NCBI RefSeq assembly: GCF_019693215.1
Contig: NZ_CP081183.1
Coordinates: 499,226 to 563,225, forward strand
Direction of reading: 5' to 3'
Source of the DNA: Salinarchaeum sp. IM2453
GTDB lineage: Archaea; Halobacteriota; Halobacteria; Halobacteriales; Salinarchaeaceae
Length of the DNA stretch: 64,000 nucleotides
Numbering within the stretch: position 1 is the stretch's first letter; each line of letters begins with the position of its first letter. Below, in pieces: positions 1 to 64,000 of this stretch. The notes beneath the pieces are model-generated. The model was not told the DNA's origin. It did no database searches and saw nothing but the letters and a program-made list of their open reading frames with translations. The translations under genes and the position numbers were made by a program.

Positions 1-125
1 GACACGTATATACAGTACGTAAGTCACCGTTTACGGGACAGATGAGCAGTTGGCGATCAATTGCAACAACGTAGTCCATGACGGTGGACTTAGGTTATGC
101 GTAACTAATTGCGCAATAGAAACTT

Positions 126-629
126 ATGATACGAAACTTATTATCCGCCGATTCAGATGAATCGGAGCGTTCACGAGGAGTCTCTCCCGTTATTGGGGTC
201 ATCCTCATGGTTGCAATCACTATTATCCTTGCCGCTGTCATCGGTGCATTTGTACTCGGATTCGGCACAGATACCGAAACACCACCAAACACTGCATGGG
301 ACTCGAGTCAGGATCCAGTTAGTATCGGTGATGATGGTTTAGAGTCAGATGATGACCTTAATGTAACATTCACCTTAGAGACAACCGATCGGACAATTGA
401 TGGGTCAAATCTAAATGTTGTCCTCACTGGTGATGGAGAAGTTGATGGGGATGATATCGACCTGAATGATGAGACGTACAGCGCTGGAAGTTCAATCGTT
501 GTTGGAACTGCTGACAATGTTGATGTTGACATAACGGATACTGAGGGGATTAACCCAGATGATCAGATCCGAATTGTCTGGGAAGGTGACGATACCTCAT
601 CGACTCTAACAATACACACGATCAACTAA
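126..629 (+). CDS. Archaeal type IV pilin
   Basis: Small secreted pilin of 167 residues. Residues 1-17 are a short charged leader ending in Arg-Gly. They are followed by the hydrophobic segment VSPVIGVILMVAITIILAAV, the classic haloarchaeal pilin N-terminus (Pilin_N type), which prepilin peptidase PibD would cut just before the hydrophobic stretch. The rest is an acidic beta-rich domain with no cysteine. Such pilins assemble into adhesion pili at the cell surface. It stands alone, with no pil ATPase or membrane platform gene nearby, so it must use machinery encoded elsewhere. A short T-rich run at about 651-657 may end the transcript. Confidence 0.85.
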   Translation: MIRNLLSADSDESERSRGVSPVIGVILMVAITIILAAVIGAFVLGFGTDTETPPNTAWDSSQDPVSIGDDGLESDDDLNVTFTLETTDRTIDGSNLNVVLTGDGEVDGDDIDLNDETYSAGSSIVVGTADNVDVDITDTEGINPDDQIRIVWEGDDTSSTLTIHTIN

Positions 630-748
630 CAGAATCGAATAGCTAGCTATACATTTTTCTCTCAGTGCAGTCAATAGAACAACCAGGAGCTACGGAAACA
701 ATAGACAAAACACATGATTTATGTGACGTGTCGTTCTGGATATCTGTT

Positions 749-1495
749 ATGGATGCTGTTGTGCTGGCAGCCGGCGAAGGCACCCGGCTTCGGCCACTAA
801 CGGAAGACACTCCAAAAGCGATGGTTGGGGTTAATGGCAAACCGATCCTAACACACTGCTTTGAGCAGTTAGTCGACGTTGGAGCAGATCAGCTGGTGGT
901 CGTTGTGGGCTACAAAAAAGAACAGATTATCGAACACTATGGAGACAGTTTCCAGGGAGTTCCGGTCACATATACACACCAGCGTGAGCCAAAGGGACTG
1001 GCACATGCATTGCTCACAGCCGAAGAGTATGTTAATGATGAGTTCATGCTCATGCTTGGTGATAACATTTTCCAGGCAAATCTGGAGGACGTAGTCCAGC
1101 GACACAACGAATCCCGGGCTGACGCAGCATTCCTTGTCGAGGAGGTCCCCTGGGAGGAAGCATCGCGGTATGGCGTCTGTGATACAAACGACTACGGGAC
1201 AATTACGGACGTTATCGAGAAACCGGATGACCCCCCATCGAACCTCGTCATGACCGGCTTTTATACGTTTACGCCAGCGATTTTCCATGCCTGTCATCTG
1301 GTCCAGCCATCTGATCGGGGTGAGTACGAACTCTCAGATGCGATTGATTTACTTCTAGAATCAGGGCGGACGATTGATGCAATTCCACTTAATGGATGGC
1401 GAATTGATGTTGGGTATCCGGAAGATCGAGATCGGGCCGAACAGCGCTTGCAAGCAGAAAAAGCAAGCAAAGCAGAAACATCCAAAGAAGTATAA
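749..1495 (+). CDS. Sugar-1-phosphate nucleotidyltransferase
   Basis: NTP_transferase-family enzyme of 248 residues that would couple a sugar-1-phosphate to an NTP, giving an activated sugar for surface glycans. Near the N-terminus is the nucleotide-binding loop AAGEGTRLRPLT. LMLGDN supplies the metal-binding Asp and VIEKPDD the sugar-phosphate site. It stops after the catalytic domain and lacks the C-terminal left-handed beta-helix of longer relatives. I chose the ATG at 749 over the upstream ATG at 665 because homology begins there and a TATA-like gatttatg at 715-722 sits about 30 nt upstream, fitting a leaderless transcript. A paralogue lies at 7521. The exact sugar and base cannot be told from sequence. 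Confidence 0.85.
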   Translation: MDAVVLAAGEGTRLRPLTEDTPKAMVGVNGKPILTHCFEQLVDVGADQLVVVVGYKKEQIIEHYGDSFQGVPVTYTHQREPKGLAHALLTAEEYVNDEFMLMLGDNIFQANLEDVVQRHNESRADAAFLVEEVPWEEASRYGVCDTNDYGTITDVIEKPDDPPSNLVMTGFYTFTPAIFHACHLVQPSDRGEYELSDAIDLLLESGRTIDAIPLNGWRIDVGYPEDRDRAEQRLQAEKASKAETSKEV

Positions 1496-1540
1496 CAAAC
1501 AGTAACGAGACAAGACAGGTAGTAGGAGATCCAGAAAACG

Positions 1541-2035
1541 TTAGCGTTCTGAGGAAGGCAGAAAGGCTGAGACTGGTCGCAGGGTGAGATAGGGGCGAGC
1601 AAGATACCAGAGCATGACACCGCTGGCACCAATGGTATTGATGAGAACATCACTGAGAAGAAACGAACTGCGATGAGGGACAAAGATCTGCCCGACTTCC
1701 ATTAGGGCGCCATAGCCAGCAGCAAGCCCAATCACAATCAGTGCATGGCGCCAACGGGGAAGCTGCCAGTGATCAGTTGCATATGCTAAGACACAAGCAA
1801 AGACAAAGTATGCAGTCAGGTGTCGCCAATGGCTCAATGAAATCAGACCAAATCCTGAGTCGCCACCTGTGCTAGCACTTGAGGAAGCCTCATTGGTGAC
1901 GACTGAGTCGGGTTGAACCTCATCAACAACGGTCTCGGGGACGGTTAGTAACGAGGAGTACAGGATCAAACCTGCAATAATGATCACCCCGGCCCATCGA
2001 ACACGGCGGGAGAACAACGGCAGTGGAATCTGCAT
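1541..2035 (-). CDS. VanZ-like membrane protein (copy 1)
   Basis: Integral membrane protein of 164 residues with about four hydrophobic segments. It shows the VanZ-family pattern: a His-containing helix (WRHLTAYFVFACVLAY), then GYGALMEVGQ and a SDVLINTIGAS motif in the last loop and helix. VanZ-family proteins are often found near surface-polymer genes, but their biochemical role is mostly unknown. It converges on the nucleotidyltransferase at 749. A close paralogue lies at 3179-3628; this copy carries an extra serine/glycine-rich insertion of roughly 20 residues after the first loop that the other copy lacks. Confidence 0.75.
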   Translation of the reverse strand: MQIPLPLFSRRVRWAGVIIIAGLILYSSLLTVPETVVDEVQPDSVVTNEASSSASTGGDSGFGLISLSHWRHLTAYFVFACVLAYATDHWQLPRWRHALIVIGLAAGYGALMEVGQIFVPHRSSFLLSDVLINTIGASGVMLWYLARPYLTLRPVSAFLPSSER

Positions 2036-2101
2036 CTAAGTGAATCGAAGGATGCCGATTAAATAAGTACACTGAAAACGACATGTTGGAATACAAGTAC
2101 A

Positions 2102-2135
2102 TTTGACCTCCTCCCGCGGCTTCAGCCCCGTCTGT
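2102..2135. repeat. IS200/IS605-type right-end hairpin remnant (TTGACCTCCTCC class)
   Basis: TTGACCTCCTCC followed by a short GC-rich hairpin (gcggcttcagccc). The same signature recurs at about 7484, 17053, 20931, 22154, 23817 and 29576. It marks the right end of IS1341-type tnpB elements or their non-autonomous derivatives; at 29576 it directly follows a complete tnpB. No tnpB is present here, so this is a solo end or part of a decayed element. Confidence 0.55.
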
Positions 2136-2216
2136 AATTCACAAACCGAGTCGCTATCACAGCCGATAATCCCGGATGTACATCTCAATGTCTACAGAGA
2201 TATAGGCAGAGTGCGT

Positions 2217-2636
2217 CGGAGTCGTCGAAAACCCTCCGGTTTTTGTGATCACAAGAATCCCCCCGATTCTCGAACGACTTGCGCCCGAGAATGAATGCCG
2301 GCCAAATATAACACAGATTACGTAATTCGAGTGATAATACGCAGACAACGGCCAGAACACAACTCCTCAAAGTATGAAGTTGAAGACCTCTCGTTCTTTG
2401 CTGGTCGTTTGGTAGTTTGGAACTACGACTCCTCTCAACACCTGCTACTGGCGTTGAGACGGGAGTTGTCGGGTCGTGGTGGAGCGACCGACTCCCATGG
2501 ACACATCGGCGTGTTCGGGTGTGGATTCCAGCCAACTCATTTCGGGAAGGTTAAGGGGAATTACATTCGCCTGCGGGTGCGGTACGGCCCAAGACGGTGA
2601 AGCCTCTGGGCTTGACTCTGAGGTACTTCACAGATA
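2217..2636 (+). mobile_element. Non-autonomous relative of the tnpB element at 24.3-25.8 kb
   Basis: A 69-nt structured motif at 2217-2285 is an inverted copy of the left-end motif beside tnpB at 25757-25812. A right-end hairpin at about 2600-2633 (cctctgggcttgactctgagg) matches the right end of that same element near 24330. Between them are about 310 bases with no convincing protein, so this looks like a tnpB-less deletion derivative, the type called palindrome-associated elements in haloarchaea. The outer stem of the left-end motif is less regular here than in the other copies. Boundaries are approximate. Confidence 0.5.
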
Positions 2637-3178
2637 GAATATTCTTTGATGGTGATTGTGTCGATCTCGTTTGCCCGTATTCAGTAATTTTTCCTCGACG
2701 ATCTCAGCGCCTGATTTGCTTTTCACCTCCGTCTTCCAAATACCGATCAAGGCTAAAAGCGTCTGAAACGTCTGTTTGGGCCTCAATGAACGTGTGGATA
2801 AAATACAGGAGTGAACTCGTTGGGCTCCGTGTTGCACCGCTGTGAGCTGTCCGAAAGGAAGTTAGAACGAGAACTGGATGCAGTGTCGGATTCCGATAAG
2901 TTGGAAATCGAAGACCACTAACGAGGAATCCAGAACAAAAAGAGATTTGCAGAAAATATCAATCGAACGCTGATTGAAAGAGCTTTGACCGCTTTGCATG
3001 GACTGCTGTAGTGATTCCAGATAACTTCTGAGTGAGATGATTTGAGCATCCGTCAAAAGAAGCCTCAACTCTTTCAGACAGGTCAATCAATGCACCTAAT
3101 TCTTCTGTGAACTACCAGAGCAGTCACCTTGTTACCGCTGCGACGACCAAGACGGTGCCAACAGTCAGTCATAGTTTA
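2637..3178. other. Intergenic stretch with element debris
   Basis: No credible gene. About 70 bases at 2737-2807 (including gcgtctgaaacgtctg) resemble 20025-20095, where the same sequence lies inside a short hairpin-bounded element, so at least part of this gap is transposon debris. The rest shows no recognisable signal. Confidence 0.4.
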
Positions 3179-3628
3179 CTAATCACGAAGAACGAACTGC
3201 AAAAGCGGTGACAAAAACGCTGAGACTGGTCGCAGGGAGAGATAGGGACGAGCAAGGTACCAAAGCATGACACCGCTGGCACCAATGGTATTGACAACAA
3301 CATCACTAACGAGGAACGAACTGCGATGAGGAACAAAGGCCTGCCCGGCCTCGATTAAGGCTCCATAGCCAGCAGCAAGCCCAATCACAATCAGTGCATG
3401 GCGCCAACGAGGAAGCTGCCAGTGATCAGTTGCATATGCCAGCGAACAGGCAAGCACACAGTATGCAACAAGATGTCGCCAGTAGTTGATCGGAATTGAA
3501 TCCGGCTGTGTGTCATCCACAACGGTCTCTGGAACCGTCAGCAAGGACGAATACAAAATAAAGCCAGCGATAACAAGGACCCCAGCCCATCGGAGCCGAC
3601 GAGAGAACAATGGCAGCGGAACCTGCAT
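3179..3628 (-). CDS. VanZ-like membrane protein (copy 2)
   Basis: Paralogue of the protein at 1541-2035, nearly identical over the membrane helices (for example LPRWRHALIVIGLAAGYGAL). It has 149 residues from the ATG at 3628, which matches the start of the paralogue (MQVPLPLFSRR); an upstream in-frame start at 3697 would only add residues read from transposon sequence. It lacks the Ser/Gly-rich insertion of copy 1 and has a different C-terminal tail, LLQFVLRD. The two copies bracket transposon debris, so the duplication may be tied to element activity. Confidence 0.75.
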   Translation of the reverse strand: MQVPLPLFSRRLRWAGVLVIAGFILYSSLLTVPETVVDDTQPDSIPINYWRHLVAYCVLACSLAYATDHWQLPRWRHALIVIGLAAGYGALIEAGQAFVPHRSSFLVSDVVVNTIGASGVMLWYLARPYLSLRPVSAFLSPLLQFVLRD

Positions 3629-3696
3629 ACGGGTAGGCTGATGGGCGCAAATTATATAATCGTGCTGAACACAAGCAAGTGAAGTACTTGGGGGCA

Positions 3697-3755
3697 AGTC
3701 GTTCGAGAATCTCCAACCTCGTGATCACAAAAATCGAAGGAGTTCGGTCGATCAG
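3697..3755. repeat. Solo copy of the structured left-end motif
   Basis: Degenerate copy of the motif seen at 2217, 16860 and 25757: gtcgttcgagaatc, then cgtgatcac, then a weaker hairpin. No matching right end or tnpB was seen nearby. It sits just upstream of the VanZ copy 2 start. Confidence 0.5.
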
Positions 3756-3954
3756 ACACCCGGGCTATTTCTCTGTAGCAGCCAGAGTAGCATTACAATC
3801 TTATTAGTATGATATTAATTGGTCGTTCGTTGTTTAACGATGTACGGAATGTTATTTGGAAAATGTATAAGTAATTTGGGTATATAATAAACTATGCAGT
3901 AGTTAATAGCACACATGGAACATGATGTCAATTAATGATCTCGAAGGAAAATAA

Positions 3955-6930
3955 TTGAAAGCCAATTCTATGATGAAGACACAGATACAATATTCTCGAC
4001 CGGTGCGGATAGGTATCGTATTGATAATTATACTGTTAGCTGGTATCGCAATGGGCACCCTGTCGGTAGCTGCCCAAGAAGACGACCTGTCGTTTGATAA
4101 TCAGGCGACAGGATCAACATTTTCAGATGGAGGAACAACCAATCCGGGCGTAGTTGTTGAAAATGTCACAGCAACGCAGGACAGCGCTGTCGTTGTGACG
4201 TATGAGGACGCTGAGGGTAATACCATTATTGCTGGTGGAGAGTTCTTTGATGAAGAAGAGCTTGCTGGAGATGATGTTACACTCATAGTTGATAATATTG
4301 GGGGGTTCCCAGGTGAGCACACGGCCCATGTGATTCCAGAAGATGAACTCAGTGATGAAGAGTATGACGTTGGGGACACGGTGTCTGATGAGACTGCTGG
4401 TGCCGTGACAGCAGCTGAGACTGCAACAGTTTTCCAAGGGACACTAGAGTTTGCAGATCAAGGATTTGACGAAGAACTTGACACAGACGATACAATCACA
4501 CTTGATACGGCCATACTGGACGATGGCGAAGGAGAGGCTAGTGATACGCTCTTTACTGTTGATATTCACCCAACAGATGATGACGGCAATCTCGTCGGTG
4601 ATGAGTTTATTGGTAGTTCCGATGTACTTGTTGGCGAAAACGATGATGTGACAGTTAATCTTGATCAGGTACCTGAGGACGGCGAGTTCAACGAGTTTCC
4701 GATTGATGAAACAGATGAGTATATTGCAATGATTCATGTTGTTGATGATGATGATGCTGAGGAAGGCGATGCGGCAGCCCCCGGCGAGTACCCGGTCTTG
4801 CCAAATGTTGATGGAATAGAAGGGCCAGTACCAGGTGGGATAACTGATACGGGAACGGTATTCTTTGAGGATGCAGTGTCATTCAATGACCAAGCGACAG
4901 CCTCACCAAGTGCTACACTTGATCGTGATACTGACCCTGGAGTGATTGTTGAAGATGTACAGGCCCTGCAGGACAGTGCTGTTGTTGTGACCTACGAAGG
5001 ATCAACGGCAGTACAAAGCGGTGACGAGGTAACAATCGATCTTGATAATGTTGGTTCGGATGCATGGGAAGTAAACGGCGTCTCCGGAGCAACCGATAAT
5101 ATTGAAGATGTCGTCCGAGAGGATGAAGCCAATCCAACACTGCTGCTCGTTGAAGGGGTAGAGTATACCTTTGAGGACTTACCCGGAGAGGCCCATCCAC
5201 TTGAATTCCAAGATGACGAAGGCAACGCATTGCTTAGTCAAGATGGTGATGGAGCCTTTGAAGATGATGGAGAGGTTGGCTGGAATGATGAAGGAGATGA
5301 AGTGAGCTTTACGCTAACTGCTGATCTCAACGCAGAACTCACAACGTATGTCTGTACCATCCACGGAGCAATGGAAGGACAAATTCAAACACCGCTGACC
5401 ATTGCTGGGCTTGCAGAAATTGATGGCCAGACTGGTGGCGATGTTGCTGTTGAAATCGAAGATGATGGTGGCTTCCCGGGTGAGCATACAGCACATCTAA
5501 TCCCAACTGCAGAGCTGAGCGAAGACTATGCATCCGGTGATGTTGTCTCTGAAGAAACGGCTGGCGAAGTCAGTGTGGCTGAACAGGCAACAGTCTTCCA
5601 AGGGGACCTAGAGTTTGCAGATCAGTCATTTGAGGGCGCACTTGCAGAAGGTGATGATAGCATCGTTGTTGAGACAGCAACGCTGAATGGCGATGAAGAT
5701 ACGTTATTCCAGATTGATGTCCATCCGGTGGACGAAGAGGGAACACTTGTTGGCGATGAGTTTGTTGGTAGTTCAGCAGTGCTCAGCGGCGACAATGAAG
5801 ACGTTGAGATTACCCTAGATGCAGTTCCAGAGGATGGCACATTCAACGAACTGCCACTTGCTGAAACAGATGACTTTATTGCAATGGTGCATGTCGTCGA
5901 TGATGAAACGGTCGATGAAGGAGATCAGGTCGAGCCGGGGACGTTCCCAGTATTACAGAATGCTGACGATCAGCTGGCATTTGTTCCGGGTGGCATTACA
6001 GACCAAGCAACAGTAACCATTAACCCAGGATTGAGCTTTGTTGATCAGGCCACTGAATCAAGTACCATTACAAGCGAGACACCAACAAATGCCAGTGTCG
6101 TCGTTGAGGATGTTGTTGCAGCTGAAGACAGTGCTGTTGTCATAACCTACGAGGAAGGGGATGAGTCAATCATCGCTGGGGTAGAGACCGTTAGTCCAGA
6201 CATTGGTGGCGATGCAGTGACCGTTGAACTAGATGACACAGACGGATTCCCGGGCGAACACACAGCACACCTGATTCCAACGGATGGGTTAAGTAATCCA
6301 GAGTATGAAGCAGGCAATCAGGTGTCCAGTGCCACTGCTGATGCCGTAGAAGCAGCAGAGACTGCAACAGTCCTCCAAGGCGAACTTGCATTTGCAGATC
6401 AAGAATTTGACGAGCCAGTTGAAGCAGGCGATGAAATCATCGTTGAAACAGCAAACCTCTCGGCTGGAGTCGATGATGATACAGCATTTACGGTTGATGT
6501 CCATCCAACAAATGACGAGGGAGAACTGGTCGGCACTGAATTCGTTGGTAGTTCCAATGTGCTAGAAGGCGATAACAGCGATGTTGGGATCGAACTTGAG
6601 CAGGTCCCTGAAGATGGTGCGTTCAACCAGCTACCGCTTAATGAGACAGATGACTTTGTAGCAATGATCCATCTTGTTGGTGATGATGATGCAGCAGCTG
6701 GAGATGATGCATCACCCGGAGCGTTTCCAGCATTACAAAACGCCGATGCTGAAGACGGCTTTGTGCCGGGTGGAGTTACAGATGATGCAACACTCACCAT
6801 TGTGGAACCAGATCCAGCAGATCCTGGTACAAATGGAGAAGACGATGACTTCGGATTTATCTTTATACTGATTGGAATTGTTGCTCTTGCAGCCGCAGCA
6901 ATTGCGTTGGTCCTGTCAGGATCTGATTGA
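3955..6930 (+). CDS. Large acidic surface protein with repeated domains and an embedded cupredoxin
   Basis: A 991-residue exported protein. The N-terminus has a signal peptide (basic region, then IGIVLIIILLAGIAMG, likely cut near SVAAQ) and the C-terminus a membrane anchor (FGFIFILIGIVALAAAAIALV) followed by GSD. Between them are three long repeats. Each contains a DUF7282-like unit (VVVEDV..DSAVVVTYE, then GGFPGEHTAHLIP, ATVFQG) and a second unit (FTVDVHP, FVGSS, FIAMVHVVDD, VPGG). In the second repeat, residues about 370-480 are replaced by a plastocyanin-like domain with type 1 copper ligands His414, Cys467, His470 and Met473. The TTG at 3955 has GAAGGA six bases before it; ATG at 3970 is an alternative. 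It probably stands on the outer face of the membrane and may be redox-active; the substrate is unknown. Confidence 0.75.
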   Translation: MKANSMMKTQIQYSRPVRIGIVLIIILLAGIAMGTLSVAAQEDDLSFDNQATGSTFSDGGTTNPGVVVENVTATQDSAVVVTYEDAEGNTIIAGGEFFDEEELAGDDVTLIVDNIGGFPGEHTAHVIPEDELSDEEYDVGDTVSDETAGAVTAAETATVFQGTLEFADQGFDEELDTDDTITLDTAILDDGEGEASDTLFTVDIHPTDDDGNLVGDEFIGSSDVLVGENDDVTVNLDQVPEDGEFNEFPIDETDEYIAMIHVVDDDDAEEGDAAAPGEYPVLPNVDGIEGPVPGGITDTGTVFFEDAVSFNDQATASPSATLDRDTDPGVIVEDVQALQDSAVVVTYEGSTAVQSGDEVTIDLDNVGSDAWEVNGVSGATDNIEDVVREDEANPTLLLVEGVEYTFEDLPGEAHPLEFQDDEGNALLSQDGDGAFEDDGEVGWNDEGDEVSFTLTADLNAELTTYVCTIHGAMEGQIQTPLTIAGLAEIDGQTGGDVAVEIEDDGGFPGEHTAHLIPTAELSEDYASGDVVSEETAGEVSVAEQATVFQGDLEFADQSFEGALAEGDDSIVVETATLNGDEDTLFQIDVHPVDEEGTLVGDEFVGSSAVLSGDNEDVEITLDAVPEDGTFNELPLAETDDFIAMVHVVDDETVDEGDQVEPGTFPVLQNADDQLAFVPGGITDQATVTINPGLSFVDQATESSTITSETPTNASVVVEDVVAAEDSAVVITYEEGDESIIAGVETVSPDIGGDAVTVELDDTDGFPGEHTAHLIPTDGLSNPEYEAGNQVSSATADAVEAAETATVLQGELAFADQEFDEPVEAGDEIIVETANLSAGVDDDTAFTVDVHPTNDEGELVGTEFVGSSNVLEGDNSDVGIELEQVPEDGAFNQLPLNETDDFVAMIHLVGDDDAAAGDDASPGAFPALQNADAEDGFVPGGVTDDATLTIVEPDPADPGTNGEDDDFGFIFILIGIVALAAAAIALVLSGSD

Positions 6931-6952
6931 AGCTAGCACGGCTGATATCCTG

Positions 6953-6959
6953 TTTTTTT
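6953..6959 (+). terminator. Oligo-T terminator after the acidic surface protein
   Basis: Seven T residues about 22 bases past the stop of the surface protein gene, the usual archaeal intrinsic termination signal. Confidence 0.5.
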
Positions 6960-7054
6960 CATATATTCATCGAATTGCTGGCAGAACATTTCGGATACCG
7001 TGGACTGCTCCAAGATCAAGCCCCGAGGCACTCTGCCTGCTATTTCGATAGACA

Positions 7055-7484
7055 TGATAGAGATGCGAGCGCATACCCCCGCCTTCCCGTGAGTGACGAG
7101 TGTTTCGACTCCCTGTTGGAACCGAGGAGCGAACAGGCGGGGGTCGAGCGGACACTCCTGCCAAGAAACCGCCGTACTGTGACCCGACCAGAGGACCAAC
7201 CGAACGTTTTTGTTGTGGCCTGACAAACTGGAAATTGCTACGGAATCGGTGAGACGCCGGCCCCGAACCACAAGGGGCGGCGGGCCGGCGGTGGTTCGCA
7301 CGGCGATGACACGGATTCCGATGGGGCCTGTTTGACCGGGCCACAGCCCTACACAGGGGAGAAAACGAGAGTTTCGCCGGTATGCTGCCGGTTCCCATTG
7401 AGTGCGGGTTGGAACCTCGAACGCCACGCTCGGCGGAAATCCGATGGTCGGATTCCTCCGCGTTCACGCGGAGGAGGAGGTCAA
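7055..7484. repeat. 430-bp repeat, copy 1
   Basis: Almost identical to 23396-23817. It begins tgatagagatgcgagcg and ends in a GC hairpin (cctccgcgttcacgcggagg) followed by GGAGGTCAA, which is the right-end signature of the IS200/IS605-type elements in this window. Copy 1 has a short duplication (gccggcgg) that copy 2 lacks. Both strands are open by chance over much of the length, but no reading frame resembles a protein. It is best read as a non-autonomous element, perhaps carrying a structured RNA. Confidence 0.7.
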
Positions 7485-7520
7485 CCCTGCTTCTTTGGGT
7501 GAGGAAATCAAAAGTGGATT

Positions 7521-8243
7521 ATGAACGGTGTTGTCCCAGCAGCAGGCAAAGGCACACGGCTGCGACCACGAACGGATGAGATTCCAAAAGGGCTGGTCGA
7601 TGTGGCCGGACGGCCGCTGTTGTCCTATGTCTTTGATCAACTGCTGGAGAGTGGCGTGACACAGCTGTATGTCATTGTGGGCTACAAAGCTGACCAGATC
7701 ATCCGTGAATTCGGTGATACATACAACGGCGTCTCAATCACGTATCTCTATCAGCGTGAACAGCGGGGACTTGGGCATGCAATATTACAGGCCGAATCAC
7801 ATCTTCAGGACAGTGATGAACCGTTTGTTGTGCTAAATGGGGATAATATCGTCGGGGGAACAATACAAGAGCCAATCACAGTCGGGAGACAACCCGGAGT
7901 TGATGCCGTCATCGGCATTGAGACAGCTGATCAACAGACAGCACAACAGACAGGGGTGGTGGTAACTGATGAAGACGGGCAGGTGACAAATGTGATTGAA
8001 AAGCCAACGGAGCCACCAACAACACAGATCACGACCGGCTGTTATGTGTTGCCAACGGAGATTTTCCCAGCATTGCGGCTCGTGCAACCGTCTGATCGCG
8101 GAGAGATTGAACTAGCAGACGCCGTTGATCTGCTGATCAGCGCCCGAATGCATGTCCAGGCAGTCCCAATTGAAGGACCACGGGTGAATGTCAATATCCC
8201 AGAAGATATCACGCAAGCTGAGAAAGTGATTTCGAGCAGATAG
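7521..8243 (+). CDS. Sugar-1-phosphate nucleotidyltransferase (paralogue)
   Basis: 240-residue NTP_transferase paralogue of the enzyme at 749, with AAGKGTRLRPRT at residues 6-17, VLNGDN as the metal site and VIEKPTEPP later on. The ATG lies about 35 nt after the end of the 430-bp repeat, so the repeat may have replaced its natural promoter. The neighbouring gene at 8302 encodes a polyprenyl-phosphate sugar transferase, which would use an activated sugar such as the one made here, so the two may work as a pair. The C-terminal beta-helix domain is absent. Confidence 0.85.
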   Translation: MNGVVPAAGKGTRLRPRTDEIPKGLVDVAGRPLLSYVFDQLLESGVTQLYVIVGYKADQIIREFGDTYNGVSITYLYQREQRGLGHAILQAESHLQDSDEPFVVLNGDNIVGGTIQEPITVGRQPGVDAVIGIETADQQTAQQTGVVVTDEDGQVTNVIEKPTEPPTTQITTGCYVLPTEIFPALRLVQPSDRGEIELADAVDLLISARMHVQAVPIEGPRVNVNIPEDITQAEKVISSR

Positions 8244-8301
8244 AGATCATTATCCAAGCCACCGTAGACTTTATTTTCATGTATATAATTATATCAGTCG
8301 A

Positions 8302-9768
8302 ATGGGGACAACCCGACGGCATCGTGTTGTAAGCATCATTGGGGCAATGATAATTACGATGGGGGCGGTGGCCATCGCAAACACACAGCCGGTACAGGCT
8401 GTAATTACAACATATGTGCCGTTGTTTTGGCGACTGGATCCAGTGACAGTAACTGGACAGGAGCTACTATTGATACTGAGCCTGACAACAGCAGTTGTCC
8501 TGACAGTATTATGGCCACTCTACAAGCCGGTGCCGCGGCGGACGCTTGATACAATTACCCTGACCGAACAACGAGTCGTCATTGCTGGTCTGTTGTTGGC
8601 AACGCTTGGGTATTTCAACTGGTCGTATCGACTGCCACGGGCGACGTTGCTGGCTGTTGTGCTACTGCTTGGGATTGTACTGCCGGTGTGGTTTGTGCGG
8701 ATTCGAACAACAACGGGCAACGGGGATCCCCGTGCATTGCTTGCTGGTGATGATATCCAGCAAATGGATCACATTGTCACTGAAACAGCTGTTGACCCGA
8801 TTGGCTATCTATCACCATCCAGTGTTGCTGGGATTCCCGATGGAACACGACAGATTGCACAGCAAACAGCCACTGATGGTGGACAGACACCACAGACAAC
8901 GGAAATCGATGCATATCCACGACTTGGTGGCCTCTCTGGGCTTGAACCAACAATCGAACAGGAAAACATCGATACGGTCGTCTGTGCATTCCAGCAGGCT
9001 GATCGCGGAGAGTTTTTCAATGCGCTTGAGGTCTGTCATAGACATGGCGTGGATGTGAAAGTCCATCGGGAGTATGCCGATGATGTGTTAACCGCAAACG
9101 AAGATATGGGAACGCTGGTTGATGTCGATATTACCCCGTGGGATACACAGGATTATCTGTTGAAACGACTGTTTGATATTGGGTTTGCTGGAACCGGGTT
9201 GTTGGTGCTGGCACCGCTGGTAGTTGTGATTGCGGTTGGGATTAAACTCGATAGTCGGGGGCCGGTTCTGTACACACAGGAACGAACAGCCGGATTTGGA
9301 GACACCTTTCCGGTGTATAAGTTTCGGACCATGATTCCAGAAGGGGCATCTGCAGACCCAATCGATGATGATGACAATGATCGGATTACGCGTGTTGGAC
9401 GGATATTGCGGCGAACGCATATGGATGAGATTCCACAGCTCTGGGCAATTCTTGTCGGCCATATGAGTGTTGTCGGCCCACGAGCGACATGGACCGAAGA
9501 GGAGCGACTATTAGAGAACAAAACAGGAGGCTGGCGGAAACGCTGGTTTGTAAAACCTGGATTGACAGGGCTCGCACAGATTAATGATGCAAAAAGTACT
9601 GATCCACAACGAAAGCTTCGCTATGATCTGCGTTATATTCGAGAACAGTCCTTCTGGTTTGATGTGAAAATCGTCATTCGGCAACTATGGAAAGTGTTCA
9701 AAGACGTACTCAAAACACTGCGAGGAGACAATCCAGAAGGTGATAACAGAACAGCGGATGATGACTGA
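8302..9768 (+). CDS. Polyprenyl-phosphate sugar-1-phosphate transferase
   Basis: 488-residue membrane enzyme of the bacterial-sugar-transferase (WcaJ/PglC) family. Residues about 1-135 hold several membrane helices; about 140-285 form a soluble CoA-binding-like domain; the rest is the catalytic domain, opened by KRLFDIGFAGTGLLVLAPLV and followed by GPVLYTQERTAGFGDTF and YKFRTM, ending with MDEIPQLWAILVGHMSVVGP. It would move a sugar-1-phosphate onto the lipid carrier to start a surface glycan. A TATA-like tgtatataattatat at about 8280-8295 precedes the ATG closely. The nucleotidyltransferase 58 bases upstream is a likely partner. Confidence 0.85.
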   Translation: MGTTRRHRVVSIIGAMIITMGAVAIANTQPVQAVITTYVPLFWRLDPVTVTGQELLLILSLTTAVVLTVLWPLYKPVPRRTLDTITLTEQRVVIAGLLLATLGYFNWSYRLPRATLLAVVLLLGIVLPVWFVRIRTTTGNGDPRALLAGDDIQQMDHIVTETAVDPIGYLSPSSVAGIPDGTRQIAQQTATDGGQTPQTTEIDAYPRLGGLSGLEPTIEQENIDTVVCAFQQADRGEFFNALEVCHRHGVDVKVHREYADDVLTANEDMGTLVDVDITPWDTQDYLLKRLFDIGFAGTGLLVLAPLVVVIAVGIKLDSRGPVLYTQERTAGFGDTFPVYKFRTMIPEGASADPIDDDDNDRITRVGRILRRTHMDEIPQLWAILVGHMSVVGPRATWTEEERLLENKTGGWRKRWFVKPGLTGLAQINDAKSTDPQRKLRYDLRYIREQSFWFDVKIVIRQLWKVFKDVLKTLRGDNPEGDNRTADDD

Positions 9769-9884
9769 GAGGGCCGGGCGAATGCGACGACAGCACGGGC
9801 AGCTCTTTGTTGTGTGGACGTTCATGCTGTATCTGTGTGTTTTGCCGTCAAATCGGTTCAACTTCTGTCAATGATAAGTGGTAC

Positions 9885-9894
9885 AATTTTTATT
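9885..9894 (+). promoter_or_regulatory. TATA-like box
   Basis: aatttttatt lies 24-33 nt before the ATG at 9918, the distance expected for a leaderless haloarchaeal transcript. It supports that start over the longer ORF from 9807. Confidence 0.45.
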
Positions 9895-9917
9895 GCTCTA
9901 AGTATTCGTACATAATA

Positions 9918-10301
9918 ATGGACTGGCTCCCTACTTGGGTGATCATCCTTCTGCCAATGCTCGGACTGTTCCTTCACGAGCTGACTCACCTCATTATCGC
10001 AAAGCATCAGGGAGCCAACGGCGTTGAACTTGTCTCAACATTTCCCGTTTTTCGACTTGGAGTGGATTATCCGGATCCCCCATCATCGCGTCAGTTGCGT
10101 GTGATGGCTCTAGCTCCGCTACTGATTGGCATCGTCACAGGCATCGTTGCATACACATCCGGCCTCTGGGCATCTATTCGTCATAGTCAACCGTATTATT
10201 TACACGTGATTGTGGGACTGAGTTGGCTGTGTTACACACATGTAAGTCCAGCTGATCTACAAACCGCATGGCGGCCAACACAGTATTTCAAACAATGCTA
10301 A
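9918..10301 (+). CDS. Small membrane protein with HELTH motif (putative zinc peptidase)
   Basis: 127-residue membrane protein with three or four hydrophobic stretches. Residues 20-24 are HELTH inside the first helix, the HExxH zinc-binding pattern of M50-like intramembrane proteases; no clear distal Asp motif was found. Its stop overlaps the next gene's ATG by seven bases (ATGCTAA), so the two are translationally coupled. The partner is a pilin-signal CARDB protein, which makes a role in processing or maturing that partner an attractive guess. Without the second metal ligand, activity is unproven. Confidence 0.5.
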   Translation: MDWLPTWVIILLPMLGLFLHELTHLIIAKHQGANGVELVSTFPVFRLGVDYPDPPSSRQLRVMALAPLLIGIVTGIVAYTSGLWASIRHSQPYYLHVIVGLSWLCYTHVSPADLQTAWRPTQYFKQC

Positions 10302-12433
10302 CCCAACGACAATTTGCTGATGATACCCGTGGGGTAACGCCACTGATTGGGTTTATTCTATTGTTTGGAATCGGAATTGTTGCCTTTGCCGGGTATCAGG
10401 CAACAACGGTTCCAGACCAGAATACGGAACGAGAGTTTCTCCACTCACAGGATGTTCGGGATGATATGGTTGATCTCCAGGCCACGCTCCAGCAGGCACA
10501 TTCAAACGCTGAGGCAGGGTCTGATGCGCCACAGTCTGCTACAGTAAAGCTTGGCACCCAGTATCGGGAACGACTTTTGGCAGTGAATCCGCCGCCTGCA
10601 CCCGGCTCACTTGGAACAACTGATGCATATACGGTTGAGACGCCATCCGCAGTTGGCGACCAATTTAATCAAACCCGATTTATTGAGTACCAGCCATACT
10701 ACAACTACTTATCGCCGGATCCATTACGCATTGAAAACTCCTTGCTGTATCGTGATCCACGGGCCGGAGGGGATATGCCGGCTGGTGATAATGTGATTGT
10801 GCATGCTGGACCAAACCTGTATAACAATGACCAAGATAAGCTTCGCATTCCGACAATCGCCTCATCGGGCACGTCAGTAGCACAGGGCACACAACGGGTT
10901 GCTGTTGAGGCAAGTCCGGTAGACAGCGACACGGATAACCGCGTAATAACAATTCCGACCAAAGTGAGCCTGGAGGTGTGGGACGAACAACTACCTGAGT
11001 TACAACGAGGTGTAGATTTCGAAGAAGTGCAGGGAGAGAATGCGCCAAACGCTGACCGTGATGAAGTTCTTGATCTTCAGTTTAATGTCGGGGAGAGCGA
11101 TCAGATTGAGAAGGTTGCGTTAACTCGAGTCAATGTTAACCTTGGAGGCGATGATCGCCCTGAGGTACCACAGTCAAACTTTAAGGTAGACATTACAGAC
11201 ATACCAGAGCGTGTGACCGAAGGAGAAGAGGTCAATGTAGACTATACAATTGAAAACACGGGAGAGATCGAAGATACACAAGATATTGAGTTTAGTGTCG
11301 ATGACGAACCCAAAGACACTGAGGAGGGAGTGGAACTCGACACTGGTGAAACGTTTTCTGATACATTCAACTATACAACAGACAGTGAGGACATCCCAGA
11401 AATCACTGTTAGGGTACGTTCAGAGGATGATACTGCCAGTGAAACGGTATCCGTCGGGCCAGAGGATGAGCCATTCTTTGCCGTCGATATCATCAGTGCT
11501 CCGGACGAAGTTGCTGAAGGTGATGATATTGATATTGACTACGAAATTGAAAACATCGGGGGAGATGAAGGCACGCAGAATATTGAGTTCAGGATTGATG
11601 ACGAACTCGAAGCGACTGAAGAAGATGTGACGCTTAGTGCTGATGAGACGTTTTCTGAGATATTCAGCTATACAACAGACGCTGATGATATGCCCCAGGT
11701 TACTGCTAACGTTGCATCGGTGGATGATACCGCAACAACTGATATTCTTGTATCGGAACGAGGTGAGTTGTTGGTTGAGAATCTTGATACACCAGATACC
11801 GTTGAGCGTGGCGGTGATATTACAGTTAGTGCTGACATTGAGAACAATGGTCAAGCCCCACTTACACAAAATATTACGTTTAGTGTAACCGATGCTGAAA
11901 CAGAAGAAGTCCTTCACACAGAAACAAGAGAAGAGTTTAACGTTGAAGGGTTTGCTACCGATTCCGTAAGCTTTGATTACGAAGTTGATGAAGGTCAAGA
12001 TAATAACCTTGAAGTTAAAATTGCAACAGAAGATGATGCTGAGTCAGAATCCATTGCGGTAATTGCTCCTGATGCATCTGTATTTGTGAATGTTGATGAA
12101 GATGGCGTACAAGGCCAGCAAGATGTAGACACTACCTTTGATGTTAATCCCGCTGATGCCGATCCTGTCGAATACGGTGTATTTATCGAAATCGGTCCTA
12201 ATGCAGAGGAGAGGTCTGTGACAATTGACGAAGAAGAATACACATTGACTGAAGACGCAGCAGAGAGCATAGAGGATCAAGATCCAACGGATATTCTTGA
12301 CGCAAATACCTACGAAGACGCAGATCAAGCAGAGTTGAATATATTTAGGGACTCAATCGATACTAACGCAGAGGTTGAGAATGTAGATCAAGGTACTCAA
12401 ACAACCTTAGAAGTCAATATCAATCCAATTTAG
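10295..12433 (+). CDS. Surface protein with pilin-like N-terminus and CARDB repeats
   Basis: 712-residue protein starting at the ATG at 10295 (an in-frame ATG at 10268 would overlap the upstream gene by 34 bases). Residues 1-14 are a charged leader ending in DDTRG, followed by VTPLIGFILLFGIGIVAFAG, which looks like a class III pilin-type signal. The N-terminal third resembles uncharacterised haloarchaeal surface proteins. From about residue 300 there are three CARDB-like Ig domains (FKVDITDIPERVTEGEEVNV and relatives). The C-terminal part is highly acidic without a membrane anchor. It is probably held at the surface by its N-terminal helix. Confidence 0.7.
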   Translation: MLTQRQFADDTRGVTPLIGFILLFGIGIVAFAGYQATTVPDQNTEREFLHSQDVRDDMVDLQATLQQAHSNAEAGSDAPQSATVKLGTQYRERLLAVNPPPAPGSLGTTDAYTVETPSAVGDQFNQTRFIEYQPYYNYLSPDPLRIENSLLYRDPRAGGDMPAGDNVIVHAGPNLYNNDQDKLRIPTIASSGTSVAQGTQRVAVEASPVDSDTDNRVITIPTKVSLEVWDEQLPELQRGVDFEEVQGENAPNADRDEVLDLQFNVGESDQIEKVALTRVNVNLGGDDRPEVPQSNFKVDITDIPERVTEGEEVNVDYTIENTGEIEDTQDIEFSVDDEPKDTEEGVELDTGETFSDTFNYTTDSEDIPEITVRVRSEDDTASETVSVGPEDEPFFAVDIISAPDEVAEGDDIDIDYEIENIGGDEGTQNIEFRIDDELEATEEDVTLSADETFSEIFSYTTDADDMPQVTANVASVDDTATTDILVSERGELLVENLDTPDTVERGGDITVSADIENNGQAPLTQNITFSVTDAETEEVLHTETREEFNVEGFATDSVSFDYEVDEGQDNNLEVKIATEDDAESESIAVIAPDASVFVNVDEDGVQGQQDVDTTFDVNPADADPVEYGVFIEIGPNAEERSVTIDEEEYTLTEDAAESIEDQDPTDILDANTYEDADQAELNIFRDSIDTNAEVENVDQGTQTTLEVNINPI

Positions 12434-12513
12434 CACTAGATATTTCCATACAGCTTGAGTAAGCCATAATTCGGTCATATGTAGAACTGCACTGTCCACT
12501 CAAGTGCTGCGAA

Positions 12514-12840
12514 TCACTGTACCGACGATGTTGGCCGCGTACGTTCTTCAGTCCAGGCTTTGTTACTTTTCGTGGAATCGATTGCGCAGGTTACCGCTTC
12601 CTCAGCAGAATCTGTTGGCGAAAATGTCTCTGACTCGCCATCGCCAAGGTCGTGAATTTCGTACAGTGCTTCGACGAGATCGTAGGTGAGACCGGAAGAC
12701 AGACCAGTCAGTGCCTCAATTTGCCGGATCGTCACCTCGCCATTGCTGTGTGCTTTGATTAGATCATGGGCGAACACGAAGGTCACAAGACCGCACTCGT
12801 CACGGACTCGACCGATAACGGGATGTCTCTCTTCTCGCGC
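12514..12840 (-). pseudogene. 5'-truncated gene with HTH-like segment
   Basis: Open frame ending at 12514 that reads EVTIRQIEALTGLSSGLTYD (a helix-turn-helix-like stretch) with acidic C-terminal residues. The frame stays open upstream of the first ATG (RHPVIGRVRDECGLV) until it meets a transposon-type hairpin at about 12848. The real N-terminus was therefore lost at that junction. The family is not recognised. Confidence 0.35.
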
Positions 12841-12847
12841 AACTAGT

Positions 12848-12927
12848 TTAGCTTTTGCAGGCTAAGTCCCCGCCCTACTCGCCCCCGCTGGTCGCTCCTT
12901 GAGGACAGAGACGTAGCTTGCAAAAGT
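12848..12927. repeat. Hairpin end of an IS200/IS605-type element, copy A
   Basis: About 80 nt that fold on themselves (cttttgcaggctaagtcc against tagcttgcaaaag) around ccctactcgc and gctccttgagg. A similar unit lies at 18951-19027, and the core matches the right end of the tnpB gene near 17580-17630. Probably a solo element end. Confidence 0.5.
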
Positions 12928-13091
12928 TAATAACAGAATATCGTTTGGTAATCGATCGTTACTGTATCTCAAGGTCTGTTATCGCCGCTCCGGGACTTGC
13001 AGTGTACAATCAGCTTGTTGCTCAGGCAGTGTATACTAATGTGAGTTTGCGTTGAACACGACCGTAGCTCTGAACATGCGTGTGAGCATTC

Positions 13092-13208
13092 ATGGACGAC
13101 AATACAAGAAAAACAATCGCAACATTAGGAGGACTCTCAGTCATTGCTGGGGGCAGCTGCAGGCACAGGCGCATTTCTTTTCGAACAGAAGAACACACAT
13201 ACCTACCC
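13092..13208 (+). pseudogene. Frameshifted start of a Tat-like exported protein
   Basis: From the ATG at 13092 the frame reads MDDNTRKTIATLGGLSVIAG. One extra G in the run near 13148 breaks it; beyond that the shifted frame continues AAAGTGAFLFEQK and soon stops. The pattern of charged start, ATLGGLSVIAG and AAGTGAF is typical of haloarchaeal DUF1102-like surface proteins. Only the first 35 or so residues remain. No credible gene was found from here to 13608. Confidence 0.4.
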
Positions 13209-13608
13209 ACCAATATAACATTGGTACGCCATATCGTGATCAGATGATGCCGCAGTCCTGTGAGTTCGGTATCTCATGCTGGGATTTCCCATCCACCGAC
13301 GACTTCCCTGTTGGCGTCCAATGGGCTTTTTTTGGAATCCCATTGATAGCTGGTATCTTGGATTCTCAACCCTCTCAACGTCACCCAATATGGATTGATC
13401 CTGTCTGTCTGCCGTCTCGACCTGACCTCCGCTCTATGCGGCCTCTCTTTCAACCGGCAATGACAACTGCGCGTGGTGGTCCAACGGAACTTCGTACTGG
13501 CGGTTGTTCTCTTTCTACCGATGGTGCTGGATCCATGCTCGGGGATACAGGCAGAGGTTTGTCTTCTGTATCGTTCGCTGACTACACGTATTTGTCCAAT
13601 TATCACGT

Positions 13609-16600
13609 ATGAAACATAACAGGCAACTTCGCGTTTTTTTCGTTACGACGGTGGTATTCATGTTCGCTGCTGTTGGGACAGCCGCGCTCGCAGTGCCAGC
13701 CATTGCCGATGAGCTAGAGGATGCTGAAGACTCTCCGGAAGCAGAGCTTGACAATCTTAAGCTTGATGGCACTGACTTGGAAGCTAATGATGTAACCATC
13801 GTCCAAGATGCGGATGTAAACATAACTGTTGAGGTTGAGAACGTCGACGACCAAGCCGCTGAGTTCGATGTTCAGTTCTGGATGGGTCAAGACCCCGACA
13901 AAATAACCGTTTACGAAAGCAAAACAACCAACAAGTTGGAGCCGGGAGAGACTGAGAAGGTGACGTTCACGGAGGTTACTGACGGGTTAGCCGCCGCTGA
14001 CGACTACGATGTAATCGTGCAAGCGGCTGATGACGTCATTTTCGCCGAGGACACATTGGATGTTGAGGGCCCACAGTCAGAGTTTAGTAATCTCGAACTT
14101 GATGGCACTGACTTGAAAGCTGAAGATGTGACTATCACGGAAGGTGATGATAAAGAAATAACCGTTGAGGTTGAGAACGTTGGCGACCAAGCCGGTGATA
14201 TCGACCTCCGGTTGGGGATTGATCAAAACGCTTCATTTACGGCCCCTGTTGGATTTAAGACAACCAGTGAGTTAGAGCCGGGGGAAACTGAGAAGGTGAC
14301 GTTCACTGGGGTTACTGACGGGTTGTCCGCCGCTGGTGATTACAATGTGAGAGTATCTGACAGGCCGTGGACAGGCAGCATCCTCGCCGAGGACACATTG
14401 GATGTTGAGGGCCCACAGTCAGAGCTTGACAATCTTGAGCTTGACGGCACTGACTTGGAAGCTAAAGACGTGACCATCACCGAAGGTAGTGATGAAGAGA
14501 TAACAATCAATGTAACGAACGCTGGCGAATACACTGGTGATTTCGATGTCCACTTGCATATTCTTGGTGATCGTAGAAGGTCTCTCACAGCGACGACCAG
14601 CGAGTTGGAGCCGGGAGAAACCGAGGAGGTGACGTTCACTGAGATCACTGAGTTTTTGCCCGTCGCTGACGACTACGATGTGGAAGTGTTCACGAGTGAT
14701 GACTCCGTCCTTGCCGAGGACACATTGGATGTTGAACCGGGTCTAGAGTCAGAGCTTGACAATCTCGAACTTGATGGAACTGACTTGGAAGCTAATGATG
14801 TAACCATTACCATTGGTGATGATGAAGAGATAACCGTCAATGTGACCAACGCTGGCGATCAAGCAAATAAGTCTGTCGTTGAGTTCAGGATCGGCCAAAA
14901 CATTTCTGATGGTGAGGTTGACTGGTATCGCAGCATGCCGACCAGCGAGTTGGAGCCAGGAGAAACTGAGGAGATGGCGTTCGATATCCGGTATGGCTTG
15001 TTCGGCGTGAGAGTCGCTGACGACTACGATGTGGAAATGTCCACGGGTAATGACACCATCCTTGCCGAGGACACATTGGACGTCGACGCGGGTACAGTGC
15101 CTGCAATTGATAATCTCGAACTTGGTGGGACTGACTTGGAAGCTAATAATGTAACCATCACGGAAGGTGACAATGAAGAAATAACCGTTGAAGTTGAGAA
15201 CGTTGACGACCAGGTCAGTGAGTTCGATGTATTCTTGTCGATTGCTCAAGACATCCATGATGAGCAAGCGGCTGTTCTCGAAGGCAAAACAACCAGCGAG
15301 TTGGAGCCGGGAGAAACTGAGAAAGTGACGTTCACTGAGGTTACTGACGGGTTGGCCGTCGCTGACGACTACGGTGTAGCCGTGCTAGTGCAGGATGGAT
15401 ATGCTGATGAGGCCGTCGCTGCTGAGGACACATTGGATGTTAAACCGGGTCCAGAGTCAGAGTTTAATAATCTCGAACTTGATGGCACTGACTTGGAAGC
15501 TGAAGACGTGACCATCACGGAAGGTGACAATGAAGAAATAACCGTTGAAGTTGAGAATGTCGGCGACCAAGCCGATGAGTTCGATATCGACTTGATGATT
15601 GGTCAAGACATCTCAGGTGGTGATATCGACGTTTCCGAAGGCAAAACAACCGGCGAGTTGGAGTCAGGAGAAACTGCGGAGATGACGTTCACTGAGATTA
15701 CCGACGGGTTAGCCGCCGCTGACGATTACGACGTGAAAGTGTCTACAGAAGATGACGTCGTCCTTGCTGAGGACACATTGGATGTTGAAGCCGACGAAGA
15801 TGATGGCGGTAATGGCGGTGGATCACCTTCACCTTCACCTTCACCTTCTCCTTCACCAGATCCAGAGTCAGAACTCGCCAATCTTGACATTGCTGGTGAA
15901 GGTGATGACGCAACGATTACCGAAGGTGACGACGAAGACGTGAGCATTGACATAGAGAACGTTGGCGGTCAGGGAGGAATGTTTACAGTTGATCTGTTCA
16001 TTGACAATGGTGAAGAAGTCGCTGTGAGTCAGGATGTTGATGATATCGCTGACGGCGAGGAGGTGACTGTGACCTTTGAGAATGTCACGGGCGATCTGGA
16101 CGCCTCTGATTCACCATTCGATGTAACAGTCGAGGCTGATGATGATGCCCTCAAAGGTGACTTGGAAGTCGATGCTTCCCCCGAGTTAGAGTTAACTGAT
16201 CTCAAACTCGCTGGTACTGACTTGGAAGCTGAGGATGTGAGTATCACTGAGGAAAATGATAGTGAGATAACGGTTGATGTTGAGAATGTCGGCGGTCAAG
16301 CTGACGATTTCGATGTTGAACTCTTCATTTATGGGGATGACCCCGCTGACGGCCCAGAAATTGAGCAGACCGAGACAACGGATGAGTTGGCGCCGGGTGA
16401 CACGGAGACGGTGACGTTCACTGAGTTCGCTGACGATTTAGCCGTGGCTGACAGCTATGATGTGGCAGTCTCAACAGAGGATGATGATATCCTTACAGAG
16501 GACACACTGGATGTTGAGGAAGAAGATGGTGATGACGGAATTCCTGGATTTGGAATTGCTGCCGCCGTTATTGCGGTTTTCATCGCGACAGTAGTTTTGC

Positions 16601-16614
16601 GATATCGAAACTAA
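13609..16614 (+). CDS. CARDB-repeat surface protein with PGF-CTERM anchor
   Basis: 1001-residue secreted protein. Residues 1-33 are a signal peptide ending AVPAIADE. There follow six near-identical CARDB-like Ig domains of about 110 residues, each opening with NLELDGTDLEA.DVTITEGD and closing with LAEDTLDVE, then a GGNGGGSPSPSPSPSPSPDP linker, then two more divergent repeats. The C-terminus is PGFGIAAAVIAVFIATVVL followed by RYRN, a PGF-CTERM signal that archaeosortase A would process with transfer to a lipid anchor. It is probably a glycosylated adhesin or envelope protein. The near identity of the DNA repeats means copy number can change by recombination. Confidence 0.85.
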   Translation: MKHNRQLRVFFVTTVVFMFAAVGTAALAVPAIADELEDAEDSPEAELDNLKLDGTDLEANDVTIVQDADVNITVEVENVDDQAAEFDVQFWMGQDPDKITVYESKTTNKLEPGETEKVTFTEVTDGLAAADDYDVIVQAADDVIFAEDTLDVEGPQSEFSNLELDGTDLKAEDVTITEGDDKEITVEVENVGDQAGDIDLRLGIDQNASFTAPVGFKTTSELEPGETEKVTFTGVTDGLSAAGDYNVRVSDRPWTGSILAEDTLDVEGPQSELDNLELDGTDLEAKDVTITEGSDEEITINVTNAGEYTGDFDVHLHILGDRRRSLTATTSELEPGETEEVTFTEITEFLPVADDYDVEVFTSDDSVLAEDTLDVEPGLESELDNLELDGTDLEANDVTITIGDDEEITVNVTNAGDQANKSVVEFRIGQNISDGEVDWYRSMPTSELEPGETEEMAFDIRYGLFGVRVADDYDVEMSTGNDTILAEDTLDVDAGTVPAIDNLELGGTDLEANNVTITEGDNEEITVEVENVDDQVSEFDVFLSIAQDIHDEQAAVLEGKTTSELEPGETEKVTFTEVTDGLAVADDYGVAVLVQDGYADEAVAAEDTLDVKPGPESEFNNLELDGTDLEAEDVTITEGDNEEITVEVENVGDQADEFDIDLMIGQDISGGDIDVSEGKTTGELESGETAEMTFTEITDGLAAADDYDVKVSTEDDVVLAEDTLDVEADEDDGGNGGGSPSPSPSPSPSPDPESELANLDIAGEGDDATITEGDDEDVSIDIENVGGQGGMFTVDLFIDNGEEVAVSQDVDDIADGEEVTVTFENVTGDLDASDSPFDVTVEADDDALKGDLEVDASPELELTDLKLAGTDLEAEDVSITEENDSEITVDVENVGGQADDFDVELFIYGDDPADGPEIEQTETTDELAPGDTETVTFTEFADDLAVADSYDVAVSTEDDDILTEDTLDVEEEDGDDGIPGFGIAAAVIAVFIATVVLRYRN

Positions 16615-16631
16615 CGTGTGGCTATCTTAGT

Positions 16632-16925
16632 GAACTGCCTCGGTGTCAAGCCCTGAGGCTTGTTAGTGGACTCCCGTTCTACCCAAAGATGACTTGGTAG
16701 GTCTGGTCTGACCATTCACGTTCACCATCCCTAACTTCGAAGACTGGTTGACAGACAGCCCGTAACTCACAACGCTTCTGGCTGTGAGTCACTATTAATA
16801 GCTACGATTTCAAACCATTTACATAGATTGCATTCTGTCATGTGTCGGCTTCCTCCACGAGGGCAAGTCATTCGAGAATCTTCGATTCTCGTGATCACAA
16901 AAACCGGAGGTTTTCGAACGACCCC
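16632..16925 (-). mobile_element. Non-autonomous element related to the tnpB element at 24.3-25.8 kb
   Basis: A right-end hairpin at 16632-16665 (cctcggtgtcaagccctgagg) and the structured left-end motif at 16860-16925 are in the same order and orientation as in the tnpB element at 24325-25812. The roughly 195 bases between them contain no gene. It therefore looks like an internal-deletion derivative of that element. Boundaries are approximate. Confidence 0.5.
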
Positions 16926-17052
16926 GAGGCACTCGCCTGATCCGCCTGTAGAGGTGGTCTAAAATCCAAACACGACAGAACAAAAATCATAGAAAGCCCA
17001 AACTCGCGCTGAGACTCATTCCGCATTGTCACCGTCCTGCTCAAAGAGGGAC

Positions 17053-17345
17053 ATTGACCTCCTCCCACGACTGAAGTCCTGTCTCTTACCCACATCTTTC
17101 GTCGAGAGTCGTGTACCTCAAATAGCGCGTAAGCCTTGCTACGGCTGATTCTACATCTGTCAGTCTGTTGACTGTACTTCCCAGTGCACCCGATTACAGT
17201 AAAATAGAGTCATATTACGGTAAACCCGTCTGATCACGCACGACTGAACATCAGTCAGTATGAACTATACCGCTACCGTATTGCGATCTGCTGAGTACCA
17301 TCCGAATGGTGGCCTGTGACTTATGGGTAAGAGACAGCCCTGAAG
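17053..17345. repeat. Hairpin-bounded short element, copy A
   Basis: Starts ttgacctcctcccacgac..tgtctcttaccca and ends tgggtaagagacagccctgaaggggtggg, so the termini are inverted copies of each other. A unit of nearly the same size with the same two ends in reverse order lies at 19828-20115. No gene was seen inside. Together they bracket a tnpB gene and a VapBC pair. Confidence 0.5.
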
Positions 17346-17363
17346 GGGTGGGCTTTCGCCTCG

Positions 17364-17549
17364 CTACCGCTGTAATTCTGTTGCGATGATGATTTCGATG
17401 GCATTGTACGATCCAACCTCGCGCAGGTCCTTGTCGCCAGAGACGATGCGATCCGCGTCAGCGCGAGCAGGGTGGGAGTAGTTCACTAATTCCGAGATCA
17501 TTTGCGATTGCTGCAACAGGGCCAGTGTTGTCGAACGAGACAGGATCAA
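17364..17549 (-). pseudogene. C-terminal remnant of a PIN-domain toxin
   Basis: Reads YSHPARADADRIVSGDKDLR followed by EVGSYNAIEIIIATEL, the end of a PIN-fold (VapC-like) RNase with its last acidic residues (SGDKDL). The N-terminal half with the first catalytic Asp is missing, replaced on the upstream side by the right end of the tnpB element that begins near 17556. It is one of five toxin-antitoxin traces in 17.3-23.4 kb. Confidence 0.6.
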
Positions 17550-17555
17550 TCCCGT

Positions 17556-17700
17556 ATTCGAGAAGTGAACTACCCCACCCTACTCGCTCACCGCTATCGC
17601 GGTTCGCTCCTTGAGGGTGGGGCTTCCTGTGTCAACGACGGCACTTGCAGGAATCACGTCTCTAGACGAGCTAGAGCGTGACCCCGCAGCGGTGCCAGTC
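17556..17700 (-). ncRNA. Predicted reRNA scaffold of TnpB copy 1
   Basis: The 3' end of tnpB holds a strong stem (ggaagccccaccctcaagg against gtagggtgggg on the minus strand) at the element's right end. In IS1341-type elements of haloarchaea this region makes a sense-overlapping RNA, now known as the TnpB guide RNA. The guide would be the bases just outside the end, below about 17556. The exact ends are inferred. Confidence 0.45.
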
Positions 17701-18893
17701 TCAGCAGGCGTTGATTCGGCCAGTTCCTGACCTAATCCCGATTCATTTTCAACCACCCCCAGCTCAAGCAATCCAAGACGCTGCACTTCAAGAGCCGCAT
17801 TCTGGTCACGGTCAGTCTTGAATCCACATGACGGACACGAATGGTCGCGCACCCACAACGGCTTCTCCGACTCCACACCACACTGCACACACCGCTTCGT
17901 CGTCCCCTCTGGTGGAACGAGAACCACGTGACAACCGTTCTTCTCGCCAAAGCGTTGGAATGTTTGCAATGTCTCATACCACGACATCGACGCAATATTC
18001 CGATGATTACCGTTCTGCTGCATCATACGACCGACGTTCAGGTCTTCAAGGAACACGGCATCGTAGCGTTGCGTATACGCGTTGGTGAGTGCCTCGCGGT
18101 ACGCTTTACGCTTGTTCGATAATCGCTCGTACGCTCGCGCTAAGCGTTGGCGTGCCTTGTTCCAGTTGTTCGACTCGTGTTCTTTACGAGACACGACTTG
18201 ATGACATTTGTTGATTCGTTCGCGGTCTTCCTTTTCGTCCAACGGTTTGAACGCTCGCCCGTCCGAGTCGTGGATGAACGTCGTGATACCGAGGTCGATG
18301 CCAACCGTGTCTTCAACGTCGATGTCTTCGACGGCGGGCTTCTCTGGAGAGTCAGCGTTGTGTTCGACGATGATGCTGATCGTCCAGTCACCTGTTTTCT
18401 GCTTTTTCAGGATGACTTGCTTGATGTCACCGTTGTTTGGGAGTGGTCGGTGAAAGTTCAAGTGGAACGTGCCGATTTTTGAGAGTTCGACCGTCGCGTG
18501 GTCAGTCCGGCCCGTGTTACTATCCACGTCAAAGCCAGACTGGTTATAGCAGATGCTGCGGAACTCTCGCGGGGCTTTCCACTTGAGTTCACCAACATCA
18601 AATCCACGCTCTTTCAGCTTGTCGAGTATAGTTTCCGAGTGCTTGATGCGCCGTACTGCCATTTGCAGGCACTTCGAATAGACGGTGCTCCACTCAGGCC
18701 ACTCGTGCTTCCACTCGGGAAGTTTGTTCTGCATCGTGGTGTACGATGGCTTGTCGTAGTCAGGAGCGGGTTTGTACTCTTGTGTGAGTGCGTGGTTGTA
18801 CACTTCTCGACAGGTTTGAATCGCTTGCCACGCACTCTCGGCAGTAGTGGTGTCCTCGGGCTCAGCAGCGTATTTGAACGCTTTCTCAACCAC
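17580..18893 (-). CDS. tnpB: TnpB (IS1341-type RNA-guided nuclease), copy 1
   Basis: 437-residue TnpB. It has the N-terminal helical/WED region, then the RuvC triad: Asp in VGIDLGITT, Glu in AVFLEDLNV and Asp in KTDRDQNAALEV. Between the last two is a zinc finger (CVQC and CPSC). All catalytic residues are present, so it may be active. TnpB uses an RNA (reRNA or omega-RNA) from the 3' end of its own gene to cut DNA next to a short motif, which helps retain the element. There is no tnpA, as in other IS1341-type elements. The start is GTG at 18893. The extra C-terminal tail of about 60 residues overlaps the terminal hairpin that forms the guide-RNA scaffold. Confidence 0.9.
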   Translation of the reverse strand: MVEKAFKYAAEPEDTTTAESAWQAIQTCREVYNHALTQEYKPAPDYDKPSYTTMQNKLPEWKHEWPEWSTVYSKCLQMAVRRIKHSETILDKLKERGFDVGELKWKAPREFRSICYNQSGFDVDSNTGRTDHATVELSKIGTFHLNFHRPLPNNGDIKQVILKKQKTGDWTISIIVEHNADSPEKPAVEDIDVEDTVGIDLGITTFIHDSDGRAFKPLDEKEDRERINKCHQVVSRKEHESNNWNKARQRLARAYERLSNKRKAYREALTNAYTQRYDAVFLEDLNVGRMMQQNGNHRNIASMSWYETLQTFQRFGEKNGCHVVLVPPEGTTKRCVQCGVESEKPLWVRDHSCPSCGFKTDRDQNAALEVQRLGLLELGVVENESGLGQELAESTPAETGTAAGSRSSSSRDVIPASAVVDTGSPTLKERTAIAVSE

Positions 18894-18950
18894 TGTTTGC
18901 TCGTTAATCCTGTCTAGAGTTGTATGTTTTGGTTGCAGCGAGCGTACGGC

Positions 18951-19027
18951 TGTATCCCCGCCCTACTGCGCTACTCGCTTCGCTGCGTTGCTCCTTGAGG
19001 ACGGGGACTTAGCCTGCAAGAGTTAAA
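18951..19027. repeat. Hairpin end of an IS200/IS605-type element, copy B
   Basis: ccccgccctac, then gctccttgaggacggggacttagcctgcaagagttaa; related to 12848-12927 and to the right end of tnpB copy 1. It lies upstream of that tnpB, so it is probably the end of another element rather than part of this one. Confidence 0.45.
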
Positions 19028-19047
19028 TCAACAGCCAATTTTTTGTA

Positions 19048-19061
19048 TTTGTGTACACAAA
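19048..19061. promoter_or_regulatory. 14-bp perfect palindrome, probable antitoxin operator
   Basis: TTTGTGTACACAAA is its own reverse complement and ends eight bases before the antitoxin ATG at 19070. That is the place where VapB-type antitoxins usually bind to repress their own operon. Confidence 0.5.
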
Positions 19062-19069
19062 CACAAACT

Positions 19070-19357
19070 ATGGGGACAAAAACAATCGGAATAAGAGAAA
19101 AGGTGTATGAGCGTTTGAAAGCTCGAAAACGGGACGATGAAAGTTTCACAGACCTCATGGACCGTCTCTTAGACGAGTCGAAAGGCGATTGGCGAGAGGG
19201 GTTCGGAACACTCGGTGAAGACGATGCAGCAGAACTTGAAGAATTGGTTGAACAGTCCCGCGAGCGGTTGAACGAAGGGCTCGCAACCCGTCAACAGAAC
19301 GCACTGGAAGAACTCTCCGATCTTGATGACGTGGAGAACGATAATGAAACTGCTTGA
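19070..19357 (+). CDS. VapB-family antitoxin
   Basis: 95-residue antitoxin opening MGTKTIGIREKVYERLKARK, the DNA-binding N-terminus of the haloarchaeal VapB (DUF217-like) type, followed by an acidic C-terminal region that would wrap the toxin. Its end overlaps the toxin start by 14 bases, a normal arrangement for coupled expression. I used the ATG at 19070; ORF extension to 19043 would run through the palindromic operator. Confidence 0.75.
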   Translation: MGTKTIGIREKVYERLKARKRDDESFTDLMDRLLDESKGDWREGFGTLGEDDAAELEELVEQSRERLNEGLATRQQNALEELSDLDDVENDNETA

Positions 19358-19745
19358 CACAACGTTTCTCATTCACTATTGGGCTGGAAACCAAGACACA
19401 AAGGACTATCTCGAACAGCACAGTGAGTCAGAGTTCGCCACAACAACACTGAACATCAAAGAGATAGCTGTTGGACGAGAACTTCAAGGCAAACTCAACC
19501 GACAGGAAATACTGACTACGTTTGAGTGGCTGACTCTCATTCCATTGCGGGCCGACCATGCCTTTGTTGCTGCCGAATTGGAAGCAGAACTTCACCGGGA
19601 GAGCAGTGTCAACCAAGACAAAATCAATGCTCTCGCTGGGGACATCCTCATTGCTGGCGTTGCCAAAGAGATGGGTGCAACCATTGTCACAAAGAACACC
19701 AAAGACTTTGAGCGATTCGGCACGATCCCTGTAGATGGATATTAG
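19344..19745 (+). CDS. VapC toxin (PIN-domain RNase)
   Basis: 133-residue PIN-domain protein. MKLLDTTFLIHY gives the first catalytic Asp (residue 5), NIKEIAVG supplies a middle Glu, and AGDILIAGVA plus TKNTKDFERF provide the later acidic residues. VapC toxins cleave tRNA or rRNA when the antitoxin is lost. It is paired with the antitoxin at 19070 and looks intact. Confidence 0.8.
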   Translation: MKLLDTTFLIHYWAGNQDTKDYLEQHSESEFATTTLNIKEIAVGRELQGKLNRQEILTTFEWLTLIPLRADHAFVAAELEAELHRESSVNQDKINALAGDILIAGVAKEMGATIVTKNTKDFERFGTIPVDGY

Positions 19746-19827
19746 TTCCACCTCTGTAACACTGTTAGGTTTCGTTTCGAAACCAAGTGGCAATTTGGCG
19801 ACTGTACGAGTCATAGCGGATGCAGCG

Positions 19828-20115
19828 CGGAAACCCACCCCTTCAGGGCTGTCTCTTCCCCATAAATTACGTCGCTGTCGTGATCGATGAACTCGGCTGA
19901 AATACCGGCACCTACGGATTAACACCCTCATAGAACGATTTTGCTGATCTCAGTTATCCGCATTCAGTCACCCCCTACCGCCGATATCACTGTCCGAATC
20001 GCTGTTCATCTCGATCGATCGAATACAGATCGGGATCAACAGCGTCTGAAACGTCCGCTTGAGTCTCGTGAACGTATGGGTAAAAGACAGGACTTCAGTC
20101 GTGGGAAAAGTCAGT
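19828..20115. repeat. Hairpin-bounded short element, copy B
   Basis: Starts acccaccccttcagggctgtctc and ends gggtaaaagacaggacttcagtcgtggg: the same termini as 17053-17345 in reverse order, with nearly equal length. The interior is not clearly alike, but 20025-20095 resembles 2737-2807. No gene seen. Confidence 0.5.
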
Positions 20116-20172
20116 CGTGGGGTAGTAGCGTAGTAGCTGTTGTTCTGGGTCGTTTGACTGCGGTAGCTTTAG

Positions 20173-20182
20173 TAATATAAAA
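20173..20182 (+). promoter_or_regulatory. TATA box of the second vapBC operon
   Basis: taatataaaa is centred about 26 nt before the ATG at 20203, fitting a leaderless transcript. Confidence 0.55.
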
Positions 20183-20202
20183 AACTAATAGTACAACAAT
20201 CA

Positions 20203-20499
20203 ATGAGTAGTACAACAAACGAACCAAAAGTAGTACGAGTGTCGCAGAAAGGGCAGGCCACGATTCCGAAGGGGCTGCGAGAGAAGTTTGGGATCGAGAC
20301 GCCGGGCGAGGTGTTCGTCTACGAAGAGCAGGGCCGCATCATCATCGAACCAGTACCGTCGGCGGATGAGCTCCATGGAATCCACGCCGGAGAGCACGAA
20401 CGCGGTGCGGTACTGGATCGGGTTCGTGAGATGAAGAAGGCAGAGAAACACACAGAAGAAAAGCGAGCTGAACGGCTACACCCGTCCGAGGACGCATGA
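20203..20499 (+). CDS. AbrB-type (SpoVT-like) antitoxin
   Basis: 98-residue protein. Residues about 9-50 form a swapped-hairpin AbrB DNA-binding domain (VVRVSQKGQATIPKGLREKF), and the remainder is a charged helix that would bind the toxin. The stop overlaps the toxin ATG by four bases (ATGA). The TATA box at 20173 suggests it leads the operon and represses it. Confidence 0.85.
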   Translation: MSSTTNEPKVVRVSQKGQATIPKGLREKFGIETPGEVFVYEEQGRIIIEPVPSADELHGIHAGEHERGAVLDRVREMKKAEKHTEEKRAERLHPSEDA

Positions 20500-20933
20500 G
20501 CGGCGGGTACGTCTTCGATACTGAAGCGGTCATCGCCTTTCTGTACAACGAACCCGGCCACGAAGCCGTCGCTGAGCTTCTCGACGAAGTCTTCACTGGC
20601 GACGCTGACGGGTTCCTCACTGAAACAAACGCAAGTGAAGTGTTCTATCTCATTGCTCGGTTCGAAGGTGTCGATGACACGCCGACAGACGCCTCGCTGC
20701 GGGACGCTGATCGAGATATTCGGGCTCTCGTGCGGCAGGGATTGGACCTCGAAGCGGCTGATTGGCGACGCGCAGCAGAACTGAAAGCCGGTGGGAGTCT
20801 CTCACTTGCCGATGCATACGCTGTTGCGCTCGCCCACGAACGTGACGCGACACTCGTCGCCAGGGCTGACGATGATTTTGATGCGTTGCCTGTCGACGTT
20901 GATCTGTCCCGGTTCCGAGACCACGGTGTTTGA
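20496..20933 (+). CDS. VapC toxin (PIN-domain RNase)
   Basis: 145-residue PIN protein: YVFDTEAVIAFLY carries the first Asp, TETNASEVFY the Glu, SLADAYAVALA the third acidic site and ADDDFDALP the last. It is coupled to the AbrB antitoxin. Its stop codon is the TGA of TTTGACCTCCTCC, the right-end signature of an IS200/IS605-type element, so the element either ended or replaced the original C-terminus at exactly this point. Confidence 0.8.
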   Translation: MSGGYVFDTEAVIAFLYNEPGHEAVAELLDEVFTGDADGFLTETNASEVFYLIARFEGVDDTPTDASLRDADRDIRALVRQGLDLEAADWRRAAELKAGGSLSLADAYAVALAHERDATLVARADDDFDALPVDVDLSRFRDHGV

Positions 20934-21310
20934 CCTCCTCCCACCCGTGAACGGGGTGGGATTCCCACGGCACCGCACCGCTTGGTTGGGAGTTTCAGGT
21001 TTGCAGTCTAATCGGCATGACCAGACTGCTGGCGGGGCCAAGCCGCCGTTACTCCTATCCCGGCATGGGATTCAGAGTTACCGTGTGTTCGGAATCCACA
21101 GCCAGCGGCCCGAAGGGGATTCCTTCAGACGTGGTGTGGTCCGAATCCCGATATTATCCGTTTAATAGGGCGGCGAAACCGCCTCGGCGTGGTCATGCCT
21201 ACGTTCTGATTGCTGATAAAACTCCGGGATAGCTCAGCCCCGTGGATAGATTCCCAGTTGTCGGCTTCATCCACACCCGTAAACGGGTGGGCTTTTGCCT
21301 TGCTAACGCT
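20931..21310. mobile_element. Decayed IS200/IS605-type element without tnpB
   Basis: Begins with TTGACCTCCTCC plus a hairpin (cacccgtgaacggggtggg). The next 300 bases share phrases such as agccgttactcctatcc with the 3' end of the tnpB at 29638, so they derive from the tail of a related tnpB element. It ends near another hairpin (cacccgtaaacgggtggg, 21274-21291). No intact protein remains. Confidence 0.45.
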
Positions 21311-21455
21311 GTAAGACTGCGCCGAAAAATCGGAGCAATACCGGATTTCGGTCGTACTTTCGAGGAATGTCTCCCGGGAAAGCGTCTCCCGTTTCCACAT
21401 CAGTTCGCTGTGGTACTGCTCAATCTATTCGAGTTTGATCGCGACAACTCGCTCG

Positions 21456-21854
21456 TCACCATGATTCGACAGCCAATCCATCGACACTCCCGAAGTCGTC
21501 CGTGTCGTTGGTCAGAATCGGTTCAGCACGGACGAGCCCAGTCGCCGCGACGATGGCATCGAAGCCCCCGAGTTGGGGCTTCGAATCGCTCGCTCTGTGC
21601 ACACCCAAAATCAGTCCAGCTTTGCGAGCAGTATTTTCATCGAGGGGAACAACCGGATAATTCGCCACGAGCGCTTCGAGTGCGGCCGCGTTTGCGTTTG
21701 GATCGGTTCCCAGTCCAACCGAGACGTACAGTTCAACGATTACGACCGTCGGGATGCGAAGTGGAATTCCATCTGCTTCGAGTCGTTGTACGGTCTCGAC
21801 TGCGTTACTATCGTTCTGATCCAGTGCAATCAGCAGACTCGTGTCGACGATCAT
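21456..21854 (-). CDS. VapC toxin (PIN-domain RNase)
   Basis: 132-residue PIN-domain toxin starting MIVDTSLLIALDQND, with the catalytic Asp at residue 4. IVELYVSVG gives the Glu, GGFDAIVAATG the third acidic residue and TNDTDDF the last. It overlaps its antitoxin by four bases. It looks complete and probably functional. Confidence 0.8.
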   Translation of the reverse strand: MIVDTSLLIALDQNDSNAVETVQRLEADGIPLRIPTVVIVELYVSVGLGTDPNANAAALEALVANYPVVPLDENTARKAGLILGVHRASDSKPQLGGFDAIVAATGLVRAEPILTNDTDDFGSVDGLAVESW

Positions 21855-22105
21855 CTATCCCGTTGCTCGTTTGCACTCACCGTCTCAATTGTCTCGTCGA
21901 CGTTTTCGGCAGTCGTCTGCTCGATATCTGCAACCGCTTCGGTGAATTGATCTAGTCCATCCGCGTCGAGGCCAAGGTCGAATTCCGTGAGCTGCCAGCT
22001 TGTGATCAGTCGCTCGACTGTCTCACTGAAGGTTTCGTCAGGTTGCTTCTCGTCGGCGATTTTGGCATACACATCCTCATCAAGGCGGACCTGTTTTGTC
22101 CCCAT
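21851..22105 (-). CDS. VapB-family antitoxin
   Basis: 84-residue antitoxin opening MGTKQVRLDEDVYAKIADEK, similar in its first residues to the antitoxin at 19070, so both belong to one VapB type. ATGA overlap with the following toxin. I chose the ATG at 22105 because the longer frame upstream runs into transposon sequence. Confidence 0.75.
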   Translation of the reverse strand: MGTKQVRLDEDVYAKIADEKQPDETFSETVERLITSWQLTEFDLGLDADGLDQFTEAVADIEQTTAENVDETIETVSANEQRDR

Positions 22106-22153
22106 GTGTAAATGTCGTTGACAGAGTCGGTTGAATCTGTCGCCCGCTGTGTT

Positions 22154-22428
22154 GACATCCTCCGCACGGCTGAAGCCGTGGGATTCCTCGGTGGGTGATT
22201 CAGGCCGGGCCCGAATCTGAGGTAAGGTTCCCACGCTCACGCATGGTACTCCGGTTTGTGGGCTCCTCTTTGTTCGCGTGACCACGCTGTCGCCAGCAGT
22301 GGTCGTTCCACTCAAGGCGAGGCACCTTGCGGTGTCCCCTCTCAGGCCCGTTCTGACCCGAGTCCACAGGCCGTGCCATCGGCCGTGCTCCAGTGAAATC
22401 AACATCGCCATCCACTCGACTCCGCCTC
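22154..22428. mobile_element. Decayed IS200/IS605-type element end
   Basis: Starts ttgacatcctccgcacggctgaagccgtgggattcc, the right-end hairpin class also found at the tnpB end near 29576. The following 250 bases carry no gene and stop where a 116-bp repeat begins. Probably a tnpB-less derivative that could still make a structured RNA. Confidence 0.45.
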
Positions 22429-22544
22429 TAGTAACTTAGGAAAGCTATTGAGGAAATTCAGCAATCGAAGGGATAAGTGCCGTCACGTCCGGTGAATTTT
22501 GACCGTTCATTTCTCAGTTCCTCAAAAACTTCTACGGAGTACTA
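22429..22544. repeat. 116-bp MITE-like repeat, copy 1
   Basis: Begins TAGTAACT and ends AGTACTA with imperfect inverted termini (both inner ends contain TTGAGGAA). Copies of the same length lie at 36333-36448 and, inverted, at 61525-61640. The third copy adjoins an IS6-family pseudogene, so the repeat may derive from the 5' end of that IS. Confidence 0.7.
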
Positions 22545-22787
22545 GCGGCGGAGTTTGCCCCGGGCAGGCTTGCGTTTTTGATAACGGATGAGCGCCAATC
22601 CACACCCACATTTCCCGAGTTGCTGGGTTTGTGTACGACCCCAATAGGCACGAAATCGTGGAAAGCAGAATGAAAGTGACGCGATTCACGCCCGCCCTGT
22701 TCGGCCCTCGGTTCCGACTGTGGTCGGAACACTCGCCCCTCACCGGAAAGGCGGGATTCTCTCCCTGTTGAAAGATAGTCGGGGCGA
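22545..22787. other. Transposon debris between repeat and toxin gene
   Basis: No gene. The stretch ends with gcgggattctctccctgttgaaagatag, nearly the same as 33789-33815, where it lies at an element end. It is therefore likely part of a decayed IS200/IS605-type element. Confidence 0.35.
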
Positions 22788-23071
22788 TTAATCGTCGTCA
22801 GCCGTGTATGCACTCCCACGGCGCTTGATTCGGGCAACTACTAACCGACGCGTATCCTGTCGGAAGACAACGGAGAGTCGGAACTCACCGATACGGATTT
22901 TCTTGTACGGGCTATTCTGGAGTGGTTCGCCGTAGTCGGGTGGATCACGCCACGTGAAGTCGTGATTTCGTCAAGTTTTTCGATTATCCGATCTTGTCCT
23001 GCTGGTGAGAGCGCATCGAGATCGTCCTCTGCGTTCGAGGAGAGTTCCCACGTCCACTCGTCGTCACTCAT
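22788..23071 (-). pseudogene. RelE-family toxin, frameshifted
   Basis: The N-terminal half reads MSDDEWTWELSSNAEDDLDA and continues to EKLDEITTS. The C-terminal half, in another frame, reads RDPPDYGEPLQNSPYKKIRI and then GEFRLSVVFRQD, ending RRGSAYTADDD. Together they make a complete RelE/ParE-type mRNA interferase of about 90 residues. A single missing base near 22963 breaks the frame. The antitoxin upstream is intact, as expected if the toxin died first. Confidence 0.75.
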
Positions 23072-23345
23072 CGTCCGTGCCGAACCGCTCGCGTGCCTCC
23101 TCTGCCGACACTGTTCGTCCTGTCCGGACATCCTCTTCAGCCTCAAGAAGGGCAATGAGTTCGTCACGGTCGAACGTCGGAAACTCCACAGCGTCGCGCA
23201 GGGTATAGCGAATAAACTCACTCCGGCTGTTAAAGCCACGTCCCTGCCACGTGTCGTCAATTTCGTCAAGGAACGATTCGGTGAGCTTGAAATTCACCGT
23301 AACAATCTCATCTTCTTCGTTTGCCCCTGTAGTTGCTTCAGACAT
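23064..23345 (-). CDS. RHH-type antitoxin partner of the broken RelE
   Basis: 93-residue protein. Residues 14-52 (IVTVNFKLTESFLDEIDDTW and the following helix with NSRSEFIRYTLRDAV) match a ribbon-helix-helix fold as in ParD and CopG antitoxins. The acidic C-terminal tail would neutralise the toxin. It overlaps the toxin start by eight bases. The ATG at 23345 was chosen because the longer frame enters the 430-bp repeat. Confidence 0.75.
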   Translation of the reverse strand: MSEATTGANEEDEIVTVNFKLTESFLDEIDDTWQGRGFNSRSEFIRYTLRDAVEFPTFDRDELIALLEAEEDVRTGRTVSAEEARERFGTDDE

Positions 23346-23395
23346 ACAGAGGTAATACGCTGGTCTTACCGATAGTTGTTTCGTCAAACAAGGTC

Positions 23396-23817
23396 TGATA
23401 GAGATGCGAGCGCATACCCCCGCCTTCCCGTGAGTGACGAGTGTTCCGACTCCCTGTCGGAACCGAGGAGCGAACAGGCGGGGGTCGAGCGGACACTCCT
23501 GCCAAGAAACCGCCGTACTGTGACCCAACCAGATGACCAACCGAGCGTTTTTGTTGTGGCCCGACAAACTGGAAATTGCTACGGAATCGGTGAGACGCCG
23601 GCCCCGAACCACAAGGGGCGGCGGTGGTTCGCACGGCGATGACACGGATTCCGATGGGGCCTCATTGACCGGGCCACAGCCCTACACAGGGGAGAAAACG
23701 AGAGTTTCGCCGGTATGCTGCCGGTTCCCCTTGAGTGCGGGTTGGAGCCTCGAACGCCACGCTCGGCGGAAATCCGATGGTCGGATTCCTCCGCGTTCAT
23801 GCGGAGAAGGAGGTCAA
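23396..23817. repeat. 430-bp repeat, copy 2
   Basis: 422-bp near-identical copy of 7055-7484 in the same orientation, with the same GC hairpin and GGAGGTCAA end. It lies immediately upstream of the RelBE-type module. Confidence 0.7.
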
Positions 23818-23854
23818 TCACCCATGGCTACATACACATCCTCTACTGACCGTT

Positions 23855-24310
23855 CTAATTTTCAGTAGTTTTCAGTAGCACACCGTACAAAACAGGTACA
23901 CTGCTGGACGATTGAGCTACGTTCAGTGCCCCGGTGTAGTCCCGGTCGCTCTCGAACCCACACCGAGCATTGTCACACCGGAAGTGTCCGCCGCACCAGT
24001 GTTCTTGCTGGTGGTCGGGTGACTTGCAGGTGTGCCCGGTCGAACCACAGCGAGGACACGACCGACTCGTTCCCTGCGGGTTCGGGAGACTCAGGGAGAC
24101 ATGCCTTCCGAAGGTGGAGACACTGCTGTGACCGTTGGTTCGGCGAGACACAATCGGTGCTGTTGTATTCCCGAATCCGAGACGACAACCAACCGCGCAC
24201 TAACACAGACTTCTGTTGCACCGAGTGTCGGCATTGTGATTTCGTCGAGGGCACAGTCGGGACACCGACAGCGAGCGAGATGCCAGCGTGGCGTTTCCAC
24301 GGTTCGGCAG
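23855..24310 (-). pseudogene. C-terminal fragment of a TnpB
   Basis: Residues reading SRSCPRCGSTGHTCK and then CGGHFRCDNARCGFESDRDY with TGALNVA form the zinc finger and the last RuvC motif of TnpB. The RuvC motifs with the first Asp and the Glu are absent, and upstream codons shift frame. It sits back to back with the right end of the complete tnpB at 24330. Confidence 0.7.
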
Positions 24311-24450
24311 GCGTGAACTCACCCCGGGGTCAAGCCCCGGGGCTTCCTGCTTCAACGACGCGCTTTGCACTCACAGCCTCCCGGTGAGGCGTGAGCGTAG
24401 GGAGCGCAGTCTCCACAGGCGTGGATTCGGACTGTCCCAGCCCTAACTGC
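24300..24450 (-). ncRNA. Predicted reRNA scaffold of TnpB copy 2
   Basis: The stem-loop at the right end (ccccgggg on both sides of a tcaag loop) overlaps the last tnpB codons. By analogy with known IS1341-type sense-overlapping RNAs this should be the guide-RNA scaffold. Ends are inferred, not seen. Confidence 0.4.
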
Positions 24451-25568
24451 TTGAGTCCTCTGTAGAGAATATTCTTCGCCGCGTTGAGGTCGCGGTCTTC
24501 CGTATGGCCGCACGCTGGACACGAATGCTCGCGTACCCAGATTGGCTTGGCTGTTTCGACACCACACACAGCGCATTCTTTGGTTGTTCCTCCCGGCTTC
24601 ACCTTTTCGACGTGTGTGCCGTGTAGGTCAGCCTTGTACTCCAGCAGTTCGATAAACTGCGACCACGCGGCATCCTGCTTGTTCTTGGCGTTCTGGCTGG
24701 TTTCCAGCATCGGTTTCACATCCAAGTCTTCGACGGCCACGAAATCGTACTCTGTGACAAGCCACGTAGTGAGCTTATGCTGGTAGTCTCGCACCTTCCG
24801 CTTGATTGTTCGTTTCGCTTGGGCGACTTTCCGGCGTTGGTTCTCCCAATTGTTGGACCCGTGTTCTTTCCGGTTGAGTTTCCGCTGTTCGCGCGCGTAG
24901 CGGTCGTACTCATCGGACAGGTCGAGTGTATCAACGGACAGGTTCTCCGAAGTGTGGATGTAGCTGGTGATACCAAGGTCAACGCCCACGCAGTCCTCGG
25001 CTTCAATCTCACTGAGTGGCAGTTTCTCGGGTGTGTCTTCGACAGTGGTGACGAGTGAGACGTACCATTCGCCAGTCGTCTCTTGTTTTAGGATTACCTC
25101 GTCAATGTCCTCTGCTGGTGGTACGTCGCGGTCTGCTCGGATTTTGAACCAGCCAATCTTTTCGAGTCGGAGTCGCACGAATCGGTCGTCGCCCGTGTTG
25201 TAATCCACGTTGAAGCGACTTGACTGATTGTACGACACTGACCGAAATTCGCCTGCCCCTTGCCACTGCAACCGCCCAACATCGTAGCCTTCGTTTCGGC
25301 GTTCTTGCAGCGTCTCTAGGTCGCTGTGAATTTGGCTGATAGCCTGTTGTGCGGCGTGTTGTGACGGGTCGGCAAAGGTGGGCCACTGGTCTGTCCAGTC
25401 TTTGAGTTTGCTGTGTTGGTCGTAGTCAGATGGCCTGTCGTTGTAGTCTGAGTTATAGTAGTCTCGGACAGCGTGATTACGAATCTGCCGGAGAATGTCG
25501 ATGTGCCGCCACGCTTCGCTTGCCACGTCGTCGGGCAGGTACGCGCGGAAGCGAAGCGTATGTTTCAT
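24330..25568 (-). CDS. tnpB: TnpB (IS1341-type RNA-guided nuclease), copy 2
   Basis: 412-residue TnpB with all RuvC residues: Asp in VGVDLGITS, Glu in VAVEDLDVKP and Asp in EDRDLNAAKNI, plus the zinc finger CAVC/CPAC. It follows a small AbrB-like gene with a five-base gap, an arrangement often seen in haloarchaeal tnpB elements. The whole element runs from the structured left-end motif at 25757-25812 to a right-end hairpin (ccccggggtcaagccccgggg) at about 24322-24345. Short derivatives with the same ends lie at 2217-2636 and 16632-16925, suggesting this element mobilised or spawned them. Confidence 0.9.
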   Translation of the reverse strand: MKHTLRFRAYLPDDVASEAWRHIDILRQIRNHAVRDYYNSDYNDRPSDYDQHSKLKDWTDQWPTFADPSQHAAQQAISQIHSDLETLQERRNEGYDVGRLQWQGAGEFRSVSYNQSSRFNVDYNTGDDRFVRLRLEKIGWFKIRADRDVPPAEDIDEVILKQETTGEWYVSLVTTVEDTPEKLPLSEIEAEDCVGVDLGITSYIHTSENLSVDTLDLSDEYDRYAREQRKLNRKEHGSNNWENQRRKVAQAKRTIKRKVRDYQHKLTTWLVTEYDFVAVEDLDVKPMLETSQNAKNKQDAAWSQFIELLEYKADLHGTHVEKVKPGGTTKECAVCGVETAKPIWVREHSCPACGHTEDRDLNAAKNILYRGLKQLGLGQSESTPVETALPTLTPHREAVSAKRVVEAGSPGA

Positions 25569-25573
25569 CGGTG

Positions 25574-25702
25574 TTAGTCGAGTTTTTCGACGGTGAGTTT
25601 CAACTGGTCGCCTTCTTCCAGATTAAGCCCGTCTCGGACTTCTTCTGGGATTGTAACGACACCGCGCTGTCGTATCTTCGGATAACATTCCATCTGACCC
25701 AT
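25574..25702 (-). CDS. AbrB/SpoVT-like mini protein
   Basis: 42-residue protein too short for most ORF callers: MGQMECYPKIRQRGVVTIPE followed by EVRDGLNLEEGDQLKLTVEK and LD. This is a single swapped-hairpin AbrB domain. It lies just before tnpB copy 2 in the same orientation. It probably regulates the element's own promoter, placed between it and the left-end structure. Confidence 0.75.
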   Translation of the reverse strand: MGQMECYPKIRQRGVVTIPEEVRDGLNLEEGDQLKLTVEKLD

Positions 25703-25756
25703 ACTGTATCATACTTTTTGATTCAGCATAAAGCTGTCGGCTTCAACCCCGGGGTC

Positions 25757-25812
25757 AAGTCGTTCGAGAATCTTCGATTCTCGTGATCACGAAAACCGGA
25801 GGTTTTCGGACG
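25757..25812. repeat. Structured left-end motif of tnpB element 2
   Basis: Outer arms gtcgttcga and tcggacgac pair, enclosing a gaatc-ttc-gattc hairpin, the palindrome cgtgatcacg, and a second hairpin aaaacc-gga-ggtttt. The fold resembles a three-way junction. Related copies lie at 2217-2285, 3697-3755 and 16860-16925. Confidence 0.65.
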
Positions 25813-25837
25813 ACCCCGGGGCAGTCGCCTTGACGGC

Positions 25838-26238
25838 CTGTACACGTCGTCCTTCATAAAATTCGCGTTGGCTTCGCCGGGATGGCAGACCGTCGTGTCG
25901 TACCCCTGGACGATCTGTTCCATCCCGTGGCGCAGCCACCCCGACAGCGGGAAGGCAGGAATGATCCCACCGGTCTGGTTCTGGGGGTCGTCGTCCTCGT
26001 AGTTGCCATGGCTTGCGTGGTGGCGATCGGTCATGATCGAGTCACCGATCACGAGCAAGTCTGTCTGGATGCGAACGTAGACATCGTGCTGTGCAAGCGT
26101 GCCGGAAAGTTCAAGCGACGGCAATCCCATATGAAGCCCGGTGAACAGCTGTTCGAGTGGCGCAATGACGGCATAATCACCAGTGGCATGCTCATCGCCG
26201 GTCACGTGGAGTCCCCCATCCGTCTTGATCGACTCCAT
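25838..26238 (-). pseudogene. N-terminal part of a RAMP (Cas7-like) protein
   Basis: About 133 residues from the ATG at 26238, which overlaps the previous stop as TGATG. YAVIAPLEQLFTGL.MGLPSL, then DVYVRIQTDLLVIGDS, then GGIIPAFPLSGWLRHGMEQ. The last stretch has the RAMP signature (IP...L.G.LR....E) that Cas7/Csm3-type proteins use in their core. The frame is cut by the left end of tnpB element 2, where the sequence changes to transposon codons, so the C-terminal half is gone. Its operon mates are helicase genes. This matches the style of HRAMP loci but the assignment rests on motif reading only. Confidence 0.5.
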
Positions 26239-27128
26239 CACCGCTCACCTCCACTGGTATCAATCTCGCTCGGATACACCTGCACTGGCACATCCGCGTG
26301 GTCGGTACGTTTGTCACCGGTGAACTCGGCGAGGGGCCCGGTCCACGCAGGCTGTGGGTCACGCCCGACCGCCTGCGTGAACAGACGTGCCCAGACGGGA
26401 CCATCGTCAAGCCGCTCGCTGTCCTGTGGTGCGACCTCAAACAACGACGTGCTACAGACCACAACTGTCAGCAGCTTCGATCGAGAAATCGCCACGAGCA
26501 ACCGCCGGAGATTGAGGATAAACCGTTCCTCACGACGGGCAAACTCCGGATCAGTAACCGTGGCCGACACAACGATGATGTCTCGCTCACCCCCCTGATA
26601 CTGTTCGACCGTGTTGGCTGTGATCTGTGCAGAGAGGAACTGTTCGAGTCGGCCACGCTGGGCGTTGTGGGGCGTGACAACACCGACAGTTGGAACCGCG
26701 TCGTCGGACTTGGCTGTCGGTGGAACAGACTGACTGGTGGTCGTGGGGACATCGGGGCCCTCGCCGAGGGGCCCGGTGGTGCCACCATCAGAGCGGGCTG
26801 TCGATGGAGACGTGTTGATCGCCTGGGTGAGTGCCGTGATCAGCGTGGTCTCGACAGGATTGACCATCTGGTAGCCACGATCATCATAACAGACAAACAC
26901 CAGCGAGTTGTCGCCGCCAAACACTGCCTCCAGCCCAGCGGTATGAGCAACAACAGTTGCTGCCGGGAGTGGCCGGTCGTTCGTGGCTGTTAGCGTGATC
27001 CCATCAGCCCGGTACTGAAACTCGGTGAGCAGACTGGCCAGCTCTGCATCGAACCGATACGATGTGGTGAGTTGCTCGAACTGCAGTGGCGTCGGGCGCA
27101 GTCGGTGAGTATCCTCATCGGCAGCCAT
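26238..27128 (-). CDS. SF1 helicase C-terminal motor domain as a separate ORF
   Basis: 296 residues. After an N-terminal segment (TTSYRFDAELASLL) comes the second RecA-like domain of a DNA2/NAM7-type helicase: VGVVTPHNAQRGRLEQFL, then NTVEQYQGGERDIIVVSATV (motif V region) and LRRLLVAISRSK (motif VI). There is no Walker A here; that is on the upstream ORF, which ends in TGA overlapping this ATG (TGATG). The two proteins probably assemble one motor. GC content looks higher than in the surrounding glycan genes. The C-terminal end carries a GPLAEF stretch encoded by the recurring palindromic motif. Confidence 0.7.
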   Translation of the reverse strand: MAADEDTHRLRPTPLQFEQLTTSYRFDAELASLLTEFQYRADGITLTATNDRPLPAATVVAHTAGLEAVFGGDNSLVFVCYDDRGYQMVNPVETTLITALTQAINTSPSTARSDGGTTGPLGEGPDVPTTTSQSVPPTAKSDDAVPTVGVVTPHNAQRGRLEQFLSAQITANTVEQYQGGERDIIVVSATVTDPEFARREERFILNLRRLLVAISRSKLLTVVVCSTSLFEVAPQDSERLDDGPVWARLFTQAVGRDPQPAWTGPLAEFTGDKRTDHADVPVQVYPSEIDTSGGER

Positions 27129-29576
27129 CACTGGTCACCTCCGGTGCAATCGTGGTCGTCGTTCCTGCTGTGTACCATCGACACGGTGGTCTGATGGGAT
27201 CCGGCCGTTGTTGATCCGGGCTGGGCGGTCGTAGCCAGGTACTGAACATACTCCAGTGCCGACCGGTGGGCCTGCAGGTCGTCGATGGGTTTGCGCCGTG
27301 TCTGTTCCCAGTCGTACTCGGTGACCGTTGCTAATTGCCGGTGATCTCCGACCAGTAACGTCTGTCCGGTCGGCTTGAGTACACTTGTCGACAGGAACAA
27401 CTCGGGGAGATCAAGCATACTGGCTTCATCCAGACAGACCACATCCGCGAGGCCGGGTGGATACCGCATACCAGCCGGCGCACTCGTTCCATCGATTGCT
27501 GCCAATGTCTTGGCGACGGTGTTGATGACCTGATACAGGGTTGGTGGAGTCGCGAATAACAACTGCTGTGAGGCCCCACTGGTAGTCCCGGGGCCCATGG
27601 CGTTGGCCAGCCGGCGGAGCGTGGCGGTGCCGTCCTCGCTGTGATAACCACAGTAGGTGACATCTACATTGGGCATGTCAGTATCAACACGCTCGGCCGT
27701 CGCCGCCGGTGCGGTTGGTAGGACACGAACCAGTTCCAGCTCATCCAGTGTATTGTGTGCTTCCAGCCAGTCATCCAGACAGGCCGCTACACCGGACAGT
27801 GTGGCATCAACAGCCTCATGCGATGGCCCGACAACAAGGCCGGTGAACAACTGATTGTTGCTGCTGCGAGCATACGCCCGGGCAAGCAATGCTGGCGCAA
27901 TGGCACCGCTTGTCTTACCGGTCCCAGGCGGACCCTGCAATGGGACAATCGGGCGATCAATTGCCGCAATGAACTGCCGCTGGGCGTCGTTGGGTGTCAA
28001 GCATTCATCAGTTGTGGTCAGACGTTCACAGAAGGTCGTAATGGCTGCGGGCGCACCAAGCGCAACCGGCGGTAACTGGCCCGACTGCTGGTACGCCTGT
28101 AGGTGTTGCCAGAGGGCGTTGTGCTCGATTGTACCACGACGAAGGGCCCGGTCCGCTTTCGGTGCGCCAAAGTCATCGACCATGGGATCCAGCATGTACA
28201 CGTCGCCGGTGTTGATCTGGACTGGTGGCCGCTGAGCAACGTAGCCATCACGATCGGCCGGTGGCTGCGCTGGATCCTCAAGATTGCTCCCGGTTGGCGT
28301 TTGCCAGCCACAGTGATCAACCCGGAACCGACTGCCATGGCGCTGGAAGCGATGTGGCATGGCCGTCAGGACGACGGTTCCAGTCTCCGGATCGAGGTCG
28401 TCGATAACGACCGGCGGGGAATGTTTGATGTCTTCTGCGGTGTCAATGTTGGCCTCGGGACGGCCAGAGGTGCTACCAATGTCGGCTGTGTCCGGCGTGC
28501 TTGCAAGGCGGGTGAGTACCCGCCAACTGCCGCTACCCGCGCCATTGCTGCCGCGGACCCGGATACGCTGGGCAACCTTGGCAGCCGTCGCTGGGTCGGC
28601 AAACAACGCATCATAAGCCAGTTCGCCGGTGATCGTCAGCGTCCCATCATCTGCAATCGCGTGATCAGTACACCGAATCGGGAACGATCGGCCGCCACGA
28701 ACACGGTCACGGGGACTGGTTCGGTACTGCTTGATCGTCTCGTCCCGCCGGGCACCAGCCTCAATGCACAAGACATCCCGAGCCGCATCGGGCAGCCCGC
28801 CAACGGGCAGTTCAAAGCCATCCAGTTGTGTCACATCAAGTGGCTCCTTTGGGTGATAGACATCTTTGTAGGGAATGGCCTCAACGAGTCGCTGCAGAGC
28901 GTAACTGAGTCGTTCAACAAGATACGCCACATCATCGCGCTTGAGTGGCTGTTTGGTATCATCGGTCCGGTAGTAAAACCGGTTGATTTCCTTGCGATAC
29001 AGCACTCGATGCTCGTCTTCGATTGCCCACTCATCGACAACATCCGGGTGAAGTCGGGGCCGATCATCATCGGGCTGCTGTGGCAGGGCTGCCCAGAGGT
29101 ACTCGACTGGAAACTGGCCGCCGCTGCGCTTGCGAATCCGGTACCAGCCATCAGGATCCGGATTGTCCTGATCAACGGCGTCAGCAGCTGGACCCTCGGC
29201 GAGGGGCCCGCGGCCCACATGCAGGCGGATGCCATCATCGTCGCTGAGATACGGTACCGCGTCACCGAGAAACTGCTCGTGAAAGATCTCTCGTAGCAGC
29301 GGCGCGTCCGGCCGGTGATCCTGTGGATCAAACGTGTTAATCGTCCAGGTTGGGTCGAACTGATCGACAACGCTCAGCAACCCCCGTGAGACCGACGTCA
29401 GCGCAAAATGGTCGTTGATAACCGGCAAGACAGGAGTGACCATCGACTGATCGACACCAGTGTGGCCATCTTTGTGGAGACTACAAAGTTCACGTAACGC
29501 GTGGGCCCGCGAGAGCGCATCGCTATGGCGTTCAAGGCCGTCAATGAGTGCATCCAGTTCGTGATCGCTGTACGTG
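27128..29576 (-). pseudogene. RecB-like nuclease/SF1 helicase gene, 5' end lost to a tnpB insertion
   Basis: From GTC ACT CCT at 29443 the gene reads a long helicase protein, but the frame stays open upstream (YSDHELDALIDGLERHSDAL, LCSLHKDGHTGVDQS) right up to the element end at 29576. Residues around QGPPGTGKTSG are Walker A and VVCLDEASML Walker B; LLVGDHRQLATV is motif III. This is the first RecA domain of a DNA2-like SF1 helicase; the second is on the next ORF. The lost N-terminus probably carried the nuclease domain seen at 33816-34264. GC is high. With the ATG at 29443 a shortened protein could still be made. Confidence 0.7.
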
Positions 29577-29700
29577 TGACATCCTCCTCGCCGTAAACGG
29601 CGAGGCTTCCCGTACCGCAGGTGGGATATTTGCCGGTCTACGATACGACCTGTTCTCTCGTGGTGAACGTCCCGCTTTCGCGGTCGAACAGGTGTACCGA
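29577..29700 (-). ncRNA. Predicted reRNA scaffold of TnpB copy 3
   Basis: The right-end hairpin cctcgccgtaaacggcgagg plus the last part of tnpB. The bases just outside it (cacgtacagcgatcacgaac on the minus strand) belong to the interrupted nuclease-helicase gene and would act as the guide. Scaffold ends are inferred. Confidence 0.4.
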
Positions 29701-30888
29701 GGGCTGTGCCACACAGCCGTTACTCCTATCCTCTCCATGAGGACTCGGAGTTATCTTCTGACGCATATTCTCCGCCCCATTACAATCTGCGTTCCCGACC
29801 AGCTCACACGATGAGCAGACGTACAACCCACGTTTGACACGGTTCGACTTCGTGTCGTCACCACACGAGGAACACGTTTTCGAGGTGTTCCACTCGTTCT
29901 CTTTCAGCACCTCGACACCACGTATCTCGCCTTTGTATTTGAGGTACTGGTAGATGCGGTCGAACGCCCACGTGTGCAGTTTCTTGTTGCCGGTTTTGCC
30001 CCAGTCGGACTGGCGCACGTCTTCGGGCCAACTCACTGCAAGCGTACCAACACCGCGCTCAACACATTCAGTGATAATCGTGTCCGTGAGGACGTGGTAG
30101 AAGTGAGTTTCACGCTCTGCAAGTTTCCTTCGCGCCCACATCGACTTTTCTGACGGGCCGTTCTCACCCTCAGTGTCGTACTCTGATCGCGTAAAGTAGT
30201 GCTTGTCTTCTTTAAGTGAATTGCCGGGGTAAAGAACGTACTCGTCGGGGAAAGCGACCGTGGCGATGTTCTTGATGCCAAGGTCGATCCCTGCCACTCC
30301 GTCGTCTGTCGAGTCGGTGGTTTCGAGGCTGACTTTGCAGACGAAGTGCAGTTCCCACTCGTCACCCGTCCAAACGGCACGAACGTTCTGCACCTTGTTG
30401 ACTTCCGCGAGGTCAACGTCTGGACAGGTCTGGTACTCGCAGAGCAGGAAATCGGAACGGTGTTCCTTCAGGTTCTTCCCCTTTGAGAGTCGGACGCGGT
30501 TGTTTTCGGGGTCGTGTTTGAACCCGTCTGCTTTGAACGTGACCGTACTGCGTAGTCGGTCATCACCGTGTTTGCGGTAGCCGGGCGGATTCGCCTCTGG
30601 GTCTTTCTGCCGCAGGTCGAACCACGACTGGAAAGCATCAGAAAGTTCTTCGATGACTTTCTGACTGGATTGTGCGTTCAAGTCTTTCCAGCACGGTTGG
30701 TTCTTCATATACGCTTTGAGCGTCCCTTCATCTGGGATTTCGCCTGTTGCGTTCCAGATGCGGTCGGCTGTCCAGCGTGCGACGTTCCAGATTTTCGAGG
30801 CAGAGTCTCCGAGCGAATCGAGGCCATCGCAGACCTGTCGCTGGTTCTGGATCGAACCAACGTAGGTGCGAGTGACCTCAATCGCCAT
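29638..30888 (-). CDS. tnpB: TnpB-like protein (IS1341-type), copy 3
   Basis: 416 residues of a different TnpB branch. GIDLGIKNIAT supplies the first Asp, the zinc finger is CSSC/CSSC, and NADCNGAENMRQ holds the last Asp. The middle motif reads GTLAVSWPEDVRQS: Ser stands where most TnpB proteins have the catalytic Glu, with a Glu three residues later in WPED. It may be an altered active site or a shifted motif, as some haloarchaeal branches have. The element's right end lies inside the nuclease-helicase gene. Confidence 0.8.
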   Translation of the reverse strand: MAIEVTRTYVGSIQNQRQVCDGLDSLGDSASKIWNVARWTADRIWNATGEIPDEGTLKAYMKNQPCWKDLNAQSSQKVIEELSDAFQSWFDLRQKDPEANPPGYRKHGDDRLRSTVTFKADGFKHDPENNRVRLSKGKNLKEHRSDFLLCEYQTCPDVDLAEVNKVQNVRAVWTGDEWELHFVCKVSLETTDSTDDGVAGIDLGIKNIATVAFPDEYVLYPGNSLKEDKHYFTRSEYDTEGENGPSEKSMWARRKLAERETHFYHVLTDTIITECVERGVGTLAVSWPEDVRQSDWGKTGNKKLHTWAFDRIYQYLKYKGEIRGVEVLKENEWNTSKTCSSCGDDTKSNRVKRGLYVCSSCELVGNADCNGAENMRQKITPSPHGEDRSNGCVAQPSVHLFDRESGTFTTREQVVS

Positions 30889-30993
30889 ACATAGCCTATG
30901 TAGATAATCCTACTTAATAATGTGGATAAGCGTTGAATATCCAGTCTGCCATCGAGCGGTGGATTGTGTAGGCGAGTGACGCGATTCACCTAT

Positions 30994-31187
30994 GGAAACG
31001 CTGCTACCTACACAAACCACCGTTTTCGATAAAATAGTTACGCCGTCTCGGAGGCTGCTGCTCTCCCAGTCGATATGCGGTCCCAATCGTGATGCGGTGC
31101 GGTCGCTGTCTGGCGATAGCAGTCGCTCACGAAGGGCCTCGACCAGCCACTGAGGGCCGCCCGACCGGCGGCCCTCAGATCCCTCGT
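30994..31187 (-). ncRNA. Candidate bridge RNA region of the IS110 element
   Basis: The only long noncoding part of the element lies downstream of the transposase. It contains a strong hairpin at 31150-31178 (12-base arms ctgagggccgcc and ggcggccctcag). In IS1111-like IS110 elements the bridge RNA that selects target and donor comes from this end. Nothing in the sequence alone fixes its boundaries. Confidence 0.35.
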
Positions 31188-32186
31188 CTACGCGCTTACA
31201 CCAGGTGGGTCGTACACTTCGCCTCGGTCAAGCATGTGGTACATCGACACCAGCATCTTTCGAGCTGTTGCCACGATTGCTTTCTGTGAGTTCTTCCGAC
31301 TAGCTAACCGCTCGTAGAACCGACTCAGATACTCGTCGTTACAGGTGTGGACAGCAGTATGAGCGGCCTGAACGAGCAGCCACCGGACTCTCCCTGAACC
31401 ACGTTTCGAGAGTTCACCTTCGATCCGCGAGTCGCCGGACTCGCGGATCACCGGGTTCAACCCGACGTAGCTGATGACTTCTTTGTCACCGTCAAACCGA
31501 TCAATCTCGCCTAATTCAGCGTAGATCGTCAACGCCGTATAGTAACTCACACCAGGAATCGTCATCAGCAGCTGGGTCTCCTCCAGAGACCCAGCGCGTT
31601 CTTCGATTGTCTCTTCGAGATTCTGTATCTCATCAGTGAGCGTCTCAATCACTTCGAGGTATGACTCCAACACCGATTTCCATGGCGTCGGGAGCGAGAG
31701 TTCCCGCAGGAACTCTCGTCCCTCTTGGGTCAACGGCTTCACATCTTCGCTGATGCCGTGATCAGAGAGGAGGCCGTGAACCTTGTTGGCATACTCTGTC
31801 CTGTGTTCGACTAACGACTGTCGCCCGCGCACGAGTGCGCGGGCTTCCCTGATTTCGTCGGTCGGAACATAACTCTCAGGCACGGAGTTCAACCGAACCA
31901 TCCGCGCGAGTTCTTTGGCGTCAACACGATCAGTTTTCTTATCAGTATCAGCGATCTGGTTCAGTTCCTTCGGGTGAGCAACAGTCACATCCAAATGCTC
32001 CGACAGCGTATCGTGGATGTGGTAGTAATTGCTGGTCGCCTCTATCGCGGCTTGTGCGCCAGCGTACCGCTGTGCAAGGTCATCGAGGTTCGCGTTCTCG
32101 ACGCGAACCTCTTCGACGATTTCTCCAGACTCATCCATTACTGCCACCTGTGCGTACCGTTTGTGGACGTCGATTCCGAGGTACAT
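31188..32186 (-). CDS. IS110-family DEDD transposase
   Basis: 332 residues. MYLGIDVHKRYAQVAVMDES opens the RuvC-like DEDD domain; AAIEATSNYYHI and KTDRVDAKELARM give further acidic residues. The C-terminal transposase_20 domain shows LLMTIPGVSYYTALTIYAEL, ISYVGLNP and LSKRGSGRVRWLL with the serine region. The gene is complete. At least five perfect inverted repeats with arms of 10-12 bases lie inside it (31422, 31571, 31695, 31823, 32085), an unusual load. Confidence 0.9.
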   Translation of the reverse strand: MYLGIDVHKRYAQVAVMDESGEIVEEVRVENANLDDLAQRYAGAQAAIEATSNYYHIHDTLSEHLDVTVAHPKELNQIADTDKKTDRVDAKELARMVRLNSVPESYVPTDEIREARALVRGRQSLVEHRTEYANKVHGLLSDHGISEDVKPLTQEGREFLRELSLPTPWKSVLESYLEVIETLTDEIQNLEETIEERAGSLEETQLLMTIPGVSYYTALTIYAELGEIDRFDGDKEVISYVGLNPVIRESGDSRIEGELSKRGSGRVRWLLVQAAHTAVHTCNDEYLSRFYERLASRKNSQKAIVATARKMLVSMYHMLDRGEVYDPPGVSA

Positions 32187-32233
32187 GGTTTGTTCACCTG
32201 GGACGCCAGTGCGTGAAGCAGAGATTCACCTAT

Positions 32234-32419
32234 TCGGGCTTTCCCGGATGCCGCGCCGCGCGGCATCCGGGCTGTAACGCCCATGACTCGGCTTCTTTCG
32301 CACACGGACCAGTCACTCCCACGTGCTCTGAGGCACGGAATCGCGTTCGGTCTCTTGCGCCCCACATCTTGTTTCACGCTCTCGGGGAGTAGCAGCGTTT
32401 CCATCGAGTCACGCCCGCC
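32234..32419. other. Element debris between two insertion sequences
   Basis: No gene. A hairpin with 13-base arms (cccggatgccgcg and its complement) sits at 32243-32271. The right edge (tcacgcccgcc) joins, once the DDE element is removed, to gtgaacgacgggattctctc at 33781, forming a hairpin of the IS200/IS605-derivative type. The sequence therefore is the host element into which both insertion sequences jumped. Confidence 0.4.
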
Positions 32420-32425
32420 GTGAAC

Positions 32426-33780
32426 AGTAGTTGCCGAACCTAACTTAGCTTCATTTTGCTTCGGCCTTGAGTTTGAGTATGGTAGAGACAACTGAGGCAA
32501 AACAGGTCTGTCGCGCTGCTTCAACGGTGCTGTACCCGCAACTGGATTTCGGAGTCAAACAGTGCGGTAAGTACACGAGAGAGGATTTCAAAAGAATCCT
32601 CTCTCGGATCGCCTTCGATTAGGAGTTTGCAAACACGGGGGGCAAGACGCTCCAATTGGACCGGGAAAAACAGGTTGCCATCACGTCCACTGCTCGAAAT
32701 CCGCTTGCTAAATCCCTCCTGTACCACTTGCGAAACCTCTCGATGGACGCCGTCAACGACCAGTTTGATGGCGTCCGGGATCGATTGTTCGAAGTCCTTC
32801 GTTCACAGCGGCGACTCCCCGCGTTCGTCGATGTCGCCATCGATCTTCATCAGTGGCGGTTCTACGGCTCAGCCGAGACTGACCACGTCATAACGACGTA
32901 TCCCGATCTGGGAACGAACAAAGCGTTTTGCTTTGCAACGCTCTGTATCGTTGCTCCTCGTACGCGATTTACGCTTGCTGTTCTCCCAATGGATTCGACC
33001 GGCTTTCGCGCCAAGCGCGAAGCCGTTCGTTCCCTCATAGAAACCGCACGTGAGTACGTCTCAATTCGGCACGTCTATCTTGACCGTGGATTCTACCAGG
33101 TCCACGTCGTTGCGGAATTAGAACAGTTGGGTGTAGACTACATCATCCGTGCACGCCCGAGTAGTGGGATGAAAGGCCGTCTCAGTGCCGGCGCTGAGAC
33201 GGTTGTTGATGAGTACACGATGCAGCGAAAACGTCCGCCGACAGCGACGGCTGATGTGACGGTTTTCGCGGTTCCACACCGTTCGAGCGATGATGCACAC
33301 GTGTGGTTTGTCACGAGCTTGGGTGTAGATTCTTCAACAGCGAAAGCGTACGCGGCGGCATTCCGCCGCCGCTGGGGCATCGAAACCTCATATCGGCAGA
33401 TTGGTGACTTTTTGCCGAGAACGTCTTCGCCGACGTTCTCGGTTCGATTATTTTACTTTTTGTTCGCGGTCGGACTGTACAATCTGTGGGTTCTGGTAAA
33501 CGTCCTCGTCGGTGGTGAGTACCAGCCGAAGAGACCGCCAATTTCGACGCGAATCTTTCGACGACTTGTCGTGACTGACTACGGTTAGTATAGCCTCTTG
33601 TTTCGACCGGGACCCCGGTTAGTGAGTGGTTTCTTGAGAGGTATTGCTCAGGAACGCCGCCTGACGGCGTTCCCTCGTATCCTTTGATCATCCAGCACTG
33701 GGAGAAAAGTCACACTTGCTGCGATCCCGGAGCCAACTTTGTCGTAACTGCCTCGACGAAAGTCTGATTCGGCAACTACT
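32426..33780 (+). mobile_element. ISH3/IS4-like insertion sequence with intact ends
   Basis: Terminal inverted repeats AGTAGTTGCCGAA (32426-32438) and TTCGGCAACTACT (33768-33780) enclose one transposase frame. GTGAAC is duplicated at 32420-32425 and 33781-33786 as target site. The element split a hairpin end of an older IS200/IS605-type remnant. Confidence 0.75.
32479..33588 (+). pseudogene. ISH3/IS4-like DDE transposase with one in-frame TAG
   Basis: The frame begins VETTEAKQVCRAASTVLYPQ, is interrupted by one TAG in IAFD*EFANTGGKT near 32620, then runs 310 residues without fault: VDVAIDLHQWRFYG gives one catalytic Asp, IRHVYLDRGFYQVHV the second, RRRWGIETSYRQIGDFL the Glu. Everything except that stop looks functional. 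The stop could be a recent mutation; if suppressed the transposase would be active. Several perfect hairpins lie in the coding sequence (32577, 33179, 33415). Confidence 0.75.
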
Positions 33781-33815
33781 GTGAACGACGGGATTCTCTC
33801 GCTGCTTAAAGATAG

Positions 33816-34264
33816 ACAGCTTCCTCGCCGAGGGTCCCGCTGAGTGGTGCCTGGTAGAGCAGTATGTACGGCGGATAGTTAGCAGTGCCGGTGAGCGTGC
33901 CGGCCCGATCAACAGCACCGGTGAGTTGTGCACGGCGGCCCCTCGCCGAGTCAGCCCACGTCTCATCAACGTCAATGTCCGGAACTGCAGATTTTGACTG
34001 GTCAGCAAGTTCGGGAGCGATAACCTGTGTCGCGCCGGCAGCTAACGTTTCGATCTGTGTTGCTTCGAATTCTCTGCCTTTGGCCAGCAGGGCAATGTTC
34101 ATCAGTCCAAACGCTTCTTGCCAGTCACGGGCGTTGGCTTCTTCATCAGCGTGGATCCGCTGTTTCAGATACCGGGGGCAACGATCGTGCTCGACGAACT
34201 GGGCGATACCGCTTGGTTCAAACGGTGGGTCGTCGCCTTCCGACTCGTAAGGATGTCCCGTCAT
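33816..34264 (-). pseudogene. N-terminal fragment of the RecB-like nuclease/helicase, copy A
   Basis: About 150 residues from the ATG at 34264. SGIAQFVEHDRCPRYLKQRI is the Cas4/RecB-like N-terminal motif with its first cysteine and a DEXK-type beginning; later AVPDIDVDETWADSARGRR and GTLTGTANYPPYILLYQAP form the start of the nuclease core. The frame meets element sequence at about 33815 (cttaaagatag). The missing rest continues, after the insertions and an unknown deletion, at 29576. A very similar start lies at 35278-35617. Confidence 0.6.
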
Positions 34265-34317
34265 GGAGCGGCCCTCCAATAACGGGTCGGGTGGTTAGCT
34301 AGCGTTACGACGGTCTG

Positions 34318-34386
34318 TCCGGCGAATTGAAGTACCGGTAGAGTGTATAATCGCATGCTTCGGTGGATTCCGAAGCGCGGTCGGAC
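34318..34386. promoter_or_regulatory. Conserved upstream block of nuclease copy A
   Basis: ccggcgaattgaa, then gcatgcttcggtggattcc with a cttcgg/ccgaag hairpin. A matching block lies at 35653-35715 in front of nuclease copy B. It sits between the nuclease start and a divergent HTH gene in both places, suggesting a shared control region. Confidence 0.4.
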
Positions 34387-34548
34387 GTGCTACCACACGT
34401 TCGGCCGGATTTTACTCTCGACCGAGTTCCGCGCTTCTGATTCCTATCTATGATTTGATTACGGACAAGCGTTACTAAAGAACATCTTGGAGAACAACTC
34501 AAAGATTCATAACGAAACACTAAGAAGAGTTGGTTGTAATTTTCTGAT

Positions 34549-34803
34549 GTGGTCAACCAGCAGCACGAACCGTCCGAGTACGAAGAAAGAGTCTTAGAAG
34601 TTCTCAAGGAGGGGCGGGACGACGACCGGCCTTGGGGCTATACGACACCTTCCCGTGTCGCCGAGCGGTTCGATATCCCTCGCCAGCGTATCAACGAAGC
34701 GATCGGCCGACTTGAGGCTGCAGGATGGATAGAACAGGTTGAGGAGAATGGTACTCTAGTTCGAGGATTGTACTCTTTTGTCGACGACCCCCGAGAACAC
34801 TAA
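34549..34803 (+). CDS. Small winged-helix DNA-binding protein
   Basis: 84 residues from a GTG start: EYEERVLEVLKEGRDDDRPW, TPSRVAERFDIPRQRINEAI, GRLEAAGWIEQVEENGTLVR, then GLYSFVDDP. This is a winged helix of the MarR/ArsR size class. It reads away from nuclease copy A across the shared upstream block and could regulate it. It ends at TAA directly before the Orc1/Cdc6 fragment. Confidence 0.6.
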   Translation: MVNQQHEPSEYEERVLEVLKEGRDDDRPWGYTTPSRVAERFDIPRQRINEAIGRLEAAGWIEQVEENGTLVRGLYSFVDDPREH

Positions 34804-35277
34804 TAGCTCGCCAACTCGCAGACAAAATTGAAAGAGACGAAATCCTGCGCTTTGGGATTGCCACAGATGATTACCGAGATATCGTTTGGGAATTCCTCAA
34901 CGGGTTTCACGTAGATGACTTCGTAGTCATCCTGGACGATATCGACAAGCTCGACGACGACGAACTGCTCCGAAGTCTCTTGCGGGCACGCGAGAGGGGG
35001 AAAATAGACGCACACGTCGGTGCAATCTGTATCAGTAACAAGATCGAATACAGAGAGCGTCTCAACGAACGGATCGATTCGAGTCTGCAGGACAACGAGT
35101 TGATTTTCGACCCATACGACGCTGGCCAGCTCCGCGCGATTCTGGAACATCGTGTCGATGCCTTCGAAGGCGACGTGCTGGATGATGGTGTCATCCCGAA
35201 AGTGGCAGCACTCGCTGTAAAGGAACACGGGGATGCACGGAAGGCTGTCGACACGCTCTACGAGGCAGGGCAACTCG
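34804..35277 (+). pseudogene. Fragment of an Orc1/Cdc6 replication initiator
   Basis: One open frame with no start: YRDIVWEFLNGFHVDDFVVI, LDDIDKLDDDELLRSLLRAR (Walker B), AICISNKIEYRERLNERIDS (sensor 1), ELIFDPYDAGQLRAILEHRV, then DDGVIPKVAALAVKEHGDAR and KAVDTLYEAGQLAE (lid). The Walker A part and the C-terminal winged helix are both missing. Both edges are recombination joints: an HTH stop on the left, nuclease copy B on the right. It points to nearby plasmid-type or secondary replication origins. Confidence 0.7.
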
Positions 35278-35617
35278 CCGAGTCCGCCCATATCGTGTCA
35301 ACAGCCATCGCTGGGATTGCAGCCTTCGATTGGTTTGGGAGGTCTGGGCCGATAATCGTCGTTGCGCAAGGAACAAGTGTCTCTATTTGTCTGGCTTCGA
35401 ATTCCTTGCCTTTGCCCAGCAATGTAATGTTCATCAGCCCAAACGCCTCCTGCCAAGCACGGGCACCAGCTTCTGGGTGTGGATCGACATGCTGGTTGAG
35501 CCATCGTGGACATCGATTATGTTCAGCAAACTGGACAAGCGCGCTTGGTGCAGATGATGGTTCATTGCCATAAAGGCCGTCTGGGTGATCGTTAGACACA
35601 ATGTACGCACCTCGCAT
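35278..35617 (-). pseudogene. N-terminal fragment of the RecB-like nuclease/helicase, copy B
   Basis: Starts MRGAYIVSNDHPDGLY and continues ALVQFAEHNRCPRWLNQHVD, EAFGLMNITLLGKGKEFEAR and SKAAIPAMAVDTIWADSA. The same alignment blocks appear in copy A (AEHDRCPRYLKQRI, EAFGLMNIALLAKGREFEAT). It is cut by the Orc1/Cdc6 fragment at 35277. So two paralogous nuclease genes once stood here side by side. Confidence 0.6.
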
Positions 35618-35652
35618 TACACGCATTATCTGAGGTCGATACGATTAGCATG

Positions 35653-35715
35653 CCGGCGAATTGAAATGCGGGTAGGTCAAAGTACGCCATGCTTCGGTTG
35701 TGTTCAAAGCACGGT
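35653..35715. promoter_or_regulatory. Conserved upstream block of nuclease copy B
   Basis: ccggcgaattgaaat, then catgcttcggttgtg and caaagcacggtcg. It aligns with 34318-34386 and likewise lies between a nuclease start and a divergent HTH gene. Confidence 0.4.
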
Positions 35716-35796
35716 CGCCTGCCCCAACAGGCGGCCACTTTTCTGGACTGAAACCCGCGCTTCATAGACATGTATTATCAACGTCTGCTATACGAC

Positions 35797-36033
35797 ATGG
35801 GACTTTATGCAGACATTCTCAGCGATCTCGATCGATATATCCTTGATACCCTTACGGAAGGTCGAGCGACGCCAACATTGATCAAGAAAATCCGCAATGA
35901 TCAAGGGTGGGAATATAGTCGACAATATATCTCCCAACGGCCAAAGAGGTTAGCAGAACACAATCGTGTGGTAAATATACGCGATACTGGAGTATACGAA
36001 CTGAACGACGACCCACAAGTCAGCAATACATAG
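35797..36033 (+). CDS. Small winged-helix DNA-binding protein
   Basis: 78 residues from the ATG at 35797: MGLYADILSDLDRYILDTLT, EGRATPTLIKKIRNDQGWEY, SRQYISQRPKRLAEHNRVVN, then IRDTGVYELNDDP. A winged helix of the common haloarchaeal type. It diverges from nuclease copy B as the gene at 34549 diverges from copy A. An ATG at 35770 is an alternative start. Confidence 0.55.
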   Translation: MGLYADILSDLDRYILDTLTEGRATPTLIKKIRNDQGWEYSRQYISQRPKRLAEHNRVVNIRDTGVYELNDDPQVSNT

Positions 36034-36681
36034 TACAGTCACAATCGCTTTTGAGAACAGGATGCTGCTCGAAGCCTCAGACCCCATGATGTCGAATACT
36101 ACTAGCTATCTATTGTTACGAGCCCAAACTTCACTAAGTGTGTCATATCAGATTATGACTGACAGATCGACGTTTTCACTGTTGATTTTGAATATTACCT
36201 CATCGGCCAAAGACTCCTGATATTCTCAACAATCAGGAACAAACAAGTGTCACAACGGATGAAATTATCGTCTGATACTGTATAGGACTCTCAGCGAACG
36301 GATCATTTTACGCTTTGAGCTACCCAGCGCTATAGTAACTCAGGAAAGCTATTGAGGAAATTCAGCAATCGAAGGGAGAAGTGCCGTCACGTCCGGTGAA
36401 TTTTGACCGTTCATTTCTCAGTTCCTCAAAAACTTCTACGGAGTACTAAAGCCGTGGGGTTTTCTCCTGTATTTCGTATAACAAGTCAGCGTAGTACAGA
36501 AGCATCGCTTTGTTGGTGTGTCTTCATGGAAAATACGTTTTCTCCGTGAGATTTCTTGACCATGTAGTTGAGAATTACTGGTCCATCAAACTCAATCACG
36601 CACGGCTGTTCCTTTTATCCTAAGGTTGACACGCTCTGGAGGTTGAATCAGCATATTTATTAATCTTCACTTGACAATTAC
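36034..36681. other. Gene-free stretch holding the 116-bp repeat
   Basis: No credible gene. The only recognisable item is the MITE-like repeat at 36333-36448; the rest is AT-rich with no long frame. Confidence 0.5.
36333..36448. repeat. 116-bp MITE-like repeat, copy 2
   Basis: Same length and termini as 22429-22544 (TAGTAACT to AGTACTA) with only a few differences. Confidence 0.7.
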
Positions 36682-37408
36682 GTGGTAGCTTTGCGAGACT
36701 ATATAAAACAAGTAAATCAGAGGGTTAATGAGTATCTGGCTCCGAAGTGTAGGGACGGTAGTGACGTATACCGATCAATTCTGACCGGAATTGAATTTGA
36801 TCGAGCACTGCATTTTGGGTCTGGTCGAGACAAGCGGAAACTGTGGAGTGAATTAAATGCAAAAGGTAATGATATCATTGCGATAGATCCGGATAAGGGG
36901 GGGGTTATCCAAGAACAGCGCAGAGCAGCGTATACAAGCGGATGGACAGCGGTTGCCGTTCGCAGAGAATACATTTGATTTAGTATTCTCTGAGTATGTC
37001 TTTGAGCACCTTCCGGATCCGAAAGAGGCCCTTCATGAGATCAATCGGGTACTCCGACCTAGAGGCTCATTTGTCGTACTCGTTCCTAATCCGTCTCACT
37101 ACTATGCAAGAGTCGCTGATCTGACTCCATTTTGGTTTCATATATTATGGTCTAAGTTCCGGGGGGTAAAATCAGCAGAGCAAGATCGGTTTCCAACGCA
37201 ATACGAATGGGGATCATATGCGGATATTCATAGTACTATGTTCGATTGGCAATTGAAGGCATTCATAAGCATTCCGGGTCCAACAAAATATACAGAGATT
37301 CTTCCAGTGCATGTTCTGTTCGTATTATTTGATCGGATAATGGCTAATCGTCCACAATTTCACGTTGCATATGTCGCACATTACAAAAAGTTACGAGACA
37401 GTAGGTGA
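36682..37408 (+). pseudogene. SAM-dependent methyltransferase split at a G8 tract
   Basis: Frame 1 (GTG 36682) reads VALRDYIKQVNQRVNEYLAP and ALHFGSGRDKRKLW, then IIAIDPDKGG. Frame 2 reads KNSAEQRIQADGQRLPFAEN, TFDLVFSEYVFEHLPDPKEA and LHEINRVLRPRGSFVVLVPN, a class I methyltransferase core. They join perfectly if the run of eight G at 36897-36904 is seven. It may be phase-variable or simply broken or miscalled. It begins the glycan locus, so a sugar is a likely target. Confidence 0.75.
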
Positions 37409-37545
37409 AACCACGAGTAGTAAGTCGGACAATCGCGGAAGTACTGAAAGAAGTTTGTAACGACACTTTAGATCTGGAAGGGACGATTCGAAACAGTAGG
37501 CCAAGGAGCAGATGAGGAAACTCTGTTAGGAAGAGGATATTATAC

Positions 37546-38567
37546 TCAGGGACAGAGATATTGATGCACTCCCGGTGGATCGATTGTTTCGAGTGTTAGC
37601 CAGATTGCTGAGCGTGTCTCATCAAGAGTTCCGAAATAGCGGTTTCCGAGGGCCTGTTTGAGTCGCTTCCAGTACTCTTCTGTCGGGTTTAGATCAGGTG
37701 ATCCGGTCGGGAAATACACTAACGCGATCGGTTCATCGGCTACGAAGTCCTTTACCGCCTCGGCGGTGAAGGACATCGCTTGATCCAGTAATACGACCAG
37801 TTTCTCGCCAAACTCCGCTTGGAGATGGTGCAGAAAGCGGATCGTCACCTCACTGGTGAACGATCCGCCACACTCCAAAACAGTCGTCTCTCCATACTCG
37901 GTGACTGCTCCAAGCAGATTTACACCCTTGCGAGAGGCCGACACGCCGACTGTCGGCCTCTCGCCAATGGGATACCACGCCCTGTAGAGGTCTGCTCCAA
38001 TCGCTTTCCGTGTCTGATCAATCGTAACGACTGTTGCGTCTTCATCACGTCGGCCTACTTTTTTTCGACTTCGCCTTTGAACTCCTCGCGTTCAGTTTCA
38101 TCAGCGGAGGCTGGCTCCGGCCGGGGTCTCTTCGGGGAGACCCCGGCCTTGTGCATGAGTCGGCGGACGTGCCGACGAGAGAAGGCAATATCGAATGCTT
38201 CGATAAGATACTGTTGAGTGAGAGCAGAGCTCCACGCTGGAGCGTCGTAACCTGCTCCTTGAGGCGACTCATGAAGAACAGCGGCGAATTGGTCAAACTG
38301 GTTGCCACTGAGTTCAGAGGGACGACCGGGACGAGAATCATCGCAGAGCGCGGCCTCAAAGCCGCGCTCTTCGAACCGATCCAGCCAGTTGTAGACCGTC
38401 TGGCGATCCTAGCCATATTTGTCTTCGATATCAGCAGGCGAAAGTCCTTCTAGATATTCCCGTGCGGCAGTAAGACGCTTGATCGCCTTCGGATCGGTCT
38501 CGTCCGCGAGCCGCTCGCGGACTCGACCTTTCGTTAACTCAGGGATCTTGCCCCCTTCCTCGGTCAT
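37546..38567 (-). pseudogene. IS630-family transposase, copy 1
   Basis: Reading from ATG 38567: TEEGGKIPELTKGRVRERLA, a TAG where Trp is expected (DKYG*DRQTVYNWLDRF), then EEFKGEVEKK. Here the slippery A-AAA-AAG is followed by TAG; a -1 shift continues VGRRDEDATVVTIDQ, AIGADLYRAWYPIGERPTVG and VSASRKGVNLLGAV. Later come VVLLDQAM and FPTGSPDLNPTEEYWKRLKQ with the last catalytic acids. The frameshift may be programmed; the TAG is not. Three palindromes with arms of 10-13 bases lie inside, at 37931, 38119 and 38346, and a shorter one near 38507. Confidence 0.75.
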
Positions 38568-38618
38568 GCCAGCAGTTGTTTCTCCAGAGTGTCAAAACTT
38601 TTGACCGACAGTATGGCG

Positions 38619-39307
38619 GTGTTCAGATAGGGATGAAGAGTGAGGCGGTACGTTTTCTGAGTGATTCATGCCCGAAAACGACCGCCTCAACGGCTGTTTG
38701 AACGAGATTGAGTTAGGTTTTGTGGAGTGAGAAGCGACACCGAGATTGCTGATGAAGCTCGGTATTCAGCTCCATCTGGCGGGCTTATCACTTTCGAATA
38801 CCGTTTCGATTCTTGAGATATTCGGTGTCAAACGGGCGAGATCCACCGTTCACAACTGGGTGCACAAGGCCGAACTACAGCCCGAAGCCGGTCGAGATCC
38901 TGATCGCGTTGCGGTTGACGAACCCGTGATCCAACTCAATGATGAGCAGTACTGGCTGTATGCCGCTGTCGATTCTGAAACAAACGAATTACTGCATACA
39001 GCGCTTGAACCGACGACAAACAAGGTAATTGCTCACGCATTCTTTGCTGAGCTTCGTGAGAAACACGACGTAGACGACGCCGTGTTTCTCATCGATGGGT
39101 CCCACTCACTGAAAGACGCCTGTCGCCGCCACAACCTCGATTTCAAATATGAACGCCATGGAAATCGGAACAGTGTCAAACGTGTCTTTCGAGAAATAAA
39201 ACGACGAACTACCAGTTTCTCAAACTGTTTCAGCAACGCCGAAGCATACACCGCCGACGAGTGGCTTCGATCCTTCGCCTTCGCATGGAATCACCTTATC
39301 TGAACAC
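38619..39307 (+). mobile_element. IS6-family insertion sequence
   Basis: GTGTTCAGATA at 38619-38629 and TATCTGAACAC at 39297-39307 are perfect terminal inverted repeats enclosing one IS6-type transposase frame; the 689-bp length is normal for the family. Confidence 0.75.
38668..39303 (+). pseudogene. IS6-family transposase with one TGA
   Basis: From ATG 38668 the frame reads PENDRLNGCLNEIELGFVE, then TGA at 38728 where CGA (Arg) is expected, then EATPRLLMKLGIQLHLAGLS. DRVAVDEPVIQLNDEQYWLY holds the first Asp, DAVFLIDGSHSLKDAC the second and VKRVFREIKRRTTSF the Glu. Apart from the one stop it is full length (about 210 residues). An ATG at 38746 could restart most of it. Confidence 0.8.
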
Positions 39308-39354
39308 TACCAATGTTTCAAATGATACATAGAAAAAGGAGTGTATTGGGAATA

Positions 39355-39512
39355 ACAATTGAAATGGTGGTGTGTATAGTAAACGATGCGTGTCTAGATG
39401 TCCAGTAAAAGGGTAGAACAATTGAAACAGTGGTGTAGGACAGAGTAAGGGCTGAGTGATAGCAAAGCGAGAGTTGATTGATAGAGCGAAAGCAGTTGAA
39501 ACAGTGGGGTGT
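39355..39512. repeat. Three direct repeats with origin-like spacing
   Basis: acaattgaaatggtggtgt (39355), acaattgaaacagtggtgt (39418) and gcagttgaaacagtgggg (39492) recur at 63- and 74-base spacing in AT-rich DNA. The core GAAACAGTGG is reminiscent of haloarchaeal origin recognition boxes. With an Orc1/Cdc6 fragment 4 kb away, a decayed origin is possible. Confidence 0.35.
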
Positions 39513-40023
39513 CTCCATGGTGTACCTATAATTTCAATGAATCTGAGCAGGTATCAGACCCTGACAACGTGGTATCCCATAGCGGGGCCCTTCGGTACAA
39601 AAGCAATCATCAAAATGCGAAGTTAACCAGAATAACTGCGATCTACGGACAAAAAGATAAAGGGCTCATGCAGAGAAAGAGAGGGCAGTTACTGAAAGAA
39701 ATATCGCTTGTAGCACGTCGCAAGTGGCCAAGATAACAAATTAGAGTAATGGAAATAAGCATGTAAGGAAAACCAGTGTGGAATGTGCTACAGAGATTTA
39801 AGTAGAGTGTGACTCTATCATTTATTCGCTTAAGCAAAATGTCGATTAGGTCATCCACAGAGGCATCCTTTAGTCCTGGTCGCACTGATAACTCGACAAT
39901 AGATAAGCAGGAAGTAAAATCACTTTAATGCCTGAATTATTCTAGTAAGGTTCAAATCCAGACCTCTGAATATCTATATATGAGCATAGCTGTTCAACTT
40001 ATCAAATTATCCCCACGTAATAC
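39513..40023. other. Gene-free stretch before the glycan operon
   Basis: AT-rich with only short frames lacking homology. The last 60 bases (cttatcaaattatcc near 40000) probably contain the promoter of the glycosyltransferase at 40024. Confidence 0.4.
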
Positions 40024-41235
40024 ATGTGCGATAATGAATCATCTGTTGTCGTAGTTTCACAGTATTATCCACCTGAAACGGGGGCTGCGCCAACGCGATG
40101 GAAAGAGCTTACAGACCGATGGGCCGATGACACGTCGGTAACAGTGATTACGTCAGCCCCAGATTATCCAGAAGGTGAAATATACGATGGATATGATAAT
40201 AGGTGGCTTCGACGTGAGCAACAAGGTAATGTTGAGGTATTTTACACCAAGACAATTACTGCCTCAAGTGGGAATCTGCTTCGTCGAAGTCTAAAATTTA
40301 TCTGGTTTATGATTATGGCTCTTCTTGTGGGATTACGGTATACAACCCCAAATGCAGTCATTGCCACGTCACCACAACCTTTGACTGGAGTGTCAGCATG
40401 GATACTTGCTCGAGTGAAACGTGCAACGTTCGTATTTGAGGTAAGAGATCTCTGGCCTGAATCGATTACTGCCGTCAGTAACTTTGATAATACCGTCGTG
40501 ATCTGGATGATAGATCAGACGATAACCATTCTGTACCACCGGTCAGACTATCTGGTAGTTGTCTCACAGGCGTTTATTGAGCCGATTGTTGCAGAGGGTG
40601 TCAATCCAGACAAAATCAAATATTTTCCAAACGGGATTGACTTAGATTTTTATGAAACAACAGAAAAAGAGAGCCCAGTACTCAAGAACGTTGATGAACG
40701 GTTTACAGTCTCATATGTTGGAACGATTGGCCGTGCACATGGACTCTCTGTCGTATTAGATGCAGCACAAGAACTTAGTGAGGTGCAGTTTGTGATTGTC
40801 GGTGATGGTGCCGAGCGTGAAAAGTTAGAAGCGCGAGCAGCAGATCATGAAAACGTCCTGTTTACTGGACGGCGACCAAAAGAAGAGATACCATCCATCC
40901 TGCGAACATCTGATGCTGCACTGGTCCATCTTCGACCGCGCGAAATATTTGAAACAGTCATTCCATCGAAGTTGCTTGAGGCGATGGCTGCTGGGCTGCC
41001 AGTTATTCTTGGAGTGCGTGGGGAAGCAAGACGAATTCTGATGGAGGCAGATGCCGGGATCCCGATGGAGCCAAATAACGAAGAAGATCTGATCAACGCT
41101 GTAAGACAACTACAACAACAAGAGAAAGCTCGTTTACATGGAGCAAAGGGGAGGGAATACGTTGTCGAAGAATTTAATTGGGATCATATCGCAGCTAAGT
41201 ATCTCACAATTCTCAAAGCAGACTCCTGTCAGTGA
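40024..41235 (+). CDS. GT4 glycosyltransferase, WcaI-like
   Basis: 403 residues of GT-B fold. The N-terminal domain opens VVVVSQYYPPETGAAPTRWK (the glycine-rich acceptor loop); VFEVRDLWPES is typical of the WcaI/WbuB group; KIKYFPNGIDLDFY starts the donor domain, SYVGTIGRAHG and VIVGDGAEREKLE follow, and the end carries SKLLEAMAAGLPVILGVRGE with the donor-phosphate site. It would add a sugar from a nucleotide donor to a growing surface glycan. The wecB and wecC genes follow closely in the same direction. Confidence 0.85.
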   Translation: MCDNESSVVVVSQYYPPETGAAPTRWKELTDRWADDTSVTVITSAPDYPEGEIYDGYDNRWLRREQQGNVEVFYTKTITASSGNLLRRSLKFIWFMIMALLVGLRYTTPNAVIATSPQPLTGVSAWILARVKRATFVFEVRDLWPESITAVSNFDNTVVIWMIDQTITILYHRSDYLVVVSQAFIEPIVAEGVNPDKIKYFPNGIDLDFYETTEKESPVLKNVDERFTVSYVGTIGRAHGLSVVLDAAQELSEVQFVIVGDGAEREKLEARAADHENVLFTGRRPKEEIPSILRTSDAALVHLRPREIFETVIPSKLLEAMAAGLPVILGVRGEARRILMEADAGIPMEPNNEEDLINAVRQLQQQEKARLHGAKGREYVVEEFNWDHIAAKYLTILKADSCQ

Positions 41236-41246
41236 ATATCTGAACA

Positions 41247-41258
41247 TTTAATTTTATA
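41247..41258 (+). promoter_or_regulatory. TATA-like box before wecB
   Basis: tttaattttata lies about 26-37 nt before the GTG at 41284 and fits a leaderless start there. Confidence 0.4.
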
Positions 41259-41283
41259 GCTACCGTCGACTTCTGTAATTAGC

Positions 41284-42375
41284 GTGACCAATCAGACTAT
41301 TGCATTCGTTCTTGGGACACGGCCGGAAATTATCAAATGTGCACCGGTGATTCGGGAATGTGACCGGCGTAATGTTCCATATGAGATTATCCATACAGGA
41401 CAGCACTACTCTGATGAGTTAGATCGTGTCTTCTTTGAGCAGCTGCAGTTACCAGTTCCAGAGTGCAATCTGGAAATCGGATCCGGAACACACGGGAAAC
41501 AGACCGGCGAAATGATCGTAGAAATCGAGAAGGCGTTAACAGACGGAGACCCGGATGTTCTGCTCGTTCAAGGGGATACAAACTCAGTTCTTGCTGGTGG
41601 CATTGCAGCAAGTAAGCTATCTGAAGTTGCTGTGGGACATATCGAAGCGGGACTTCGAAGCTATGACCGGAACATGCCTGAAGAAACAAACCGCCGGGTT
41701 GTCGATCACGTAAGCGATTATCTATTCGCCCCGACAGACGACGCACAGCAGAATCTCTTGGAAGAGGATATTCCGAAAGCTCGTATTGAGGTGACTGGAA
41801 ACACAATTGTTGATGCAGTCAGACAAAACGTCGGAATCGCTCGTGAACAAAGTGATATTCTTGAGCAATTGAATCTTGACAGTGAGTTTGCGCTGCTGAC
41901 TGCACACCGTGCGGAAAATGTCGATACAAAAGACCGATTTACTGCACTCTTAGAGGGAGTATCACAGGTTAGTAAAGAATGCGGATTTGATGTTGTGTAT
42001 CCAATCCATCCACGTGCTGAAAAGCGGATGAATGAGTTCGATATAGAAGTACCATCTGAGGTCCATCTGATTGAACCGCTTGATTTCCTTGATTTTCTTT
42101 TACTTGAGGATCAGGCTACGATTGTACTCACTGATTCCGGTGGGGTTCAGGAAGAAACATGTATTCTTCAGACACCGTGTGTGACACTCCGGGACAACAC
42201 AGAACGACCTGAAACAGTTGCAGTTGGTGCGAATCGAGTTGTTGGAGTGCAACCAGATCAGATACGCAACGGAGTCACAAAAATGCTTGAAGAGCCGACA
42301 GATTGGAAGAACCCATTCGGTGACGGAACGGCTGCCGAGCAAATTGTCTCGACGGTGATAAACGATGAAAGATAA
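41284..42375 (+). CDS. wecB: UDP-GlcNAc 2-epimerase, non-hydrolysing
   Basis: 363 residues from a GTG start; converts UDP-GlcNAc to UDP-ManNAc. Motifs in order: VLGTRPEIIKCAPVI, HTGQHYSDELD, LLVQGDTNSVLAG, VGHIEAGLRSYDRNMPEE, LTAHRAENVDT, LTDSGGVQEETC and LRDNTERPETV. All active-site residues of the family are present. The last 11 bases overlap the next gene, wecC, which oxidises the product, so the two are almost certainly co-translated. Confidence 0.9.
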   Translation: MTNQTIAFVLGTRPEIIKCAPVIRECDRRNVPYEIIHTGQHYSDELDRVFFEQLQLPVPECNLEIGSGTHGKQTGEMIVEIEKALTDGDPDVLLVQGDTNSVLAGGIAASKLSEVAVGHIEAGLRSYDRNMPEETNRRVVDHVSDYLFAPTDDAQQNLLEEDIPKARIEVTGNTIVDAVRQNVGIAREQSDILEQLNLDSEFALLTAHRAENVDTKDRFTALLEGVSQVSKECGFDVVYPIHPRAEKRMNEFDIEVPSEVHLIEPLDFLDFLLLEDQATIVLTDSGGVQEETCILQTPCVTLRDNTERPETVAVGANRVVGVQPDQIRNGVTKMLEEPTDWKNPFGDGTAAEQIVSTVINDER

Positions 42376-43627
42376 GAACCCGACCATCTGTGTACACGGG
42401 CTTGGGTACATTGGACTTCCGACTGCAGCTGTGCTTGCAAATGCTGGATACAAAGTATATGGATTTGATGTCGATGTACAACTCCGAGATCAGTTACAAT
42501 CAGGCGAGATATCACTCGATGAAGCTGACCTTGAACGATTCGTGAAGCGATCGCTCGACGATGGGTTCACAGTCGTGGGAGAAATACAACCAGCAGAGTT
42601 TCATTTGATATGCGTGCCAACACCGTATAATGAGGATCTAGATAAAACAGATCTTAGCTATCTCAGAAGTGCGGTCGAAGGAATTACACCAGTACTTCGG
42701 GAAGGTGATACAGTCATCGTAGAATCAACCGTTCCACCAGGGACGACAGAGGAGTACGTTAGGGCTCGGATAGAAAAGGATGGATATGCTGTCCCAGAAG
42801 AGATTGGTCTTGGATATAGCCCAGAAACGGTTTTGCCAGGGAATACACTCACTGAACTACGAGAGAATGATCGATTAATCGGAACAGTTCCGGGCTGTTC
42901 TCCTGCTCCGGTTGTTGCGCTGTATGATTCTTTTACATCTGGAGAGATTAGAACAACGGATGCGACAACAGCAGAGTTTGTCAAATTAATCCAGAATGCA
43001 TACCGTGATGTAAATATCGCCTTTGCGAACGAGGTTGCGAAATTAGCTCGGGAATTTACTCTCGACTCACGTGAAGCGATCGGGATGGCAAACAACCATC
43101 CGCGGGTTGATATTCTTCGACCGGGACCGGGAGTAGGTGGGCACTGTCTCCCGATAGATCCATTGTTTTTGGGTGAAGGAAACGATATTCCGATGCTGAT
43201 TGAAACCGCCCGTGCAGTCAATGACGGAATGGTCGAGTACGTCGGGCAGTTGCTCGATGCCGCTCTTGGGGGCTTAGAAGATAAGAGGGTGACATTGCTT
43301 GGAGCAGCTTACAAAGGCGGTGTTGCGGATACCCGTGAAAGTCCATCGTTAGCGCTACTCGATTACTTTCGTGGCAAGAACGTGGGCTCAGTACGCGTGA
43401 CAGATCCGTATGTTGATGCCGCTGACGTTGACCTGACGATTCTTGATCTCGCCGAAAGCCTTGCAGGTGCAGACGCCGCAGTGTTGGTCACAGATCATCC
43501 CGAGTATGGGGCCCTTTCCCCGGGTCAGTTTGCTGAACAAATGACTGGCGATGTGGTGATTGATACGCGAGCAATGCTCGATCCAGACCGATGGAACAAT
43601 GCAGGATTTGATCTTTATCGAGTGTGA
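42365..43627 (+). CDS. wecC: UDP-ManNAc dehydrogenase
   Basis: 420 residues. NAD-binding loop GLGYIGLPTAAVLANAG near residue 11-27; VESTVPPGTTEEYV; helix linker LIQNAYRDVNIAFANEVAKL; catalytic cysteine in GPGVGGHCLPIDPLFL; and C-terminal LGAAYKGGVADTRESPSLAL. The enzyme oxidises UDP-ManNAc to UDP-ManNAcA, a common acidic sugar in archaeal surface glycans. It overlaps wecB and is followed four bases later by the heparinase-like gene. Confidence 0.9.
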   Translation: MKDKNPTICVHGLGYIGLPTAAVLANAGYKVYGFDVDVQLRDQLQSGEISLDEADLERFVKRSLDDGFTVVGEIQPAEFHLICVPTPYNEDLDKTDLSYLRSAVEGITPVLREGDTVIVESTVPPGTTEEYVRARIEKDGYAVPEEIGLGYSPETVLPGNTLTELRENDRLIGTVPGCSPAPVVALYDSFTSGEIRTTDATTAEFVKLIQNAYRDVNIAFANEVAKLAREFTLDSREAIGMANNHPRVDILRPGPGVGGHCLPIDPLFLGEGNDIPMLIETARAVNDGMVEYVGQLLDAALGGLEDKRVTLLGAAYKGGVADTRESPSLALLDYFRGKNVGSVRVTDPYVDAADVDLTILDLAESLAGADAAVLVTDHPEYGALSPGQFAEQMTGDVVIDTRAMLDPDRWNNAGFDLYRV

Positions 43628-43630
43628 CTT

Positions 43631-45394
43631 ATGACTGACTATCTAACACTTGTGGGGACAGCGCTCAACAAGCAACCACGGCAATTACTGGGAATTGGAC
43701 GGCGGATCGTCAAGTCAAATGTATTGCCTCGATTGCCGGTCGATATTGATTCCCGATATGAGAAACAGATTCCAGACAATTTCGAGCCAGAAATTGAGCC
43801 GCTTCGAAGTAATACTGAGGCATTACAAGCGAGCACTATCGAGCGTCGAGAGCAGTATCGTGAAAACGCACGAAAGGCAGCAGATGGAGAGATCACGTTT
43901 CTGAACGAGACAGTGACGTTTAGCAACGGAGAGTCGGTTGCCATGGACGCCCCCCAAATATTGAATCAGTCGTTGCACTGGCAACTCAAGTGCTGGGGGT
44001 TCGAACATCTTGAGTGGGCCTGGCTGGGATACGGAGATAAACAAGAACTGTCCGACGAAACAATTGCAGTTCACAGAACGTGGATGGACGAGTGGCGCGA
44101 GAATTATCCAATCGCCGCTGACACGGACTATCTCCGACGGTACTGGATGCCACACTCCGTGTGTCTCCGAATTTTGAACTGGGCGCGATACGACGCGCTG
44201 TTCCACGAGCGTCTAGATTTTGAATTCAAGAAGCAGATTCGGGAGTTTATTTATAAGCATGGGGCATTTCTCTCCGACAACGTCGAACACGGTGTCGGTG
44301 GAAACCATCTCATCGAGAACGCCGCTGCACTGGTCATTGCAGGTGTTTATGCAGACGAACGCAGTTGGCGCAAGCAAGGAACTCGGTTGTTTGAGCGGGC
44401 TGCTACCGAACAGTTTTTTGATGATGGTGGACACTTCGAGCGGTCACCAATGTATCACCTCATCGTATGCCAGCGATACCTGACAGCACACTCGCTGTTG
44501 AGTGCTGTAGACGAAAGATCAAAGATCGTTCAGCAGTGTGCATCAGAGGCAGTCCGTTTTCTGCGGAAGCTGCGACCCCCAGACGGTTGTATTCCGCTGC
44601 TGAACGACTCTGTCTTCGGGGAAGCACTCAAGTTAGATGAATGTCTCAGGTATGCAGAGGAAGTCGGAGTGAGGGGTGCTGTCAATACTGAGTCGAGCTC
44701 TGCTGGGTTACCTGATTCCATGCCTGAGTCAGGGTTTTATTGGCTTGGACATGACGACAATCGAATGCTTGTAGCGGCACACGAGATCGCGGTTCCACAC
44801 ATACCTGCTCACGCTCATGTCCATCCCGGCCAGTTCTGTCTATGGGTTCAGGGAGAGCGTGTGTTAACAGACACTGGAGTCTACGAGTACGCTGCTGGTG
44901 ACCGACGACAATATGTCCGGGACATTGCCAGCCATAATACGGTTCAGGTGGGGGAGCGCAACCCAGTGAGGTTGGCATCGTCGTTCTGGTTATGGGGCCA
45001 AATTAATCCAGTGGTCAATGTAGAGGAACAGGAGAATACTCTCCGCATGACCTACAACGTCGACGGAATCGGACGCCCCTCCTATAGTCACGAGAGAACA
45101 ATAACCATGAGTGGCAAGACGTGGCGTGTGATGGACGAGTTATCGTGTAACAAATCTGTTTACTCCCGTCTACACATCCACCCAGCGTACGAAACTGCGC
45201 GAGACGGGAACAAAATAATCGTTTCTGGAGAGGTGCCTATCTTACAGATTGAGCCACAAAACTGTGAGGGTGTGAGAACAGAAACCACCCCGTATTATCC
45301 GGAGTTTGGTAAGTATCTAGATCGAGATGTAATTGTTCTGGAGCGGGATGGGAGTGGAACAATTAACATGAAAATTCGCGTAGTGAGGGATTAG
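43631..45394 (+). CDS. Heparinase II/III-like polysaccharide lyase
   Basis: 587 residues. An alpha-toroid N-terminal half contains HGVGGNHLIENAAALVIAGV; the C-terminal beta half has AHAHVHPGQFCLWVQGERVL, DTGVYEYAAGDRRQYVRDIA and SHNTVQVG, the conserved heparinase II/III signature. No signal peptide is visible. In surface-glycan clusters such enzymes trim or remodel uronic-acid polymers, which suits wecC next door. It starts four bases after wecC and ends in a four-base convergent overlap with the next gene. Confidence 0.8.
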   Translation: MTDYLTLVGTALNKQPRQLLGIGRRIVKSNVLPRLPVDIDSRYEKQIPDNFEPEIEPLRSNTEALQASTIERREQYRENARKAADGEITFLNETVTFSNGESVAMDAPQILNQSLHWQLKCWGFEHLEWAWLGYGDKQELSDETIAVHRTWMDEWRENYPIAADTDYLRRYWMPHSVCLRILNWARYDALFHERLDFEFKKQIREFIYKHGAFLSDNVEHGVGGNHLIENAAALVIAGVYADERSWRKQGTRLFERAATEQFFDDGGHFERSPMYHLIVCQRYLTAHSLLSAVDERSKIVQQCASEAVRFLRKLRPPDGCIPLLNDSVFGEALKLDECLRYAEEVGVRGAVNTESSSAGLPDSMPESGFYWLGHDDNRMLVAAHEIAVPHIPAHAHVHPGQFCLWVQGERVLTDTGVYEYAAGDRRQYVRDIASHNTVQVGERNPVRLASSFWLWGQINPVVNVEEQENTLRMTYNVDGIGRPSYSHERTITMSGKTWRVMDELSCNKSVYSRLHIHPAYETARDGNKIIVSGEVPILQIEPQNCEGVRTETTPYYPEFGKYLDRDVIVLERDGSGTINMKIRVVRD

Positions 45395-46485
45395 ATATTA
45401 TTTTGTGAACTTCTATCTGGACTTAAGTCCCACCCGATATTCATAAGGGATTTAACAAGACGATTGACGACACTCTCTGCAGTGTATTTTTTACTCTGTA
45501 ATTGAGCCCTCTTCCTCATTTGGATAAATTCCGACGGATGGTCACACAACCACTGTAGCTTCTTTTTGAGGTCATCCACGTCTTTCGGATCAAACAACAG
45601 GCCTGTCTCTCTGTGCGAAACAACTTCTGAATTATAGTTCCAATTTGTAGCAATAACAGGCAAGCCAGCCATATATGCCTCTACAATAACTCCAGGAAAT
45701 CCTTCACCATAGTAATAGGAAGGGAATACAAATGCGTCATATTGACTAATTTCAGTGATAACAGAGTCATGTTCTATTTTACCTCTAAATTCTGCATTCT
45801 CTATTTCATTAACTTTTTCTAAGAATTTGCCTTTATACTCATCGTTGTCAACAAAATCACCGTAGATATGTGTATAAAGCTTTGTAGTCGGGTGGCCAAA
45901 CTGATCGGTGGCTCCCAAAAGCTCATCAAGACCCTTTGATCTCACCAACCGACCGACATATACCACATTTAGTTCATTTAGTTCGGCACAATCATTGAAT
46001 TGCGTGCTATTTTCAGTTTCTGGCTTAAACCTCATGTTGGGCAACTTTTTAATACGGGTCTCAGATAGGGTAGTCTCCAACTTCACTTTCAGTCCTTGTG
46101 TCTGTGGATATATTATGTCAAAATTATTAAATAAACGTATATAAGCCTGTCTTATTAAAAAAGGTAACTTATTGATTTCATCCATAAATTGACCACCAGC
46201 GGGAATAAGCGCTGCTCTTGCGGGAGAGGTCATCACCTTCGGAATAATAACTGGTGATAATGCAAGTCTACCATTTGTAGAAACACTAATAATATAGTAT
46301 TTATATTCATTTATATTTTGGAGTATTTCAAGGAAAGCACTTGGACGTCTGTTTATAGTATCCACCCAGTCAATTGATATACCCAAGTCATCCATCTTCT
46401 TTTTTATACAAGAGTTTTTTATTCCTGGTCCCGATACTGGCGGAGCAAGGGGACCGATTCCCAAGATATCTGATTCAGCAACCAT
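45391..46485 (-). CDS. GT4 glycosyltransferase
   Basis: 364 residues. LGIGPLAPPVSGPGIKNSCI gives the N-terminal acceptor loop; VVYVGRLVRSKGLDELLGAT begins the donor domain; VFPSYYYGEGFPGVIVEAYM and AGLPVIATNWNYNSEVVSHR hold the donor-phosphate E-x7-E site. The gene is AT-rich compared with wecB/wecC and reads in the opposite direction, so it probably arrived separately. It appears intact. Confidence 0.8.
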   Translation of the reverse strand: MVAESDILGIGPLAPPVSGPGIKNSCIKKKMDDLGISIDWVDTINRRPSAFLEILQNINEYKYYIISVSTNGRLALSPVIIPKVMTSPARAALIPAGGQFMDEINKLPFLIRQAYIRLFNNFDIIYPQTQGLKVKLETTLSETRIKKLPNMRFKPETENSTQFNDCAELNELNVVYVGRLVRSKGLDELLGATDQFGHPTTKLYTHIYGDFVDNDEYKGKFLEKVNEIENAEFRGKIEHDSVITEISQYDAFVFPSYYYGEGFPGVIVEAYMAGLPVIATNWNYNSEVVSHRETGLLFDPKDVDDLKKKLQWLCDHPSEFIQMRKRAQLQSKKYTAESVVNRLVKSLMNIGWDLSPDRSSQNNI

Positions 46486-46657
46486 CTAACTACTACGTTC
46501 CGGTTCCTGTTATTTATATAATGTGAAAGGTTTTCTGCTACCTCAGTGTAAACGAAGAATTCATCAAAAAATCCCTTATCTATGAGTGTGTGATCCGGCG
46601 AGGAGACTGGCTTTACGGTAGACGCCGGAGGTGTAACCGGTGTTAATCCAACTATAC
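46486..46657 (-). pseudogene. Unrecognised gene fragment between glycosyltransferase and IS630 remnant
   Basis: A frame reading TPVTPPASTVKPVSSPDHTL, IDKGFFDEFFVYTEVAENLS and HYINNRNRNVVVRWLLNQ runs into the start of the glycosyltransferase. It has no start outside the IS630 end. It may be the tail of a glycan gene truncated by the insertion; the family is not recognised. Confidence 0.3.
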
Positions 46658-46963
46658 TCACGGACAGAGATATTGATAGATGCTTGGTGGACTGATCGTT
46701 TCGAGTGCGTTCCAGATTGCTGATCTGATCTCATCGAGCGTAGCGAAGTAGCGGTTTCCAAGTGTTTTCTTGAGCTGTCGCCAGTACTCTTCCGCCGGGT
46801 TCAAGTCGGGCGATCCTGTCGGGAAATACACCAACTCGATGGGTTCCTCGGCTGCGTCGAGCAGCGAGTACAGTTCATCGGCGACGGTTTCGTCAGCATT
46901 GATATTGCTGGCGTTCGTTACATCCCCTGACGGCCTGTCTATTGGTTTCGATGCTACAGACAT
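46658..46963 (-). pseudogene. Chimera of an IS4-like N-terminus and an IS630 C-terminus
   Basis: The first 38 residues (VASKPIDRPSGDVTNASNIN, DELYSLLDAA) match the start of the IS4-like transposase at 49013; the rest (IELVYFPTGSPDLNPAEEYW, RQLKKTLGNRYFATLDEIRS, AIWNALETISPPSIYQYLCP) is an IS630 C-terminus like that at 37546. The two families meet without a stop. It marks an insertion of one element into another followed by loss. Confidence 0.7.
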
Positions 46964-46974
46964 CGCAGGCCGTC

Positions 46975-47018
46975 ACTACCGTTTCACGCAGCTTTAAATA
47001 CTCAGAACGCGACAGGAT
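46975..47018. repeat. IS4-like element end, inverted relative to 48961
   Basis: ctttaaatactcagaacgcgacag is the reverse complement of the start at 48961 (ctgtcgcgtttgagtatttaaag) with one difference. The two ends face away from each other across 47019-48960. Confidence 0.6.
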
Positions 47019-47028
47019 TCGATGAGGA

Positions 47029-47991
47029 ATGGATACTAATCTCAGAACCTGGTTGGAGAGTCTAAAACAAGACTTCAATGAGGAGTCGTACCAACGAGCC
47101 GCATTATCAATGTGCAGAGGCCTTTTTAATAGCGGATGGTTTGGGATCACTTCACGGTATCCACTTGGAATGAATATCTATTCACGGGACTGGGACGCAC
47201 TTATTGTCTTAGATGGATGTCGGGTAGACGCATTGAAAGAAGTCGCAAGTGAGTATGACTTTATTAGGGACATTGACATAATCTGGTCTGTTGGAAGTGC
47301 ATCCCATGAATGGACAGTCAAAACATTCACTAAAGAGTATGAAGATGAAATTAGAGAAACAGCGATGATTATGGCGAATGCCTTCGCTGATAGGGTGTTT
47401 GAACAAAGAATAATGCCGCCATACGAATATACAATACCTGTTGACCTCTCTTCTTGGAATGTTGTAGGACCCAATGATTTCTACTATACAGAATGGACCA
47501 AAAATCACCGTGATCCTTATTCAGAGTCTCGGGGATTCCCAGAGTTAGCTTCAGCCGAATATCCTACTGAAAGAGCAATTTTGGCAGGGAGGGAACAAGA
47601 TTGTGATCGACTTATAGTACAATATTACCAACCCCACCGTCCATTTCTCGCTGAGGCGATGGAAACAGAAGAATTGACAGAGGAAATGTATTATCCATTT
47701 GAATCGCACAAAGAAGATCGTATTACGTTTGATGAATTATGGAGGAGTTATATTGATAACCTGAGGTATGGGCTTGATAATGTAGAATTACTTCTCAAAA
47801 ACCTAGACGCAGATAAAGTGGTCATTACGGCGGACCATGGAGAACTGATGGGTGAACTGGGCTTATATGGGCATAAAGAGGGGCTGCCCCATCCGGCATT
47901 AAAAAAAGTTCCATGGGTAGAAACAACGGCAACAGATCAACGTACGGTTGAACCAAATCCCGAATTAAAATACAAAGAAAAACATGTATAA
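47029..47991 (+). CDS. Alkaline-phosphatase-fold (sulfatase-like) protein
   Basis: 320 residues. YSRDWDALIVLDGCRVDAL holds the metal-binding Asp and the nucleophile region; RLIVQYYQPHRPFL and VVITADHGELMGELGLYGHK carry the late metal ligands Asp-His and His; then LPHPALKKVPWVET. This is the pattern of sulfatase/phosphoglycerol-transferase-like enzymes in haloarchaeal glycosylation clusters. It may transfer or remove sulfate or phosphate on glycans. It lies only about 10 bases inside an IS end. Confidence 0.7.
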   Translation: MDTNLRTWLESLKQDFNEESYQRAALSMCRGLFNSGWFGITSRYPLGMNIYSRDWDALIVLDGCRVDALKEVASEYDFIRDIDIIWSVGSASHEWTVKTFTKEYEDEIRETAMIMANAFADRVFEQRIMPPYEYTIPVDLSSWNVVGPNDFYYTEWTKNHRDPYSESRGFPELASAEYPTERAILAGREQDCDRLIVQYYQPHRPFLAEAMETEELTEEMYYPFESHKEDRITFDELWRSYIDNLRYGLDNVELLLKNLDADKVVITADHGELMGELGLYGHKEGLPHPALKKVPWVETTATDQRTVEPNPELKYKEKHV

Positions 47992-48246
47992 CGGTGCAGC
48001 TCATTACTGCCGAGGCTCTTGCCTGATCTGGTGAAACAGCCGTCACCGTTTTGATATTGACACTGGTTGGCGTGCAAGATGGAATGCGCTCAGCACGCGA
48101 AAGGCAACTGGTTCCAAGCTTTGAGTATGCACCGGAAGTGGGACGAGGTGCGTACTTCGGACGGAGCAACCTACGGTGAATTGACTATCCGAGAGATGTG
48201 TCGGAGTAACCACGAGACCTTCTGAGGCAAGTACATTCAGTAGCCG
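47992..48246. other. Short gene-free stretch
   Basis: Contains only broken frames with some transposase-like codon pattern but no recognisable motif. Confidence 0.25.
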
Positions 48247-48962
48247 TCACCATAATGAGCCTAATTCAAAATCAAATTTTTGTGGTACGAATGGATTCCC
48301 ACCAGAGGACTCTGCTACAGTCATTTCACCGAAATATATCTCATCCTTGCTGGGATTATACAAGTCAACTCGGATATGTTCGAAATCTTCCCCCAGCTTT
48401 TCCGAAATATCAATCATTCTATCTAAGTTTGGAGGTTTATCCACACCTTGCCCTTTTTCGAAATGTAACTTCACATTTATGGGATTCCAGTTTCGGTCGT
48501 AGAAATTCCGTTTGGTTGTGGTATCATCGAATCTATTATAAGTCACATGAATGAATTCAACTCTTCCATGAAAAATCATAAACTTATAATCTATTGGTGG
48601 CTTATATCGTTCCGATTTGATATATTCTTCAACAATTATTTTTGGTTGTATGTGGGAATACCAGTATTCCTCTTTCATTTGACCATATGTCTTGTCAAGC
48701 TACTCGGAGCACTCCTGTTTGATTTTTTCAATATTCGGTGTTAATTCTTGTTCAATTATAAAATTGGCTCCTCCCGAAAGATGGTTGGGCTTTATCACAT
48801 ACTCATCTGGAAGTTCATCAAATGGTATAGTGTTCGGGTCATCGGTAACATGATAAACTTCAGGCAGAATATTGTCTCCCACCTTTTGCTCAACATATTC
48901 CCTGACTCGCCATTTGTCTTCGACCAGAGAGAACAATTTATTATCTGTATATAATTTTCTGT
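48247..48962 (-). pseudogene. TupA-like ATP-grasp protein, N-truncated and with an in-frame TAG
   Basis: The frame is open from the IS end at 48962 (DRKLYTDNKLFSLVEDKWRV, REYVEQKVGDNILPEVYHVT, ELPDEYVIKPNHLSGGANFI), meets TAG at about 48698 in KQECSE*LDKTYGQ, then continues EEYWYSHIQPKIIVEEYIKS, DYKFMIFHGRVEFIHVTYNR, RVDLYNPSKDEIYFGEMTVA and ESSGGNPFVP. This is the ATP-grasp fold of TupA-like glycan enzymes. The first 40-60 residues were lost to the IS4-like element. Confidence 0.75.
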
Positions 48963-50300
48963 CTGTCGCGTTTGAGTATTTAAAGCCGGCGTGAGCCGGT
49001 AGTGACGGCCTGATGTCTGTGATTGGTGATCAAAGGTTAGGGCCGTCATCAAGAGAAACGAACGCAGTTAACTTCAATTCTATCCACTCCGTTTCGAGTG
49101 AGTTGTACTCGCTGCTCGACGCAGTCGACAGCGAGTCCATTGCCGATCAGTTCGATATCGGCAAGTACAGTTCAACGCACGACTTCGACAACCATCTCAA
49201 AATCGCCGTCCGTGAAGGCCTTGACCCATCAACTTCTCTCGCTGAACTTGCGGACAAAATTGAGACTGACGAACAACTCGAAGCAATGGCTGCTTCCACA
49301 TTCTCACGGTACACGAACGACCGCGACTACCGCGCGGTCGTTCGCTTTCTTTTCGCGCTGCTCCACACGCCACAGTTGTATTATCAACGTGCCGTTCAAC
49401 GAAAACGACTCGAATGGCTCACTCGTGGTGTTGTTGCTGTTGACGCAGCAAACCTCAAGCTCACTCGTTCAGTCGTCGTCTCTGACGAGTTCGTCGGAGA
49501 CGACGAGCAATCCTACGAGATTGACACAGACGATGGCGGACTTGAGCTTCACTGCAGCGCCCGTATAAGATGAACATAAGTACCCGCTTGGCGCAACTGT
49601 CACAGAGGGCGAGACGCATGAGAACCCACAGTTTGACCATCTCACAGACGACGTCGAGGTCTTCGCAGACCTCGACTCGGTCATTTGGGTGTTTGACCGT
49701 GGATACACGCGCTATCATCGGTTTTGCGAACTCAAACACAGCGACGACGACTTCGTCACACTACTGCACTCAGATGCTCGTCTCGACGTTCTGGACGCGC
49801 TCCAGGACGTCGAAGTCACCGATAAGAACGGAACGAGACGGATCCGTGATGAACAGATCGAACTTGCCGAGACTGGAGAGACGTTTCGTCGTATCGTCTT
49901 GGAAACACCAGACGGAGAAGAGATTGAGGACCTGACGACGCTGGCGTCGTCAGCGTACGATCCAATCGACGTGATCAGCATCAACACGCTCTGAACTGTG
50001 ATTGAAATTCTCTTCCGAGAGTGGAAGCAGTATCTGAACATCAAGAACATTCATTCGAAATCGCTGAACGGCGTCTTGTTCGAACTGTTCGCTACGTTAA
50101 TCGGGTTGGTGTTGATTTACTGGCTGTGGCAGCATCACCCGGTGAAGGGTGGCGTGCCACGAACAATACAGAAAGTCCGAACGCACTGGAACAAATCACT
50201 GGATACGTTCGGTTGAGCTGGTCTCAGGTGGCTGGGTCAGCCGTCGCTGCCAGCGACGGCTTTGGCCAGAGCAGTCGAAAGACGCCGTATTGACACAAGG
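48961..50300 (+). mobile_element. IS4-like insertion sequence
   Basis: The left end is ctgtcgcgtttgagtatttaaag at 48961. The transposase frame begins at 49013. The right end was not located exactly; coding similarity stops near 50216. Confidence 0.5.
49013..50216 (+). pseudogene. IS4-like DDE transposase, frameshifted
   Basis: Part 1 (49013-49573): SSELYSLLDAVDSESIADQF, VVRFLFALLHTPQLYYQRAV, TRGVVAVDAANLKLTRSVVV. Part 2, another frame: DLDSVIWVFDRGYTRYHRFC, TGETFRRIVLETPDGEEIED. Then a TGA, then VIEILFREWKQYLNIKNIHS with SLNGVLFELFATLI. The joins near 49565 and 49992 break what was one transposase of about 400 residues. Palindromes with arms of 9-12 bases lie at 49314 and 49653. Confidence 0.7.
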
Positions 50301-50447
50301 AATCTTCTCATTCACCGCTCCGAGCCGGTTACAATCTCGTCTGATCAAGCTGCTTTCGTTCAGACAACACACTCATCTTGCTCTCGCAGAATTCGTTCTC
50401 TCGATGGTTTTATTAACTCAAAACGTGACAGCCTATACACTAATTTA

Positions 50448-51620
50448 ATGAACAAACAAATAACCTTTTTTACAGCGGGGGCAGAAAAATGTGAGCAGGC
50501 GGTTCGACCAATAGCCAAGGAAGCCGAGCGACGCGGGATTGGGACAAGATTCTCAAAAGACCCGTTAGATTCCGCGGAAATCGGTGTCTATACAAGCAAA
50601 GTTTGGCCTATCACCCCCCGTTCAAACACTGATCTCTCTGTGTTTCTTTTTCATGGTCTTGATTCGGCGTATAGCTCTGGACCAATCAGATACAATTGGA
50701 GCCGATTTGATGTCGGTCTGTTGCCGGGTCAGGCTGCAGCGAGCCGTTACCGAAGATATTCTCAGCACCCTGCCGCCCGTCCAAGCATCGGTGCATACGC
50801 GGTTGGATGGCCCAAATCAGACATACTCTTCTTGAGCTCATTTCAACAGAAGGTAAACGAATATAGAGAGTCTCTCGAGCTCACAAAAGACAGAGTTGTG
50901 CTTTATGCCCCGACGTACGAATGTGGTAATCTTCCCCGACTTGTGGACAGTGTCGATACCTCAACCTACGAGCTTCTTATAAAGCATGGGAATTACGATG
51001 AAGGACAATATCTTGAGGATACGTCACTTGACGCGTTGTACTCACAATATATAGATGAGGAGTCAGTGACGATCCTTGACAGTGAGGACAATATTATGTT
51101 TGCTCTGGCTATCGCTGATGTGGTTGTTTCTGACTCGGATAGTATTCTACTTGAAGCACTGATGGCTGAAACCAATCCAGTAACAGTTACGGACTGGCCA
51201 GTGAAATCTGGTTCGTTAAGAGGAGGAAGTGATATTTCCTCATCTGTAAATGAACTTGCTGAAGCAGAGTTGCGCGATTTCTTCCATACGTCGAGGTGTG
51301 ATTATACTACACCTGATCTCGATGAGGAACGTGATCTCCACTTTGACAATATCGGTACCAGTGCGGCGGCTACTATTGACCTCATTCAGGCTCTCGCCGG
51401 AAGTGAGGAACCACCAGTTGAACCAATTACTCCGGCAGAGATGGCGTCGCGATGGCAAAAAGTTGAAACACAGGTACAAAATACGCTTAGTCTCACACTC
51501 TCGTCTATACTCGTTCGGTTGAGCGATTCTCAGCGGAAGTGGCTTGTAGAGAGTAACCTACGCCACGTTGTGAGTAAATTGGTAAGTTCTGGCAAACAAA
51601 GGGACAAAAACCACCGGTAA
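50448..51620 (+). CDS. CDP-glycerol glycerophosphotransferase-like protein
   Basis: 390 residues from the ATG at 50448; the longer frame upstream is IS sequence. GT-B-like: ITFFTAGAEKCEQAVRPIAK opens the first half; DRVVLYAPTYECGNLPR and YELLIKHGNYDEGQY begin the second; AIADVVVSDSDSILLEALMA has the conserved Ser-Asp-x2-Ser of TagB/TagF-family transferases; VTVTDWPVKSG follows. It would transfer a polyol phosphate or sugar onto a glycan. The family call rests on the last two motifs. Confidence 0.55.
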   Translation: MNKQITFFTAGAEKCEQAVRPIAKEAERRGIGTRFSKDPLDSAEIGVYTSKVWPITPRSNTDLSVFLFHGLDSAYSSGPIRYNWSRFDVGLLPGQAAASRYRRYSQHPAARPSIGAYAVGWPKSDILFLSSFQQKVNEYRESLELTKDRVVLYAPTYECGNLPRLVDSVDTSTYELLIKHGNYDEGQYLEDTSLDALYSQYIDEESVTILDSEDNIMFALAIADVVVSDSDSILLEALMAETNPVTVTDWPVKSGSLRGGSDISSSVNELAEAELRDFFHTSRCDYTTPDLDEERDLHFDNIGTSAAATIDLIQALAGSEEPPVEPITPAEMASRWQKVETQVQNTLSLTLSSILVRLSDSQRKWLVESNLRHVVSKLVSSGKQRDKNHR

Positions 51621-51833
51621 GCATTTGTCCACTATGCTCAGATGTTCGGAATGTGCATCAACGGTTGATAAGCGGCGGTGAGTTTCGGCAACAGACGACA
51701 GAAGTAACACCAATTTACTGCCTGTTCACTCGAACAACGAGCTGATTTGTCGATTTCGATGGAAATTGAGGCAAAAATGAGCAGTCTGCATAGAGATGTC
51801 CCTCACGAGTCGGCGTTCCGCCCGGCGGAACGC

Positions 51834-53473
51834 CTACGTCACTGGCATCTCCTTGCGCACGATATTCAGAAACGTTCGGGCGGGCACACGCGGTTTCAGT
51901 CGTTGTTCAATATTAAGACTGATCTGTACCAGCAAGTCAACCACCAACCACATATCATAGAGAATTACCGCGAATCCAAAGTAAAACACTCTTACAGCCG
52001 TGGTTTGTGATGTTGTCCACGCCAGGAAATCTTTGATCGACTTGTAGCTGTTTTCGATTCCACATCTGCGAGCGTACCGCCTCATGACGCGGCGGGTACG
52101 CCCACGTGCTGCTTTCGTGCCGTCACTCACCTGAAAGTTTGTCACGAACACTATCGTCGTATCTTCCTTTCGAGTTGAGGGAACTCCGACCAGCGTCGGA
52201 GTGACCGTCACCGTCTCGCTTCCAAGCTTCTTATCCATCTCGTGAGAGTGTTTGACTGCTACGTCATGTTCCATATCACCAACAAACCGGTCAACACGAT
52301 CGTCTAATGACTTCCGTATCAGGTACGATAGATCCTTCTCTTCGAGTGCATTAATGACGCCGATGCCGTCGAATTCGGCATCGGCATACACTGTTCCAAG
52401 CGAGACATGGTCGCTTGCGATGTCGATTAGTTGCTTGACAAGCACACCCCGAGGGATGTAGCCGCGTAGCGGCCGCATCCCGAGCGTGAATTTCATTTCC
52501 TCACCGACGAGTGAAATTGTCGCCATCTTGTAACACTACGAGTAGGACTTGCTCGGTGGCGCGCCGGTACTCATCTGAAACTCATCGCGGTTACCGTAGT
52601 ATGCGACGTAGGTGATGTCGATCGCCACATCGGCATGGCAATCCATCGAATAGTATTGCTCAGCAGCCCACACCATCTCTCCAATCGCACCGTTGACCAT
52701 CGACGCGATAGAGATCGCGTCGAGTTGCTTGATGTACTGGAGGTGCGTATCACCAGCAGGACCACCGGCGTCACGAGTGGTTTCCTCGTCGAATATCCGG
52801 TTGCCTTGGTTGGCAGCTGTCCCGGTCAATCTAAGGTAGCTCTGGAGATCGAGGAACGCAGTATCGGCATACGGCGTTCCGTCATCGGGACGGTCAAGGT
52901 AAATCGCGGGAATACAATCTGACAGAGTGCATCGGTTACGTTCTTGGCTTTCTTGGCGATATAGCGCTGTTGTGAGCGGTTTGAACAGTTGCTTTTGTCA
53001 GTTGGTTCGAGTGCACGCATTCCGAGCGGGTTGCCCATATCGTGGGCAACCGCGAGGATGCGTTCTGCAGACTGTGTGATAAAAGATTTGAGCCGATCAG
53101 AGAATCGATCACACCATGCGCGGCCAAGTGTGGTTCGGTCTGGAGCAGTCTTGTCAGCAGCGAATTGGTCAAGGTTGAAGCCGAGCGTGCGGGCACGCTC
53201 GGCGTCGGCAAGATACTCGTACAGTTCTGTGGTGGTGAACCCCGCGAGTTCTTTGCAGTAGAACGCTCGTACCACCGGGCGATGTTCGTGCTGCGCCTCC
53301 CACTCGTTTTCAACTGGACCTGATACAGGTATGTCAGTGAACGCAAACTCAGTGACAACGGCCAGAAGATCAGTGTCTTTGTGTATCAATTCGGCAGCTT
53401 GGCGTTCGAGCCGCCTGATAGCCGGCTCGAACTCGGAGGTTTGCTGTAACATCCTCTCAACACTGGTGATCAA
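51834..53473 (-). pseudogene. DDE transposase (IS4-like) in three pieces
   Basis: From the 5' end: ITSVERMLQQTSEFEPAIRR, PVVRAFYCKELAGFTTTELY and PDRTTLGRAWCDRFSDRLKS (52826-53473); then HADVAIDITYVAYYGNRDEF (52536-52829) with the first catalytic Asp; then LGTVYADAEFDGIGVINALE and RRCGIENSYKSIKDFLAWTT (51834-52526) with the second Asp and Glu. Frameshifts at about 52826 and 52530 separate them. The C-terminal part resembles the element at 32479 distantly. Inverted repeats with arms up to 11 bases lie inside (for example 53180-53203). Confidence 0.7.
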
Positions 53474-53559
53474 GTCCGGTTAGCCACTCGTTTCATGCAC
53501 AAAATCTGTCGTTCCGAACTATAGATGCTCATCGACGGAAGGATTGATACATTTACAGG

Positions 53560-53740
53560 GGATTGACTGTATCAAGTGCTGGCCAGATTGCTGAGCGAGG
53601 TTCACCGAAAGTTCCGAAGTAACGGTGTCCAAGGATTCGTTTGAGTCGTCCTCAGCGCTCTTCAGTTGGATTTAGCTCCGGAAAAACAGTCGGAGAGTGC
53701 GACTAACTTGATCGGTTCATTGTCTGTTACAACCACCTAT
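53560..53740 (-). pseudogene. Decayed IS630 C-terminal fragment
   Basis: With two frame changes the reverse strand reads the end of an IS630 transposase (SP.LNPTE.., LGHRYFGTFGEPRSAIW). It is the third IS630 tail of the same type in the window, after 37546 and 46658. Confidence 0.4.
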
Positions 53741-53741
53741 G

Positions 53742-54014
53742 TCACGTACCTATTTCAACGTGCAAGGAATCCATGAAAATCCAGTAGTCCCTGAGGCGTG
53801 AACGAGGCACAGGGACTGGTCGAGACCGAGACTCAGCTAGTGCAGAAAACACGTCGCAAAGAATGGTCCGGACCGTTATAAGACGCGGAAACTTGTGCCA
53901 CAGAGCACGTATAGGAGGATCTCTCGTTCACGCCACAGTCCCAACGGAGGCGTCCAATGTACCTTGGTGTCGATACCCACACAGAGTACTCGCAAGTTGC
54001 CGTCGTGGAATAAT
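53742..54014 (+). mobile_element. Left end of an IS110-family element, cut by IS630 copy 2
   Basis: ATG at 53958 begins MYLGVDTHTEYSQVAVVE, the start of a second IS110-type DEDD transposase; it is broken at TAATG where the IS630 element at 54015 begins. The 200 bases upstream would be that element's noncoding end. Confidence 0.6.
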
Positions 54015-55110
54015 GACTAAGATAGCTTTTGAAAGTCAAGGAATTCTCACACCACTTCTTTGCAAAGCTGACACGATTCGTTATTTTCTCGAACGTTCTC
54101 TGAACAAGGGTTTTGAATTCACTTTCGTTGTCAATGACAATCGGTGCCATTGTCCACTTGAGATGTTTCCAGACCTGTTCGATTGGGTTGAGGTGGGGTG
54201 AGCCTGATGGAATGAAAATCAGGTCGATTCCGAGTTCATGCGCACGATTGCGCGTGTATTTACATCTATGAGTTCCGTGCTTATCCAAGGCGAGCAGAAT
54301 CCCGGCAAGCGGATTCTGCTCGCGAACCATTTCTAATACACCACAGATTCGTTCCTTCTTTTCGTCTTCAGTGAGCTCAACCAAGCTCTCGCCATTGAAC
54401 GCGTAGAATCCAACCGCAGAATCATGTGTCTTGACTAACTCCCGCTCAATGTGAGGATCGTCTACGTACCAGACACGTCGTGAATTATCGTACGGTTGTG
54501 GCTTCGATGCGTCAAAAAATCCGAGGACTGTACCACCATCGGTGCAGATATCATCGTCAACAGTCCATCCTTTGTCGTCTTCTCCCTCACGTTTGTTGTG
54601 TGGCTGGTTGTCCTCGTCGAGCGCGTCATCGACGCGCTCTTCGAGGATTTCATCAGGATTCTCTGGTCGATGTGGACGCTTTGGCCGTGGTTTCGCGTAT
54701 GAGAGACCGAGTTCCCGAAGGAAGGTACCAAGGTAATTTGGACTGTAGGAAACGCCGAATTCCTCCTGAAGAAGATGCTGAATCCCCTGTGATTTTCACG
54801 GCTGGCCGTCACAAAGCATCTTGACCAGCTCTTCTTGCTCATCTTCGTCGAGTTTCGGGGGCCGGCCGCCCCCGAAACTCGGCATCAGTCCTTCTAAGCC
54901 GTCCTCGTTCCAAGCGTCGGCCCAGCGACCACTGGGGATGGCCGACCGACTTTCTCGGTCGGCGGCCTCCGGGATCGAGTCGCCTTGGTAGAGATTTTTC
55001 AAAAATCCAAGCCGGCGAAGGTGGTGACCGTCTTCGGCCTCACGCAGTAATTTATCGATTTCTTCCTCAGTCAAGTGACACTTAATTTCTTTTCGACGTG
55101 AGGGTTCCAC
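53833..55110 (-). pseudogene. IS630-family transposase, copy 2, with one TGA
   Basis: A single frame of about 425 codons: LTEEEIDKLLREAEDGHHLR, GDSIPEAADRESRSAIPSGR, LMPSFGGGRPPKLDEDEQEE, then DGQP*KSQGIQHLLQEEFG with TGA at about 54796 where TGG is likely, then GWTVDDDICTDGG, NPLAGILLALDKHGTHR and LIFIPSGSPHLNPIEQVWKH with the catalytic acids. Otherwise intact. The last codons run past the element's end into the IS110 remnant, so no proper stop remains inside the element. A 14-base-arm palindrome lies at 54849-54881 and others at 54941 and about 54620. Confidence 0.75.
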
Positions 55111-55159
55111 TACTCTTCTATCGAGCCTAGCTCACAAAAGTCTTCATACTCATTATGCT

Positions 55160-55686
55160 TCCCGCTTGCGGTCGCTGTCTCATACCAGAACGGTAATCGT
55201 GGCAAGCATGGTGAGGTTGTTCGAGGCTACGTGGCCTGCAGTGTCGCCAAGAAGTCACCAAAGCAGGCTGAACGCCTCTACAGGAAACGTTCAGGCATCG
55301 AAACGACCTACCGGTTACTCCGGCAAGCACGCGGGATCACGACGACACGTGATCCCGTCGTGCGGTTTGCAATCATGCTTATCGCAGCACTGCTGGAGAA
55401 CCTCCGGCTCGTGTTACGGTGGGCGCTCGTCGCCCGCCCACGGCGGGGCGGGCGCGAGCTGCCCGACGAGTTCACGTTTAAGACGTTCTGCGACTGGATT
55501 CGGAAGGAACTGGAAGAGGAGTTAGAGAGACGCTGGTACATTGAGACAAACGACATGGGAGTTCCTGAGACGTACGGTTCGGTGGGCCGCGGGCTGACCG
55601 CGGTCAGCCCACGGCCTGTTTCCGAGGCCCACCAGCGACAGCTCTCTGCTAAATCTGCTTGTACTGGACTGTTCTCGTTCTGTTGA
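55160..55686 (+). pseudogene. C-terminal fragment of an ISH3-like transposase
   Basis: Reads VAKKSPKQAERLYRKRSGIE, TTYRLLRQARGITTTRDPVV and RFAIMLIAALLENLRLVLRW: the last catalytic Glu region and the C-terminal helices of an ISH3-type DDE transposase. The N-terminal two-thirds are absent. A hairpin gggatcacg..cgtgatccc lies inside. Confidence 0.6.
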
Positions 55687-55689
55687 AGC

Positions 55690-56013
55690 TGTCGCTCATT
55701 TCTGGCGACGCTTGTTTCAATATAGTTTTAGGAATTACCTCTAAATCATATAAAAAATGATTATTTTACGACGTTCAGATCACGGTGTACCGACTCGTTC
55801 GTGAAGTACCGACACTATGAATCCAGCAGAGTAGAGTTGAGTACTGCGTTTTATCGGTAGTCGTGGTATTATTTCTCGCTCCACAGAATCTAATTTGAAC
55901 TGAGCAATAGTGTCAACGATGAGATAGACGTTTTGGGTGTGCCCACTTTGGAAGTATTATGCCTTGTTCTTTAATGCTCATCTGAACACTGTCACGCCGC
56001 CACTCAATTCATG
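55690..56013. other. Gene-free stretch between IS debris and polymerase gene
   Basis: AT-rich, no frame with homology. catctgaacactgtcacgcc near 55979 resembles the IS6-type end at 39297 and may be a solo end. Confidence 0.35.
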
Positions 56014-57213
56014 TCAGTTACGATGGCTAACTTGAGATGCAATCATTTTGTTACTTTTACCAGAGATCATCATGCCAAAGATAATTAATAGAATAACTGC
56101 ATCCCATTCATTGCCAACGATCCAATTACCACCGACGAAATGCCATACAAGAGTTCCAATTGCAATTGAAATTAAAAATGGATCGTTTTCACTTAATAAA
56201 TGCTGAAGATATACGTACAAAATAAATAATATATATATCATTAGGCCTAAAATGCCTGTAGACAAATAGATTGACATATATGCACTGTGTGCACTGTAAC
56301 CTTGGTTTTCAGGGTGGTGTTTTTCGATAATTAGATATTGGTCTTTAAGTCCATTTCCGATCAGTCGTGAGTTTTCATTAGCCTGTAATATTGATTCCCA
56401 AACAGTAAATCGACCGGTGAAATCAATTGGTATGGCTCGTTCCAGAATTTCCATCGAGGTGAATAGTAAGAAGATAATAGATAGAAATACAACAGGGAAT
56501 GAATACAGACCGATTTTCAATAGTATTCCTGTCGGGAGGAGATATAATAAATAGATAACCGCTGAAATAATCACACCACCAATAGCACTTCGACCGACAG
56601 TTACTAAGAGGCCAAAACCAGTAAATAGCAGCAAAATTAAACCCCGTTTCTTGTCAATATTAAAAAAGATGTGCAGCGAGCCCAAGGTAGAGAAGAATAA
56701 AACTTGAGCCAATTGATTGGGACTGCCTTTCATTACTGAGCTAACTGTATAATCCCCAAGAATAGCTTTACGGGTTTCGTAGACTTCCACAGGAATTCCG
56801 AGTAGTGAATATTCTCCTATGAATAACGAAGGAATTGCAATTATCACAAGGATTGTGCCAATAAGAGATATTTGTGACGAAAGGTTATCGACAGTAACAT
56901 AGTTTGATATAATGAAGAAGCATATGAATAAAGGCACATATGTGTAGATCAGATAAAATACCTGATATTCTGAGGAATAATTACCTAGGAGTATGTGAAT
57001 AGAAAAAATGAAAAATAATACCAGCATGAAAAACAATATGTAACTATTCCAGATGATCTCGACTTTTTCTTCACGTCTGTATATATATACTAAGACAATA
57101 AGTAACGTCGATATGAATATAACGCGCCCCAATTCTCCGGGAACAATGTTGGTATGCGGAGCGATTGCTGAAGATAGCAATATATACAACCAAATTGCGT
57201 CTTTTGACGCCAT
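56014..57213 (-). CDS. O-antigen-polymerase-like membrane protein
   Basis: 399 residues with ten or more membrane helices. The large loop near the C-terminus holds FTGRFTVWESILQANENSRL, IGNGLKDQYLIIEKHHPENQ and GYSAHSAYMSIYLSTGILGL, the Wzy_C pattern of O-antigen ligases and polymerases. It would polymerise or ligate lipid-linked glycans outside the membrane. AT-rich, like other genes of this locus. The gene looks complete, with its start about 85 bases from an IS5-like element. Confidence 0.8.
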   Translation of the reverse strand: MASKDAIWLYILLSSAIAPHTNIVPGELGRVIFISTLLIVLVYIYRREEKVEIIWNSYILFFMLVLFFIFSIHILLGNYSSEYQVFYLIYTYVPLFICFFIISNYVTVDNLSSQISLIGTILVIIAIPSLFIGEYSLLGIPVEVYETRKAILGDYTVSSVMKGSPNQLAQVLFFSTLGSLHIFFNIDKKRGLILLLFTGFGLLVTVGRSAIGGVIISAVIYLLYLLPTGILLKIGLYSFPVVFLSIIFLLFTSMEILERAIPIDFTGRFTVWESILQANENSRLIGNGLKDQYLIIEKHHPENQGYSAHSAYMSIYLSTGILGLMIYILFILYVYLQHLLSENDPFLISIAIGTLVWHFVGGNWIVGNEWDAVILLIIFGMMISGKSNKMIASQVSHRN

Positions 57214-57297
57214 AGTCGGTACAAAAAAGAGATAAGACTATATCTCTTACCCATTTGGACATCGGTACCGGCGAGCAATTATTCTTTACTAGCATCA

Positions 57298-58367
57298 GAG
57301 CATGTCATAGAAACGTTCTCAATGAAGGAAGCAGGGTGTTGGAACTGTGTCTACGAGCGCCAGCACCCTGCAGGACGTAGCTTCGGTCGACGACTTCTTG
57401 AATGTCGCGGCTACGGAGACAGCACCGCTGTTCGAGTATTTGGAGTTCGATTTTCTGCTTGAGTACGAAGTGTTCGCCCCCGCGAGCAGGGGGCGAACAC
57501 GAGTACACAAGCCACCAGAACTCTTCAAAGGTTTTCTCCACTGCTACTACAAAGGTATCTACGGCACACGCCCAGTTACACGAGAGCTCCGAAATACACT
57601 GACTTGGCTGTCCTGGGGTTTCGAGAAACCACCTTCACGAGACACTGTTGACCGGTTTCTCACTGATCTTGAATTGGTGGTGGATGATGTCTTTGACCGT
57701 CTCGTCGAGCAGGCCGCCTACCGGGGCCTGCTCGACCCCACATACCGCATCGATTCGACTCACATCACTGCAATCGAGTACAACGATGAGGCGACGTGGA
57801 ACTACGACTCAACTGCTGAAGAACACTACTACGGCTTCGGCTGTGTGATTGTTTCAGCCGGGCCAAAGATTCCGATTGCAGCGGAGTTCACACAACGAAA
57901 GCAAATTAATACTGAGACGGTGATGCGCGTCACGAAGGACGCGCTCGCCGTCGAAACACCGATCTGGATGCTCGGAGACAGTGCCTACGACATCCTGAAG
58001 TGGCACGACTTCCTGCTGACGCAGGGAATCGTGCCGATCGCACCGTACAATCCACGCAACACGGACGACCCGTTTGACATCGAATACAGGGTCGAAGACC
58101 GTATCGACGAACACGCTGAAGACATCAGTCTCAAGCAGTCAGTACTGGACAAGACGTACGATCACCGGACGCAAGTGGAACGAACAAACGAAGCCTGCAA
58201 GGACTGCGGCCTCGGGCACGTCCGCGCCCGAGGCCGAGTCCACGCACGAACACAGGTGTTCGTGGCGCTTTGTCTCCGTGTGATCGTCGCCATCACCAAT
58301 TACGAACAGGGAGACAATCCCGGACGGACAAAGCTCAAGACCCTGTGATTGATTCTATGACACGCTC
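57298..58367 (+). mobile_element. IS5-like insertion sequence, intact
   Basis: Inverted ends GAGCATGTCATAGAA (57298-57312) and TTCTATGACACGCTC (58353-58367) differ at one base and enclose a complete transposase. It truncated the membrane-protein gene that begins at 58944. Confidence 0.8.
57347..58348 (+). CDS. IS5-like DDE transposase
   Basis: 333 residues from a GTG start, intact. LLDPTYRIDSTHITAIEYND holds the first Asp, PIWMLGDSAYDILKWHDF the second, and HRTQVERTNEACKDCGLGHV the Glu. Three perfect inverted repeats with arms of 10-12 bases occur in the gene, at 57470-57500, 57704-57736 and 58208-58235. Confidence 0.85.
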   Translation: MSTSASTLQDVASVDDFLNVAATETAPLFEYLEFDFLLEYEVFAPASRGRTRVHKPPELFKGFLHCYYKGIYGTRPVTRELRNTLTWLSWGFEKPPSRDTVDRFLTDLELVVDDVFDRLVEQAAYRGLLDPTYRIDSTHITAIEYNDEATWNYDSTAEEHYYGFGCVIVSAGPKIPIAAEFTQRKQINTETVMRVTKDALAVETPIWMLGDSAYDILKWHDFLLTQGIVPIAPYNPRNTDDPFDIEYRVEDRIDEHAEDISLKQSVLDKTYDHRTQVERTNEACKDCGLGHVRARGRVHARTQVFVALCLRVIVAITNYEQGDNPGRTKLKTL

Positions 58368-58944
58368 ACAGTAAGTATGTAGTTTTTCGCGTTGTATGAA
58401 GCTTATAAAAGGAGAGTATAACAGCAGGAGCTAAAAACCGGGCAGTCTGATTAGAACTTCCAGAAAATATTGAACGAAGACTGTCACCCCATGTCCTAAT
58501 AGTGAACCAAAGAATTTCGACTTCGCCATAACGGAGAGTTATGAATCCAATGACAGAAATAATCCCACCGACAGCAGAGACAAGTATTGCAAAGTAGTTA
58601 TAATTAAGGTAACTCGGGAAAACGAACATAAATAGAAATACTATGACGCCAGTATATGCAAAATAAAAGTACTGCGGTGTACCGTGTGCTCCACCAGTAG
58701 CAATGTGGGAAAAAATCCCGGTAAAGATTAATCCAGTGGCAAACATGACATTTTTACTGGTAGTTAATTTAAGATGTCCACCAGACATGACAACAAAGTA
58801 GGCAGCGACCACTACAGAACTCAGTAAGAAAATGATAGTCCCTACAGAAGAAGAAGTGAACACAGTTCCAGGAAGCAGTCCTGTAAGTATCAGGATCAAA
58901 AGAGCTGGGCACTGACTGTAAGTGTCAAATCTGCTCTTAACCAC
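58366..58944 (-). pseudogene. N-terminal half of a polytopic membrane protein (Wzy-like)
   Basis: 192 residues with five or six membrane helices (CPALLILILTGLLPGTVF, VGTIIFLLSSVVVAAYFVVM, YFAYTGVIVFLFMFVFPSYL). GSSNQTARFLAPAVILSFYK recalls the first part of O-antigen ligase-type proteins. The sequence stops at the IS5-like right end; no C-terminal half was found on the other side, so DNA was lost as well. Confidence 0.6.
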
Positions 58945-59130
58945 AAAATCATAAATCAGTTTGTATGTATCGGATAAAAAGCATACGGATTTAATTATTC
59001 TGTCTTGTTATTTCCACCTAGGTCCAGAGAACTGCTAGATACTCAAAATGCCGCACAACTGAGCCCGTGAGATCAACAAATAAAATAGTATGTCGGAATA
59101 GATCAAGATTCATAGGCTCCTCTCAGGTGA

Positions 59131-59138
59131 TTTTATTA
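59131..59138 (+). promoter_or_regulatory. TATA-like box
   Basis: ttttatta centred 28 nt before the ATG at 59162, consistent with a leaderless transcript. Confidence 0.45.
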
Positions 59139-59161
59139 GTCACACAAACAACGGTACATAT

Positions 59162-60115
59162 ATGGATAGACCAGTGTCATCGAACAGTCTGCTGCGAGTA
59201 ATTGGAAACTTCGGTAAACGGCGTATGTTTGTCCCATATTCACTAGGTTACACTGCTGCAAAAACTATAGAGAATAGGTATATTGTTAATAAGCTTTCAG
59301 AAAAGACAGGAGTGCCCACGATCGCGAGTTTGGATTTTACAGGCATCAAAGAAAGTGATACCTTGTTCGTCCTTGGTACAGGATCATCAGTCACTAGATA
59401 CTCAGATGCACAATGGAGTACAATCGCAGATAACGACTCAGTTGGAGTTAATTATTGGGCGACTCACGATTTCGTTCCGGACTTTTATACATTTGAGCTA
59501 CCGAGAAATAAAGACTATCGAGATGCACTTTACCATATTTTTCAGGCAAGAGCACCAGAATATAAGGGTACACCATTCCTACTAAAGGATATCCCAACAC
59601 TATCAGGAGAGATTGAGCTCAGTCGGCTGCCACAGGCTATTAAGTCATATCTATACTTTTCTGTGGAGACAGGGATACCAAGAAATTCCGAAAATCTTAC
59701 ATCATTGGCTCGTGGGTATGAGATAATTGATAATTTAGGATACTTTTCACAAAAATCAATTAATGTTATACCTTATAACTGTGCTTCAATTATATACTTG
59801 ATATTGCTAGGCTTACGAATGGGTTATCAAGGTATTGTTCTATGTGGTGTTGATCTCAGTAACCCGGAGCACTTTTACACAGAGAAAAGCAGACACTATC
59901 TTGACAGGGGTATTCCAGTCAAAAAGCCAGAAGTAAAACGCAAACAACACAAAACAGCTAATAAGAGCGAAAAAGAGATAACAGTACCAGAGGTGATCAG
60001 TGTACTTCAACAAACTGTGCTAAGAAAATATAATTGCAGTCTATACATTGGTGCTAAGGAGTCGGCACTATATCCACAGTTACCATATTACTTTGACCAA
60101 CCTACAGATTCTTAA
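59162..60115 (+). CDS. Rossmann-like protein of a glycan locus (DUF115/MptE-like)
   Basis: 317 residues. DTLFVLGTGSSVTRYSDAQW is a glycine-rich nucleotide-binding start, SVGVNYWATHDFVPDFYTFE and LLGLRMGYQGIVLCGVDLSN resemble the DUF115/MptE-like fold seen in flagellin- and glycan-modifying proteins. A C-terminal basic patch (KKPEVKRKQHKTANKSEKEI) follows. It converges with the gene at 60102 with a 14-base overlap. The activity is not known; transfer of a sugar or sialic-acid-like residue is possible. Confidence 0.5.
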   Translation: MDRPVSSNSLLRVIGNFGKRRMFVPYSLGYTAAKTIENRYIVNKLSEKTGVPTIASLDFTGIKESDTLFVLGTGSSVTRYSDAQWSTIADNDSVGVNYWATHDFVPDFYTFELPRNKDYRDALYHIFQARAPEYKGTPFLLKDIPTLSGEIELSRLPQAIKSYLYFSVETGIPRNSENLTSLARGYEIIDNLGYFSQKSINVIPYNCASIIYLILLGLRMGYQGIVLCGVDLSNPEHFYTEKSRHYLDRGIPVKKPEVKRKQHKTANKSEKEITVPEVISVLQQTVLRKYNCSLYIGAKESALYPQLPYYFDQPTDS

Positions 60116-60935
60116 GATCAGGGTGGCCAAAATTCTCGTTTGTTTTCTCTTCACTGTGTCTATCAAGTTTTTGCTGCCATTCTTTGTGCCGAACGAATAT
60201 CCTTACAGGAATACGATCTATGTCCAATATTTTCGCGATTGAAAGTCGATGGTGGCCACCAACGAATAAAAATTCTCCATCACGACCGAGGTTACAAACA
60301 ACTTCATCATATTTGTAATAAAATCGCATTGGATTAAGCTTTGGAGTGTATCGGAGATGGTCATTGTCCTCATTTAGTAGTTCCCGTCGACTCTGATATC
60401 CATTCTCTTTTATTATATTGTATAGTTTATCTAGCTTTGCACACCTGCTGAGCACATCTTGTTTTGATTTGCAGCCATGCCAAACAGACTGTTCGTCTTC
60501 TAATCGGTCTAATATATGCTGTATGAACTCAGTCTGTTCCCATGGTTTGCCATTTTCAAATCGACTCCGTAAACCGCTGTAGACGGTAATATGAGGCTCA
60601 GGAGAATCATAAATAGTTTCTTCACAGAATTTTTGATCTGATTGATCCCAACTGCCACCTGCGACTAAGCCGATATCCCGGTACATATCAGATAAATACG
60701 AGAACCGGTTTTTTGAGTTATATACAATCTTTTCAGGTGAGATCCAAACAATCTTTAGTGGATCTGGCCGTACAGAGAAATCTCCGGATTGATTCCAGTT
60801 ACGCCAAGCCTTCCATTGATAATAGAATGGAATCCCGGTGGGGGGAATGCTCTTTGGTAGATATTGAACTATTTTTCTTATTGTCGGCTGGATGCCTTCA
60901 GTCCTGAAATGTTCAATGACTCGTCCTACTGTCAC
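60102..60935 (-). CDS. Uncharacterised glycan-locus protein with ParB-like core
   Basis: 277 residues, soluble. The C-terminal part reads DEVVCNLGRDGEFLFVGGHH, RLSIAKILDIDRIPVRIFVR and HKEWQQKLDR, a ParB/sulfiredoxin-like nucleotide-binding pattern (G..R...A). The N-terminal half (PPTGIPFYYQWKAWRNWNQS) is not recognised. Similar proteins occur in haloarchaeal glycan clusters; a kinase-like or regulatory role is possible but unproven. Confidence 0.5.
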   Translation of the reverse strand: MTVGRVIEHFRTEGIQPTIRKIVQYLPKSIPPTGIPFYYQWKAWRNWNQSGDFSVRPDPLKIVWISPEKIVYNSKNRFSYLSDMYRDIGLVAGGSWDQSDQKFCEETIYDSPEPHITVYSGLRSRFENGKPWEQTEFIQHILDRLEDEQSVWHGCKSKQDVLSRCAKLDKLYNIIKENGYQSRRELLNEDNDHLRYTPKLNPMRFYYKYDEVVCNLGRDGEFLFVGGHHRLSIAKILDIDRIPVRIFVRHKEWQQKLDRHSEEKTNENFGHPDLKNL

Positions 60936-60993
60936 GTGGTTTAGTCAGATGGACGCTAATATAAAGTCTGTGGAGCAGCAAAGTCGGGCACTG

Positions 60994-61524
60994 CTAGATT
61001 GAACCCTCTCGCTTGAGTGCTTCAACAGGCGGTTGATTGTCGAGTGCTTGGTGGCTGCGATGATGATTGTAGTATGCGGTGTAAGCAGTCAGCCAGCGCT
61101 CGGTGCTGGCCTGACTGCCGTTTCAGATTTCGTGAAAGCGTTCAATTCGCACTGTATATGTCTGAAAGAGCTTTTCGACGATGTTGCGGTCAGTATAGTT
61201 AAGCTCACCACTCAGATCAGTCCGAGCAAGCGCGGTGAGATAGCCCATCCCATCGACGAGAAACTCCGCGTCAGAGACGCGGTGGTTCTCTTTCAGCTCG
61301 TCGAGGAGCTGTTCAGCAGGATCGCGGCCTCTATGCCACGAAAGTCGTGCGTGGAGGACTACTTTCGTATCCCGTCAATAGCGGCGTGAAGCCACGCTCT
61401 CTGTCCATTTTCGAGCTACATTTGTGTTTCATTGACAGCGATTCGCTCTGGTTCAGCGGTGAAGTCCTGGTCGTAGTGGTCAGCGTAGGCTTGATACCAG
61501 TGCTGGATCGTGGTTCAGCGTCGA
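60994..61524 (-). pseudogene. IS6-family transposase, badly decayed
   Basis: Across several stops and shifts the reverse strand reads WYQAYADHYDQDF, ERIAVNETQ, LLDELKENHRVSDAEFLVDG, MGYLTALARTDLSGELNYTD, RNIVEKLFQTYTVRIERFHE and RWLTAYTAYYNHHRSHQALD, ending ALKREGSI. That is the order of an IS6-type DDE domain. Its upstream edge is the 116-bp repeat at 61525. Confidence 0.65.
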
Positions 61525-61640
61525 TAGTACTCCGCAGAAGTTTTTGAGGAACGAGGAAATAAACGGTCAAAATTCACCGGACGTGACGGCATTTATCCCC
61601 TCGATTGCTGAATTTCCTCAATAGCTTTCCCGAGTTACTA
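61525..61640. repeat. 116-bp MITE-like repeat, copy 3
   Basis: Inverted copy of 22429-22544, same length and ends. It directly precedes the decayed IS6-type transposase and, read on the minus strand, contains an open start MPSRPVNFDRLFPRSS. Confidence 0.65.
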
Positions 61641-62105
61641 ACGACACCAAACCACTCATAGAGGTCTCGACACTCGGCTAACGAGGCGGCTCCAGCATGA
61701 GCAGCATACGCCAGCATGGCTGATCAGGCTGGCGTGCGCGTCTGATCACCATCCAAACACTCCACATCCGAAGAATCCATTATGTCTACTTGGAGTTCTT
61801 CGAAGAGCATCTTCCCACCATGATTGAAGAACTCTGTTCAGTTTAACCTCAATCTAGCAGTGCTACTATACCAACTATATCAATCAACCGGTAACTTGGG
61901 ATCTCAGATATGAGGAGATAGTGATTGATCAATGTATGGTTTCATGGAATTAGCGTAGGTGTCATCAATTACGTTTTGAACTCTGTCATATGCTTTCTAG
62001 TTGTTTTCCTGCTGACGTTCGATAAACGAGAATACGTTATCAACAGCATCGCCGCTTACGAGGCTTTGAGAAGTTTGGTATCAAGAGTACCAGAGGAGAT
62101 TTTGC
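61641..62105. other. Gene-free stretch with transposase debris
   Basis: No intact frame. About 61660-61800 contains broken frames and a hairpin (cgccagcatggctgatcaggctggcg), suggesting another lost transposase. A 63-codon frame at 61925-62116 has no recognisable features. Confidence 0.35.
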
Positions 62106-62880
62106 TTAGCAAATAGTTAAGTTCCCGAGTAGGGAGATATTCAGCCTATGTCTACTTACGCGACCATGGAAGGAGTCCCCTTTAGGATCATACGCGGGGA
62201 AGCCGCCTGTGCCTAACGTTTCGTTTAGTCCCTGCGCCCGAGAGTCTTCAGCAAGTACAACAGACGGTCGTCGCCAGCGGAGATGTGCTAAGTGACCGTG
62301 TTTTCGGTATCCGACGTGTAGATCAGATTCACGGTACAGCTCTAAATTATCTGTGTCATGACTGGCGTAGTGGGGTTGCCAGTTATATTCTCGAGCAAAG
62401 GAGATTAATTCACGATCAAGATCTTTAGGTGCGGATTGTAGCACAATGTATCTATCAGAAGATTCGAATTTTTTTGCAAGCCGTGCAAGTAGTGCTTTTG
62501 CCTGTTCAGCATAAATATTGTCGTGTGGAGTAGTAAACACGAGTTGATCAATACTATCTGGTTTGTGGAATGAAGTGCCAATCATTTCGGGGTCGTACCA
62601 TGCTGGATCACCAGTCATTATTGTATCATACCCGTTCTGGTTAAGGACTCGACTAACCCAATCGGTACGAGTTGGGATGTTCTGATCCGGGCAGTGCTCT
62701 TTTACAAAGTTGAGAAACTCAGTTGTCGTTGAATCAAACACACGTCTCTGTAATTCCTTCTTGTCTCCCGGAAAGAACTTATGAATACCTGAGATAGGGA
62801 TAACAGGAGTGTTCAAATCATCTAGGTACTCCACAATTCGGTAATATCGGGGACAAATATTTGACGTTACAACCAGAAGT
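62106..62880 (-). pseudogene. Polysaccharide pyruvyl transferase, N-terminally truncated
   Basis: The frame runs from after a TGA near 62883 (LLVVTSNICPRYYRIVEYLD, LNTPVIPISGIHKFFPGDKK) to the stop at 62106. LELYRESDLHVGYRKHGHLA and HLRWRRPSVVLAEDSRAQGL with NETLG are the signature of the pyruvyl-transferase family, which add pyruvate ketals to glycans. The family usually has 320-370 residues; about 100 N-terminal residues are missing. A GTG at 62834 could start a shorter protein of 242 residues. Confidence 0.7.
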
Positions 62881-63137
62881 CAAAACAGGACAACTGTATC
62901 AGCATTGTTAAGATGCTCTATTCGGGAAGTGAAATCACCTCATCAAGGGTTTCACGTGAATCTCGGGAATACCTGTAGTCAGTCGATCCCAATGTTTCTG
63001 AAAGCGTGATACGGACATGTCGTTAGCTCCGTGAGCACGCTGGTGAGACATAGTCATAGTCAGCAAAAACAATGTTGATGGATAATAGGCGAAGGCAAAA
63101 CCATTCATTAGCATGGATACAGTAACTCGATTATAGA

Positions 63138-64000
63138 ATGGCAAACATCCCACTTTTTGAGATTGACTGGGAGGAGAGTGACCTCAAACATGTAACGAAC
63201 TCAATTCAGCGCGGAAGCTACTGGACAAAGGGCCCCTATGTGGACAAGCTGGAAGAGACGTTAGAAGAGTATCTTGGAGTGAGCCACGCACTGACGGTAA
63301 ACTCAGGGACAACAGCCCTTGTTGCAGCACTGAAAGCAATGGGGGTATCAAACGGCGATGAGGTAATCGTCCCATCATTCACATTTATTGCAACAGCAAA
63401 CGCAGTAAAGTTAGCTGGTGGGACACCTGTTTTCGCAGACATCGAAGAAGAAACGTATGGCTTAGATCCAGTGTCGGTGAAAGCAAAGATCACAGACAGG
63501 ACAAAAGCAATCCTACCGGTACACGTATACGGAGCAGCGTCGCAAATTGAAGCAATTTGCCAGATTGCCGAGGAACATAAGATTGCAGTACTTGAGGATA
63601 ATGCCGAAGCACTGGGTGCAGAATACAACGGACAGAAACTGGGGTCATTCGGGAAAGCAGCAACACTGAGCTTCTGTCAGAACAAAATTGTTGCAACAGG
63701 CGATGGTGGGGCAGTTGTGACTGACGACGATGAACTTGCACGGCAGATCAAACTGTACCGATCGCATGGACGGGCAACGAAAAATTACTTTGATCGCGCA
63801 GAGTCGGGATCGTATGTTGATGTAGGAACAAATATCCGGATGTCGGATATTACAGCCGCACTCGGATACTCGCAGATGAATCGGGTTGATACATTGATTG
63901 ATAAGCGACAATCAGTAGCAGAAAAATATACTAAACAATTCGAGGAGATACAGGGAGTTAAACCACATGCACCTTCACAGGGGGCCACACATGTCTACCA
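63138..64000 (+). CDS. DegT/DnrJ/EryC1-type aminotransferase (partial)
   Basis: PLP enzyme, 287 residues before the window ends. ANIPLFEIDWEESDLKHVTN, SGTTALVAALKAMGVSNGDE, VIVPSFTFIATANAVKLAGG, then AVLEDNAEALGAEYNG with the cofactor Asp and SFCQNKIVATGDGGAVVTDD with the catalytic Lys. These enzymes aminate keto-sugars for surface glycans. The C-terminal part is outside the window. Confidence 0.9.
   Translation, partial: MANIPLFEIDWEESDLKHVTNSIQRGSYWTKGPYVDKLEETLEEYLGVSHALTVNSGTTALVAALKAMGVSNGDEVIVPSFTFIATANAVKLAGGTPVFADIEEETYGLDPVSVKAKITDRTKAILPVHVYGAASQIEAICQIAEEHKIAVLEDNAEALGAEYNGQKLGSFGKAATLSFCQNKIVATGDGGAVVTDDDELARQIKLYRSHGRATKNYFDRAESGSYVDVGTNIRMSDITAALGYSQMNRVDTLIDKRQSVAEKYTKQFEEIQGVKPHAPSQGATHVY

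Follow-up and report, generated by a model that had tools for sequence, protein, structure and literature searches.

A predicted type 1 copper domain nested in a repeat module of an acidic surface protein from Salinarchaeum sp. IM2453

The 64 000-nucleotide stretch of contig NZ_CP081183.1 analysed here (the window) encodes an acidic protein of 991 amino acids in which a domain of approximately 130 residues interrupts the second of three repeats. Judged by its sequence and its predicted structure, the inserted domain is a type 1 copper (cupredoxin) domain. The protein would be exported, anchored in the membrane at its C-terminus and composed of Ig-like modules in three tandem A-B pairs, with a complete type 1 (blue) cupredoxin spliced into a β-hairpin turn of the repeat-2 A module. 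Copper binding by the predicted type 1 site is probable and well supported; we infer the loading of the domain with one copper ion, the anchoring and surface display of the protein, and electron transfer. The function that we favour, with moderate confidence, is that of a copper-loaded one-electron carrier, nested in repeat 2 of an anchored protein and tethered outside the cytoplasmic membrane; it would act in a halocyanin-like manner, with the repeats serving as a spacer. The features of the gene are listed in Table 1.

Table 1. Positions of the protein, its repeats and the predicted copper ligands in the window
Feature	Position	Strand	Basis or remark
Whole ORF, acidic surface protein, 991 aa	3955..6930	+	From TTG; alternative ATG start at 3970
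Putative hydrophobic N-terminal export signal, ~residues 6-40, no lipobox Cys	3970..4074	+	Sequence
Repeat 1, residues 45-307, uninterrupted A module and B module	4087..4875	+	Repeat alignment
Repeat 2, residues 308-692, A module interrupted by the insert and followed by the B module	4876..6030	+	Repeat alignment and model
Insert, ~residues 349-480, predicted cupredoxin core 356-479	4999..5394	+	Alignment with nine uninterrupted modules; AF2
Predicted copper ligand His414	5194..5196	+	H in 43/43 relatives
Predicted copper ligand Cys467, sole Cys of the protein	5353..5355	+	C in 42/43 relatives
Predicted copper ligand His470	5362..5364	+	H in 42/43 relatives
Predicted axial ligand Met473, loop C-x2-H-x2-M	5371..5373	+	M in 42/43 relatives; profile aligned to amicyanin
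Repeat 3, residues 693-952, uninterrupted A and B modules	6031..6810	+	Repeat alignment
C-terminal hydrophobic segment, ~residues 966-987, likely membrane anchor	6850..6915	+	Sequence; inference

The reading frame is uninterrupted throughout. It opens with a TTG codon, and the in-frame ATG codons at residues 6-7 would be a more usual start. The protein contains 13.5% Asp and 10.9% Glu (24% in total), and the hydrophobic stretches at its N-terminus and near its C-terminus suggest that it is exported and anchored in the membrane. This composition, the Ig-like modules and the predicted C-terminal anchor bear out the acidic surface protein of the original prediction; the comparison with a stalk is suggested by the Ig-like repeats. 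Pfam and NCBIfam searches with the full-length protein returned chance matches only, and the PGF-CTERM models TIGR04126 and PF18204 gave no match on it. The repeats (4087-6810) also carry 12 of the 14 His residues of the protein, at four homologous positions per repeat within the motifs HTAH, DVHP and AMIH (residues 122, 125, 205 and 261 and their equivalents), where a second metal-binding role or a structural role is possible.

The order of the predicted ligands is H-x52-C-x2-H-x2-M, and the four residues named in the original prediction lie exactly at the positions that it gave. The window domain is no more than about 54% identical to its relatives, yet the ligand columns are invariant in 42 of the 43 family members. 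The existence of a cupredoxin barrel was one of the points on which the prediction could have failed. A cupredoxin fold was predicted by AlphaFold2 for residues 355-482 (mean pLDDT 92.4, pTM 0.87), and a Foldseek comparison of the model with the PDB was led by rusticyanin, plastocyanin, amicyanin and the type 1 domains of nitrite reductases, the matches also including a few Ig or oxidase-subunit entries. The TM-scores by target reached 0.59 against plastocyanins.

A profile of the 43 family sequences was also compared with solved structures. Amicyanin (E = 1.5e-4) and plastocyanin (E = 1.7e-4) were the first matches, followed by Ig light chains with weaker scores, and in the profile alignment the HPL/HPF-motif His, like the C-x2-H-x2-M loop, falls on the copper-site residues of amicyanin and plastocyanin. 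The C-x2-H-x2-M spacing is the loop length of amicyanin, while in most of the more distant members from haloarchaea the loop reads C-x2-H-x3-M. Earlier described as plastocyanin-like, the domain is by profile and by loop type equally near to amicyanin. Only the 43-row profile reached these structures; phmmer searches of the PDB with the whole protein or the domain gave no match. The window domain alone scores 15.2 bits with PF00127 (Copper-bind), below the cut-off of 21.2 bits, which counts against the assignment and makes the domain harder to detect with that model; both the fold and the ligands expected of a cupredoxin are present in the predicted domain. Of the 43 members, 20 match PF00127 at E < 0.01, and one relative (L066), with 21.8 bits, exceeds the curated cut-off. 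A CuA site was considered and rejected because there is only one Cys.

When the three repeats are aligned, one large insert stands out in repeat 2, whereas repeats 1 and 3 lack any such insert, as had been proposed. The insert lies between ...DSAVVVTYE and ...LTIAG of the host. In the nine other A modules of alignment A5, which combines the repeats of the window protein with seven repeats from other genomes, the two flanking strands are linked by a turn only a few residues long; one of the foreign repeats has a second, unrelated small insertion. The insertion adds to repeat 2 with no loss of host residues. In a model of repeat 2 (385 residues, pLDDT 75.6) the A and B modules are predicted well and the insert falls between the consecutive strands 34-41 and 174-182, that is, in a hairpin turn. 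The cupredoxin part of this model is poor because few alignment rows cover it and the first strand of these is misplaced. The junction and the repeat-2 model are based on alignments A5 and A7; the mixed insert and repeat alignments A3, A6 and A8 were misaligned and were set aside.

This nested arrangement did not turn up in any of the other genomes searched, as might be expected if an assembly or annotation error had fused two genes. Such an artefact is nevertheless very improbable: the frame is single and stop-free in a one-contig genome, the host sequence resumes on both sides precisely at the join of the relatives, and the insert is as acidic as its host (34 Asp and Glu in 134 residues).

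The repeat-2 model matches strings of Ig-like domains, including the Haloferax S-layer protein, and all of these matches are weak and general. In a single profile-to-profile comparison the B module aligned with DUF7282 repeats (hhalign probability 89, E = 2.5e-7), which makes it a distant DUF7282 relative. The A module does not align in the profile comparison and was rejected as a DUF7282 copy, and DUF7282 (PF23951) gave no match above the curated cut-off in the window protein or its genome.

Relatives of the inserted domain are widespread in haloarchaeal exoproteins. Of the 293 genomes of the order that were searched with the domain, 90 had matches at E <= 0.001, the best at E = 1.5e-32; the closer subfamily of the window domain shares 41-54% identity. 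A contig scan identified 19 further contigs with the domain, using a 3-row alignment since an 8-row alignment was too diverse. These relatives and the conserved ligand columns show that the insert is no product of chance. Small lipobox-type proteins (L078-L082, L117-L123) contain the domain. In Halovenus surface proteins with a Tat leader it stands N-terminally of DUF7282 repeats, and in L109, L112, L114 and L116 it has the same position relative to an A + B repeat of the window type (across a frame break in L109). The pairing of cupredoxin and repeat is therefore recurrent, as the Halovenus and MAG proteins carry the domain beside an A + B repeat or DUF7282. On a Bacteroidota-binned contig the domain follows two fasciclin domains in a lipobox protein (L115, 5002-6369), a placement that may reflect transfer between halophiles or a binning error. 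Plasmid records gave two weak matches, one annotated as a copper-binding protein and the other as a sugar dehydrogenase, and the own-genome matches L003 and L004 were dismissed (E = 0.07-0.11).

Two further observations concern these relatives. In three Halovenus genomes an acidic lipobox-type protein of approximately 370-410 residues with no Pfam match is encoded directly upstream of the cupredoxin-DUF7282 gene (L105 4641-5759, L110 4624-5736 and L107 4507-5739). The large haloarchaeal exoproteins L085, L086, L088 and L101 have a cupredoxin near both ends; some are annotated or readable as sugar dehydrogenases, and their N-terminal cupredoxin often has no recognizable C-x2-H-x-M loop.

Nesting of the domain is not confined to the window protein. 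A subtilase of the same genome (L002, 286-2463, plus strand) has a nested cupredoxin-like domain at residues 405-523 (genome position C1:2441410-2441763) in which the Cys, the second His and the Met are replaced. A second subtilase, from a genome matching Halovenus aranensis (L160, 2702-5053, minus strand), has a nested copy at residues 455-586 at the same host site, and a CARDB-like repeat protein of 1883 residues (L159, 2-5650, plus strand) has one at residues 1350-1482. All of these copies lack the Cys and most lack further ligands, so that, among the nested copies seen in the genomes searched, only that of the window has kept its site intact. Subtilase relatives from two genomes cover ~237 query columns with 208-215 residues, leaving no room for an insert, which indicates that the nested copies arose by insertion. 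In the tree the window copy pairs with that of L002 (94/21), too weakly for a common origin to be claimed. The plastocyanin topology places both chain ends at the pole facing away from the copper. The domain behaves like a module suited to loops, as would be expected if its chain ends are adjacent, and insertion in a loop could leave the copper face pointing outward.

The copies without ligands indicate that the fold can persist without copper, and that copper is dispensable for the domain in some hosts. By extension, the window domain could be a mobile β-sandwich insert that acts as a structural spacer or a binding surface, its copper site being a remnant or incidental. We consider this unlikely, as the window copy has retained all four ligands and the surrounding motif despite deep divergence (branch length 0.79).

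The intact type 1 ligands would also be compatible with a surface role in which the domain captures, buffers or senses copper instead of transferring electrons, and the genomic context bears on this alternative. The window is rich in surface-polysaccharide and mobile-element genes: nucleotidyl transferases, sugar and glycosyl transferases, a UDP-sugar dehydrogenase, a Wzy-like ligase, a pilin and VanZ are encoded alongside TnpB/IS605, IS110 and DDE transposases. No redox partner gene was found among the scanned window genes, which fits capture or sensing, and methylamine dehydrogenase (mau) genes were absent from the scanned window ORFs. However, no kinase, regulator or copper transporter was found alongside the gene either, and a surface-anchored sensor with no cytoplasmic part cannot signal alone. 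Moreover, electron transfer is the task for which type 1 sites are tuned, and one copper per 991 residues would make a poor buffer. A capture, buffering or sensing role thus seems improbable, to about the same degree as a purely structural one, and a tethered electron carrier remains the reading that we prefer. Two other Copper-bind proteins are encoded in the genome, and the organism evidently makes blue copper proteins. Among the neighbouring genes, two closely similar VanZ-family genes upstream (1541-2035 and 3179-3697, both minus strand) are apparently a tandem duplication. The transposon genes comprise three of TnpB/OrfB type, one IS110 and one DDE (17580-18893, 24330-25568, 29638-30888, 31188-32186 and 57347-58348).

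These results document the cupredoxin as an insertable module in the β-sandwich repeats of a surface protein. Our literature search found no account of cupredoxins nested in surface proteins or of serial insertion into unrelated hosts, and no paper that mentions DUF7282; surface proteins of the DUF7282 type, of 'unknown function', now gain a recurrent copper-domain partner. The intact nested site of the window protein and the ligand-less nested copies of the subtilases and the giant CARDB-like protein provide natural controls, which allow a test of whether a type 1 site can work in a nested domain; whether haloarchaea hold blue copper away from the membrane is testable too. More speculatively, and with less confidence than we give even to the alternatives of surface copper handling and a structural insert, haloarchaea might reuse a plug-in cupredoxin in the loops of unrelated exoprotein domains, usually losing the copper, with the window copy keeping it on an Ig-like stalk from which electrons could be carried beyond the membrane. 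If true, an archaeon that lacks multiheme wires would have a surface conduit for electrons, leading to the S-layer and exopolysaccharide zone or through it.

The window domain shares the cupredoxin fold of amicyanin and plastocyanin (PF00127), according to its predicted structure, and the ligand pattern H...C-x2-H-x2-M of amicyanin. Those are small free proteins, whereas the window domain sits in a loop of its host domain, is strongly acidic and has a longer region between His414 and Cys467. It would also be an extracytoplasmic blue copper domain like the halocyanins of haloarchaea. HcpA, HcpG and HcpH of Haloferax are halocyanins, and HcpG, annotated as cupredoxin plus DUF5059, is thus multidomain (PMC9240420). 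Halocyanins are usually described as small and peripheral or lipid-anchored, whereas the window protein has 991 residues, holds the domain inside a repeat and, its sole Cys being a predicted copper ligand, has no lipidated Cys such as would mark a halocyanin. The setting of the gene resembles the cell-wall island of Haloquadratum walsbyi, in which cupredoxin genes lie among surface glycoprotein genes (PMC4535781). The cupredoxin-DUF7282 proteins of Halovenus and MAGs (L105, L107, L110, L112, L114 and L116) belong to the same subfamily (45-54% identity). In these the domain is N-terminal, after a Tat-type leader, and the C-terminus is PGF-CTERM-like with borderline scores; the window copy instead interrupts the second of three repeats, in a protein with no PGF-CTERM match. 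In the subtilases L002 and L160 the domain is likewise nested, but the host is a peptidase and the copper ligands have been lost. Extracytoplasmic blue copper domains are ordinary in haloarchaea; the nesting of a ligand-complete domain in a repeat is unusual.

Follow-up and report, generated by a model that had tools for sequence, protein, structure and literature searches.

The window analysed here is a 64,000-nt stretch of the Salinarchaeum sp. IM2453 genome in which two paralogous nuclease 5' ends on the minus strand, A and B, each face a small plus-strand gene across a common block, an arrangement that the preliminary description had placed correctly (Table 1). The two nuclease N-termini are 57% identical over 105 aa and have the motifs EHxRCPR and EAFGLMNIxLLxKGxEFEA in common; the first of these had been given as AEH.RCPR, and its EHxRCPR part is present in both copies, but copy A has VEH in place of AEH. 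By sequence check and alignment, ccggcgaattgaa and catgcttcggt are both present twice in the window, and the common block is longer than first noted, spanning about 80-87 nt and extending to a CCGCGCTTC. The facing genes had been called winged-helix genes, which Pfam bears out for gene A; gene B alone has no Pfam match and joins the family via its relatives.

Table 1 Features of the two leader copies and the operon behind them (window coordinates).
Feature	Position	Strand	Basis or remark
Fused ORF: small cargo protein N-terminus + Cas7-like (HRAMP-type) fragment	25723..26241	-	
Second helicase ORF	26238..27131	-	66% identity to second ORF of intact relatives
Nuclease-helicase A continuation	27128..29443	-	Residues 502-1294; AAA_11 helicase
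Nuclease-helicase A N-terminal fragment	33806..34264 (reading frame from 34279)	-	tblastn with Halovenus protein; residues 11-150 of intact relative
Leader ORF A, 31 aa	34261..34356	-	Stop overlaps nuclease A ATG (ATGA)
Leader RNA copy A (best reading)	34354..34440	-	Junction P1-P2-P3 + P4; AUG 34354-34356; R1 67.1 bits, R2 67.7 bits
P4 3' strand CCGAAGC, copy A	34357..34363	-	Immediately 5' of AUG
P1 3' strand CCGCGCUUC, copy A	34372..34380	-	GCUUC part doubles as P4 5' strand
P1 5' strand GAAGCGCGG, copy A	34429..34437	-	Sequence; pairs covary
Divergent winged-helix gene A (family II)	34549..34803	+	Pfam TrmB E 4.5e-7 (above cut-off), MarR_2 4.8e-7
Nuclease copy B N-terminal fragment	35258..35626	-	Residues 11-105; joined to orc1/cdc6 fragment
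Leader ORF B, 32 aa	35592..35690	-	Open reading frame
Leader RNA copy B (best reading)	35688..35766	-	AUG 35688-35690; R1 46.3 bits, R2 53.3 bits
Divergent small gene B (family II)	35770..36033	+	Family placement by relatives

The operon in the window is probably the decayed remnant of an HRAMP-like operon that insertion sequences have disrupted. Nuclease A lacks residues 151-501, its match resuming at 29581 beyond TnpB, IS110-type and DDE-type transposase genes, and the nuclease catalytic region is missing from both window copies, B consisting of residues 11-105 only. As candidates for a TM0106-type RecB nuclease (PD-(D/E)XK) combined with an SF1 helicase, intact relatives score above the cut-off for AAA_11, just below it for PDDEXK_1 (E 3e-4) and far below it for TIGR03491 (E 3e-4). 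Residues 9-102 of a Cas7-like protein are found at 25804-26088 within a fused ORF that is cut by another TnpB-like gene, and tblastn finds no match in the window to the Cas5-like gene or the 246-aa gene. The window thus holds the remains of two copies of a module found intact in other genomes, Halovenus carboxidivorans and SHRA6 among them, and this nuclease-helicase subfamily is found as cargo only in these two and the window genome. Within the same region, a sot0042 RNA (RF02656) at 29585-29756 (-) overlaps the TnpB gene 29638-30888 towards its 3' end, and an orc1/cdc6 fragment at 34803-35290 (+; Cdc6 lid, E 3e-16) extends into nuclease copy B. In genome G181, G-rich repeats separate the module from an orc1/cdc6-like gene upstream; a plasmid origin element was considered for this adjacency and set aside, the adjacency having been seen at G181 and in the window and not as a general feature.

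The preliminary description proposed a test of HTH-protein binding to the block; from its sequence conservation and pairing, the block is best read not as a simple protein-binding site but as minus-strand DNA that encodes a structured 5' leader RNA, what is conserved being mainly a folded leader with covarying helices, the last of which abuts the AUG. RNA was suspected because the window copies vary in sequence yet stay paired. The element is made up of a three-way junction, P1-P2-P3, followed by a hairpin, P4, whose 3' end meets the AUG with which a short leader ORF begins. The junction is closed by P1, in which GAAGCGCGG pairs with CCGYGCUUC, and the end of P1 is also the 5' strand of P4, whose 3' strand stops at the AUG. 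The P2 loop has GAA and the P3 loop is YUGGAR, and the unpaired letters of the P2 loop (GAA) and of the P3-P1 junction (CGA) are conserved at 79-94%. A GCTTC-type word is present in three copies in the element.

A covariance model, R1, built from 19 relatives with the window copies left out, finds both of these copies in a search across the whole 2.66-Mb genome (A, E 1.6e-14; B, E 8e-9) and matches 132 of 392 haloarchaeal genomes of the order (E<=0.01), in 50 of 95 genera and with up to six copies a genome; the exact pattern CATGCTTCG(2-20)AAGCRCGG is found in 52 of the 392. In a phylum sample of 196 genomes, not split by order, six had matches, all of them from the same order. The preliminary description had allowed that the similarity might reflect a recent local duplication alone, an explanation ruled out by this distribution together with the differing P2 and P3 lengths of the two copies. 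Nothing at the element reaches the gathering score in Rfam 15 (window, L171 and 12 loci), and a known RNA family was dropped on this ground. A literature search, with most subscription papers and the original HRAMP paper outside its scope, found the leader nowhere described, and we regard it as a widespread, apparently undescribed family of folded RNA. Among its carriers is pNRC200 of Halobacterium salinarum NRC-1, which has the element together with a divergent winged-helix gene. Tandem leader pairs 1.1-1.3 kb apart are present at L248:6001-7345 and L252:4809-6013, one pair in each genome. A CRISPR array in genome G196 (L188:5921-6066) has two identical spacers matching the P4/P1 part of the leader, and the element is therefore treated as foreign.

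Two match lists were joined into a set of 143 elements after removal of 7 of 68 rows (CRISPR spacers, three weak matches, one truncated row and one duplicate) and 5 of 87 rows (repeats of the window and L012 and two weak ones). Because this set retains a few duplicates, leader statistics are based on the 132 distinct leaders that have a start codon. Near-identical sequences were omitted when 53 of 57 listed sequences were passed on to the next comparison, and one later comparison used 76 of 89 representatives.

Covariation strongly supports all four helices. Across 84 distinct rows, 95.4% of P1-P3 cells are paired and 18 of 21 pairs have changes on both sides, in an alignment that was fitted to the same structure; none of 500 shuffles did as well, and slid controls were 27-50% paired. 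For P4, which the model does not include, 92.0% of cells are paired and five of six pairs show double changes; its innermost counted pair takes all four Watson-Crick forms (GC in 29 rows, UA in 20, CG in 15 and AU in 7). The gap between P4 and the AUG is 0 nt in 118 of the 132 distinct leaders. G-U cells outnumber A-C cells by 90 to 31 on the minus strand, which favours it as the sense strand, since the other strand would not show this excess. Two weak rows of A5 were left out of the letter-conservation and G-U counts and kept in the P1-P3 and P4 covariation. An RNA from the plus strand would fold as well, but three features favour the minus strand: the start codon, where the TATA-like stretch lies, and the G-U count.

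The surroundings of the element are similarly regular. The first ORF after the leader has a median length of 70 aa, and in 108 of 132 leaders its stop is coupled to the start that follows; a Shine-Dalgarno-like word is found near the AUG in 15 of 132. Family-wide, the element's 5' end is preceded at about 27 nt by a TATA-like box (AT 0.77-0.93 at -29 to -25). By inspection, copy A in the window has no clear TATA box at -27, and with both downstream genes broken as well, the window leader copies may therefore be dead. Downstream of the AUG, a hairpin of at least 5 bp is found in 42% of cases versus 21% of shuffles; support for a fifth hairpin is thus only modest, and it is not claimed.

A small divergent gene of one of two families accompanies the element in 128 of the 143 collected loci, at a distance of 28-197 nt (median about 100 nt). 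The winged helix expected to recur beside the block in other genomes does so in part: family II (winged helix) stands alone in 62 loci, while 65 have only the helical family I and one has both. Family I corresponds to phrog_26393 and is predicted to be helical (model pLDDT 87), with no convincing Pfam relative and no PDB relative for its predicted structure. The repeated module of the preliminary description thus holds as a unit of regulator, block and operon, but its cargo is not always a nuclease-helicase. HRAMP-type cargo, comprising Cas7-like, 246-aa and Cas5-like genes, is found in 24-25 of 143 loci, and PADLOC matches the Cas7-like protein to Csm3 (E 9e-5) and the Cas5-like protein to Cmr3 (E 7e-8). 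Other cargo includes an operon of uncharacterised proteins (19 loci), LAGLIDADG endonucleases (5 loci), HNH proteins and viral early proteins. In the haloviruses BJ1, Humcor1 and HRTV-DL1, the element heads an operon beside a small divergent gene, and passages found by keyword in the papers on these viruses make no mention of such a leader. The annotated valine start of ORF7 in BJ1 (L318:3506-3600), at 3547, falls inside the leader, and the conserved AUG is at 3598-3600. The leader and its divergent small gene thus probably act as a control head for operons of mobile elements and of putative defence.

HRAMP is said to depend on RNA in its 2019 description. According to PMC8730458, HRAMP is regarded as a separate defence system with CRISPR origins. 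The suggestion of a defence cassette gains from the HRAMP-type loci and from the Cas7-like fragment in the window operon, but the link is partial. Among 195 genomes, we found 21 Cas7-like genes at least 74% identical to the query, 11 of which have an R1 leader nearby; a twelfth (G052) was added by further search. A leader detectable by R1 is missing from about half of the close Cas7-like operons and from most distant ones, and some have a diverged leader. The order cas7, 246-aa gene, cas5 is kept in all 20 further loci. The window genome itself has an intact Cas7-like HRAMP operon (G000:C1:1487455-1488309), with no R1 leader and a weak R2 match nearby.

P1 and P4 share nucleotides and therefore cannot form together. 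The overlap is at least 5 nt in 107 of 132 leaders, and among the 126 of 132 that could be folded under both constraints, P1-forced and P4-forced structures differ by a mean of 1.2 kcal/mol and by no more than 3 kcal/mol in 95, with energies that apply to 37 C and 1 M NaCl rather than to the haloarchaeal cytoplasm. The P1 5' strand and the P4 3' strand have only 1-3 nt in common in 40 of 132 leaders, and competition may therefore be weak there. The computed pairing of the AUG region is 0.60, falling only to 0.47 when the preceding 18 nt are shuffled. In the diverged HRAMP leaders, GAACCC, GAGAGC and GTGAAA each recur as 5' strand and pre-AUG strand with the complement between them. In the 3 kb upstream of cas7, 7 of 20 loci have such a 6-mer triple, versus 10 of 100 shuffles; six of the seven are leader-like, one is not, and two loci are identical in sequence. 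A scan with 5-mer words was uninformative (11 of 20 loci versus 45 of 100 shuffles). As in a riboswitch, the family has a structured, conserved domain in the 5' UTR, the transcript's 5' end being a predicted one, and an alternative pairing over the initiation site, as seen in sequence comparison and computed energies. We consider it fairly likely, on these comparative grounds, that the structured 5' leader RNA works as a translational switch.

Several other explanations were weighed against this reading. Were the block mainly a DNA operator bound by the divergent gene's product, whether winged-helix or family I, GCTTC/GAAGC would be its binding sites and the hairpins a by-product, in keeping with the small divergent gene near the element in 128 of 143 loci and with the three copies of the GCTTC-type word. 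Against this, P2 and P3 covary across many different sequences, P4 abuts the AUG in 118 of 132 leaders, G-U exceeds A-C on one strand (90 vs 31), and two unrelated divergent families accompany the same element, none of which an operator would account for; we judge an operator of this kind quite unlikely. It is also unlikely that the RNA is a structured leader with no specific trigger, whose role lies in stability, in enhancing translation or in sensing temperature or salt, with P4 the only helix that counts. The near-isoenergetic P1 and P4, whose balance temperature or salt could shift, and the lineages with only 3 nt common to both helices are compatible with such an element, but the joint changes of the 5', middle and pre-AUG strands and the conserved GAA loop and CGA junction letters (0.79-0.94) point to a specific partner.

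The HRAMP-type loci also raise the idea that the RNA acts in trans, guiding or scaffolding the HRAMP Cas5/Cas7-like proteins, which are without a CRISPR array of their own, and that its position at the AUG is incidental. This share of the loci (24-25 of 143) and the CRISPR ancestry proposed for HRAMP in PMC8730458 lend it some appeal, but most loci are without a Cas7/Cas5-like gene, viruses have the element without these genes, and abutment of the AUG is near universal. We regard a guide or scaffold role as highly improbable.

For the translational switch, we infer a mechanism in which transcription would start at the 5' end of the element and the leader RNA would fold first as the three-way junction P1-P2-P3. 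The P1 3' strand (CCGYGCUUC) could then re-pair with the pre-AUG strand (GAAGC-AUG) to form P4, such that the AUG region would be open with P1 and closed with P4. A factor that stabilises the junction would turn on translation of the leader ORF, and stop-start coupling would carry this ON state to the cargo behind it. The product of the small divergent gene would most likely bind DNA and regulate the same promoter region. The whole control unit travels on mobile elements and temperate viruses, joined to varied cargo, which in the window would have been an HRAMP-like operon that included a nuclease-helicase and has since been disrupted. More tentatively, we entertain the possibility that these leaders represent a natural class of switch RNA of haloarchaea and their viruses, in which the three-way junction might sense an infection-related or cellular signal and free translation of mobile-element and defence (HRAMP) operons, with an exchangeable control head that includes a divergent repressor. 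A structured leader found in a third of the sampled haloarchaeal genomes, set directly against the start codon and common to viruses, plasmids and putative defence operons, would add a new layer of gene control in archaea, and it could offer a handle on the turning-on of HRAMP operons and temperate haloviruses.

Like translational riboswitches, the element lies in the 5' leader, folds into a junction and can instead form a hairpin at the start codon; unlike them, it is without a known ligand, without an Rfam match and usually without a Shine-Dalgarno sequence, and it is tied to mobile elements. In Haloferax, translation drops when RNA structure hides the AUG, as stated in PMC8241225. The synthetic theophylline riboswitches described there for Haloferax volcanii likewise control translation in a haloarchaeon by AUG masking, but these are engineered, whereas the leader described here is natural and widespread. 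HRAMP operons, as characterised in the accessible text of PMC8730458, resemble the cargo of 24-25 of the 143 leader loci in their Cas7-like, uncharacterised and Cas5-like genes, but the leader is not limited to HRAMP and is not mentioned in that text. In the early regions of BJ1, Humcor1 and HRTV-DL1, an operon is likewise headed by this leader with a small divergent gene; they differ in their viral cargo of SWIM-type and uncharacterised proteins.
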